DNA from: Paludibacteraceae bacterium
GTDB taxonomy: Bacteria > Bacteroidota > Bacteroidia > Bacteroidales > Paludibacteraceae
Length of the DNA stretch: 38,792 nucleotides
Assembly (NCBI GenBank): GCA_024405875.1
Contig: JAKSOA010000016.1
Coordinates: 1-38,792, forward strand
Direction: 5' to 3'
Each line of letters begins with the position of its first letter. Position 1 is the stretch's first letter. The notes below the pieces were generated by a model that saw nothing but the letters and a program-made list of their open reading frames with translations, did not search any database and was not told the origin of the DNA. A program made the translations under genes and the position numbers. Of the stretch, positions 1 through 38,792 are shown piece by piece.

Positions 1-116
1 ATTTTTGTGTAAAACTTTCCTAAATCATTTGGTAGTTTGCCTGTTAAAACAAATTCTTTCCCAATCATCAACTTGACTCCTTCGTGAGTATGTGTTGATA
101 TTTCTTCATCTGTCAT
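1..116 (-). pseudogene. HEPN-domain protein fragment (N-terminal half missing, runs off the window)
   Basis: Reading from the ATG at 116 towards position 1 gives 38 residues containing THEGVKLMIGKEFVLTG and then KLPNDLGKFY. This resembles the middle-to-C-terminal part of small HEPN proteins (the THxGV...FxxTGxxPxxxGR/K segment). Family members usually have about 50-60 residues before this point, with helix 1 and the substrate-contacting residues. Here the ATG directly overlaps the stop of the nucleotidyltransferase gene (ATGA), and the same frame is closed by a stop at 135-137, so that N-terminal part is absent. I infer an internal deletion that fused the end of the nucleotidyltransferase gene to the back half of its HEPN partner. 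The 3' end lies outside the window, so a functional truncated product cannot be excluded. Confidence 0.55.
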
Positions 117-421
117 AACAAAATACCGTCTTGCTTAACATTTTCTGAAAATGGTGTTACCATAGACTGCCATTGAATTTGTGGAATAATAAAAGGATGT
201 ATTGAAATTCCATTTTGCAGTTCTATGTCATATAATGGAGTGTAAATGATGTCCTCCATAGCAGTGGAAACAGTGTTCTCTTTAGTAAGTATTAACAAGT
301 CAATATCCGAGTCTTTCCTGGCATCTCCCCGTGCTTGAGAGCCGTATAGAATAACTTTAGCACTCGGTATAACCTTGTGTAGTGCATCAGCAATGGACGA
401 TATGATTTTTTTTTGTCTCAT
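113..421 (-). CDS. MNT-type nucleotidyltransferase domain protein
   Basis: This 102-residue protein has the minimal nucleotidyltransferase core: VILYGSQARGDARKDSDIDLLI at about residues 23-44, that is the GS(x)ARG loop followed by the DxD metal-binding pair. Small proteins of this type pair with HEPN proteins. In characterised MNT-HEPN modules the nucleotidyltransferase acts as antitoxin by AMPylating the HEPN RNase. The size is normal and the C-terminus (WQSMVTPFSENVKQDGILL) looks complete. The following gene overlaps by 4 nt and is a HEPN fragment, so the module is probably broken. A -7 box (TATATTTG) lies on the minus strand at 436-429, leaving a leader of only a few nucleotides. Confidence 0.85.
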   Translation of the reverse strand: MRQKKIISSIADALHKVIPSAKVILYGSQARGDARKDSDIDLLILTKENTVSTAMEDIIYTPLYDIELQNGISIHPFIIPQIQWQSMVTPFSENVKQDGILL

Positions 422-428
422 TTATGTG

Positions 429-459
429 CAAATATACATAAGCGAAAGCAAAAACCAAA
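429..459 (-). promoter_or_regulatory. Promoter of the nucleotidyltransferase gene
   Basis: On the minus strand a TATATTTG -7 box (436-429) lies 19 nt downstream of a TTTG -33 element (459-456), matching the Bacteroidota housekeeping promoter. The -7 box ends 7 nt before the start codon, so the mRNA is nearly leaderless. Confidence 0.6.
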
Positions 460-510
460 AAAATTGCAGATTTTTTTGAAAAAAATCACCACCAGCAGGC
501 TATGAACCAT

Positions 511-539
511 TTTGCGTTTTCTTTTTTTTTGTAACTTCG
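511..539 (+). promoter_or_regulatory. Promoter of the RsmI-like gene operon
   Basis: TTTG (511-514) and TAACTTCG (532-539, one mismatch to TAnnTTTG) are spaced by 17 nt. This argues that translation starts at ATG 548 rather than at the upstream in-frame ATG 512, which lies inside the promoter. Confidence 0.55.
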
Positions 540-547
540 CAGTGGAT

Positions 548-1249
548 ATGGCAACACTTTTTTTGATACCTAACACGTTGGGGGAGTGTGTTTTAAGAAA
601 TGTTCTCCCCGATGGCAACGCTGACGTTATACGCTCTCTGAGACATTTCATAGTGGAGGATGTTCGCACGGCGCGCCGTTTTCTTAAGTTGGTGGACAAG
701 GGGATTGACATAGATTCTCTTACCTTTTATGAGTTGAATCAGCACACTGATGCGGCAAGTGTGGCGTCAATGCTTGAGCCTATGGCAAGCGGTAATGATA
801 TGGGCGTTATTTCTGAGGCTGGTTGCCCCGCTGTGGCAGACCCTGGGGCAGATGTGGTGGCAATAGCGCAAAGGCGTGGGTATAGGGTGGTTCCGCTTGT
901 AGGTCCATCTTCCATATTGCTCTCTGTTATGGCATCGGGGTTTAACGGACAGAGTTTTGCATTTTTAGGCTATTTGCCAATAGATGCGGCGGAGCGTCAG
1001 AAAGCAGTAAAAAAGATGGAGACACGCATCTACGCAGAGTCTCAGACACAGATTTTCATAGAGACGCCGTACAGAAACAGTAAATTGGTGGAGCAACTGC
1101 TCATCTGGTGCCAGCCATCAACCAAACTCTGCATAGCCTACGGCATTACAACACCAAATGAGAACATACGCACCCGCACCATTGCGGAGTGGAAAAAACA
1201 ACTGCCGGTACTTGATAAGGTGCCGTGCATATACCTATTGTATAAATGA
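548..1249 (+). CDS. SAM-dependent methyltransferase, RsmI/tetrapyrrole methylase family
   Basis: The 233-residue product has the family hallmarks: a SEAGCPAVADPGADVV segment (SAM-binding loop) and VVPLVGPSSILLSVMASGFNGQ, followed by FLGYLP and IETPYRN. RsmI 2'-O-methylates C1402 of 16S rRNA. This protein belongs to the shorter Bacteroidota branch of the family, which lacks the usual N-terminal layout and C-terminal extension, so the exact substrate is inferred. I chose ATG 548 (MATLFLIPNTLGE) because the longer frame starts inside the promoter. The stop overlaps the ATG of the nuclease gene by 4 nt (ATGA), suggesting coupling; the rRNA methyltransferase at 2044 lies in the same transcription unit. 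Confidence 0.85.
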   Translation: MATLFLIPNTLGECVLRNVLPDGNADVIRSLRHFIVEDVRTARRFLKLVDKGIDIDSLTFYELNQHTDAASVASMLEPMASGNDMGVISEAGCPAVADPGADVVAIAQRRGYRVVPLVGPSSILLSVMASGFNGQSFAFLGYLPIDAAERQKAVKKMETRIYAESQTQIFIETPYRNSKLVEQLLIWCQPSTKLCIAYGITTPNENIRTRTIAEWKKQLPVLDKVPCIYLLYK

Positions 1250-2034
1250 GAATGAATGTACGTCATTTTGAGCGTAGCGAAAAATCTACTAATGTCCGCG
1301 TCATCTTATTGACACAGACGCTCATCTTTCTCCTTTCTCCTTTTTCCTTTCTCCTTTCCTCTGCGCAGCAGGTCTCTCTCCCTGCAAAGATAAAGGGTAG
1401 GACAGAGCAGATTATAAAGCACACCGGCTATACTGTGAGTTATAATGAGGATTGGAAGATTCCTAACTGGGTGGCGTATGAACTTACCGCCTCTGAGGTG
1501 GGTGGAGATGAGCCTCGCTCAAACAAGTTTGTCCCTGACCCCGATGTCTGGGGTGAGACCGCCAACGTCTTTGACTATAAGGGTAAGGGCTATGACCGTG
1601 GTCATATGGCTCCTGCCGCTGATATGAAGTGGAGCAAAAAGGCTATGAAGGAGAGTTTCTATTTTTCCAACATCTGCCCTCAGAATCATAATCTTAATGC
1701 AGGAGACTGGCGCATTCTGGAGGAGAAGGCTCGTGATTGGGCGGTGAAATACGGCTCTGTATATATAGTGTGCGGTCCTGTGGTGGCGAATGAGAACAGA
1801 ACCATTGGTGAGGGGGTGGTGGTGCCGTCCGGGTTCTTCAAGGTGGTTCTGCGCCGTCTGCCATCGGGGAAGTTCACGACTCTTGGCTTCTACTACTCAA
1901 ACAAATCAGGGCACAAGCCTTTAGAAAGTTATATTTACACAGTTGATGAGATTGAGACCATTTCTGAGATAGACCTTTTACCTTCAGTCCCCGATAAGGC
2001 TAAGGAGCAGGTTAATTTGCAGGAGTGGAAGTAA
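1246..2034 (+). CDS. Secreted DNA/RNA non-specific endonuclease (NUC family)
   Basis: The protein carries the beta-beta-alpha metal nuclease signature DRGHMAPAADM (around residues 118-128), with the catalytic His in DRGH and the metal-ligand Asn in the NICPQNHNLN stretch. Such enzymes cut DNA and RNA without sequence preference, usually outside the cytoplasm. A hydrophobic leader ([17 protein letters not shown]) fits a signal peptide cleaved near SSA-QQ. The first 40 residues are odd: HFERSEKS is the translation of a dispersed palindromic repeat (1261-1287), and the hydrophobic core is the translation of CTCCTTT heptamer repeats (1330-1357). The start is uncertain: ATG 1246 or 1252, or a later TTG near 1308, are all possible. 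The next gene follows after 9 nt. Confidence 0.85.
   Translation: MRMNVRHFERSEKSTNVRVILLTQTLIFLLSPFSFLLSSAQQVSLPAKIKGRTEQIIKHTGYTVSYNEDWKIPNWVAYELTASEVGGDEPRSNKFVPDPDVWGETANVFDYKGKGYDRGHMAPAADMKWSKKAMKESFYFSNICPQNHNLNAGDWRILEEKARDWAVKYGSVYIVCGPVVANENRTIGEGVVVPSGFFKVVLRRLPSGKFTTLGFYYSNKSGHKPLESYIYTVDEIETISEIDLLPSVPDKAKEQVNLQEWK
1261..1287 (+). repeat. Dispersed GA-core palindromic repeat, copy 1
   Basis: The order is CGTC, stem ATTTT, GA, GC, loop GTA, GC, GA, stem AAAAT, CT. The arms pair as ATTTT/AAAAT and GC/GC around tandem G.A and A.G mismatches. The copy lies inside the N-terminal codons of the nuclease gene. It shares the tail TAATGTCC with copy 2. Confidence 0.75.
1330..1357 (+). repeat. 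CTCCTTT heptamer array inside the nuclease signal peptide
   Basis: Three CTCCTTT units and one TTCCTTT unit stand in tandem and are translated as part of the hydrophobic signal sequence. The unit length is not a multiple of three, so gain or loss of one unit would shift the frame. The same heptamer recurs at 26823-26850, 32755-32768 and 34141-34154. Confidence 0.7.
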
Positions 2035-2043
2035 CGCAGTATT

Positions 2044-3324
2044 ATGCCTATCCCTAATGATTTCATATTGCAGATGCAGCAGATTCTGGGTGATGAGTAC
2101 CCGGAGTTTGAGGGGGCTTTGCGGTTGCCTGCAACTACCTCTGTGCGTGTGAATGGTAAGGTTGAAGCCTCAAAATTGGATATACTGAAAGACGCTGAAC
2201 TTGTACCATATTGTGAGACAGGTTACATGCTGCCCCAGAGACCCGATTTTACGCTTGACCCGATGCTTCACGCTGGCGCGTACTATGTGCAGGAGGCGTC
2301 AAGTATGTATTTGGAGCATATTATTAGTAAATATGTGAGCGGAAAAGTATACGCTCTTGACCTCTGTGCCGCACCTGGTGGCAAGTCAACACATTTGGCA
2401 CAGTTGCTTACCCCTGATTCTCTGCTTGTATGCAATGAGATAATGCCCCAAAGGGCGAATGTTTTGAATGAAAACCTCACAAAATGGGGTAATGTAAACA
2501 CAATAGTCACCAATAATAAACCGTCAGATTTTGGCAAGGCAGGCTCAATGTTTGACCTTCTTGTTACTGACGTGCCTTGTTCTGGTGAGGGAATGTTCCG
2601 CAAAGAGCCTAAGGCAGTTGAGGATTGGAGCCTGAAAGCGGTGCAGATGTGTGCGGAGCGTCAGCGCTCAATTCTTGAAGATGTCTGGGACGCACTAAAA
2701 GAGGGTGGCTTGCTCATATACAGCACCTGCACTTTCAACCGCTCAGAAGATGAGGATAATGTGGAGTGGATAGCCTCAAATCTTGGTGCGGAGATACTTG
2801 AACAAAAGCATTTTTATTTCCATAACACAGTGGGTGAGGGGTTCTATATAGCGGCATTAAGAAAGACATCGGGTAGTGGCAGGGGCGTAAAAATAAAGCC
2901 TGGCAGGTTTGAAAAAGCCCCTGCTGTTTCAGCATATATTAGAAATGCGGATAAATTCAGATTTATAAAGGTTGGAGACGGTATTTCCGCAGTCCCCTCT
3001 GCCGATGCTGATGTTTACGCCTGGTTCGCAGCCAATTTCCGCACCTTGAAATGTGGCACAGAGGTATGTACATTCAAGGGTAGGGATGAGATTCCGGCAC
3101 ACGCACTCGCCCTCTCAAAGGCTATTGACACTGCCGCCGTTCAGTCTTGCAGTGTTGATTCGGAGCAGGCGCTCATATATCTACGCCGTGAGTCAATAAC
3201 ACTCCCTAACGCTCCCAAAGGCTATGTGCTCATATTATACAAAGGCGTGCCGCTTGGGTGGGTCAAGAATCTTGGCAACCGCGCAAATAATCTATATCCA
3301 GAGTATTGGCGGATACGCAAATAA
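2044..3324 (+). CDS. RsmF-like rRNA (cytosine-C5-)-methyltransferase, NOL1/NOP2/Sun family
   Basis: The 426-residue protein has all core motifs: DLCAAPGGKSTHLAQLL (SAM-binding motif I), DVPCSGEGMFRK (motif IV with the PC cysteine) and YSTCTFN (motif VI with the catalytic TC cysteine). An acidic SEDEDNVEWI stretch follows. The C-terminal ~130 residues match the extra domain of RsmF/YebU-type enzymes, which methylate C1407 of 16S rRNA. The target is inferred from this architecture. It is the last gene of the 548-3324 operon and is followed by a new promoter. Confidence 0.88.
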   Translation: MPIPNDFILQMQQILGDEYPEFEGALRLPATTSVRVNGKVEASKLDILKDAELVPYCETGYMLPQRPDFTLDPMLHAGAYYVQEASSMYLEHIISKYVSGKVYALDLCAAPGGKSTHLAQLLTPDSLLVCNEIMPQRANVLNENLTKWGNVNTIVTNNKPSDFGKAGSMFDLLVTDVPCSGEGMFRKEPKAVEDWSLKAVQMCAERQRSILEDVWDALKEGGLLIYSTCTFNRSEDEDNVEWIASNLGAEILEQKHFYFHNTVGEGFYIAALRKTSGSGRGVKIKPGRFEKAPAVSAYIRNADKFRFIKVGDGISAVPSADADVYAWFAANFRTLKCGTEVCTFKGRDEIPAHALALSKAIDTAAVQSCSVDSEQALIYLRRESITLPNAPKGYVLILYKGVPLGWVKNLGNRANNLYPEYWRIRK

Positions 3325-3334
3325 AAAAAATTGT

Positions 3335-3342
3335 TAACTTTG
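3335..3342 (+). promoter_or_regulatory. -7 box of the outer-membrane barrel gene
   Basis: TAACTTTG lies 20 nt before ATG 3362 in the short gap after the methyltransferase stop. No clear -33 element was assigned. Confidence 0.6.
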
Positions 3343-3361
3343 CACATCAAAAATTCGGCTT

Positions 3362-4219
3362 ATGAATAAAAGAATACTTCTTATACTTGCCACGATGATG
3401 ATTGTGGCATCGGGGTTTGCAAAAAACAGATCAGGCAATGATGAGAATTCCGGTTCAAAATTCGGTGTTGAGGCGGGTTATAATCATAAATGGTTGTACC
3501 CTAGCACATCTGTGCTGATATCATATATGGGCAAGACAGGTGAGGCGTCAGATAAGTGCACATTTAACCTTGACGGATTCTACATAGGGCCCTCATATAC
3601 CTATTTCCTCAATTCGGTTAACGGACTGTTTGTCAACGGGTCAATACTTTACCAGTACGGCAGATGCGGTGACATTAGTAAAGATAAGTTGAGCGCGCTG
3701 ACGTTTGACTTGCTTTGGGGGCTTGATTATACTGAAATTCCACAGCAACTTAAAGAGTTCTACAATTGTGATAAATACACATACACAGCACACAGCCTTG
3801 AGATACCTATTCGTATTGGTTACAAATTTGATATAAAAGATGGCATAGGGATACAGGTTTTCGCAGGTCCTGTCTTTGATTTCGCACTTGACTGGAAAAT
3901 AACGGGAACAAAAGGAGAGGTTACTTATGACCTCAACCAACTTAACGGAAAATTGTATACAAAGAATGGAAATAATTCCGCCACATATTCTGATAATGCA
4001 AGAGATAGGGCGGTATATAACTCATTTGACGTTGCCTTGGGGTGCGGTGTGGGTTTTACGTATAATTGGTTCTATTTTAACCTCTCTTGTGACTGGGGTC
4101 TTACAAATATATGTAAGGTGGCGTCGTCCGCTGGCAAGATTGATGATAAGGGTATGTTCTCTTATGTAAACAAGGCCAGCCAGACTAATTTGAAATTAGG
4201 TGTCGGGGCTAGATTTTAA
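3362..4219 (+). CDS. Predicted outer-membrane beta-barrel protein
   Basis: The 285-residue protein starts with a clear signal peptide (MNKRILLILATMMIVASGFA). The remainder shows alternating polar/hydrophobic strands, many Tyr/Phe/Gly residues (VEAGYNHKWLY, GFYIGPSYTYFL, LGVGARF) and a terminal Phe, as usual for barrels inserted by BAM. It resembles the general porin/OmpA-barrel families of Bacteroidota, but I cannot name a specific subfamily or substrate. A segment around residues 180-220, rich in Asn, Asp and Lys, would be an extracellular loop. It is monocistronic, with its own promoter, and ends 3 nt from the convergent metallo-hydrolase gene with no visible terminator. Confidence 0.7.
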   Translation: MNKRILLILATMMIVASGFAKNRSGNDENSGSKFGVEAGYNHKWLYPSTSVLISYMGKTGEASDKCTFNLDGFYIGPSYTYFLNSVNGLFVNGSILYQYGRCGDISKDKLSALTFDLLWGLDYTEIPQQLKEFYNCDKYTYTAHSLEIPIRIGYKFDIKDGIGIQVFAGPVFDFALDWKITGTKGEVTYDLNQLNGKLYTKNGNNSATYSDNARDRAVYNSFDVALGCGVGFTYNWFYFNLSCDWGLTNICKVASSAGKIDDKGMFSYVNKASQTNLKLGVGARF

Positions 4220-4222
4220 GAA

Positions 4223-4975
4223 TTATATTTCTATTTCAAGGTCATCATAAGCAAGCGTCATATCCTCTGGGAGTGACGCTTGTACTGTTTCATACAGACC
4301 TATCTGGTGGCTGCAATGGGTGAACCATGTGTGCGTGGAACCAACTTTGCGGGCAAAATCAATCGCCTGTTCAAGTGAGAAATGTGAGAAGTGCGGTATC
4401 TGGCGCAGGGCGTCCACGACAAGGTATCTGACTCCCGCTATCTTATGCAACTCATCATCAGATATGGCGCTTATGTCTGTCATATAGGCAAAGTCACCGA
4501 TGCGGAACCCCAATATAGGTAACTCTGCGTGCTTGCAATAGACTGGTGTAATCTCCACATCTTTTACTTTAAACGGAGCGTACGGCGGCTCCACTGCGTG
4601 AAGGTTTATCTGCGGAATGCCAGGGTAGTTCTTGCCGTTGAAGCAGTATGGCATATTGCTTTTTATTACTCCGCAAACCCTCTCAAGCGCGAATACGTCA
4701 ACGCCTTTGTACGGACGTAAGTCATCCATTCCTCCCACGTGGTCATAATGCTCGTGCGTTATTAGAACGGCATCAATGTGGTCTGTATAGTGTTTCAGTA
4801 TCTGCTGCCGGAAGTCAGGACCGCAGTCTATCAGTATGTTACAATCCCCCGTCTGAACCATAACACTTGAGCGCAGACGGGTGTCACGCGGGTCTTTGCT
4901 TGTGCATACCTCACAGCCGCACCCGATATAAGGTACTCCAGTTGATGTCCCCGTTCCTAAAAAAGTAACTTTCAT
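4223..4975 (-). CDS. MBL-fold metallo-hydrolase, PhnP-like
   Basis: The 250-residue protein begins with MKVTFLGTGTSTGVP. It carries CGCEVC (a structural zinc site as in PhnP), the metallo-beta-lactamase motif THEHYDHVGG, a DALRQ segment with metal-bridging Asp and FTHCSH near the end. PhnP is a phosphoribosyl cyclic phosphodiesterase, and the wider family includes tRNase Z-like enzymes and PqqB-type proteins. No phn genes are nearby, so the substrate is open. Divergent from rplU. The -7 box ends 4 nt before the ATG, so the mRNA is probably leaderless. Confidence 0.8.
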   Translation of the reverse strand: MKVTFLGTGTSTGVPYIGCGCEVCTSKDPRDTRLRSSVMVQTGDCNILIDCGPDFRQQILKHYTDHIDAVLITHEHYDHVGGMDDLRPYKGVDVFALERVCGVIKSNMPYCFNGKNYPGIPQINLHAVEPPYAPFKVKDVEITPVYCKHAELPILGFRIGDFAYMTDISAISDDELHKIAGVRYLVVDALRQIPHFSHFSLEQAIDFARKVGSTHTWFTHCSHQIGLYETVQASLPEDMTLAYDDLEIEI

Positions 4976-4979
4976 AGTG

Positions 4980-4987
4980 CAAAATTA
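4980..4987 (-). promoter_or_regulatory. -7 box of the PhnP-like gene
   Basis: TAATTTTG on the minus strand ends only 4 nt before the start codon at 4975, which implies a leaderless or nearly leaderless transcript. Confidence 0.55.
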
Positions 4988-4995
4988 AAATTTTT

Positions 4996-5027
4996 TTTGT
5001 TTTTGCTCAAAACTTTCACTATCTTTG
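4996..5027 (+). promoter_or_regulatory. Promoter of rplU-rpmA
   Basis: TTTG (4996-4999) and TATCTTTG (5020-5027) are separated by 20 nt, a textbook Bacteroidota promoter. Transcription starting just downstream would give a leader of about 80 nt that contains the structured element at 5046-5093. Confidence 0.7.
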
Positions 5028-5045
5028 CAGTCCAAAATTTCCAAC

Positions 5046-5093
5046 AGGTATATAAAGAAGTCCCGCGTTGGGGCTCACCTCAGGAAGGTACCT
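5046..5093 (+). promoter_or_regulatory. Structured 5' leader of rplU (candidate ribosomal-protein leader)
   Basis: The leader can fold as a three-way junction. The outer stem is AGGTA (5046-5050) with TACCT (5089-5093). Hairpin 1 is AGTCCC (5059-5064) with GGGGCT (5070-5075) and loop GCGTT. Hairpin 2 is ACCT (5077-5080) with AGGT (5086-5089) and loop CAGGA. T5089 is claimed by both the outer stem and hairpin 2, so the outer stem may be 4 bp. The location between promoter and rplU suggests autoregulation by L21, by analogy with other ribosomal-protein leaders. The regulation is inferred. Confidence 0.5.
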
Positions 5094-5112
5094 ATAAAAA
5101 CATTTTTATATT

Positions 5113-5424
5113 ATGTACGCTATTGTTGAAATTGCAGGACAGCAGTTTAAGGTTGAGAAAGACCAGACACTGTTTGTTCATCGTTTGAACGAGGAACGTG
5201 GCGCAAAGGTTGAATTTGAGAAAGTTCTCCTTATTGACGCTGACGGTAAAGTAAATGTAGGCACTCCTACAGTTGAGGGCGCTAAGGTTGTAGCCGAGGT
5301 TGTCTCTCACGTTAAGGGTGACAAAGTGATTGTGTTCAAGAAACGTCGCCGTAAAGGTTACAGAGTAAAGAACGGTCACCGTCAATGCTTTACAGAGATT
5401 GTAATTAAAGATGTTGTAGCTTAA
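5113..5424 (+). CDS. rplU: Ribosomal protein bL21
   Basis: The 103-residue protein matches bL21 over its full length: [18 protein letters not shown] at the start, then the basic [16 protein letters not shown] segment and ITEIVI-type end (FTEIVIKDV). bL21 binds 23S rRNA in the large subunit. rpmA follows after 20 nt and serS lies behind a terminator, the usual order in Bacteroidota. Expression is probably governed by the structured leader upstream. Confidence 0.97.
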
Positions 5425-5444
5425 AGTAAAGAAAGGGTAAAGAA

Positions 5445-5702
5445 ATGGCACACAAAAAAGGACAAGGTAGTTCACAGAACGGTCGTGAGTCAGAGAGCAA
5501 ACGACTTGGTGTTAAAATCTTTGGCGGTCAATTTGCTAAAGCAGGCAACATTCTAGTACGTCAACGCGGTACAGTTCATCACCCAGGTGAGAACGTTGGT
5601 ATGGGCAAAGACCACACACTCTTCGCTCTTATTGACGGAACTGTAATCTTCCGTAAAAAGAAGGATGACCGCTCATACGTATCGGTTCAAGCACAAGCGT
5701 AA
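5445..5702 (+). CDS. rpmA: Ribosomal protein bL27
   Basis: The 85-residue protein starts [20 protein letters not shown] and contains [17 protein letters not shown] and [16 protein letters not shown], diagnostic of bL27. The N-terminal tail of bL27 reaches the peptidyl-transferase centre. The start lacks the cleaved N-terminal extension seen in Firmicutes. Co-transcribed with rplU; an intrinsic terminator follows at 5759-5788. Confidence 0.97.
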
Positions 5703-5708
5703 GACATT

Positions 5709-5736
5709 CGTCATCCTGAGCGTAAGCGAAGGATCT
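5709..5736 (+). repeat. Dispersed GA-core palindromic repeat, copy 2
   Basis: The order is CGTC, ATCCT, GA, GC, loop GTAA, GC, GA, AGGAT, CT. It is flanked by a further perfect inverted pair, GACATT (5703-5708) and AATGTC (5740-5745). It lies between the rpmA stop and the terminator, so it is part of the mRNA. Confidence 0.75.
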
Positions 5737-5758
5737 CATAATGTCCAAGCAATTCATC

Positions 5759-5788
5759 AAAGGGAGTTCAGAAATGAATTCCCTTTTT
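5759..5788 (+). terminator. Intrinsic terminator after rpmA
   Basis: AAAGGGAGTTC (5759-5769) pairs with GAATTCCCTTT (5776-5786) with one G.T wobble, loop AGAAAT, followed by more T residues. Confidence 0.8.
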
Positions 5789-5842
5789 CAATTAACAATT
5801 AACTATTCTTTTTTCTTTTTTAACTTTTCACTATTTATTTAT

Positions 5843-5850
5843 TACCTTTG
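5843..5850 (+). promoter_or_regulatory. -7 box of serS
   Basis: TACCTTTG lies 19 nt before the chosen serS start at 5870. The longer open frame from 5741 would begin upstream of the rpmA terminator, so it is not the real start. Confidence 0.6.
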
Positions 5851-5869
5851 CGCTCTAAAGATTAGAACT

Positions 5870-7144
5870 ATGCTTACATTAAAGTACATTACAGAGAATT
5901 TTGATGATGCCGTAGCACGTTTGAACAAAAAACACTTTGACGGCAGAGAGATTTTAAGCAAGGTTGTTGAACTTGACAGTGACCGTAAGGCTACCCAGAC
6001 AAGGCTTGACGGAATTCTTAACCAAATAAAAGTACAGTCGGGCAAGGTGGGGGAGATGATGAAGAAGGGTATGCAGGCTGAGGCTGTTAAGATACGTGAG
6101 GAAGTTGCCGCACTTAAGGCTCAGACCGCTGAACTTGACAAGCGTATGAGCAGTGATATTGAGCAGATTACAAATCTGCTTCTCACCGTTCCTAATATTC
6201 CAAATGACACAGTGCCAGAGGGTTATGGAGCGGAAGATAACAAGGTTGAGAGAATGGGCGGCGTTGTCCCCGAACTTGGAGCGGACGCTCTGCCACATTG
6301 GGAACTTGCAAAAAAATATGACCTCATAGATTTTGATTTGGGCGTTAAGATAACAGGTGCAGGATTCCCTGTATATAAAGGGTGGGGTGCCAGACTTCAA
6401 CGCGCACTTATAAATTTCTTCCTTGATGAGGCTCGTGCCGCTGGCTACACTGAGATTATGCCACCAACAGTAGTTAATGAGGCATCGGGGTATGGAACAG
6501 GTCAATTACCTGACAAAGAGGGGCAGATGTACCACTGCGGTCTTGACAACCTCTATCTTATTCCTACCGCTGAGGTTCCTGTTACTAATATCTACCGCGA
6601 TGTTATTCTTAATGAGAAAGAACTTCCTATTAAGAATTGCGCATATACACAGTGTTTCCGTCGTGAGGCTGGCAGTTATGGCAAAGATGTGCGCGGACTT
6701 AACCGTCTGCACGAGTTCTCAAAAATTGAGATTGTACGCATAGATACTCCTGAGCACTCTTATCAGAGCCTCGATGAGATGATTGCCCACGTTGAGAACC
6801 TTGTCACAAAACTTGAACTGCCATATAGGATTTTGAGGCTTTGCGGTGGCGATATGTCATTCACCTCTTCCATTACATTTGACTTTGAGGTATTCTCCGC
6901 CGCACAGAAGCGTTGGCTTGAGGTTAGTTCCGTCTCTAACTTTGAGAGTTATCAGGCTAACCGCCTTAAATGCCGTTACCGTACTGCCGATAAGAAGACA
7001 CAACTCTGCCACACACTTAATGGTAGCGCACTTGCCCTGCCTCGTATTGTAGCCGCTCTGCTTGAGAACAATCAGACCCCGGAGGGTATCCGCATTCCTA
7101 AGGCGTTGCAACCGTATATGGGCACGGAGTTAATTAGCAATTAG
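5870..7144 (+). CDS. serS: Seryl-tRNA synthetase
   Basis: This 424-residue class II synthetase has an N-terminal coiled-coil arm (about residues 30-100, heptad-rich with many Lys/Glu) that contacts the long variable arm of tRNA-Ser. The core carries IPTAEVPVTN, motif 2 (FRREAGSYGKDVRGLNRLHEF) and motif 3 (LNGSALALPRIVAALLE). It charges tRNA-Ser, and Sec tRNA where present. The start at 5870 (MLTLKYITENFDDA) fits the family and the promoter. The last codons and the TAG stop lie inside an AT-rich dispersed repeat, so the C-terminal LISN may be repeat-derived. Confidence 0.96.
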   Translation: MLTLKYITENFDDAVARLNKKHFDGREILSKVVELDSDRKATQTRLDGILNQIKVQSGKVGEMMKKGMQAEAVKIREEVAALKAQTAELDKRMSSDIEQITNLLLTVPNIPNDTVPEGYGAEDNKVERMGGVVPELGADALPHWELAKKYDLIDFDLGVKITGAGFPVYKGWGARLQRALINFFLDEARAAGYTEIMPPTVVNEASGYGTGQLPDKEGQMYHCGLDNLYLIPTAEVPVTNIYRDVILNEKELPIKNCAYTQCFRREAGSYGKDVRGLNRLHEFSKIEIVRIDTPEHSYQSLDEMIAHVENLVTKLELPYRILRLCGGDMSFTSSITFDFEVFSAAQKRWLEVSSVSNFESYQANRLKCRYRTADKKTQLCHTLNGSALALPRIVAALLENNQTPEGIRIPKALQPYMGTELISN

Positions 7145-7178
7145 TAATTAGCAATTAGTAATTAGCAATTAGTAATTA
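7131..7178. repeat. AT-rich tandem repeat (AATTAGCAATTAGT type)
   Basis: About three and a half copies of a 14-nt unit alternating AATTAGC and AATTAGT. The serS stop codon is inside it. Related tracts occur at 24832-24869, 25109-25138 and 32632-32667. Confidence 0.75.
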
Positions 7179-7203
7179 GGATTGTTTGGATTATATAATT
7201 CAT

Positions 7204-7238
7204 AAATCACCAGATCACTGATTTGGTGATTTTTTTTT
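7204..7238 (+). terminator. Intrinsic terminator after serS
   Basis: AAATCACCA (7204-7212) pairs with TGGTGATTT (7224-7232), loop of 11 nt, followed by a T tract to 7238. Confidence 0.75.
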
Positions 7239-7270
7239 GTTCTGATGATACAGCGATACAATTTTTTACA

Positions 7271-7301
7271 TAACTTTGAACTCTTGCTACGGGAGTTTTT
7301 T
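7271..7301 (+). promoter_or_regulatory. -7 box and 5'-terminal hairpin of the giant secreted-protein gene
   Basis: TAACTTTG (7271-7278) is followed at once by AACTC (7279-7283) pairing with GAGTT (7293-7297), extended by two T.G pairs, and a T tract (7298-7301). It looks like a small hairpin at the extreme 5' end of the transcript, or a weak attenuator. The leader to ATG 7347 is about 60 nt. Confidence 0.45.
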
Positions 7302-7346
7302 CGCATGTTTTTCTTGAAGAGATTAACAATTTAAAATCATATACTT

Positions 7347-10300
7347 ATGAAAAGAAGATTACTTTTTGTTTTTTTGGCTGCATTCCTTTCCGTAAGGTTC
7401 TGCAATGTTATGGCCGATGAATTGAAAAAGACCGACGCCCAACAGGTATGGTTACAGAAACCAGGTGCTATGCGTATCATATTGGTATCAAGCGTTAGTA
7501 TTGATGAGACTCACGAGGAAGGATTTAGAGTCCTTGCGTTTCGTGAAGGTGGTGAGGTAGGAGACAAATGTGGTAGTGATGAATGTGCCTCTTCAATTGG
7601 TTGGGGTGATATTGGCGGTAGTGTGAATAATATTTTTGATGTGTGGAGAAATACCTCTTCTTGTATGTATCTATCAAAAAAAGGGCGGTCCGGATTAAAC
7701 CTTGACTCTCTGAATGCTGAACTTGAGTTTCATTCTTCTTGTTATATTGACCGTATATATTGGAGAGAAAAATACCACCCTGGTACATCTGAAGATAGAA
7801 GATATTGGAATCATCAATGTGCGTCAGGAACACCTAAAAAACTTAATTTTGTTTGGCATATGCCTGAAGAGGCTAAGCAGTTGTCACAAATACAAATTAC
7901 TGCGGATATAAAGGCTTCTGTAGCGACTATAGAAGATGGAGGTAATAGACGTGATGGTTATCTATATGATGTTAAAAGAACATTTATCATTGCAACGGCA
8001 GGACCTGACCCAATGGTGCCTACATCCGCTTTTGCAGTAGATAACGGAGATTCGGAATCAGCACCTGGCAAAATGATGTGTCCTATAGTATCTCAAACAG
8101 GTGTGACTTTAGATTGGTATAAGATATATATTAATGGTGAAACAGGCGGGATGAAACATACATTGTCAGAGAACAATAAAAATGCCTATGTCCCTATATC
8201 AGATACCCCTCAATCAGTATCTTTTGAGGTTGGCGGTAATTCAATAGATGGAATAGAAGGGCATAATTTTGAAGGATTTATGTCTAATACAATAACTGTT
8301 CCCGCATATCATAGATTATATGATGTAAAGGCAGAATGGAATACAGAGTCCAAAACAGGCTTGTATGACGGCTCGGTAAAAATCAGTTGGAATATAAAGA
8401 ACGCTGCGGAAGATGATTATATGAGCAGTGACTTGTTTGTAATTGAGCGAGACACCTTGCCTGATTTCAGTACAGCACAGACAATTGGCAGTGTAAATTA
8501 TGAGGTGCGTAAGGAAAATTATGAATTTGTAGATGAGACTGAGGTTATTAAGCGTCAGCAAGCCTCAGGTGGCAAATATTACTACCGTGTATATAGAGCA
8601 TCGGCATCATTCTGGACAGATAAACAGGCTGTGGATGATTCAGGTCTTGGTGGCAGAACCTCAATTAATGTGCCAGGTGTATGGCAGTCTGAAATAAAAT
8701 ATGGTTTAGCAATGGAGGCGAGCGATTGGAATGTAACACGCAATGTAAATATTAATGCTACGGTAGCGGCAGGTGATGGTTTCTATTGGGATATGGAGAG
8801 AGTAAAGATGTTTTTGGTAAAACGTATGATTTCAGGTACAGATACCGTTACCGCTGAGATACTTGTTCCGGAAGATAGCGTTAAGTTTGAAGAATACAAT
8901 TATAGCGTTAACTATACAGATGTGGCTGATATAGCGTGCAAACGATATGCGTACAGCCTTAAACTTGATTTGTCAAATAGTTTGCTCCCTTATTCCAGTA
9001 CCGCTGGTAAGGAAGTGGAGGCGGTAGCGGACACCTCTTTCTACTTTAATGACGGAATGACTATGGATAAACTGTCCGCTACATACAATGAATCGGCTGA
9101 TATGATATCATTGGTTTGGGATACCAAGGGCGGAGAGTTTCAAACTTATACCGTATTCCGTCAGAACAATGATTCATTTGAAAAAATAGGTGAGACAGAT
9201 GAAAAAAGTTATATGGACAGAGAGGCTCCTATAGGTAAGGAGTGCCAATATAAGGTAGTAGGACAGTTGGTGTGTGATAAGATAGTGAAAGACTCATTGT
9301 CCGTTACCGGACGCAGAAGTGAGTACGGCTCCATAAGCGGACACGTAACATACCCTGACGGCTCAGCGTGTAGTGGAGTTACAATTGGTGTGTTTGCAGA
9401 TGATGTAAAAGAGGTGTTGCGTAAAACTGTAACTAATACAGATGGTTCTTACACCATTGACAGTCTGAATATAATGGAACATAGTACATTTACAGTACAC
9501 CCTTCTGATGACTATAACAGCACATTCAATACTCTTGCAGGAGTGGAAGGGGATATTGTTGTGGCACTTGCCGGTACAAATGTCTCCACAGCATACGCAA
9601 CCAATATCAGTTTCGTTAATACTTCAGTACATAAGTTTAGTGGTCGTGTGTTATATGACCACTCCACAGTTCCTGTGCAAAATGCCCTATTTAGAGTAAA
9701 CGGGAATGTGGTTATAAACAAAGCGGGAGAGCCGGTAAAGACCGATGCGTCAGGAAACTTCTCATTGCTTGTACCAGCCACAGAGGGTTTTGGACACGGA
9801 ACAACAACAATACAGGCGTTCAAGGATGGTCATAATTTTGCAAATGAAGGCTTTTTTACTGATGAAGACGGTCATAAAGAGATGAAAATTATAGAGGATG
9901 TGGCAGGTCAGCGCATATATGATGAAACCAAGGTAACACTAATTGGACGTGTTACGGGAGGCAAGATAGAGGGGGAGAAACCGTTGACATTACAAAAGGG
10001 CTCAATTAACACACTTGGAGACAGCATTACTCTTGTATTTGAGTTGGAGGGTGACAAAATATCCCATTTGGTACATTACCCAACAGACCCTGACATTAAA
10101 ACTAAGGACACCGTATATACCCATATTGATAAGGAGTACAAGACTACTATGCATACGGAGTTGAAACGCATAACCGTACATCCTGACCCTGTCACAGGTG
10201 AGTATATGGTTGAGTTGTTCCCTGTAAAATATAAGATAGTTCAGGCTACGGCAGAGGGTTACGCCACTCTGTTCCCTGTGGGTATGACCGCACAAGTTCT

Positions 10301-13300
10301 TGACTTGACTAATAGCGTAACTCCAATGGATACCATACCTAATCCATTCACTGGAGACAATTTGGTTTATAATGATAAATACTCCATTACATATCGTGCC
10401 CCGATAGAGTTGATATACAACCAATTGTTATATGGTATGCCAAAGGATTATTTGGGAGAGGAGCGTATGAGCCTTATCACGTATAATGGTATGGACACAA
10501 CCATAAACATTGTCAAGCACGACACAATAGATAAGGTAGTCAATGTAAGTTATATGTTCGGCTATCCTGTGTTCAAGTCAAATCAGACATATATGCTCTC
10601 AGTAGCGGCAAGAGAGAAATATTACTACAATAATGACAAGTCAGAGGCACGTCAGTGGCAGGTTGATTTGGAAGAGGGAGATATAGTGCTGTTTAACGGA
10701 ATGAGCGTAAATGGAGAGACTCTGACCGCACCAATCAACAAGGCAACTAAAAGAGCCTCATTTGTATATAGAGTGGACAATCCGTCATTTGTGCTTGGTG
10801 GAGAAGAGGGTTTGCGACAGTTGGAACTACGTATTGACCAGGATGGTCTGTACGTCTATTCAACACCTGTAAAGGGCTATATTGTCGGGTCAAGGTTAAA
10901 AGGCACATCCACAGTTCAAACATTAGTTGAGAATATATGTGTTTCAGATGTATTGAGAGACCCGTATGGAGCAAACAGTTATGCATACGTTGAGGGTGGA
11001 ACCACATACAATGCCGCATATAGTTATGATCTTGAAGTTACTGGAGGTGTTAATTTGGGAGCAACAAATGGAGATGACTCTTGGTTTAGTACTGGAATAA
11101 TTGCTGCACCTATGGGGGGTGGAGTACAGAATTCATCAAGCGCCGCCATAATACGGTCTAACGCAAAGAATTATTGGGAAACCACTATAAAAACAGGTTA
11201 TAAGAGACACGAAGTTGCTGAATATACATTTACAACAGCAGAAAAAATCACCACATCAAATGACCCTCTTATGGTAGGTTCTGATGCTGATGTATATATA
11301 GGTGCAAGCAGTCAGATGTATGCCGCTATGACAGATGCGGTGGTAATAATGGACAGTACCACCTATAACCATTGTCAGCCAATGTTTGAGGCGGGAAAGG
11401 CACATCTGCTGGCAGAGCCTACTGAGGATGCTCCATACTATTTGGTAGTAAGAGAACAGATGGAAGTAGGAAGAGAATTACCTGTTAAATTTGTATATAC
11501 ACAGACCTACATTTTAGGTACTCTTATTCCAAAATGCTATCAGGAGCGCAACTCGCTGCTTATGGTAGGCAGTCAGGATGACTCATATTGGCAGAACCTT
11601 GCAAATGAGACAAAAAAATCTGTCTATCATAGCCTTGTAGGTACTGATGATATTTTATTTGGAACGGATGGAACATATAAATGGTTTAAGCCAGAAGGTT
11701 CTGAAGGTATATATGTGGATGAGGTAAAACAATACAATACTCTGATTGCACAATGGTATTTGGCTGTGGCAGATAATGAAAAGAAAAAATACACTGCCAT
11801 ACTTACAAGTAAACCCACGACTACATATTCATTAACATCAGATACAGAGATAAGTTACAATAACAAGGCGGAACTTGCATCGGGGCATACTGACGGTTGG
11901 ATGTGGGATCCATTGGTTGAAGCGGTACCCGAACTTTTAACTTCTCTAGTTAAAGGTGCGATGAGTCCCGACTTGTTTTATGTTTGTGAAGCTTTCACTA
12001 TTAATGTGGAATTAAGTATTGACCCTTTTGTTAATGTTAATTTCACTGAGACCCCTGAACGTAAGAAAGGTTTCTCAAAAGAATCAGGTTTTGTTTTGCA
12101 GACCGCAGAATACAGTTATGAAGATATAGGAATATATTTCCTAAAGGATAACAGTCTTGTGGAAAGTGATGATTACAAGGATGTTTATGATGATGCGAAA
12201 GGTGGAAAACACACATACAGTGGAACGGATGATGATGGAGAACACTACGTGGATTTCATATTCGCACGCCTTGGAGGAGCCACCCGTTGTCCGTATGAGG
12301 ATGCTGATATTACCAAAGTATATATGCCAGGCGCACAACTTGCCCCTGCAACGCTGCGTATAGATAACCCAACGGTTACAATAAATAAAAGGGAGATAGG
12401 AAATGTTCCTGCTGACCAGCCTGCGGTGTATGAACTTACCATAAGCAATGAGTCAGACATAACATTTGAGAATGACTTTATGTCAACATCATTCACGCTC
12501 CGTCAAGATGAATCCACCAATAAGGACGGTTTAGTAATAACCATTGACGGTTCCGTTATAAAGGGTGGTCTTAGTTTCTCTTTGCTTCCGGGTCAATCAA
12601 TAAAGAAGACAATGGAGGTAAGACGCGGTAAGGCATACGACTATGAGGACATAGGCTTGACACTACGTTCTGATTGTGATGTCTTTATGTATGACTCAGC
12701 CAAGTTCAGCGTTCATTACCAGCCACTGTCAACTCCTGTAAATATGGCGTTGCCTGTAAAGAACTGGATACTCAACACCCTGTCACCAAAGGATGAGACA
12801 GGCTACTACACCCCGGTTGAGATAGACGGCTTTGATGTTAATTATGACGGTTTTGACCACATAGACCTTCAGTATAAACTGAACACAGAGAGTGATGATA
12901 ATTGGGTTACACTATGCTCATTCTATGCAGACAGTACCCTGTATGAGAAGGCAAGCGGCAATAAGGAGATGATAAAGAACGGTCAGATAAAGAACTACAA
13001 GTTCTACGGGGAGCGTGACCCTATGGAGCAGAAATATGACCTGCGTGCATTAAGTTACTGTAGGTTCGGCAGTTCGTTTCTGACCAGTCCTTCAGAACTG
13101 AGGAGCGGTCTTAAGGATACCCGCCGTCCGCAACTGTTTGGCGTAGCCACACCTGCCAACGGAATATTGGGAGTGGGAGACTATATATCAATTCCGTTCA
13201 GTGAGGACATTGCCGCAAACTATTTGGATGAGGACAACAACTTTGAGATAACAGGTTACACTAACGCCTCACAGATAACCAACACCACATCACTGCGGTT

Positions 13301-16300
13301 CTTGGGCAAGGAGTCAAGTTACGCCGCAACCCAACTGTCAAGAGACCTTTCAAACAAGGACTTCAGTGTTGACTTTATGGTCAGGCCTGACACTGCAAGC
13401 AGTATGACATACATTATACAAGGTAATAAAGACGCTTATTTTGCAATAGAGCAGGTTAAGGATGAGAATGATGGCAAAATGTACTTGTATGTGGAGAACT
13501 CCAAAAAGGACACTATGTGTATTACTAAATCAGTGGCGCTTGACAATCTCTACATCAATGAATGGAACCATATAGTGGTAACATACGAGAATGAATCAGG
13601 TGAGGTTAATATGTATGTTAATGATGAGATGGTGAATGAAGCACATGGAAACGGAGCGGTAAGTCTGAACGGATACAAGGGAACAGGACCTGTATGGTTA
13701 GGCAGACATTTTGAGAAGAAGGACAATCCGTTCAAGGGCTGTATGCTTGAGGCCCGTTTATGGAGCAGGGTGTTGTCACAGTATGAGGTGGAAACATTGG
13801 CAAACAAGAAACTTACAGGCTATGAGGACGGTCTTGTGGCATACTATCCGCTGAATGAGGGTAAGGGTAAGACGGCAAAGGACCTTGCAGGTGGAGTGGT
13901 GATGACACTCAATAATACCGAGTGGACATACCCTGAAGGCAAGTCAATACCTGTTAAGGATAAGTCACTGAAATTGAAGGGAGACTTCTTCAGCGTGTCT
14001 GACGGCAGTGATTTCACCTACACTATGTGGTTTAAGGTTAATACAAAGCCACAGGCAGGAGATTCACTGAATCTGCTTTCATCAAAGAATATGCAGTTAA
14101 AACTGACAGACAGTTCTCTTACAATGATGAACGGGAATGACACCATTAACTGTAAAGGTTCTTGGATTGATTCCCAATGGCACTACTTTGCGTTGGCTGC
14201 AAACCACGCGGTAGGCAAGGGTGTGATGTACATTGACGGCAATAATGTGGCACAGTTCAATGCACGTGGCATCAAGAGTCCAAGTATGAGCGGAGACTGC
14301 ATTGAGATAGGACAGTATGACGGTACAGTTGCTGAGGTTACATTCTGGCAAGTCGCTTTGTCAGACAAGTACCTTAAGAGTTTTTATCTGAATGTGCCAA
14401 ATGATAAAGAGATGGGTCTTGTAACGCACTTGCCGTTCACATACCGTGTTTATGCCGATGACGGCAGTAAATATACCACAGAGTACTGTCCGTATAACTG
14501 TAGAATCAGATATGATGAGAATGGTAATGTGATTAAGCACGGAGACAATGACAGAGTTGTGCTTAACCCTGACTCAGACTTCCCGGCAAAGACAGAAGAT
14601 TTTCCTGACGGTGCTCCTGTAAATGAGAAGGGAAATATTGTCAAATACGGATTCAATTGGGTTGGCAAGGATAATGAACTTGTAATAAACCTTCAGATGG
14701 CTGAGCAACAGATTAACAAGCAGAATGTGTTTATTACGGTACGTGATGTAGAGGACTTGGCAGGTAACACCCAGCAGAGCCCTATGCAGTGGACACTGTT
14801 TGTTGACAAGAATGTAGTGGTATGGTCTGCAAGGTATCTGCAGAACACCATTAATGAGGGAGAGGGTTGCACCTTTGATTTGGAGGTGATAAACCAAAGC
14901 GGTATAGAACAGAACTTCTATATAAATGATTTGCCTTGGTGGCTGACCGCATCAAATGACCGCGGTTCATTAAGCCCTCTTGAGCATTTGCCGTTTACAT
15001 TCCGTGTAAGTGACGCTCTTGAGCCTGGTGAATATGAGGCAATTGTTCACGTTACAGATGATAAAGAACTGAGTGAGCCTCTTAAGGTGAATATTACGGT
15101 CAAGGCAATTGCTCCATCGTGGAAGGAAGACCCTATGGTTGACTCAAATGAGACTATGAATATGTTTGCAAAGGTACAGATAGAGGGAGCCAGAATAGGA
15201 AACTCTTCAATTGTATATTTTGACACTGACACCGCTGACATTGTGGCTGCATATTTGGGTGGTATATGTATAGATGTGGAGCATATTACAGAAGCAAAGA
15301 CAGGTACAATGCTGTTTATGAGTATGAAGAGCAGTGAGGATGCTGATTTCAAGAGAGCATTGTTAAGAGGTGACAACATCAGGTTTGTACTGTGGCGTGC
15401 GTCAACAGGTCAAATGTTTGTACTGTCACCAGAAGGGGAAGGAATCAAATATAAGGCGAATACAATTGTAGGAACACCTGATGAACCTATAATACTTAAA
15501 TCAACCCAACTGCGTTCTGCTGAATATCCTATATCCGCGGGCTGGAACTGGGTAAGTTTCAATATTGCCCCTGATAATGACGGCGGTAGTTTCAAGGGTG
15601 CGTTTACGCATAGTTATCAGTTTACTCACGGAGACTTTATAAAGGTTGAGGATGATTTGTCAAGTTATGAGAATGGTCAGTGGACTACAAATGACTTTAT
15701 CTTTGACAATAAGCGTGTATTTATGTTCCGTGTACATAATGACGGCAGGTTTGGCATTCACGGCACAACGCTTAAAGAGAGTGAACGCATTGTAAAGGTA
15801 GGTCAGGGTTGGAACTATCTGCCGTATCTGTGTGAGCACACACAGGATGTTACCACCGCACTTGGCGCGTATGACAAGAAAACTCCTGGTGATGTAATTA
15901 AGAGTTACAAGACATTCGCAATGCTTGATAATAACTATCAGTGGGTAGGTTCTCTTACTCATTTGAAACCTGGAACAGGTTATATGCTGTATCAACAGGC
16001 TGCTGATTCCGCTATAATCAAGTATCAGAATGTATCGCAATTTGACCCTGGATTAAGGTCTGCTGAGATAGAGCCTAATGAGTTCTTCAAGCGTAGCCAC
16101 AATATGCCTTTGATTGCAACTGTAGAGGGTGCGGAAGAGGGCGATGTTCTTGAGGCGTACGCAGGAGATGAGTTGGTTGGAGCGGCAACCGCTGACAATC
16201 AGGGCAGATTCCTGATGCTTACATCGGCTGATGAGGGCAGCGTAATGAGTTTCCGTTACAGCGGAACAATGGGCGGCAAGGAGAGCAAGCCTGTAATTAA

Positions 16301-16616
16301 GTATTCTTCAAAATTGGCATCGGTAGGTACTCTTGACAACCCTGCGGTTATACCGTTTGAAGAGGTAAGTGTAGGAGTGTTCCCTAATCCGTTTGTTGAT
16401 AAACTAACATTCAAGGCTGTGGTTAAGAAGGGTGATGTTATTGAGATTAACATCAACACAACAACCGGTGTTGGATTGTGGAGTTACAGAGCGGAGGCTG
16501 ATGCTGACGGCTTGTGGCAATACACATTTACTGGTGCTGAGAACTACCAGCACGGCACATACACTGCCACTGTATATGTTAACGGGGAAAAATTTGATTA
16601 TAAACTTATAAAATGA
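7347..16616 (+). CDS. Giant secreted multidomain protein with LamG-like domains and a T9SS C-terminal sorting domain
   Basis: The 3089-residue protein has a Sec signal peptide (MKRRLLFVFLAAFLSVRFCNVMA). Fibronectin-like segments follow. Two carboxypeptidase-regulatory-like modules lie at about 655-730 (GSISGHVTYPDGSACSGV, NTDGSYTIDSL) and 760-840 (FSGRVLYDHSTVPVQNA). Two LamG/concanavalin-like domains lie at about 2000-2155 (NEWNHIVVTYENESGEVNMYV, ARLWSRVLS) and 2210-2345. Lectin-free linker modules with GWNWVSFN (about 2730) and GWNYLPY follow. A type A T9SS tail begins at about 3009 (VGVFPNPFVDKLTF) and ends NGEKFDYKLIK. It should cross the outer membrane by T9SS and be attached to or released from the surface. 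Residues 2590-2720 and 2918-3000 resemble the downstream lipoprotein. The middle (about 1000-1950) matched nothing I recognise. An adhesin or scaffold role is inferred. Confidence 0.85.
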   Translation: MKRRLLFVFLAAFLSVRFCNVMADELKKTDAQQVWLQKPGAMRIILVSSVSIDETHEEGFRVLAFREGGEVGDKCGSDECASSIGWGDIGGSVNNIFDVWRNTSSCMYLSKKGRSGLNLDSLNAELEFHSSCYIDRIYWREKYHPGTSEDRRYWNHQCASGTPKKLNFVWHMPEEAKQLSQIQITADIKASVATIEDGGNRRDGYLYDVKRTFIIATAGPDPMVPTSAFAVDNGDSESAPGKMMCPIVSQTGVTLDWYKIYINGETGGMKHTLSENNKNAYVPISDTPQSVSFEVGGNSIDGIEGHNFEGFMSNTITVPAYHRLYDVKAEWNTESKTGLYDGSVKISWNIKNAAEDDYMSSDLFVIERDTLPDFSTAQTIGSVNYEVRKENYEFVDETEVIKRQQASGGKYYYRVYRASASFWTDKQAVDDSGLGGRTSINVPGVWQSEIKYGLAMEASDWNVTRNVNINATVAAGDGFYWDMERVKMFLVKRMISGTDTVTAEILVPEDSVKFEEYNYSVNYTDVADIACKRYAYSLKLDLSNSLLPYSSTAGKEVEAVADTSFYFNDGMTMDKLSATYNESADMISLVWDTKGGEFQTYTVFRQNNDSFEKIGETDEKSYMDREAPIGKECQYKVVGQLVCDKIVKDSLSVTGRRSEYGSISGHVTYPDGSACSGVTIGVFADDVKEVLRKTVTNTDGSYTIDSLNIMEHSTFTVHPSDDYNSTFNTLAGVEGDIVVALAGTNVSTAYATNISFVNTSVHKFSGRVLYDHSTVPVQNALFRVNGNVVINKAGEPVKTDASGNFSLLVPATEGFGHGTTTIQAFKDGHNFANEGFFTDEDGHKEMKIIEDVAGQRIYDETKVTLIGRVTGGKIEGEKPLTLQKGSINTLGDSITLVFELEGDKISHLVHYPTDPDIKTKDTVYTHIDKEYKTTMHTELKRITVHPDPVTGEYMVELFPVKYKIVQATAEGYATLFPVGMTAQVLDLTNSVTPMDTIPNPFTGDNLVYNDKYSITYRAPIELIYNQLLYGMPKDYLGEERMSLITYNGMDTTINIVKHDTIDKVVNVSYMFGYPVFKSNQTYMLSVAAREKYYYNNDKSEARQWQVDLEEGDIVLFNGMSVNGETLTAPINKATKRASFVYRVDNPSFVLGGEEGLRQLELRIDQDGLYVYSTPVKGYIVGSRLKGTSTVQTLVENICVSDVLRDPYGANSYAYVEGGTTYNAAYSYDLEVTGGVNLGATNGDDSWFSTGIIAAPMGGGVQNSSSAAIIRSNAKNYWETTIKTGYKRHEVAEYTFTTAEKITTSNDPLMVGSDADVYIGASSQMYAAMTDAVVIMDSTTYNHCQPMFEAGKAHLLAEPTEDAPYYLVVREQMEVGRELPVKFVYTQTYILGTLIPKCYQERNSLLMVGSQDDSYWQNLANETKKSVYHSLVGTDDILFGTDGTYKWFKPEGSEGIYVDEVKQYNTLIAQWYLAVADNEKKKYTAILTSKPTTTYSLTSDTEISYNNKAELASGHTDGWMWDPLVEAVPELLTSLVKGAMSPDLFYVCEAFTINVELSIDPFVNVNFTETPERKKGFSKESGFVLQTAEYSYEDIGIYFLKDNSLVESDDYKDVYDDAKGGKHTYSGTDDDGEHYVDFIFARLGGATRCPYEDADITKVYMPGAQLAPATLRIDNPTVTINKREIGNVPADQPAVYELTISNESDITFENDFMSTSFTLRQDESTNKDGLVITIDGSVIKGGLSFSLLPGQSIKKTMEVRRGKAYDYEDIGLTLRSDCDVFMYDSAKFSVHYQPLSTPVNMALPVKNWILNTLSPKDETGYYTPVEIDGFDVNYDGFDHIDLQYKLNTESDDNWVTLCSFYADSTLYEKASGNKEMIKNGQIKNYKFYGERDPMEQKYDLRALSYCRFGSSFLTSPSELRSGLKDTRRPQLFGVATPANGILGVGDYISIPFSEDIAANYLDEDNNFEITGYTNASQITNTTSLRFLGKESSYAATQLSRDLSNKDFSVDFMVRPDTASSMTYIIQGNKDAYFAIEQVKDENDGKMYLYVENSKKDTMCITKSVALDNLYINEWNHIVVTYENESGEVNMYVNDEMVNEAHGNGAVSLNGYKGTGPVWLGRHFEKKDNPFKGCMLEARLWSRVLSQYEVETLANKKLTGYEDGLVAYYPLNEGKGKTAKDLAGGVVMTLNNTEWTYPEGKSIPVKDKSLKLKGDFFSVSDGSDFTYTMWFKVNTKPQAGDSLNLLSSKNMQLKLTDSSLTMMNGNDTINCKGSWIDSQWHYFALAANHAVGKGVMYIDGNNVAQFNARGIKSPSMSGDCIEIGQYDGTVAEVTFWQVALSDKYLKSFYLNVPNDKEMGLVTHLPFTYRVYADDGSKYTTEYCPYNCRIRYDENGNVIKHGDNDRVVLNPDSDFPAKTEDFPDGAPVNEKGNIVKYGFNWVGKDNELVINLQMAEQQINKQNVFITVRDVEDLAGNTQQSPMQWTLFVDKNVVVWSARYLQNTINEGEGCTFDLEVINQSGIEQNFYINDLPWWLTASNDRGSLSPLEHLPFTFRVSDALEPGEYEAIVHVTDDKELSEPLKVNITVKAIAPSWKEDPMVDSNETMNMFAKVQIEGARIGNSSIVYFDTDTADIVAAYLGGICIDVEHITEAKTGTMLFMSMKSSEDADFKRALLRGDNIRFVLWRASTGQMFVLSPEGEGIKYKANTIVGTPDEPIILKSTQLRSAEYPISAGWNWVSFNIAPDNDGGSFKGAFTHSYQFTHGDFIKVEDDLSSYENGQWTTNDFIFDNKRVFMFRVHNDGRFGIHGTTLKESERIVKVGQGWNYLPYLCEHTQDVTTALGAYDKKTPGDVIKSYKTFAMLDNNYQWVGSLTHLKPGTGYMLYQQAADSAIIKYQNVSQFDPGLRSAEIEPNEFFKRSHNMPLIATVEGAEEGDVLEAYAGDELVGAATADNQGRFLMLTSADEGSVMSFRYSGTMGGKESKPVIKYSSKLASVGTLDNPAVIPFEEVSVGVFPNPFVDKLTFKAVVKKGDVIEININTTTGVGLWSYRAEADADGLWQYTFTGAENYQHGTYTATVYVNGEKFDYKLIK

Positions 16617-17449
16617 CAAACAATATGAAAACACGTGTTATGATATTTGCGGCACTTATTGCCGTTGCAATGGTGTGTTGTAAGAAAGATAACAAATCGG
16701 AGCCGGAACCTGTCACTCCTGTCACTCCTGTTGAGCCTGTTGAACCTGTTGAACCTCATGCTCCATCTAAGGTGGAACGAGCGCCACAATGGAAGGTAAA
16801 CTGGAGTTCGCACGATGAGGCTCCTGATTGGAAAGTCGCTGACAAGGATAAAGACATAACCTCCACAATGAACATAATAGCAAAGCCTTCTGATAACATT
16901 GCGGAGGCTGACATTATGGCGGCATTCTGTAATGATGTATGCGTAGGTGTATGTAAGCCTAAGGAGACTTCGTTTGGTATGAGGTTCTACTTGGGCATAT
17001 ACAGACCTAAGAGTGATAATCAAATGATAAAGTTGGCTTATTTTGACTCCAGGAACAGCAGAATCATATATTGGGTTGATGAGTTCCGTTTTACAAATGA
17101 CGATGTCAAGGGATTGGCGTCAGACCCTTATATTCCAAATGAAGCAAACAGAGTGTCAGGGGAGAAGGTTATGGTGTTCAGATACTCTTTACCTGAAGAT
17201 ATAACGGTTGTAGCCGGAGATGAGTTGGCATTGTTTGCAGGTGAAAGTTGCCGTGCCGTTCTTCCGCTTGACCCCGATGCAACCACACGCTTTGTTTACG
17301 AGGTTAAGGTTCCTGTGGCTGGTGATGTGGAGGAAATGTACGTAAAGTACTATTCCGCCTCAAAGAGTAAGGTGTATAAATTCAAGAGTTACAGGTTTGT
17401 GCTGGCTGAAAAAACACTTAGTGCCACTCCTTTAGAGTGGGCTGAATAA
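16613..17449 (+). CDS. Lipoprotein translationally coupled to the giant T9SS protein
   Basis: The 278-residue product has a signal peptide ending in AVAMVCCKKDN, a lipobox-like site, followed by a Thr/Pro/Val/Glu spacer (TPVTPVEPVEPVEP) as in surface-exposed Bacteroidota lipoproteins. The ATG overlaps the TGA of the giant gene by 4 nt; an alternative start is ATG 16625 (MKTRVMIF). Residues 72-190 (DWK...TMNIIAKP...ADIMAAFCNDVCVGVC) align by eye with residues 2590-2720 of the giant protein (SWKEDP...TMNMFAKV...ADIVAAYLGGICIDV). The end (VVAGDELALFAGESC) aligns with GDVLEAYAGDELVG near the giant protein's tail. I do not know the family. A partner or membrane anchor for the giant protein is inferred from coupling and shared modules. 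Confidence 0.75.
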   Translation: MTNNMKTRVMIFAALIAVAMVCCKKDNKSEPEPVTPVTPVEPVEPVEPHAPSKVERAPQWKVNWSSHDEAPDWKVADKDKDITSTMNIIAKPSDNIAEADIMAAFCNDVCVGVCKPKETSFGMRFYLGIYRPKSDNQMIKLAYFDSRNSRIIYWVDEFRFTNDDVKGLASDPYIPNEANRVSGEKVMVFRYSLPEDITVVAGDELALFAGESCRAVLPLDPDATTRFVYEVKVPVAGDVEEMYVKYYSASKSKVYKFKSYRFVLAEKTLSATPLEWAE

Positions 17450-17467
17450 CAGATTTTGTTTTTTCGC

Positions 17468-17488
17468 TTGCAAACATTTGCAATTTTT
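17468..17488 (+). terminator. Weak terminator after the lipoprotein gene
   Basis: TTGCAA (17468-17473) pairs with TTGCAA (17478-17483), followed by five T residues. It overlaps the -33 element of the next promoter. Confidence 0.35.
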
Positions 17489-17508
17489 GTAATGATTTTG
17501 TAACTTTG
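17477..17508 (+). promoter_or_regulatory. Promoter of the 1681-residue repeat protein
   Basis: TTTG (17477-17480) and TAACTTTG (17501-17508) are spaced by 20 nt. The transcript would begin at or near the strong hairpin at 17511. Confidence 0.65.
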
Positions 17509-17510
17509 TT

Positions 17511-17538
17511 GTCCCCGCCTTTGTAAAAGGGTGGGGAC
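17511..17538 (+). promoter_or_regulatory. Strong hairpin at the mRNA 5' end
   Basis: GTCCCCGCCTTT (17511-17522) pairs along all 12 positions with AAGGGTGGGGAC (17527-17538), with two G.T wobbles and loop GTAA. No T tract follows, so it is not a terminator. Its position directly at the expected start of transcription suggests protection of the mRNA against decay, or a binding site. Confidence 0.6.
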
Positions 17539-17593
17539 AATTGTATTGACTAATTAATTATAACCTATTTATTAACCTAAAAACCAATATTTT

Positions 17594-20500
17594 ATGAAGA
17601 AACTTATTACTATGTTGGTGGCTCTTATAGCCGCTACATTTGTAGGTTTTGCCGCAAACGGAGAGGAGTGGTACAGTTACTCAGATAACCGTACTTACTG
17701 GATTCCAGCGGGCAGCAATGATATTTGGGTTTATTATGGTGAAAACCAGAAAGCCGTAGATATCAAGAACACTACCACCAGAGGTGGTCTGACTACAACA
17801 ACCTACAACATTGTGAAAATTGACGACTATGCCTTTAATGGTTATGGTATAGTTGAGAATGTAACCATAGGGTCTGGCATACAGACTATAGGTGATCACG
17901 CATTCTTCAATTGCTCAAACTTGTCAAAAATCACATTCAAAGGAGCGTGTGCTAATATTAACGCAAATGCGTTTGTGGGTTTGAACGCACTTACTGAAAT
18001 TGTCAGTGAGGCTACCTCACCTGTGGCGTTGAATGGTTTCTCTGCGTATTACAGCAAAGTTAAGGTTACAGTTCCCAAAGGTACCAAAGCCAAATATCAG
18101 GCTACAGCCGGTTGGAAAGAGTTTACTAACCTTGTAGAAGAGGGAGAGACACCTCCTACACCAGTAGTTACATATATTAACATACAAATCCAATTACCTA
18201 ATGAGTGGAACGCTCCCGCAACTTACACTTGGGCATCGGGCGATGAAATCAAGGCTATGACAAAGGCGTTCTCAATAGGTACTTTCACTTGGTGGAACGG
18301 TCAGATTAAGGCTAATACTAAGTTCCTTGTAAAGAATGGCGCTAATACAACAGATTGGACATACGCTACACAGGATTGCAAGGGTCAGTCTGCTGACTTT
18401 TGTATGGGTATAGGTGATAAGATGGAGAGTGGCAGATATGCCGCAACCATCACTCCTTGTGTGGAGCCTCCTGCAAAAGAGCCATATATTGAATCATTTA
18501 CAGTATCCCCAATATCTGTTCAAGTTGGTAATGCCGTAACATTTACAACCGTGACCAAGAATTTCAGCGGTACTCCTACACTTACTTATAGTGTTAAGTT
18601 TGGTACAGATGAGTTCAAGGCTGCCACAAGCCCATATACTCCAACAAAGGCGGGCTTATATACTGTAAAAGTTGATGCTACATATAATACGGAGAAGGCA
18701 AGTGCCACCGCCACATTCACAGCAACAGCGGTTCCTCCTGCTCCTGTTGTAAAATACTATGCAAAGAATAACTGGAACAGCACTGAGTGGACTTGGAAAG
18801 AGATGACAAAAGACGGCAGTGTCTATAAACTTGAAAAGGTGATATTCGGCGGTACAGGTTTCAACTTCAATACTAAAGCCGATGATGCTGATGCAAAATG
18901 GATTTCAGCGGATAAGTTCACTGGTGATGCTGTACAAGCCAATGATACTGTAAGCTTCACATATAATCCAACAGGTGATGTTGTTACTATGACATTAGTA
19001 GGCCGTCCTAAAGAGGCTGACGCTATTATTACTGCCATAAATATTTCAGGTAATAAGTATGTGGGTACAGAACTTACATTCACAGCCTCAACATTCGGAT
19101 TCAAGAGCACTCCTACAATCTCTTACTCTGTTAAGAAAGATGGTGGAGAATACAAGACCGCTGAAGGTGGAAAATTCACTCCTGCCGAAGCCGGTGAATA
19201 TATTGTTAAGGCGTATGCCGCAACTGATACACAGGAGGCTTCAAAAGAGCAGAGGTTTACTGTGATTGCCGCACCTGTCATAAAGAGTTATGTTGCAGGT
19301 GAGTTTACAAGTTGGGGCGATGGCAAGAAAGAGTTACCTGCTGAGATAGAACTTGATGCTAAGAAATATGAGTTCAAGCAAATAACAGGGGATACTTGGA
19401 AAGGTGCTACAGATCAGGGTGCTACAATGACCCGTGGTAACAGTGCTTGGAAACTTGACGGAGAGCAGAATGTTACTCTTGATGCAGATGTTAAGGGTGT
19501 ATATAAGTTTGAGTTGGTAGGTGATGTGTTTACTGTAACATATCCTAAAGATGAGTGCACCTGGACTATGGTAGGTGACAACGCCTCCCTATTTGGCGAA
19601 ACTTGGAAACCTGAACTTGCCGCAAACGATATGAATGAGGTTGATGGTGTCTTTGTAAAATCATACAGTAACAAAACATTTAAGAAGGGTGATAAGATTG
19701 AGTTCAAGGCTGCAAAGAACCACGCTTGGACAACTACTGTTCCATCAGGAGACAACGCAAGTTACACATTCACAGAAGATGGTACATTTGACATTACATT
19801 CTCTCTTGATATTGCCGGTGGTAAGGTGAATATTGATGTTAAGAAATTTGAGCCTGAAGAGCCAACTGTAACATCAATCAATATCTCAGGTAAAAAATAT
19901 GTAGGTGAGGAACTTACATTTACGGCAACTGTGGCTAAATTCAATGGTGAGCCTACAATAGCCTACGCTGTTAAGCAAGGTGAGGGTGAGTATCAGGGTG
20001 CTGATGGTGGCAAATTCACACCAGATGCCGCAGGCTCCTACACTGTTAAGGCTACAGCAACATACGAACCTGCTGAAGGTGAAAAAGAAGAGGCTGTTCT
20101 TGAATTGCCATTTACAGTTACAACAGCACCTGAGAACATCGTAGTTAAGTTACTTGCATCTTCAACAACTTGGTCAGAGGTTGCAATCTACGCATTTGAC
20201 AATGCTGGTACTATTACAAAGGCTTGGCCTGGTGATAAACTTACAGTTTCAGACGGTTGGTACAGTTACACCATAGAGGGTGAGCATACGGGCTTGCAGA
20301 TAATCTTTAACAACAATGTTGCAGAAGGAGCGTCACAAACTGCGGATACCCCTGTATCAGCATCTACATGTTATGAGTTAGGTGCATACGATGAGACATC
20401 AGGCACGTTTGCTCTGAACACACGCGAGTGCACAGTTCCTCAAACCACTTGGACAATGGTAGGAAACAGTGAGACTTTGTTTGGTGAAAAATGGAATCCT

Positions 20501-22639
20501 ACGCTTGAGGCGAATGATATGGAAGAGGTTGAGAGCGTATTTACAAAGATTTATACTAATGTAGAATTCCTTAAGGATGAGGTAATTGAGTTCAAGGCTG
20601 CAAAGAATCACGCTTGGGCAACATCAATACCGGCAGGGGATAATGCCAAATATACCTTCACAGAGAGTGGCAACTTTGACATTACATTCACACTTGACAT
20701 TGCCGGTGACAAGGTGAACATCGTTGTCAAGAAATTTGAACCGAAAGAACCAACTGTAACCGCCATCAACATTACAGGCAGCAAGGTTGTAGGTGAGGAA
20801 CTCACATTCACAGCCTCTGTTGCCGGATTCAGTGCAGACCCTATGGTAATATATATGGTTAAGGCTGAAGAGGGTGAGTATGAACAGGCACAGGGAGGCA
20901 AGTTCACACCTACAGCAGCAGGCAACTACACCGTAAAAGCCACTGCATTCAACCAACCTGAGGAGGGAGAAGCTGAAGAGGCGTCCAAGGAAGTTGAGTT
21001 CACCGTTACAGAGGAGCCACAGCCAGGTGAGGAGATAACAGTTAAATTGCTTGCATCTTCAACAACTTGGTCAGAGGTTGCCATCTACGCATTTGACAAT
21101 GACGGCACTATTACAAAGGCTTGGCCGGGTGATAAACTTACAGCCGCAGACGGTTGGTACAGCTACACTATAGAGGGTGAGCATACGGGCTTGCAGATAA
21201 TCTTCAACAACAATGTTGCAGATGGAGCGTCACAAACAGTTGATACCCCTGTATCAGAGTCAACTTGCTATGAGTTGGGTGCCGCTGATGAGTCTGGCAA
21301 GTTTGCCCTTAATGTACGTGAGTGCACCGTTCCTCAAACAGGCTACGGCATAAAGATAGATGGTGAGACTATAGTAATGGGTGAGAAGAATCCTAAGGCT
21401 GAAAATGAGTGGATGATTCTTAACCAGTCTCTTGCCAAAGGACAGACATTTGCCCTGTATGACGCATCAACAGGCGGTACTTGGGCTGTTGCTCTTGATG
21501 AGGCAAGTGTTCCTGGTATAACCAAAGAAGAGAACTCATATTCAGTTACAGCAGATGGTTGCTACAGTTTCTACCTCAAACTCATTTACGGAGCAGACCA
21601 ACTGTATGTAGGTACAGGCGAATGCCCTGTTCCACCAGCGGAGCCAACAGTAACTGCAATAGACATTGCTGGCAGCAAGGTTATAGGTGAGGAACTCACA
21701 TTCACTGCGACAGTTGCTGGATTCAGTGCTGAGCCTATGATAATATATGAGGTTAAGGCTGAGGAAGGTGAGTATGAGCAGGCACAGGGTGGCAAGTTCA
21801 CACCTACTGCAGCAGGTAACTACACAGTAAAAGCCACTGCATTCTACCAACCAGAAGAGGGTGATGCTGAAGAGGCATTCAAGGAAGTTGAGTTCACCGT
21901 TACAGATGAGCCACAGCCAACAACAGGCATCACTGTAAATGTTACAGTACCTACAGGTACCCCTGAGTGCTACTTCTATGGAGCAATGTCAGACAACGCT
22001 TGGGTAGCGATGACTAAGGTTGATGAAACAAATTACACAATCAACTTTGCAGATGCTGAGGCGATAGGCTGGGGTTACCAATTCTCTTGGGGCGCTTCAT
22101 TTGATAGCGCTAACTCAGACCCAGAAGGCGACATTAAGATTGAGCCGGATGAGAAGGGTATCATATCAGTAGCGGTTAATGCTTGGAAACAAGACCCGTC
22201 AACCAAGTACTATTACACCACATACACAGAATGGCAAGTTAAGACAGACTGGAATGGTGGTGAGTGGGAATTTGTTGAGATGACAGAGGAATCAAAAGGT
22301 GTGTTCACTTATTCAGGACAATGGGGAACAGGTACGGGCGTTAACATTGCCAGCGGAGAGAATCTTATTAAGCAAAGTTGGTATCCTGCAGATGATGCAA
22401 ACCTGACTATTGACCCGGCATTGGGTGTAGGTGATGATGTTAAAGTTACATTGACTGTTGTTGATGATGAGACAATATCAATTAGTGCTGCAAAGGCAAT
22501 ACCTACTGAAGACCCTGCAAATAAGGCAAAGGCAACCGTTATAAGATACAGGAACTTGATTGGTCAAGTTGTTCTTGCAAATTATAAGGGTGTCAAACTT
22601 GCTGAGATGTCAGATGGTACAACTTTAAAAGTTCAATAA
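17594..22639 (+). CDS. Secreted modular starch-binding-type protein (BspA-like LRR, Ig-like and CBM26-like repeats)
   Basis: The 1681-residue protein starts with a signal peptide (MKKLITMLVALIAATFVGFA). Residues ~75-185 are BspA-type leucine-rich repeats (IDDYAFNGYG, TIGDHAFFNCSNLSKITF). Five Ig-like modules start near 297, 475, 755, 1053 and 1351 (VGEELTFTATV... GGKFTPTAAGNYTVKA). Two CBM26-like modules lie at ~848-945 and ~1146-1245 (WSEVAIYAFDN, AWPGDKL, DGWYSYTIEG, IIFNNN). Two SusE-like modules start near 656 and 951 (TWTMVG...LFGE.W.P). Unique modules surround them. CBM26 domains bind starch, so a surface or secreted starch-binding role is inferred; no catalytic domain is visible. The end (RNLIGQVVLANYKGVKL...DGTTLKVQ) may be a divergent T9SS tail, but it is not a clear match. 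A strong terminator follows. Confidence 0.8.
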   Translation: MKKLITMLVALIAATFVGFAANGEEWYSYSDNRTYWIPAGSNDIWVYYGENQKAVDIKNTTTRGGLTTTTYNIVKIDDYAFNGYGIVENVTIGSGIQTIGDHAFFNCSNLSKITFKGACANINANAFVGLNALTEIVSEATSPVALNGFSAYYSKVKVTVPKGTKAKYQATAGWKEFTNLVEEGETPPTPVVTYINIQIQLPNEWNAPATYTWASGDEIKAMTKAFSIGTFTWWNGQIKANTKFLVKNGANTTDWTYATQDCKGQSADFCMGIGDKMESGRYAATITPCVEPPAKEPYIESFTVSPISVQVGNAVTFTTVTKNFSGTPTLTYSVKFGTDEFKAATSPYTPTKAGLYTVKVDATYNTEKASATATFTATAVPPAPVVKYYAKNNWNSTEWTWKEMTKDGSVYKLEKVIFGGTGFNFNTKADDADAKWISADKFTGDAVQANDTVSFTYNPTGDVVTMTLVGRPKEADAIITAINISGNKYVGTELTFTASTFGFKSTPTISYSVKKDGGEYKTAEGGKFTPAEAGEYIVKAYAATDTQEASKEQRFTVIAAPVIKSYVAGEFTSWGDGKKELPAEIELDAKKYEFKQITGDTWKGATDQGATMTRGNSAWKLDGEQNVTLDADVKGVYKFELVGDVFTVTYPKDECTWTMVGDNASLFGETWKPELAANDMNEVDGVFVKSYSNKTFKKGDKIEFKAAKNHAWTTTVPSGDNASYTFTEDGTFDITFSLDIAGGKVNIDVKKFEPEEPTVTSINISGKKYVGEELTFTATVAKFNGEPTIAYAVKQGEGEYQGADGGKFTPDAAGSYTVKATATYEPAEGEKEEAVLELPFTVTTAPENIVVKLLASSTTWSEVAIYAFDNAGTITKAWPGDKLTVSDGWYSYTIEGEHTGLQIIFNNNVAEGASQTADTPVSASTCYELGAYDETSGTFALNTRECTVPQTTWTMVGNSETLFGEKWNPTLEANDMEEVESVFTKIYTNVEFLKDEVIEFKAAKNHAWATSIPAGDNAKYTFTESGNFDITFTLDIAGDKVNIVVKKFEPKEPTVTAINITGSKVVGEELTFTASVAGFSADPMVIYMVKAEEGEYEQAQGGKFTPTAAGNYTVKATAFNQPEEGEAEEASKEVEFTVTEEPQPGEEITVKLLASSTTWSEVAIYAFDNDGTITKAWPGDKLTAADGWYSYTIEGEHTGLQIIFNNNVADGASQTVDTPVSESTCYELGAADESGKFALNVRECTVPQTGYGIKIDGETIVMGEKNPKAENEWMILNQSLAKGQTFALYDASTGGTWAVALDEASVPGITKEENSYSVTADGCYSFYLKLIYGADQLYVGTGECPVPPAEPTVTAIDIAGSKVIGEELTFTATVAGFSAEPMIIYEVKAEEGEYEQAQGGKFTPTAAGNYTVKATAFYQPEEGDAEEAFKEVEFTVTDEPQPTTGITVNVTVPTGTPECYFYGAMSDNAWVAMTKVDETNYTINFADAEAIGWGYQFSWGASFDSANSDPEGDIKIEPDEKGIISVAVNAWKQDPSTKYYYTTYTEWQVKTDWNGGEWEFVEMTEESKGVFTYSGQWGTGTGVNIASGENLIKQSWYPADDANLTIDPALGVGDDVKVTLTVVDDETISISAAKAIPTEDPANKAKATVIRYRNLIGQVVLANYKGVKLAEMSDGTTLKVQ
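19562..20449 (+). repeat. Intragenic long repeat, unit 1 (SusE-like + Ig-like + CBM26-like)
   Basis: A three-module cassette of about 890 nt is followed directly by a second copy. In the CBM26 part long stretches are nearly identical at DNA level (for example around 20154 and 21051, 897 nt apart), pointing to recent duplication or gene conversion. Confidence 0.75.
20450..21342 (+). repeat. Intragenic long repeat, unit 2
   Basis: Second copy of the SusE-like/Ig-like/CBM26-like cassette. The Ig-like module here is closest to the fifth Ig-like module at about 21646, so exchange between modules has continued after the duplication. Confidence 0.75.
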
Positions 22640-22660
22640 TTAATAAAATATTGAAAAAGG

Positions 22661-22696
22661 AAAGGTTCCATCGCTGTATGGCGGTGGAACTTTTTT
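22661..22696 (+). terminator. Intrinsic terminator after the repeat-protein gene
   Basis: GTTCCATCGC (22665-22674) pairs with GCGGTGGAAC (22681-22690) with one wobble, extended by A/T pairs, loop TGTATG, then six T residues. Confidence 0.85.
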
Positions 22697-22722
22697 GTGC
22701 CAAGATGTCATAAATAACCATT

Positions 22723-22737
22723 TGGCACACTCTTTGC
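22723..22737 (+). promoter_or_regulatory. Sigma-54-type promoter of htpG
   Basis: TGGCAC (22723-22728), five bases, TTGC (22734-22737). GG and GC sit at the -24/-12 spacing expected for RpoN. The predicted start near 22749 leaves a leader of about 28 nt to ATG 22777. There is no good TAnnTTTG box: ACTCTTTG is the nearest. Confidence 0.55.
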
Positions 22738-22776
22738 GATAGCCATTACAGACAAAAATTTAAAACATTATAAACT

Positions 22777-24831
22777 ATGCAACAAGGTAATATTGGTGTA
22801 ACATCGGAGAACATTTTCCCGGTTATCAAGAAGTTTTTGTATTCAGACCACGAGATTTTCTTACGTGAGTTGGTCTCAAATGCTGTTGACGCAACTCAAA
22901 AACTTAAAACTCTAAGCAGCGTAGGTGAGTTTAAGGGTGAACTCAAAGACCCTAAGGTAAGTGTGAAGATTGACAAGAATGCTGGTACGCTGACAATCTC
23001 TGACAGTGGTATTGGTATGACTGCCGATGAGATAGATAAATATATAAATCAGATTGCATTCTCTGGTGCGGGAGAGTTCCTTGATAAATACAAGGATAAC
23101 GCAAACGCCATCATCGGACACTTTGGTTTGGGATTCTACTCAGCCTTTATGGTTAGTAAGAAGGTGGAGATATTCACAAAATCATACAAAGATGATGCCA
23201 AAGCGGTTCATTGGAGTTGTGAGGGCAACCCAAGTTTTGAACTTGAGGAGTGTGAGAAGTCTGAGATAGGTACAGATATTGTGCTTCACATTGATGATGA
23301 CAACAAGGAGTTCCTTGAGAAGAGCCGTATACAGGAGTTGCTTAACAAATACTGCAAGTTCCTGCCTGTGCCTGTTGTTTTTGGAAAGCAGACGGAGTGG
23401 AAGGACGGGAAAGAACAGGATACTGATAAGGATAATGTTATTAATAATGTGGCTCCAGCCTGGATTAAGAAGCCGGCAGACCTAAAGGAAGAGGATTACT
23501 CCGCTTTCTATCGTGAACTCTATCCATACGCAGATGAGCCTCTGTTCCATATTCACCTGAATGTTGACTATCCGTTTAACCTTACAGGTATATTGTACTT
23601 TCCTAAAGTTAAGAATACCATTGAGTTACAGAAGAATAAAATTCAACTCTATTGTAATCAGGTGTTTGTAACAGATAGCGTAGAGGGTATAGTGCCTGAC
23701 TTTTTGACATTGCTTCACGGTGTAATTGACTCGCCTGATATTCCGCTGAACGTAAGCCGTTCTTATTTGCAGAGCGACGGCAATGTCAAGAAAATTTCCG
23801 CTCATATTACAAAAAAGGTTGCTGACAGCCTGCAGGATATATTCAAAAATGACCGTAAGCAGTTTGAAGAGAAGTGGGACAGCCTGAAGATATTCATAAC
23901 ATATGGTATGCTTACAGATGATAAGTTCTATGACCGTGCTGGTGCCTTTAATCTCTTCAAGACCACCGATGGCTCATACTACACATACGATGAGTATAAG
24001 AAACTTGTTGAGGCTAACCAGACTGACAAGGACGGCAATGTGGTATATTTGTATGCCGCTGACACCGATGCTCAATACAGTTATATTGAGGCTGCGAAGG
24101 CTAAAGGATATAGTGTGCTTCTTTTTAATGACCAACTTGACGTGCATCTTGCCTCAAAACTTGAGCAGAAGAATGAGAAGACACGCTATGTGCGTGTTGA
24201 CGCCGACACAATTGACCGCCTGATTGTAAAGGAAGATGCCGCAAAGGTGGAACTTACAGAAGCGCAGCAAGCGGCAATGACCAAGATATTCTCAGCACAG
24301 GCCCCTAAGACAGATAAAATGGACTTCATAGTCTCACTTAATGCTATGGGTGCTGACGCTCAGCCTGTTATGATTACGCAAAATGAGTGGATGCGCCGTA
24401 TGAAGGAGATGTCGGCTTTGCAAGGTGGTATGATGGGATTCTATGGCAGTATGCCGGACTCTTTCAACCTTGTTCTTAACACAGACCATCCGCTTATTAA
24501 GGATATCGTGGAGAAACAGGCTGCCGAACTTGACGCTAAGGTTGCTCCTCTGAATGATGAGATTGCCGCTTGCAAAAAGCAGGTAGATGAGTTGAGGGCT
24601 AAGCATAAAGACCTCAAGGAAGATGAGAAACCTGAGGTTGAGAAAGATATAATACGCACTCAGGAGGCTAAGGAGAGTGATTTGGAGAAGCAGAAGACAG
24701 AGATTTACTCTCAGTTTGCCGCCTCTGAGCCAAAGGTTCGCCAACTTATTGACCTTGCGTTGCTTGCAAACAATATGCTTAAGGGTGAGGCACTTAGTGA
24801 GTTTGTGAAACGCAGCACGAGTTTGTTATAA
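22777..24831 (+). CDS. htpG: Molecular chaperone HtpG (Hsp90)
   Basis: The 684-residue protein has the GHKL ATPase motifs FLRELVSNAVDA (Asn/Glu for Mg-ATP), DSGIGMT and GHFGLGFYSAFMV. The middle domain has the SRSYLQSD-type catalytic loop (LNVSRSYLQSDGNVKKI), and the C-terminal dimerisation region is present. Length is typical of Bacteroidota HtpG, with a charged coiled segment around residues 590-640. It is a cytosolic ATP-dependent chaperone. Monocistronic, between a strong upstream terminator and tRNA-Arg. The promoter looks sigma-54 dependent, which would place it under an enhancer-binding activator not seen in this window. Confidence 0.96.
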   Translation: MQQGNIGVTSENIFPVIKKFLYSDHEIFLRELVSNAVDATQKLKTLSSVGEFKGELKDPKVSVKIDKNAGTLTISDSGIGMTADEIDKYINQIAFSGAGEFLDKYKDNANAIIGHFGLGFYSAFMVSKKVEIFTKSYKDDAKAVHWSCEGNPSFELEECEKSEIGTDIVLHIDDDNKEFLEKSRIQELLNKYCKFLPVPVVFGKQTEWKDGKEQDTDKDNVINNVAPAWIKKPADLKEEDYSAFYRELYPYADEPLFHIHLNVDYPFNLTGILYFPKVKNTIELQKNKIQLYCNQVFVTDSVEGIVPDFLTLLHGVIDSPDIPLNVSRSYLQSDGNVKKISAHITKKVADSLQDIFKNDRKQFEEKWDSLKIFITYGMLTDDKFYDRAGAFNLFKTTDGSYYTYDEYKKLVEANQTDKDGNVVYLYAADTDAQYSYIEAAKAKGYSVLLFNDQLDVHLASKLEQKNEKTRYVRVDADTIDRLIVKEDAAKVELTEAQQAAMTKIFSAQAPKTDKMDFIVSLNAMGADAQPVMITQNEWMRRMKEMSALQGGMMGFYGSMPDSFNLVLNTDHPLIKDIVEKQAAELDAKVAPLNDEIAACKKQVDELRAKHKDLKEDEKPEVEKDIIRTQEAKESDLEKQKTEIYSQFAASEPKVRQLIDLALLANNMLKGEALSEFVKRSTSLL

Positions 24832-24869
24832 TTAGTAATTAGTAATTAGCAATTAACAATTGGTAATTA
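24832..24869. repeat. AT-rich repeat tract after htpG
   Basis: AATTAGTAATTAGTAATTAGC-type sequence begins directly at the htpG stop codon, the same family as 7131-7178. Confidence 0.65.
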
Positions 24870-24895
24870 ATTTTTCTAATTTGATTTACAAAAAT

Positions 24896-24926
24896 TTTGC
24901 AGTAAGAAAATAAAGCAATATCTTTG
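24896..24926 (+). promoter_or_regulatory. Promoter of tRNA-Arg
   Basis: TTTG (24896-24899), 19 nt, TATCTTTG (24919-24926), ending 17 nt before the tRNA 5' end. Confidence 0.7.
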
Positions 24927-24943
24927 CAGTCGCAAAACAAGGA

Positions 24944-25017
24944 GGTTCCGTAGCTCAACTGAATAGAGCGTCACACTACGGATGTGAAGGTTCAGGGTTT
25001 GAATCCCTGCGGGATCA
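24944..25017 (+). tRNA. tRNA-Arg (anticodon ACG)
   Basis: A complete cloverleaf of 74 nt: acceptor GGTTCCG/CGGGATC, D stem GCTC/GAGC, anticodon stem TCACA/TGTGA with loop CTACGGA (anticodon ACG), variable loop AGGTT, T stem CAGGG/CCCTG and discriminator A. CCA is not encoded. The D loop reads AACTGAATA, so position 19 is A instead of the nearly universal G. The T loop reads TTTGAAT, so position 56 is T instead of C. The two changes keep a Watson-Crick elbow pair (A19-U56). A15 and T48 also pair. The A34 would need TadA editing to inosine to read CGN codons. Confidence 0.93.
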
Positions 25018-25020
25018 CGA

Positions 25021-25051
25021 AAAGGAAGTAGATAACTGCTTCCTTTTTTTT
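25021..25051 (+). terminator. Intrinsic terminator after tRNA-Arg
   Basis: AAAGGAAGTAG (25021-25031) pairs with CTGCTTCCTTT (25036-25046) with one wobble, loop ATAA, followed by T residues. Confidence 0.85.
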
Positions 25052-25108
25052 GTTTAGTTACGCAGGGATTCGTTTCACTTGTCTATTGGGGCGTAAGTTC
25101 GCCAAATG

Positions 25109-25138
25109 TTAATTGTTAATTATTAATTGTTAATTGTA
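25109..25138. repeat. AT-rich repeat tract (TTAATTGTTAATTATTAATTG type)
   Basis: Tandem TTAATTGTTAATTA-type units just upstream of the next promoter. The remainder of the 25052-25144 gap holds an 11-nt inverted copy of the tRNA-Arg T-arm (25061-25071) and nothing else I can support. Confidence 0.6.
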
Positions 25139-25144
25139 AAATTG

Positions 25145-25152
25145 TATCTTTG
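25145..25152 (+). promoter_or_regulatory. -7 box of the C_GCAxxG_C_C gene
   Basis: TATCTTTG, 15 nt before ATG 25168; the region further upstream is AT-repeat. Confidence 0.65.
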
Positions 25153-25167
25153 CAGAAAAATTGAGTT

Positions 25168-25611
25168 ATGACTAGAGAAGAGACAGTGGCTTTGGCTGTG
25201 GATTATTTCAAGCAAGGATACGCTTGCTCACAGTCTGTATTGTTGGCTTTTGCTGACCAGTGTAAAATTGACCCTACGCTTGCAAAAAGAATCTCAGGCA
25301 CATTTGGTGGCGGAATGGGACGCTTGCGTCAGAAGTGCGGTGCGCTTACGGGTGGCTTTATGGTGCTTGGTCTGTTAAAAGGCTATGACAAACCAGATGA
25401 TATGGATGGCAAAATGGCGTCATACAAACTTGTAAGGGAATTGAACAAACGTGTTGAAGATGAGTTCGGCACAACCCAATGTAATGAACTTCTTATAAAA
25501 TATTCCACTAAGGAGCACGTTCAGGAACGCTCACACCATAAAGACATCTGTGGCAAGATTATTGCGAAAACTGCTGGGGAACTGTATGATATAGTGAATA
25601 GTGAAAAGTGA
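25168..25611 (+). CDS. C_GCAxxG_C_C family protein (putative redox-active)
   Basis: The 147-residue protein shows the family's spaced cysteines: GYACSQSV (Cys20), QKCGALTGG (Cys57, the GCAxxG-like site), TTQCNELL (Cys105) and DICGKI (Cys128), plus Cys32. Proteins of this family are small, probably redox- or metal-active and of unknown function. They often occur in anaerobes. No signal peptide, so it is cytosolic. The glycine-rich FGGGMGRLRQKCGALTGG stretch is the best-conserved part. It has its own promoter, and the next gene follows after a repeat-containing gap. Confidence 0.8.
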   Translation: MTREETVALAVDYFKQGYACSQSVLLAFADQCKIDPTLAKRISGTFGGGMGRLRQKCGALTGGFMVLGLLKGYDKPDDMDGKMASYKLVRELNKRVEDEFGTTQCNELLIKYSTKEHVQERSHHKDICGKIIAKTAGELYDIVNSEK

Positions 25612-25629
25612 AAAAAGAAAAGTGAATAA

Positions 25630-25656
25630 AGATATCTCACTTCGTTCGATATGACG
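25630..25656 (-). repeat. Dispersed GA-core palindromic repeat, copy 3
   Basis: On the minus strand: CGTC, ATATC, GA, AC, loop GAA, GT, GA, GATAT, CT. The surrounding 34 nt (25625-25658) are the exact reverse complement of 32680-32713. Confidence 0.8.
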
Positions 25657-25685
25657 AATTTGACGATGTTTTAAGTTGAAAATCT

Positions 25686-26156
25686 ATGAATAACATAAAG
25701 TATATATTGCCGCTATTGACTGTTGTGCTGACTGCGTGTAATAACGTTGTTGAGAATAGGAATATTCCGTACGCCTCAGTTAGTTTTGATATTGATGTAA
25801 GTACATCGGGGTGTGACTATGAACTAAGGGAGGATATGACGGGAAATTCCAAAATCTTTACAAAAGAGCAGCCGGCAAAGGCTTCGGCTGGCTGGGGTGC
25901 GTATGGTTACAGTGGGGTGGTTGTGGTGCGTGCATTGGATAACAAACTGTATGCCTTTGACATCTGTTGTCCGTATGAGGTAAAGAGAGAGATTGCACTT
26001 AAATCTGACGGATTTTTTATGGAATGCCCCGCTTGTGGCTCTCAATTTTCAGTGGGAAATGGCAGCGGATATGTAAATAAAGGCCCTGCTACCGAGCCGT
26101 TGAAAACTTATACTGTTTATAGGAACGGAGGTGACATTTTTCGTGTGACTAATTAA
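25686..26156 (+). CDS. Lipoprotein with a Rieske-like domain carrying cysteines in place of histidines
   Basis: The 156-residue protein starts with a lipobox signal (LLTVVLTACNN, Cys18). The C-terminal half follows the Rieske layout: a first site DICCPYE and a second site ECPACGSQF, then G-rich spacer and NKGPATEPLKTY, which mirrors the GPAxxPLxxY end of Rieske domains. Classical Rieske proteins use CxH and CxxH to hold a 2Fe-2S cluster. Here His is replaced, so the site would be all-cysteine (or structural zinc). The function is unknown; membrane-attached electron transfer is possible. No promoter is clear, so it may be read from upstream, and adk follows with its own -7 box. Confidence 0.7.
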   Translation: MNNIKYILPLLTVVLTACNNVVENRNIPYASVSFDIDVSTSGCDYELREDMTGNSKIFTKEQPAKASAGWGAYGYSGVVVVRALDNKLYAFDICCPYEVKREIALKSDGFFMECPACGSQFSVGNGSGYVNKGPATEPLKTYTVYRNGGDIFRVTN

Positions 26157-26166
26157 AAATTTTTCG

Positions 26167-26174
26167 TATCTTTG
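26167..26174 (+). promoter_or_regulatory. -7 box of adk
   Basis: TATCTTTG, 27 nt before ATG 26202. No firm -33 element. Confidence 0.6.
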
Positions 26175-26201
26175 AACGAATTTTTGTTTTAGTCAAAAAC
26201 T

Positions 26202-26792
26202 ATGTTAAATGTTGTTATATTTGGTGCTCCGGGTTCTGGCAAAGGTACTCAGAGTGAGTTAATTGAGAAAAAGTACGGGCTTGTACACCTTTCTACTGGT
26301 GATATCCTCAGAGCGGAGATTGCAAGGGGCACTGATATAGGCAAACTTGCTGATGGGCTTATAAGCAAGGGTCAGTTTATCCCCGATGACCTTATGATTG
26401 ACATTCTTAACGGGCAGATTGACCAATATCCTACCGCCAAGGGTTTCATCTTTGATGGTTTTCCACGAACCGTACCACAAGCTGACGCTCTTGACTCTAT
26501 GCTTAAACGCCGAAACATACGTGTAAGCATAATGCTTAACATAGACGTTGACACAAATGAGTTGGTTAAGCGTCTAATAAACAGAGGCAAGACATCGGGG
26601 CGTAGCGACGATAATCTGCAGACTATTCATCAGCGTATTCAGGTCTATGAGACCAAGACACTGCCTGTCATTCAATTCTATGACCGTCAGCACAAACACC
26701 ACAGAATACAGGGTACAGGTACAATGGAAGAGGTTTTTGAACGCATTTGTAAAGAGATTGATTCAGTTATAAGTTATTCGGTGATTTGGTGA
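26202..26792 (+). CDS. adk: Adenylate kinase
   Basis: The 196-residue protein has the P-loop GAPGSGKGTQ at about residues 8-17, the AMP-site STGDILRAEI, FDGFPRTVPQAD and a short LID segment (NRGKTSGRSDDN) without the zinc cysteines. It converts ATP + AMP to 2 ADP. Length is close to the usual short Bacteroidota form. The last residues (SYSVIW) and the TGA come from a GGTGATTTGGTGATTCGG repeat tract (26777-26803), so the native C-terminus was probably modified by repeat insertion. obgE follows, the usual neighbour. Confidence 0.95.
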   Translation: MLNVVIFGAPGSGKGTQSELIEKKYGLVHLSTGDILRAEIARGTDIGKLADGLISKGQFIPDDLMIDILNGQIDQYPTAKGFIFDGFPRTVPQADALDSMLKRRNIRVSIMLNIDVDTNELVKRLINRGKTSGRSDDNLQTIHQRIQVYETKTLPVIQFYDRQHKHHRIQGTGTMEEVFERICKEIDSVISYSVIW

Positions 26793-26803
26793 TTCGGTGA
26801 TTC
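26777..26803. repeat. GGTGATTC/GGTGATTT short tandem repeat at the end of adk
   Basis: Three units of CGGTGATTC/TGGTGATT type contain the adk stop codon. The stem of the serS terminator (7204-7232) has the related sequence TTTGGTGATTT. Confidence 0.5.
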
Positions 26804-26822
26804 GAAAATGAATTTATCATTT

Positions 26823-26850
26823 CTCCTTTCTCCTTTCTCCTTTCTCCTTT
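26823..26850 (+). repeat. CTCCTTT heptamer array before obgE
   Basis: Four perfect CTCCTTT units. They would translate into a hydrophobic stretch if ATG 26808 were used, but the conserved obgE start lies downstream at 26865. Confidence 0.8.
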
Positions 26851-26864
26851 ATAACGTCAGTACT

Positions 26865-27857
26865 ATGGATTCAAACTTTGTAGATTATGTGAAGATTTTC
26901 TGCCGTTCCGGTAACGGAGGGGCGGGTTCAACGCATCTGCACAGAGAGAAGTTTGTTCCTAAAGGTGGCCCCGATGGCGGCGATGGCGGTCGAGGCGGTC
27001 ACGTATATATAAAGGGTAACCGTAACTATTGGACACTTATTCACCTCAAGTATGAGCGTCACGTCTTTGCAGGGCACGGTGAGGCTGGCGGAAAGAACCG
27101 CAGTTTTGGCTCTGACGGTAATGATAAAACCATAGAGGTGCCACTTGGCACCGTTGCGTATGACGCTGATACTCACGAACCTTTGTGTGAGATAACAGAG
27201 GACGGTGAGACTAAGATACTGCTTAAAGGAGGTCGTGGTGGTCAGGGTAACTGGCATTTCCGCACTTCCACTCTTCAAACTCCACGATTCGCACAGCCTG
27301 GAGAGTCTGGTGAGGAACGCTCTGTAGTTCTGGAACTTAAGGTTCTTGCCGATGTGGGGCTTGTTGGCTTCCCCAATGCGGGAAAATCAACGCTGCTTTC
27401 TGTTGTATCGGCGGCGAAACCTAAGATTGCTGATTATCCTTTTACTACTATGGAACCTAATTTGGGCATAGTGTCATACAGAGACAACCGCTCTTTTGTT
27501 ATGGCTGACATTCCAGGTATTATTGAAGGCGCCCACGATGGCAAAGGGTTGGGACTCAGATTTCTACGCCACATTGAACGTAATTCGGCACTGCTTTTTA
27601 TGGTTCCCGCCACGTCAGAGAACATAAGAATGGATTATGAGATTTTACTTGATGAACTTGTACAGTATAATCCTGAATTGCTTGATAAACAGCGTGTTCT
27701 TGCAGTAACAAAGTGTGATTTGATTCCTTCAAAAGATGAAGCCAAACTTGCAAAGACTCTGCCTGATATACCTTGTGTATTCATTTCTTCTGTGGCAGGC
27801 AAGGGTATTGACATCCTCAAGGATTTGCTCTGGGAGGCTATAAATGCTGAAATCTGA
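26865..27857 (+). CDS. obgE: GTPase Obg/CgtA
   Basis: The 330-residue protein has the glycine-rich OBG fold (residues 1 to ~157; [14 protein letters not shown]) and a GTPase domain with [11 protein letters not shown] (P-loop), [16 protein letters not shown] (switch II), TKCDL (base recognition, T in place of N) and SSVAGKGI. It acts in 50S subunit maturation and stress control. It stops right after the G domain and lacks the extra C-terminal domain of longer family members. ATG 26865 ([12 protein letters not shown]) matches the family start; the upstream in-frame ATG 26808 only reads through heptamer repeats. The stop overlaps the symporter ATG (TGATG). Confidence 0.94.
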
Positions 27858-29242
27858 TGGAGTGGTGGTATTCAATAAAGGATTCTATTTTAACTCTTGC
27901 TGTTGACACCAGCGCTTTATTGTGGGGATTGCCAATGATTGTTCTACTTGTTGGTACTCACGTATTTATGAGTGTGCGTACTGGTTTTGTGCAGAGGCGT
28001 TTAGGCACTGCGATAAAACTATCTGTCACTAATGATGACGGCTCAAAGGGTGAGGTTTCTCAGTTCGGGGCTCTTGCTGTCTCTCTTGCCGCAACCATTG
28101 GAACTGGAAATATAGTGGGCGTGGGTACCGCCATAGCCGCAGGTGGACCGGGTGCTGTTTTCTGGTGCTGGATTGTAGGTGTGTTTGGCATAGCCACAAA
28201 ATACTCTGAGACACTTCTTGCTGTCAAGTACCGTACAAAAACAGAGGACGGCAGGGTTATAGGCGGTGCTATGGTTGTGCTTGACAAGGTTATGCACAAG
28301 CGCTGGCTTGCCATAGCGTTCTGCATATTCACCCTTTTCGCCTCTTTTGGAATAGGCAATATGAATCAGGCTAACTCAATATCCACTCTCGCCTTTGATA
28401 ATTTGGGTATTCCGCCGTATGTAACAGGTATTTCCCTATCTATTGTAGTAGGCGTAGTAATTCTTGGCGGAGTAAAGTGGATTAGTAATGTCTGTCAGAT
28501 TTTAGTGCCGTTTATGGCGGTATTCTTTCTTGTGGGTTGCATTTGGTTGCTGTGTTTGAATAGTGAGTTTATTATCCCCGCAATTAAGACAATACTTTGT
28601 GAGGCGTTCTCTGTAAAGTCAGTTTCGGGCGGCCTTTTGGGTGGCGGCATTATGGTTGCAATGCGTTACGGCATTGCGCGTGGCTTGTTCTCAAATGAGT
28701 CAGGTCTTGGCTCAGCACCTCTTGTAGCGTCTCAAGCCAAAACCAAAAACGCTGTGCGTCAGGCTCTGGTCTCATCTACGGGAACGTTTTGGGACACAGT
28801 TGTATTATGTGGCATAACAGGTGTTGTTATGGTTTCAAGCATTCTTGCCTATCCTGATATAGATTATACAAGCGGAGCCGCCATATCAAGTCTTGCCTTT
28901 GGAAAGATACACCAGTCCGGGGCGGTGATTCTAACAGTGGCTCTCTTCACCTTTGTATTCTCAACTCTTCTTGGCTGGTCTTGCTACGGAGAGCGTGTCC
29001 TGGAGTATTGGCTGGGTGTCAAGTCTATTGTCTATTACAGAGTTGCCTGGACAATATTCGTATTCATAGGTGCGGTAGTAAAGATAAGTTTTGTATGGAC
29101 ATTCTCTGACATAGCGAACGCTCTTATGGCTATTCCTAACGTTATTATGGTTCTTGCACTCAGCGGAGTGGTGGCTAATGAGACCCGTAAATATCTATGG
29201 AATAATAATCTTGATGCCGTTGACCACGATATGGAGTGCTAA
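27857..29242 (+). CDS. Sodium:amino-acid (alanine/glycine) symporter, AGCS family
   Basis: The 461-residue membrane protein has about 10-11 hydrophobic segments. Its family signatures are LAATIGTGNIVGVGTAIAAGGPGA near residues 75-98 and RGLFSNESGLGSAPLVA near 273-290. AGCS transporters import alanine or glycine with Na+. Start overlaps the obgE stop by one nucleotide, so expression is likely coupled. It is convergent with menG with a 4-nt overlap of the 3' ends, and no terminator is visible between them. Confidence 0.9.
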   Translation: MEWWYSIKDSILTLAVDTSALLWGLPMIVLLVGTHVFMSVRTGFVQRRLGTAIKLSVTNDDGSKGEVSQFGALAVSLAATIGTGNIVGVGTAIAAGGPGAVFWCWIVGVFGIATKYSETLLAVKYRTKTEDGRVIGGAMVVLDKVMHKRWLAIAFCIFTLFASFGIGNMNQANSISTLAFDNLGIPPYVTGISLSIVVGVVILGGVKWISNVCQILVPFMAVFFLVGCIWLLCLNSEFIIPAIKTILCEAFSVKSVSGGLLGGGIMVAMRYGIARGLFSNESGLGSAPLVASQAKTKNAVRQALVSSTGTFWDTVVLCGITGVVMVSSILAYPDIDYTSGAAISSLAFGKIHQSGAVILTVALFTFVFSTLLGWSCYGERVLEYWLGVKSIVYYRVAWTIFVFIGAVVKISFVWTFSDIANALMAIPNVIMVLALSGVVANETRKYLWNNNLDAVDHDMEC

Positions 29243-29946
29243 CTGTTTACGGCTCTGTAAATGGTGGCGATACCTAATGTAAGTGAGGTGAATGTGGCGT
29301 GAGTGAACCCTGCGTCATTTATCTTTTCCACCATATCCTTTCCCCAGATGAAACTCTTGACAGATTTGTTAAGGTATGTGTAGGCGGTTTTGTCTTTTGA
29401 GAACATTCTGCCAATCAGTGGTAATATGTGTGAGAAGTATATGTCATAGCCACACGCAATAAACTGGTTCTCAGGGTATGAGAACTCAAGTATGCATAGT
29501 TCTCCGCCTTTTTTCAAGACCCGATGGAACTCACTGAGCCCTTTCTCCAAATCAGAGAAGTTACGTACCCCGAAAGCACAGGTGAGAGTGTCAAATGAGT
29601 CCGAAGGGTAGGGCATTTCAAGGGCGGAGCCTCTGTCAAATGTCACCTTGCCTGCAAACCCCTTCTCAGCCACTTTCCTCTCTCCAATCCTCATCATCTC
29701 CTCAGAAAGGTCAATGCCCGTAACTTGCTCCGCTTTTTTCTGTTGTAGTGCCTCAAGGGTCAGGTCTGCCGTGCCTATAGCCACATCAAGCAGTCTGGCG
29801 GCGGGCTTTAACCCATTTATTGCACGTCGTCTCCAGCGTTTGTCAATGTTTAGTGAGAGAATATGGTTCAAACTGTCATAACTTGACGCTATGCGGTCAA
29901 ACAGTGCACCTATGTTTTGTCTTTCAGTTGTAACAATTCGCTCCAT
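29239..29946 (-). CDS. menG: Demethylmenaquinone methyltransferase (UbiE/MenG family)
   Basis: The 235-residue class I methyltransferase has LDVAIGTADLTLEAL (SAM motif I), GIDLSEEMM, DTLTCAFGVRNFSDLEKGL (the UbiE signature) and VLKKGGELCILEFSYP. In a quinone-poor anaerobic Bacteroidales cell it would methylate demethylmenaquinone in menaquinone synthesis. I chose ATG 29946 (MERIVTTERQNIG). The longer frame to 29994 runs through the promoter. Divergent from the Bax-inhibitor gene. Confidence 0.93.
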   Translation of the reverse strand: MERIVTTERQNIGALFDRIASSYDSLNHILSLNIDKRWRRRAINGLKPAARLLDVAIGTADLTLEALQQKKAEQVTGIDLSEEMMRIGERKVAEKGFAGKVTFDRGSALEMPYPSDSFDTLTCAFGVRNFSDLEKGLSEFHRVLKKGGELCILEFSYPENQFIACGYDIYFSHILPLIGRMFSKDKTAYTYLNKSVKSFIWGKDMVEKINDAGFTHATFTSLTLGIATIYRAVNS

Positions 29947-29964
29947 CGTGGTAAGAATTTTGCA

Positions 29965-29972
29965 CAAAAGTA
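29965..29972 (-). promoter_or_regulatory. -7 box of menG
   Basis: TACTTTTG on the minus strand, 18 nt before the chosen start codon. Confidence 0.55.
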
Positions 29973-29998
29973 CTCTTTTTGAATTGATTCTCAAAAAA

Positions 29999-30013
29999 TG
30001 GCACTATATTTGC
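29999..30013 (+). promoter_or_regulatory. Overlapping sigma-54-type and housekeeping promoter of the Bax-inhibitor gene
   Basis: TGGCAC (29999-30004), five bases, TTGC (30010-30013) fits the -24/-12 RpoN pattern exactly. TATATTTG (30005-30012) inside it fits the TAnnTTTG box. The site may serve one or both holoenzymes. Confidence 0.5.
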
Positions 30014-30050
30014 ATAAACATAACTGGCGTAGCCGCAAAAATTTTTTATT

Positions 30051-30770
30051 ATGAGTAACGAGATTTTTCAAAACAACGGAAAATACACATTCTCTTTTGA
30101 TGAGGAGTCTGTGGTGGCTGAACGCAGCCTTATGCGTAATGTTTATGGTTGGATGACACTTGCACTTGCCGTAACCGGACTTATGGCATACTACACGGCA
30201 AATGCCGCGTGGGCTTTGAGTATTATAGCGTCACCTGCAATATGGGTTCTGCTTATTGCGGAGATTGTGCTGGTTTTTGTGTTGTCGGCAAGAATTGACA
30301 AAATGTCATTTAAGACGGCGGCAATAATGTTCGCCCTTTACTCACTTCTTAACGGAATGACGCTCAGTGTCATATTCCTGGCGTATTCAATAAGCACCAT
30401 AGCCTCCGCGTTCTTTGTTACGGCTGGTACTTTTGGCGGAATGGCGCTTGTGGGCTCGTTTATTAAGAAGGACCTGAGTGGTATGGGCAAGTTTTTACTC
30501 TTTGCACTTATTGGTCTTATAATAGCCTCTATTGTGAACATATTCATTATGAATTCAACTATGGATTTCATAATCTCAATAGTCGGCGTGCTTCTGTTTG
30601 CCGGTCTTACCGCGTATGACTCTCAGAAAATCAAACAGATGCTGCAAACCTACGGCACAGAGGTGAATGAAACCACTCAGAAGATTGCCCTGATGGGTGC
30701 TCTGTCACTCTACCTTGACTTCATTAACCTCTTCCTCTATATTCTGAGGTTGTTTGGCAGAAGAGACTGA
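30051..30770 (+). CDS. Bax inhibitor-1 / YccA family membrane protein
   Basis: The 239-residue protein has a polar N-terminus (about 28 residues) and seven hydrophobic segments. Family hallmarks are the first segment with VYGWMTLALAVTGLMAYYT, the central YSLLNGMTLSVIFL and AGLTAYDSQKIKQM, and a final helix ending LYILRLFGRRD. Bacterial homologues (YccA, YetJ) are inner-membrane proteins linked to FtsH regulation or calcium leak; the role here is inferred from the family. Monocistronic with a terminator at 30809-30847. Confidence 0.9.
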   Translation: MSNEIFQNNGKYTFSFDEESVVAERSLMRNVYGWMTLALAVTGLMAYYTANAAWALSIIASPAIWVLLIAEIVLVFVLSARIDKMSFKTAAIMFALYSLLNGMTLSVIFLAYSISTIASAFFVTAGTFGGMALVGSFIKKDLSGMGKFLLFALIGLIIASIVNIFIMNSTMDFIISIVGVLLFAGLTAYDSQKIKQMLQTYGTEVNETTQKIALMGALSLYLDFINLFLYILRLFGRRD

Positions 30771-30808
30771 GTTCAGACAGTTAGGTAATAACATCATAGA
30801 ATCAAACG

Positions 30809-30847
30809 GGTCAAGGGAGGATAAACGCTCCTTTGACCTTTGTTTTC
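30809..30847 (+). terminator. Intrinsic terminator after the Bax-inhibitor gene
   Basis: GGTCAAGGGAG (30809-30819) pairs with CTCCTTTGACC (30828-30838) with one wobble, followed by a T-rich tail. Confidence 0.8.
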
Positions 30848-30862
30848 TAATTGAAAATGTTA

Positions 30863-30870
30863 TATATTTG
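30863..30870 (+). promoter_or_regulatory. -7 box before the decayed lipoprotein gene
   Basis: TATATTTG, 36 nt before ATG 30907. It suggests the remnant may still be transcribed. Confidence 0.45.
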
Positions 30871-30906
30871 TTCTAATAAACTATTAAACAAAATCTAATA
30901 ATAACT

Positions 30907-31160
30907 ATGAAAAGCTTAAGAACCATTTCAACTGCTCTTGTGGCGATGCTTTTAGCACTATGTGCGTGTCAGAAAAATGAACCAGCGGCAGTCAAATAAT
31001 ATGTGTGGGTGCGTATTTGCAGATTTGGACTTCAACAGCACTTACAGGTAAATACCAGGATGAGGCGTATGATGATTGGTTCACTTATAAAAGTGATGAT
31101 ATTGTAACCTTTGACAGCTTTAAGAAAAACGCCCGCAGTGTGCGGTGCTTGAAGAACTGA
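30907..31160 (+). pseudogene. Decayed small lipoprotein gene
   Basis: ATG 30907 opens a 30-codon frame, MKSLRTISTALVAMLLALC followed by ACQKNEPAAVK, a clear lipoprotein signal peptide with lipobox (LCAC), which stops at once. In another frame, from about 30981 to the stop at 31160, the codons read WTSTALTGKYQDEAYDDW and then FTYKSDDIVTFDSFKKNARSV. That composition (aromatic, DD, TFD) resembles small lipocalin-like lipoproteins of Bacteroidota. I infer one ancestral gene broken by a frameshift near 30980-31000 and then shortened. A 30-residue signal-peptide-only product is possible but unlikely to have a role. Confidence 0.5.
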
Positions 31161-31171
31161 TAAGAAGCACC
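31144..31171. other. Hairpin at the end of the decayed lipoprotein gene
   Basis: GGTGCTT (31144-31150) pairs with AAGCACC (31165-31171), loop 14 nt, without a T tract. It is the first of four inverted repeats between 31144 and 31342. Confidence 0.4.
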
Positions 31172-31224
31172 AGGATTACGTCGCATACGCTCCGTGATCC
31201 TGAGATGCTCCCAGAATAAGAAGA

Positions 31225-31262
31225 AAAAGAAGTGCACGCCTGTATGGCGTGCACTTTCTTTT
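31225..31262. terminator. Strong, near-symmetric terminator
   Basis: AAGTGCACGCC (31230-31240) pairs perfectly with GGCGTGCACTT (31246-31256), loop TGTAT, with an A-rich left flank and T-rich right flank, so it could work in both directions. Confidence 0.8.
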
Positions 31263-31272
31263 ATTTCATCTC

Positions 31273-31303
31273 CTCACTTTCAAGAGTAAACTCTTGACGT
31301 GAG
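31273..31303. other. Two-tier hairpin between terminators
   Basis: CTCAC (31273-31277) pairs with GTGAG (31299-31303). Inside, TCAAGAG (31280-31286) pairs with CTCTTGA (31291-31297) around TAAA. No T tract, role unknown. Confidence 0.5.
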
Positions 31304-31314
31304 TCGCTAAAATA

Positions 31315-31343
31315 AAAGAAGTTCGCATTTGCGAACTTCTTTT
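31315..31343 (-). terminator. Terminator downstream of tRNA-Pro
   Basis: AAAGAAGTTCGC (31315-31326) pairs perfectly with GCGAACTTCTTT (31331-31342). On the minus strand it lies 16 nt after the tRNA and is followed by T residues. Confidence 0.8.
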
Positions 31344-31358
31344 TCTTCTTATTGCTTG

Positions 31359-31433
31359 TCGGGATACCAGGATTCGAACCTGGGACCCCCTGCTCCCAAA
31401 GCAGGTGCGCTAACCGGACTGCGCTACATCCCG
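31359..31433 (-). tRNA. tRNA-Pro (anticodon TGG)
   Basis: A 75-nt cloverleaf on the minus strand: acceptor CGGGATG/TATCCCG with one G.T pair, D arm with the usual GG, anticodon stem CCTGC/GCAGG with loop TTTGGGA (anticodon TGG), T loop TTCGAAT and discriminator A. CCA not encoded. All invariant positions are normal, in contrast to the tRNA-Arg in this window. Confidence 0.95.
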
Positions 31434-31452
31434 TCGCTTTTCAAAAGCGGTG

Positions 31453-31483
31453 CAAATTTACACACTATTTTTTATTTAGCAAA
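31453..31483 (-). promoter_or_regulatory. Promoter of tRNA-Pro
   Basis: TTTG (31483-31480), 19 nt, TAAATTTG (31460-31453) on the minus strand. Confidence 0.7.
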
Positions 31484-31494
31484 ACTTTTTGGAA

Positions 31495-32214
31495 CTATTT
31501 TGTTGAAAAATAGTAGCCGTAACCTTGGCGGGTTATTAGGTTCTTGTTGTATGGCTCAATTTTCTTACGCAAGCGTGTTATGTTTACGTCAATGGTGCGG
31601 TCAGACATCTCTGTGTCTCCTTTCCAAATTGACTCTATCAGTTGCTCACGTGAGAATACCGTGTCGGGCTTGCTGAGCAGTAGGGAGAGTAACTCAAACT
31701 CCTTCTTTGTAAGGCTTGCCTCCTGACCGTCAACCGTTACTGTTTTGTTTGACATATTAATGACAAGTTTGTCAAACGTGAGAACATCAAGCGGTTTTGT
31801 CTCTTCTTTTGGCTCATCAACGGTGTTTTGAGGTGTGGCGGCGACGGTTGTGCGTTTGAGCACAGCCTTTACACGGGCAAGCACTTCATTTATTGAGAAT
31901 GGTTTGGATATGTAGTCGTCAGCCCCGATGTCAAAGCCGCGCAGTTTGTCTGTCTCAGTGTCTTTTGCTGTAAGGTATATTATAGGTGTGGCTTTTGTGG
32001 CGTCGTTAGCCTTAATCATTGTACCAAGTTTGAACCCTGAAATCTCTCCCATCATAACGTCAAGGAGGAAGAGACGATACATTGTAAGGTCTCCTTTCAG
32101 GGCTTCTTCAGCGCTGTACGCAACGTCAACAAGGTAGCCTGCTTTCTCTAAATTGTACTGGAGGATTTCACAAAGATCCTCTTCGTCATCTACTACAAGA
32201 ATTCTGTCAATCAT
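31495..32214 (-). CDS. OmpR/PhoB-type response regulator
   Basis: The 239-residue protein has a receiver domain (residues 1-120) with acidic residues DDEED at 9-13, phospho-acceptor Asp52 in LFLLDVMMG, Thr82 in YLTAKD and Lys104 in ISKPF. A linker (about 121-145) is followed by a winged-helix DNA-binding domain (LTKKEFELLSLLLSKPDTVFSREQLIESIW, then DRTIDVNITRLRKKI and RQGYGYYF). No histidine kinase is adjacent, so it is an orphan regulator here. RprY of Bacteroides fragilis is a possible relative, but I cannot confirm it. ATG 32214 is chosen because the longer frame overlaps the promoter. Cells usually use such proteins to regulate transcription after phosphorylation. Confidence 0.93.
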   Translation of the reverse strand: MIDRILVVDDEEDLCEILQYNLEKAGYLVDVAYSAEEALKGDLTMYRLFLLDVMMGEISGFKLGTMIKANDATKATPIIYLTAKDTETDKLRGFDIGADDYISKPFSINEVLARVKAVLKRTTVAATPQNTVDEPKEETKPLDVLTFDKLVINMSNKTVTVDGQEASLTKKEFELLSLLLSKPDTVFSREQLIESIWKGDTEMSDRTIDVNITRLRKKIEPYNKNLITRQGYGYYFSTK

Positions 32215-32239
32215 AATAAGATAGAATTTTTCAATTAAG

Positions 32240-32247
32240 CAAAGATA
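32240..32247 (-). promoter_or_regulatory. -7 box of the response-regulator gene
   Basis: TATCTTTG on the minus strand, 25 nt before ATG 32214. Confidence 0.65.
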
Positions 32248-32253
32248 ACACAA

Positions 32254-32625
32254 TTATTTGAGAAATGCAAAATATACCGCCGCAATAATGCAACAGAATG
32301 ACATAATGTGGTTCCAGTGGAACTCCTGACCCTTGAAAATGAATATGCTGAATAGGGTGAATACCGTGATTGAGATTACCTCTTGTATTATTTTAAGTTC
32401 AATTAGGGAGAATGTGCCGCCGTTGCCCAGGAATCCTATGCGGTTGGCTGGAATCTGGCAGGCGTATTCAGGCAGAGCGCACAACCACGATAGCAGAATT
32501 ATAAGGTAGAGTGGGGTGTTGTCTGTGAAAACATTCATTGACTGTAGTTTCAGATGCCCGTACCAGGCGAATGTCATAAAGACATTTGAGACAAATAGTA
32601 ATAGTATAGTTGTTAAAGCGTTCAT
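32254..32625 (-). CDS. DMT-superfamily small membrane protein (DUF486)
   Basis: The 123-residue protein has four hydrophobic helices and matches the DUF486 family in length and signatures (FMTFAWYGHLK near residue 17, PEYACQIPANRIG near 53, LKIIQEVI). Function is unknown; it resembles half of a drug/metabolite transporter and would need to dimerise. ATG 32625 (MNALTTILL) is preferred; the few extra codons of the longer frame come from an AT repeat. No promoter is visible because the upstream 230 nt are a repeat nest. Confidence 0.85.
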   Translation of the reverse strand: MNALTTILLLFVSNVFMTFAWYGHLKLQSMNVFTDNTPLYLIILLSWLCALPEYACQIPANRIGFLGNGGTFSLIELKIIQEVISITVFTLFSIFIFKGQEFHWNHIMSFCCIIAAVYFAFLK

Positions 32626-32631
32626 AGGTTC

Positions 32632-32667
32632 AATTAACAATTAATAATTAACAATTAATAATTAACA
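32632..32667. repeat. AT-rich repeat tract (ATTAACAATTAATA type)
   Basis: Tandem AATTAACAATTAAT-type units just upstream of the DUF486 gene. Confidence 0.7.
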
Positions 32668-32681
32668 TACTTCGTCTTGTT

Positions 32682-32708
32682 CGTCATATCGAACGAAGTG
32701 AGATATCT
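32682..32708 (+). repeat. Dispersed GA-core palindromic repeat, copy 4
   Basis: CGTC, ATATC, GA, AC, loop GAA, GT, GA, GATAT, CT. It faces copy 5 and forms with it a head-to-head palindrome of about 61 nt. Confidence 0.8.
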
Positions 32709-32714
32709 TTATTA

Positions 32715-32742
32715 AGATCTCTCGCTAACGCTCGAGATGACG
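32715..32742 (-). repeat. Dispersed GA-core palindromic repeat, copy 5
   Basis: On the minus strand: CGTC, ATCTC, GA, GC, loop GTTA, GC, GA, GAGAT, CT. It is diverged from copy 4, with paired changes on both sides of the stem. Confidence 0.8.
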
Positions 32743-32754
32743 GAAGAAGGAGCT

Positions 32755-32768
32755 CTCCTTTCTCCTTT
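32755..32768 (+). repeat. CTCCTTT heptamer pair
   Basis: Two CTCCTTT units in the repeat-rich gap. From 32769 to 32857 I see nothing further except TTAAAACTTCGTTTTAA, a small inverted repeat. Confidence 0.6.
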
Positions 32769-32857
32769 GTTAAAACTTCGTTTTAACCATGTTACTTCGT
32801 CATTCGGCATAACTCAAGTAAACTTAGTTCTGCTCTCATTCCTAGTAACGGTCTCCT

Positions 32858-34132
32858 TTATTTAAAATATCCAATCCAATATCCTACAAGCATATCATAC
32901 AGGCTTCCAAATGGATGGTAATAGGCGAATACTGCATACTCATTGCCGGTTTGCCAGAAATCTCCCTCTACAGGTGCCGTGTGACCAACCGATGTGCCGT
33001 TTGGAACATACAGGTATTGATAATTATAACCACCCATTTTCAAAAAGAGCAAGCCCTCATACTCCTGTGTCTCATAGTTGTAATGCATTTGGTTGGCGTC
33101 AGTGAACTTATATTCAGTGCCCTCACTTAATATATACACCTTGCCGTCAAGCCAAGGCTCATCTGTTGGTAGTGTGAAGTGCACAAAGGCGTAGTCCGCC
33201 TCAATATCGGGGTAGTCAGAGCCTTGCAGATTTGGAATGAAGCGTCCGTTTGCCGTCTGCCAGGACTCATACTGTTTCCTGCTTCTGAATTCAGACGGGA
33301 AGAGTGTTACGTGGTAATAAGGCTTGAAATACTCAAAGCGATAGACATCTTTGTCCAACACATATTTTGATGATATGTCAAGGGTTCGGAACTCATTGCC
33401 CGCCTCAAATATAAGGTTGTGGTTTAATTTGTAGTTAACTGAGCGTCCCTCATAGAATGACGGGGTGTCAATCTCAACCATATTGTCAAGCCTGCGGTTC
33501 TGCCACACAACCACTTTAAGGTCTGTGGAGGGCTGGCTGATGTTAAACTGAGGGTAACTTATGTTAATGTCAACCTGTTGGTGCGTGCGTTCTGCATCTA
33601 TGTCGGTCTTGGAAGTAGCGCCGCACTTCATCTCAACGTGTGACTCAACCACCATAAAACGTGCGGTCAGAACGGGAGTGTCTTGATTGTCAGAGGCATA
33701 GACCGCTATTACGTAATTGCCTGATATTGTGGGTTGTGCGTCTTCATTCGGGAATGCCAACTCATAGTGGTAGTATGGCTGGAATGTGTTGCGTGACATC
33801 TCATAATTCTCTAAATAACCGCCCGTGAACCCGCTTATGTATTGGCTCTCTGACAGCCCGTCCTGCTGCCAATGGGCGTTACAGTGCATTATGCGGTATG
33901 TGTATGTTGTGACATCGGGGGAGAGGTCATCAAACTTGAGCAGAACTCCCTCATCACTTCCAAGTTCAAAAAGAGGGTAGTATGGACGGCGGGCGTAGTT
34001 CTCAATCTGAACAGAATGTATGTTCTTGCTCAAAGACTCAGTTCGGAACACCGGTCCGTTAGTGCGGCTGTCAAAGGCAAAAAGTTGCAGTGCCGCAGTG
34101 GCGAACAATATTATAAGCGTAAGTTTTTTCAA
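32858..34132 (-). CDS. T9SS plug-family protein (DUF5103)
   Basis: The 424-residue protein has a signal peptide (MKKLTLIILFATAALQLFA) and the DUF5103 pattern: LRFDDLSPD-like segment (LLKFDDLSPDVTTYTYRIMHCNAHW), YIAVYASDN-type strand, KVVVWQNRRLDN, YVLDKDVYRFEYFKPYYHVTLFP, and a C-terminal NEYAVFAYYHPFGSLYDMLVGYW. Members include the Plug protein that closes the SprA translocon of the type IX secretion system. This agrees with T9SS cargo on both sides in this window. Minus strand, divergent from the glycosidase gene. Confidence 0.87.
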   Translation of the reverse strand: MKKLTLIILFATAALQLFAFDSRTNGPVFRTESLSKNIHSVQIENYARRPYYPLFELGSDEGVLLKFDDLSPDVTTYTYRIMHCNAHWQQDGLSESQYISGFTGGYLENYEMSRNTFQPYYHYELAFPNEDAQPTISGNYVIAVYASDNQDTPVLTARFMVVESHVEMKCGATSKTDIDAERTHQQVDINISYPQFNISQPSTDLKVVVWQNRRLDNMVEIDTPSFYEGRSVNYKLNHNLIFEAGNEFRTLDISSKYVLDKDVYRFEYFKPYYHVTLFPSEFRSRKQYESWQTANGRFIPNLQGSDYPDIEADYAFVHFTLPTDEPWLDGKVYILSEGTEYKFTDANQMHYNYETQEYEGLLFLKMGGYNYQYLYVPNGTSVGHTAPVEGDFWQTGNEYAVFAYYHPFGSLYDMLVGYWIGYFK

Positions 34133-34140
34133 TTAATAGT

Positions 34141-34154
34141 CTCCTTTCTCCTTT
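34141..34154. repeat. CTCCTTT heptamer pair in the leader of the plug gene
   Basis: Two units. On the transcribed minus strand they read AAAGGAGAAAGGAG, i.e. purine-rich and Shine-Dalgarno-like, 9 nt before the ATG at 34132. Confidence 0.6.
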
Positions 34155-34161
34155 GTTTTTG

Positions 34162-34169
34162 CAAAGTTA
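34162..34169 (-). promoter_or_regulatory. -7 box of the plug gene
   Basis: TAACTTTG on the minus strand, 29 nt before the start codon. Confidence 0.65.
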
Positions 34170-34221
34170 GTCATTTTTTGAAATTTTGACGCTTACTTTT
34201 ATTGTTAGTTTAAATTTTACA

Positions 34222-34229
34222 TATATTTG
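34222..34229 (+). promoter_or_regulatory. -7 box of the glycosidase gene
   Basis: TATATTTG, 37 nt before ATG 34267. The leader ends with the conserved element AACCTTAAAATTAAATACTT (34247-34266). Confidence 0.6.
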
Positions 34230-34266
34230 CAAACTATAATTTGTTGAACCTTAAAATTAAATACTT

Positions 34267-36921
34267 ATGAAAAAAACATTATTGTTTTTGGCATCCGTTG
34301 TCATTGCATTTAACTGCCTTGCCACAACAAATCTTATTATAAATCCGGGTTTTGAAAACGGAACAAACAATTGGAACGCCTGGGACGGTAGTGCCGCCGA
34401 TACCTCAAAGCCACATACAGGTAGCCGTTCACTGCACAGTCAGGGGCGTGGATTCTGCACACTAGTTGCAACTCAAAGCCAAAGTATAAGTGTAAGCAGA
34501 AACACCTATTATAAATACAGTGGCTGGATTTTCAGAACCGATGACTCATCGTGGGCATACATTGATATGAATGACGCTCCGGGAGAGTTGCAACTACGTT
34601 CTGAAAAGTTCGGGCAGTGGGATTATGTAAGCGGAATCTGGAACAGCGGTAACAATACAAGTGTAAGTATAAGGTGCGTGGTTGAGCGGAATTGGGGTAC
34701 GGGCAGTCAGGTTACTGGCGATATTTGGTTTGATGACCTTGAGTTTTCAGAGTACCAGGAGGGGGCATATTCTGAAGATGCTACGGTGCTTAGCAAGTCT
34801 GCCATATACAAGAATATGTCAAACTCTAATACAGAGGTGCAGATTGCCATAGACCAAAACAAGTTGTATATAAGTGAGTTGAATGCCGCTGATGATACTT
34901 ACAAGTGGATATCAGGTGCGTATCAACTGCCGATGCTCTCCAAAATATCAGGTAAGGCGGTATCGTGGAAATATAACAAACTGACAGAAAACGGCAGTTT
35001 GATAACGGTTGATTTCTACTCAGACAACCTTATATTGAGTGTCAATTTCAAACTTGATGAAGAGGGACCTCTGCATATTTGGCAGACATTGAAAAACAAT
35101 TCAGCATCAGATGTTTCCGTTGGCGTGGAGGATATTGTGGCTTCTGACATTCAAGTAAACGCCCCTGAATCGGCAGTTCTATGGCGTTTTAACCGCTCAA
35201 GATACAATAATGGTCTTGACGGTAACTTTACAACAGGTGTGCTGAAAAACAGTATTGGCACTAATTATTTCCAAATGTGCCAGGTAGAGAACTCCTGGCT
35301 GGTATCTACGGGAGAGTTGCCTATGCAGATGATTCAATCGGGCAATAAAGGTATCTATTACGCTCTTGATTGGAATTTTGGAATAATAAAGACACAAACA
35401 CAGAATAACTCAAAACATATAAGGCTAAGTGCAAACTTGGGCTTGTCTGGTGAGCAGGTAGTGTGCAAAAGCGGTAATGAACTTGATATACCAGGCTCAT
35501 TCATAGGTGTTTATAAAGGCACTACAGATGACGGGGCAAACCAGCTTAAACGTTGGTTCTGGAAGAATGAGGCTCCTGCCACACTGCGTGACAATGAAAA
35601 TGAGCCACTAATAGAAATCCATTTTAATGTATATGATGAGAACGGCATTAAGTATTACCTTAACCGTTACAACCTGCCTGAGTATGGCGTAGGTCTTATA
35701 AAGATGGACTATTGGTGGTGTGTTGCAAGTTCTTCTGAATTTGACTCAGATTTGGAGACAAAGTGGAATCCATACCCGTCAAAATGGCCTAATGGTATGA
35801 CATTCGGCACTCTTACAAAGTCAAAATATCCTAATGTAAAGAACTCACTCTATATGTGCGATACATACTTGGGAGCGGACATAGCCAATGAATCAGCACG
35901 CAACGCCCAGATTGAGGCACTTGCAACCCGTATTCAGAATTGGAAGATAGACTATTGGCGTAGTGATTTTGATTTGGAGAAGGCTAATAACTTTGCCTCA
36001 CATCAGGGTTTGCTTTACATATTGGATGAACTTACGTCCAGATTCAGCAATTTCCGCTATGAGCATTGCAGTGCGGGCGGTTCCTTGAAAGACTTTACAA
36101 CACTGCGTAGAATGACCTTTATGACAATGGAGGATTCAGGCGGTCCGCTTAATCATCGTATGGCGTTCTATCCTAATTCATATATGATAAACCCCGTTCA
36201 GTTGAAATTTGATGTTGGCTATGACTGGACATCGCCTGAGGATGCAGGAAACATATCCTCACATCCGCGTGAGTGGGCTAAATATGTACTCCGCTCGTCA
36301 ATGATGGGTGCTATGATGGCTTGTGCCGTAGGGCGTGATATGAGTGATGTGGAGTTTGATGAGGCAAAGAAGGCTTGGAAACTCTATAATGAGAAGCAGC
36401 GTGCCATATTAAGGGGTGCAAATGTATATCACATATTGCCTATGCCTGACGGTAATCATTGGGACGGTATGGAGTTCTTTAACCCCGATACAAACAAAGG
36501 CTCTGTGTTCCTGTTCAGCCACAAGGCTGGCGGCGGTGCGGACGGAACTTCAAAAACCATATATCTGCAAGGATTGAACCCTACAGATGTATATAAAGTT
36601 ACTTTCCAGGACAGAACAAACCTCTCTTGCCAGAGGTCAGGCTCTGAACTTATGACAAACGGTATTAAAGTTACAGGTTTCTCTGATACATTTGCAACTG
36701 AAATTATATGGATAGAGGGTATAACCACAGATGTAGATGGCGCGGAGGCTGACAATGCCAATTCTATTTCTGTTTGGCCCAACCCTGTACAGGCAGGAAA
36801 AAAAGTCCACTTAACAAGTAAGGATGGAACAGAAACCGTTTTGACCGCTCCATCAGTAGCGGGTGTTTATCTCTATTCCCCTGATAATAAGTCAGAGAGC
36901 GTAAAGATTATTGTTAGATAG
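34267..36921 (+). CDS. Secreted GH36/GH-D-like glycosidase with N-terminal carbohydrate-binding module and T9SS-like tail
   Basis: The 884-residue protein has a signal peptide (MKKTLLFLASVVIAFNCLA). A CBM4/9-like jelly roll follows at about 22-160 (NLIINPGFENGTNNWNAW, WFDDLEF), then an alpha-galactosidase-type body. The body has WKIDYWRSDFD with a probable nucleophile Asp562, HCSAGGSLKDFTTLRR, and MEDSGGPLN with Asp623 as a candidate acid/base. These match the KxD, CxSGGGRxD and SDxTD places of clan GH-D (GH36/GH27), but with substantial changes, so the substrate is uncertain. The end (VWPNPVQAG...SVAGVYLYSPDNKSESVKIIVR) looks like a type A T9SS sorting domain. It would act outside the cell or on the surface on galactosides. 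Confidence 0.72.
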   Translation: MKKTLLFLASVVIAFNCLATTNLIINPGFENGTNNWNAWDGSAADTSKPHTGSRSLHSQGRGFCTLVATQSQSISVSRNTYYKYSGWIFRTDDSSWAYIDMNDAPGELQLRSEKFGQWDYVSGIWNSGNNTSVSIRCVVERNWGTGSQVTGDIWFDDLEFSEYQEGAYSEDATVLSKSAIYKNMSNSNTEVQIAIDQNKLYISELNAADDTYKWISGAYQLPMLSKISGKAVSWKYNKLTENGSLITVDFYSDNLILSVNFKLDEEGPLHIWQTLKNNSASDVSVGVEDIVASDIQVNAPESAVLWRFNRSRYNNGLDGNFTTGVLKNSIGTNYFQMCQVENSWLVSTGELPMQMIQSGNKGIYYALDWNFGIIKTQTQNNSKHIRLSANLGLSGEQVVCKSGNELDIPGSFIGVYKGTTDDGANQLKRWFWKNEAPATLRDNENEPLIEIHFNVYDENGIKYYLNRYNLPEYGVGLIKMDYWWCVASSSEFDSDLETKWNPYPSKWPNGMTFGTLTKSKYPNVKNSLYMCDTYLGADIANESARNAQIEALATRIQNWKIDYWRSDFDLEKANNFASHQGLLYILDELTSRFSNFRYEHCSAGGSLKDFTTLRRMTFMTMEDSGGPLNHRMAFYPNSYMINPVQLKFDVGYDWTSPEDAGNISSHPREWAKYVLRSSMMGAMMACAVGRDMSDVEFDEAKKAWKLYNEKQRAILRGANVYHILPMPDGNHWDGMEFFNPDTNKGSVFLFSHKAGGGADGTSKTIYLQGLNPTDVYKVTFQDRTNLSCQRSGSELMTNGIKVTGFSDTFATEIIWIEGITTDVDGAEADNANSISVWPNPVQAGKKVHLTSKDGTETVLTAPSVAGVYLYSPDNKSESVKIIVR

Positions 36922-36945
36922 CAACAGAAAGCACTGTAGTTGTGT

Positions 36946-36984
36946 ATGTTAAAAAATGTTTCAGTTTTTAACATTTTTTAACAT
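36946..36984 (+). terminator. Long A/T hairpin after the glycosidase gene
   Basis: ATGTTAAAAAATGTT (36946-36960) pairs perfectly over 15 bp with AACATTTTTTAACAT (36970-36984), loop TCAGTTTTT. It is very AT-rich without a strong T tract. The gap to 37084 also holds a G7 tract (36988-36994), a third AAATGTTAAAATTT motif and a weak -7-like TCATTTTG (37028-37035). Confidence 0.55.
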
Positions 36985-37064
36985 TTAGGGGGGGTAAAAT
37001 GTTAAAATTTCAATAATTTTGCTAGTGTCATTTTGCATATAAGTGCTTGACAGCGAACCCGTGT

Positions 37065-37084
37065 AACCTTAAAATCAAATATTT
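37065..37084 (+). promoter_or_regulatory. Conserved A-rich leader element
   Basis: AACCTTAAAATCAAATATTT directly precedes the ATG and differs at only two positions from 34247-34266 before the glycosidase gene. A partial copy (TTAAAATCATATACTT) precedes the giant gene at 7331-7346. It probably helps translation initiation. Confidence 0.5.
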
Positions 37085-38792
37085 ATGAAAAAACTCTTTA
37101 CTATTCTTTTGCTGTCATTTATTGGCATATCCGCACTTTACGCAGAAACAGTTACCATTAAATATGTAAATAAAGATAAATGGAGTAAAGTAACTGCCCA
37201 TATGTGGGATGGTACCAAATCAGGAACTTCATGGCCTGGTAAAGAAATGACTAAAACATCAGTTAAGAAACTTGGTTTTGATGTTTATGAAATTTCCTTT
37301 AATGATGGAGATTATAAAAAAATAATTTTTAGTAATAATGGAAGTAGTCAGACTGGAAATTTGGATATCAATAAAGATAAACCTGTCTATTATAACGGCA
37401 GTTGGTATGCTTCATTGGATGATATTAGATATGATGTAGATGTTAGGGGCACGTTTAATGGATGGGGTAGTGATGATAAATTACTTGACACCACAGATGA
37501 TGATACATATTCAGGTGTTGTAAATTTGCCTGAAGGAGAATACACCTATGAGTTTAAAGTGACAAAAGATGGTTCGTGGTATGGTAAGAATAACACAACA
37601 ATTACTTCAAGCACATCTGTTACGCTTTCTTCTTCTGATGGTAATTGTAAGATTACTACAACAATGGCAGGGGATTATACATTTGCATATACAATTTCAA
37701 CACATAATCTTACTGTAACATATCCCACACCACCTGCAGACCCTGCAACTATTACAGTTACATCTGCTGATGTTTCTCAAGGTACCGTAAGTCCTGCAGA
37801 GGTTAAGGTTAATGCAACCCAATCAGCAACCATTACTGCCACACCAAAAGCGGGCTATATGATTGACACTTGGACACTTGGTGGTTCCGCTGTGCTTGCC
37901 GAAGGCAATCTTACAGACGCATCAATTAAAGTTAAGAGTGACGGCACAACAGACCCAGGCACCGCTGTAGCATCATTTAAGGAAGATCCCGATGCAATTG
38001 TACTATATTTTGTCAATAATGGTAACTGGAATCCTGTAAATATCTATTTATGGGGAGGTAGTGTCTCAATGGGATGGCCAGGTGTGGCTATGACAAAAAC
38101 GGGCGATAAAAAATTAGGATATGACATTTACAGTTATAGTGTTCATAAGGGAGATTGTAATAGTTATAAATTTAATTGTGGCGGTGACGCTTGTCAAAGC
38201 AGCAATTTCGGCTTTGATGAAAATAAGAGATATGTATATGATAATCAGCAGTATGCTTCATTAGATGATATTGTTGCTCATACTGTTATAATAGACGGCT
38301 CGTCATACGGATATGATAAGTTTCAGTTAAAGAATACAACAGATGATGATACTTATACGGGCTCAATCAATATAACAGGCTCACAATACCAATTTAAGAT
38401 TAAGGCAGATAGTGAGACACGTAGTGATGGTAATACATATACAGAAAGTTTTGTTGATAAAAAGATGTCAAAAGATCAAAGTCGCACTACTTTAACAACT
38501 TCTGTTGCTGGAGAATATCAATTCAAGTATGTTGTGTCAACAAAATTATTATCAGTAACGTATCCGGCTCCACCAGCAGACCCTGCAACCATAACTGTTA
38601 CATCTGCTGATGATTCTCAAGGTTCCGTAAGTCCTGCTGAAGTTCAGGTTAATGAAACTCAATCAGCAATCATAACTGCCACACCAAAAGCTGGCTATAT
38701 GTTTGACACTTGGACACTTAGTGGTTCCGCTGTGCTTGCTGAAGGTAATCTTACAGATTCATCAATTAAAGTTAAGAGTGACGGCACAACAG
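37085..38792 (+). CDS. Secreted CBM26-repeat protein, probably starch-active (3' end outside the window)
   Basis: The frame stays open for 569 codons to the window end. A signal peptide (MKKLFTILLLSFIGISALYA) is followed by a CBM26-like module (residues ~21-110: WSKVTAHMWDG, SWPGKEMT, KKIIFSNNG). Next come a CBM48/SusE-like sheet domain (RGTFNGWG, YTYEFKVTKDG) and a divergent InlB-type repeat (ATITVTSAD...VSPAEV...GYMIDTW) at about 218-300. The whole block then repeats (second CBM26-like NPVNIYLWGG... GWPGVAMTK; second InlB-type repeat). The repeat period is 840 nt. CBM26 binds starch, and such modules often precede GH13 amylase domains, but no catalytic domain is inside the window. Confidence 0.8.
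   Translation, partial: MKKLFTILLLSFIGISALYAETVTIKYVNKDKWSKVTAHMWDGTKSGTSWPGKEMTKTSVKKLGFDVYEISFNDGDYKKIIFSNNGSSQTGNLDINKDKPVYYNGSWYASLDDIRYDVDVRGTFNGWGSDDKLLDTTDDDTYSGVVNLPEGEYTYEFKVTKDGSWYGKNNTTITSSTSVTLSSSDGNCKITTTMAGDYTFAYTISTHNLTVTYPTPPADPATITVTSADVSQGTVSPAEVKVNATQSATITATPKAGYMIDTWTLGGSAVLAEGNLTDASIKVKSDGTTDPGTAVASFKEDPDAIVLYFVNNGNWNPVNIYLWGGSVSMGWPGVAMTKTGDKKLGYDIYSYSVHKGDCNSYKFNCGGDACQSSNFGFDENKRYVYDNQQYASLDDIVAHTVIIDGSSYGYDKFQLKNTTDDDTYTGSINITGSQYQFKIKADSETRSDGNTYTESFVDKKMSKDQSRTTLTTSVAGEYQFKYVVSTKLLSVTYPAPPADPATITVTSADDSQGSVSPAEVQVNETQSAIITATPKAGYMFDTWTLSGSAVLAEGNLTDSSIKVKSDGTT
37731..38792 (+). repeat. Tandem duplication inside the CBM26-repeat gene
   Basis: 37731-37954 and 38571-38792 align with an offset of exactly 840 nt (280 codons) and are nearly identical at DNA level, with the last 20 bases the same. 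The duplication continues past the window end. Confidence 0.8.

Follow-up and report, generated by a model that had tools for sequence, protein, structure and literature searches.

The window, by which we mean the whole 38,792-nt stretch of DNA analysed, is an entire contig (G000:C8) of a Paludibacteraceae genome of 1.85-Mb and 78.7% completeness. It contains the gene for a giant T9SS-type surface protein and, directly after it, the gene for a lipoprotein that shares a module with the giant. The features of the pair are as follows.

7204..7232, + strand: terminator-like hairpin with T tail, upstream of the giant gene (consensus match only)
7347..16616, + strand: giant T9SS-type surface protein, 3089 aa (ORF; homologues in 45/120 family genomes)
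9330..9482, + strand: carboxypeptidase-regulatory-like domain, giant aa 662-712 (PF13620 at 23.3 bits, below the cut-off of 32.3)
10314..13301, + strand: unnamed middle region, giant aa 990-1985 (aligned over 49 giants)
13314..13790, + strand: Laminin_G_3 domain, giant aa 1990-2148 (PF13385, E 2.9e-27; two such Pfam stretches)
15084..15512, + strand: module, giant copy 1, aa 2580-2722 (profile)
16098..16367, + strand: module, giant copy 2, aa 2918-3007 (profile)
16377..16613, + strand: T9SS type A-like C-terminal sorting domain, aa 3011-3089 (TIGR04183 at 20.6 bits, just under the cut-off of 23)
16613..17449, + strand: partner lipoprotein, 278 aa, with lipobox-like Cys22/Cys23, Pro/Glu linker and two modules (ORF, module profile)
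16787..17152, + strand: module, lipoprotein copy 1, aa 59-180 (profile)
17144..17413, + strand: module, lipoprotein copy 2, aa 178-267 (profile)

Both ORFs are present as an earlier note on this DNA had described them, and their ATGA overlap at 16613-16616 is borne out. The lipoprotein gene has an alternative start, an in-frame ATG at codon 5; if that is the real start, the two genes do not overlap. Upstream of the giant gene, 5741-7144 reads by eye, without family assignment, as seryl-tRNA synthetase. Terminator-like sites in the region numbered 4, against 6.5 expected in shuffles, and a promoter scan of the region was at chance level (28 found, 29.7 expected).

Downstream, at 17594-22639 on the + strand, lies the gene for an exported-looking protein of 1681 aa whose domains are of the BspA-type LRR, CBM26 (starch-binding) and PKD kinds. 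Among named relatives, the closest found was a Paludibacteraceae MAG from horse faeces (L010), with 95% identity across the part of the giant searched. The genes directly flanking the pair differ between the two; the LRR/CBM26 protein is missing at the matching place in L010, where transporter-like and LuxS-like genes are found (by eye), and an htpG-like gene (also by eye) lies farther downstream in both.

About 950 residues in the middle of the giant had been noted as matching nothing recognisable, and this stood up to Pfam, NCBIfam and PDB profile searches: no family in Pfam or NCBIfam reached its cut-off against the middle ~1000 residues, and a profile of the region picked up nothing in the PDB at E<=10. 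A PDB search with the giant returned a single significant match, 4dqa, to the LamG region. LamG domains occurred in the four giants scanned, which suggests that the giants bind surfaces or glycans. The last 100 aa of the window giant missed the TIGR04183 cut-off of 23 bits, and the genome encodes the T9SS components SprA (TIGR04189, 2594 bits) and PorU sortase (NF033707, 1065 bits). Neither the giant nor the lipoprotein matched the type B domain TIGR04131 at E<=1, and no PorP/SprF-type arrangement lies beside the window pair, the next gene being that of the 1681-aa protein.

The shared module

The lipoprotein matched the giant directly in BLASTP (49-154 to 2568-2683, 27% identity, E 4e-6). We prepared a first module profile from 28 module sequences of partner lipoproteins, the window's among them, and a leave-out profile from other genomes' lipoproteins, excluding both lipoproteins of the window's genome. 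The leave-out profile scored the window lipoprotein at 67.0 bits (59-180) and 26.6 bits (178-267), and the window giant at 22.6 bits (2580-2722) and 9.4 bits (2919-3007). In shuffle controls the top score was 4.8 bits for 500 giants (any listed match in 263) and 5.8 bits for 500 lipoproteins (any listed match in 334). The second giant copy is thus the weakest of the window's four. The earlier note had described two modules common to both proteins, one marked by ADI(V/M)AA and the other by GDEL. The sharing holds; their separateness does not, since the profile matches twice in each protein above the shuffles, making the two so-called modules copies of the same domain. We conclude that a single domain of ~110 residues is present in two copies near the giant's C-terminus and two in the lipoprotein.

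With the profile of 28 sequences, the same arrangement came up in all 49 giants scored, the window's and 48 others that were fetched: two modules apiece, the weaker copy having a domain E <= 0.031. The modules start about 455-515 and 130-210 residues from the C-terminus. Similarity of the module profile to the giants' last 100 residues was discarded, being read as due to those giants in which the second module reaches into these residues.

The idea that the module is a common, generic T9SS domain was rejected on its distribution: all 7 matches (E<=1) in the window's own genome fall in two giant/lipoprotein pairs, and across 120 genomes of the same family the matches (E<=0.001) are only giants, giant fragments and short partner ORFs. 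The second pair in the window's genome is paralogous (contig C33), with a giant of 3098 aa and a lipoprotein of 149 aa, 3 nt apart. Pfam gave three weak matches among 20 modules scanned, each to one module. Sequence and profile searches of the PDB found nothing credible for the module (best E 1.2) or for the lipoprotein.

Gene pairing and the two kinds of anchor

In the 120 family genomes the giant and the module occur in the same 45 (34/79 high-quality genomes; 17/33 genera). A short module ORF, meaning an open frame of up to 501 residues that is not a giant fragment, was present in 37 of these 45 and absent in 8. Three of the eight (G013, G043 and G103) are absent from the giant tree. Our trees omit giants with 50 or more masked residues. 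A check of frames whose kind was uncertain found giant sequence next to the module in G076:C16 and G021:C26, and two modules at the giant's spacing in two 479-residue frames at contig ends of G103. Near-duplicates (window/L010, L067/L068 and L070/L071) were counted separately, so the counts here and below are not of independent events.

Forty giants, the window's included, form one clade (support 99). In 38 of the 40 the lipoprotein gene is the next gene on the same strand, at a distance of -35 to +247 nt. A profile check confirmed the module in 36 of the 38 adjacent partners, plus L061; in the L084 partner the contig end cuts the gene before the module, and its start resembles that of L054. 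As for the two exceptions, L048 is a giant without an adjacent partner whose genome holds another pair (L050), and the genome of L056 (G009) keeps its lipoprotein on another contig, away from any giant. In G041, too, a lipoprotein is present that does not adjoin a giant. Our neighbourhood scan, covering up to four genes upstream and five downstream, found the lipoprotein to be the only widely conserved neighbour of giants in this clade; the second most frequent neighbour family of giants was at 5/49 loci.

In the sister clade of 9 giants, by contrast, a module partner was found in 0/9 fetched loci, one of which (L078) extends only 280 nt past the giant. The earlier note would have counted a consistent lack of the lipoprotein among homologues against a paired system; such a lack is seen in the sister clade and not in the window's. 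At one locus (L072/L073, G044:C44) two clade-B giants stand in close succession with no lipoprotein partner.

A lipobox-like Cys was named in 38/38 partners, which is partly by construction, as 34 had been picked using the lipobox rule. Among 35 lipoproteins the layout is a lipobox-like Cys, a spacer and then the module, with one module in most. The spacer is very short in some and, judged by eye, long, heptad-like and coiled-coil-looking in others (L053, L054, L082). Two modules are found in the lipoproteins of the window, L010, L011, L012, L014 and L016. One lipoprotein of 491 aa (L061) has four modules, the sole such case among the 35 scored; a similar frame of 493 residues with four module matches is present in G076.

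The surface export signal of Bacteroidota lipoproteins is given, in the available text of PMC5080379, as K-(D/E)2 or an S-acidic run after the Cys. Counting the lipidated Cys as 0, we found at least two acidic residues between positions +2 and +5 in 26/38 partners versus 5/20 other nearby lipobox proteins, a contrast inflated by a choice of Cys that favoured charged tails in the 38. The window lipoprotein, whose lipobox cysteine is Cys22/23 by pattern, continues after the Cys with KKDNK, a partial fit to the published minimal signal; the paralogue lipoprotein (CGKKKE or GKKKEP) does not fit it.

Outside the family, we searched 295 genomes of the class. The module profile matched 18 and the giant-middle profile also 18, with 15 in common; G225, G259 and G319 matched by module only, and G382, G397 and G406 by middle only. 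Of the 15 class-level giants without heavy masking, eight are followed by a gene with the module right behind a signal peptide, and seven of these eight giants form one clade. A search for the gene pair in other genomes, which the earlier note had proposed, therefore recovers it in many, and in other orders with another kind of anchor. The other-order partners are far larger than the lipoproteins, with seven genes of 822-2340 aa and one cut at 768 aa. Cadherin repeats were found in 4/4 scanned. The type B domain TIGR04131 scored above cut-off in 6/7, the remaining one reaching 34.5 against 35, and the gene after the partner was PorP/SprF (TIGR03519) in 8/8, above cut-off. The fourth gene of the locus was above the OmpA (1) or SPOR (3) cut-off in 4/6 and matched SPOR weakly in the other 2. 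L095 is counted in the type B and PorP tallies, and L102 likewise in those for type B and the fourth gene; at these two loci the giant that should lie upstream is missing or masked. Type B proteins bind PorP-like proteins, which are proposed to anchor them at the surface, and the surface holding of PG1035 is proposed to involve a PorP-like protein and the peptidoglycan-binding PorE (PMC9143113, available text). Given type B/PorP partners in other orders and lipobox partners in the window's order, the constant element across orders is the module on an anchor; the predicted anchor type (lipid, or type B/SprF) changes.

None of the remaining seven far giants adjoins a module partner, and L112, one of the seven, lacks a module match of its own. 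Genome G120 gave eleven module matches, spread over ten frames that are 2137-2217 residues long and of which eight share a contig; the two of its giants that were read (L104 and L105) have no module partner next door, and form part of an expanded partner-less branch. G319 has a cadherin-type partner (L095) with an N-terminal module and a type B signal, together with PorP/SprF and SPOR genes; no giant match was found in that genome.

We examined the history of the module with a tree of 184 modules over 111 columns, a thin alignment, omitting matches with a domain E >= 0.05 and those no longer than about 60 residues. The tree separates giant copy 1, giant copy 2 and the partner copies into three groups, with 6 label changes observed versus 86.8 in shuffles, and the partners as one clade were not rejected (p-AU 0.85). 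From this grouping, the partner domain looks like an old paralogue with a lineage of its own. Recent copying of the lipoprotein domain from its own giant, an alternative we considered, is not supported by the same count of changes. The earlier note had pictured a two-component system whose lipid-anchored partner uses a copied domain of the giant. A recurrent two-gene unit, a lipobox-type partner and a shared module all agree with that picture; the copying of the domain from the partner's own giant is not supported, as judged by the module tree with its few columns.

A docking model and its alternatives

On balance, we lean towards a two-component surface system in which module-module contact would let the partner dock the giant on the cell surface or keep it there; surface exposure, contact and retention are what we infer from sequence, starting from the homology and near-exclusivity of the module, the gene pairing and the two alternative anchor types. 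The T9SS would export the giant, with its two private ~110-residue modules shortly before the C-terminal sorting region, and the adjacent gene would supply an anchored protein presenting the same module. The predicted anchor in the window's order is a lipobox cysteine, and the short spacer behind it is flexible or looks like a coiled coil. Other orders would instead use a stalk of cadherin repeats plus a type B sorting domain, its gene lying next to one for a PorP/SprF barrel and often near one for a peptidoglycan-binding protein. The lipoprotein is placed outside the cell on the strength of the lipobox-like Cys and the acidic runs among partners. Contact between partner module and giant module would then leave the giant docked or retained at the surface, and so not solely reliant on its cleavable type A-like signal for attachment.

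More tentatively, and with rather less confidence than in docking itself, we propose a previously undescribed private docking domain that holds a giant T9SS protein non-covalently on the Bacteroidota surface and around which interchangeable anchors evolved, either a lipid with a variable spacer or a cadherin stalk combined with a type B/SprF/peptidoglycan chain. The occurrence of a giant of ~3,000 residues with a small membrane-tethered module protein in many gut and environmental Bacteroidota suggests a previously undescribed mode of docking; the open-licence PMC papers, in their available text, yielded no description of a giant/module-partner pairing.

Several observations weigh on the other side. 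The solo sister clade, the far solo giants and the one giant-less partner (G319) count against an obligate pairing. A type A signal by itself can yield covalent surface attachment (PMC10202324, available text), and covalent attachment by that signal alone would make a second anchor redundant, which counts against docking.

The best-surviving alternative, which we nonetheless hold unlikely, is a shared ligand: the module would bind something outside the cell, such as a glycan, so that giant and partner act together without touching. The varying number of modules per lipoprotein (1, 2 or 4), as in carbohydrate-binding modules, and the lectin-like LamG domains of the giants scanned fit such a role. 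Binding modules, however, are normally shuffled into enzymes, whereas this module keeps to giants, giant fragments and short partner ORFs in the family, and the frames listed from the 295 class genomes are of giant length or partners, several of the G120 frames not having been individually checked. We consider it improbable that the lipoprotein is instead a periplasmic helper that stays inside and keeps the giant's C-terminal part export-competent before T9SS passage. The shared module does adjoin the sorting domain, and the export signal of the window lipoprotein is imperfect; the other-order partners, however, are themselves equipped with a T9SS sorting signal and accompanied by a PorP/SprF gene, and so should leave the cell. 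Least probable of all is a toxin/immunity pair, in which the giant would be aimed at rivals, with the lipoprotein shielding the producer as a decoy of the giant's module: a large exported protein beside a small lipoprotein, with a shared domain that could serve as decoy, has that look, yet orphan immunity genes are common whereas a giant is present in every one of the 37 family genomes that have a short module ORF (the one giant-less partner, in G319, being from another order), the large cadherin-bearing, type B partners of other orders are out of character, and a search of a defence library found no match.

Docking by shared modules can be set beside three known systems. In the type V fimbriae of Porphyromonas, as described in the available text of PMC5789003, Mfa2/FimB is likewise a lipid-anchored protein with the core fold of the shaft protein, encoded in the same cluster, and loss of FimB gives long, easily shed fimbriae. 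Lipoprotein subunits make up those fimbriae, and Rgp proteases mature several of the subunits, unlike the single 3000-residue T9SS-type chain of the window; no fimbrillin/Mfa2 Pfam match was found in the giant, the lipoprotein or the 20 modules scanned. The other-order loci resemble the SprB-SprF and PG1035-PorP anchoring of type B proteins (PMC9143113, available text) in having a type B domain and PorP/SprF, often with a peptidoglycan-binding gene. In those systems, however, the type B domain belongs to the large adhesin, whereas here it sits on a separate, smaller, module-bearing partner of a type A-like giant; in the window's order a lipobox protein replaces the type B partner.

The third comparison is with type A cargo of the T9SS, which the giants resemble in having a type A-like C-terminus (33/49 at E<=0.1 for TIGR04183); the window's genome also has SprA and PorU. 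The fates described for such cargo in the available text of PMC10202324 are A-LPS attachment or release, and an anchor partner sharing a module is not among them; on the division of cargo between attachment and release, that text says that how PorU selects "remains to be unravelled". With a docking partner of its own, the giant would have its fate between surface and release settled. If the module is indeed confined to a giant cargo and the anchor dedicated to it, this would amount to a further, non-covalent fate, checkable with two purified fragments, and the natural swap of anchors around a constant domain offers a comparative handle. The proteins concerned make up a large conserved family, from gut as well as environmental Bacteroidota, and both their module and their middle region lie outside every curated family searched.

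In the giants L011-L016, L048, L050, L055, L056, L075 and L076, two other short types of C-terminus replace the canonical type A domain. One reads '...GWYTLQGIKL.KRP...GVYIYNGKK..IK' and the other '...KVIENGHVIIIRG.ERYDVTGRKL' or similar; both may be divergent T9SS signals.
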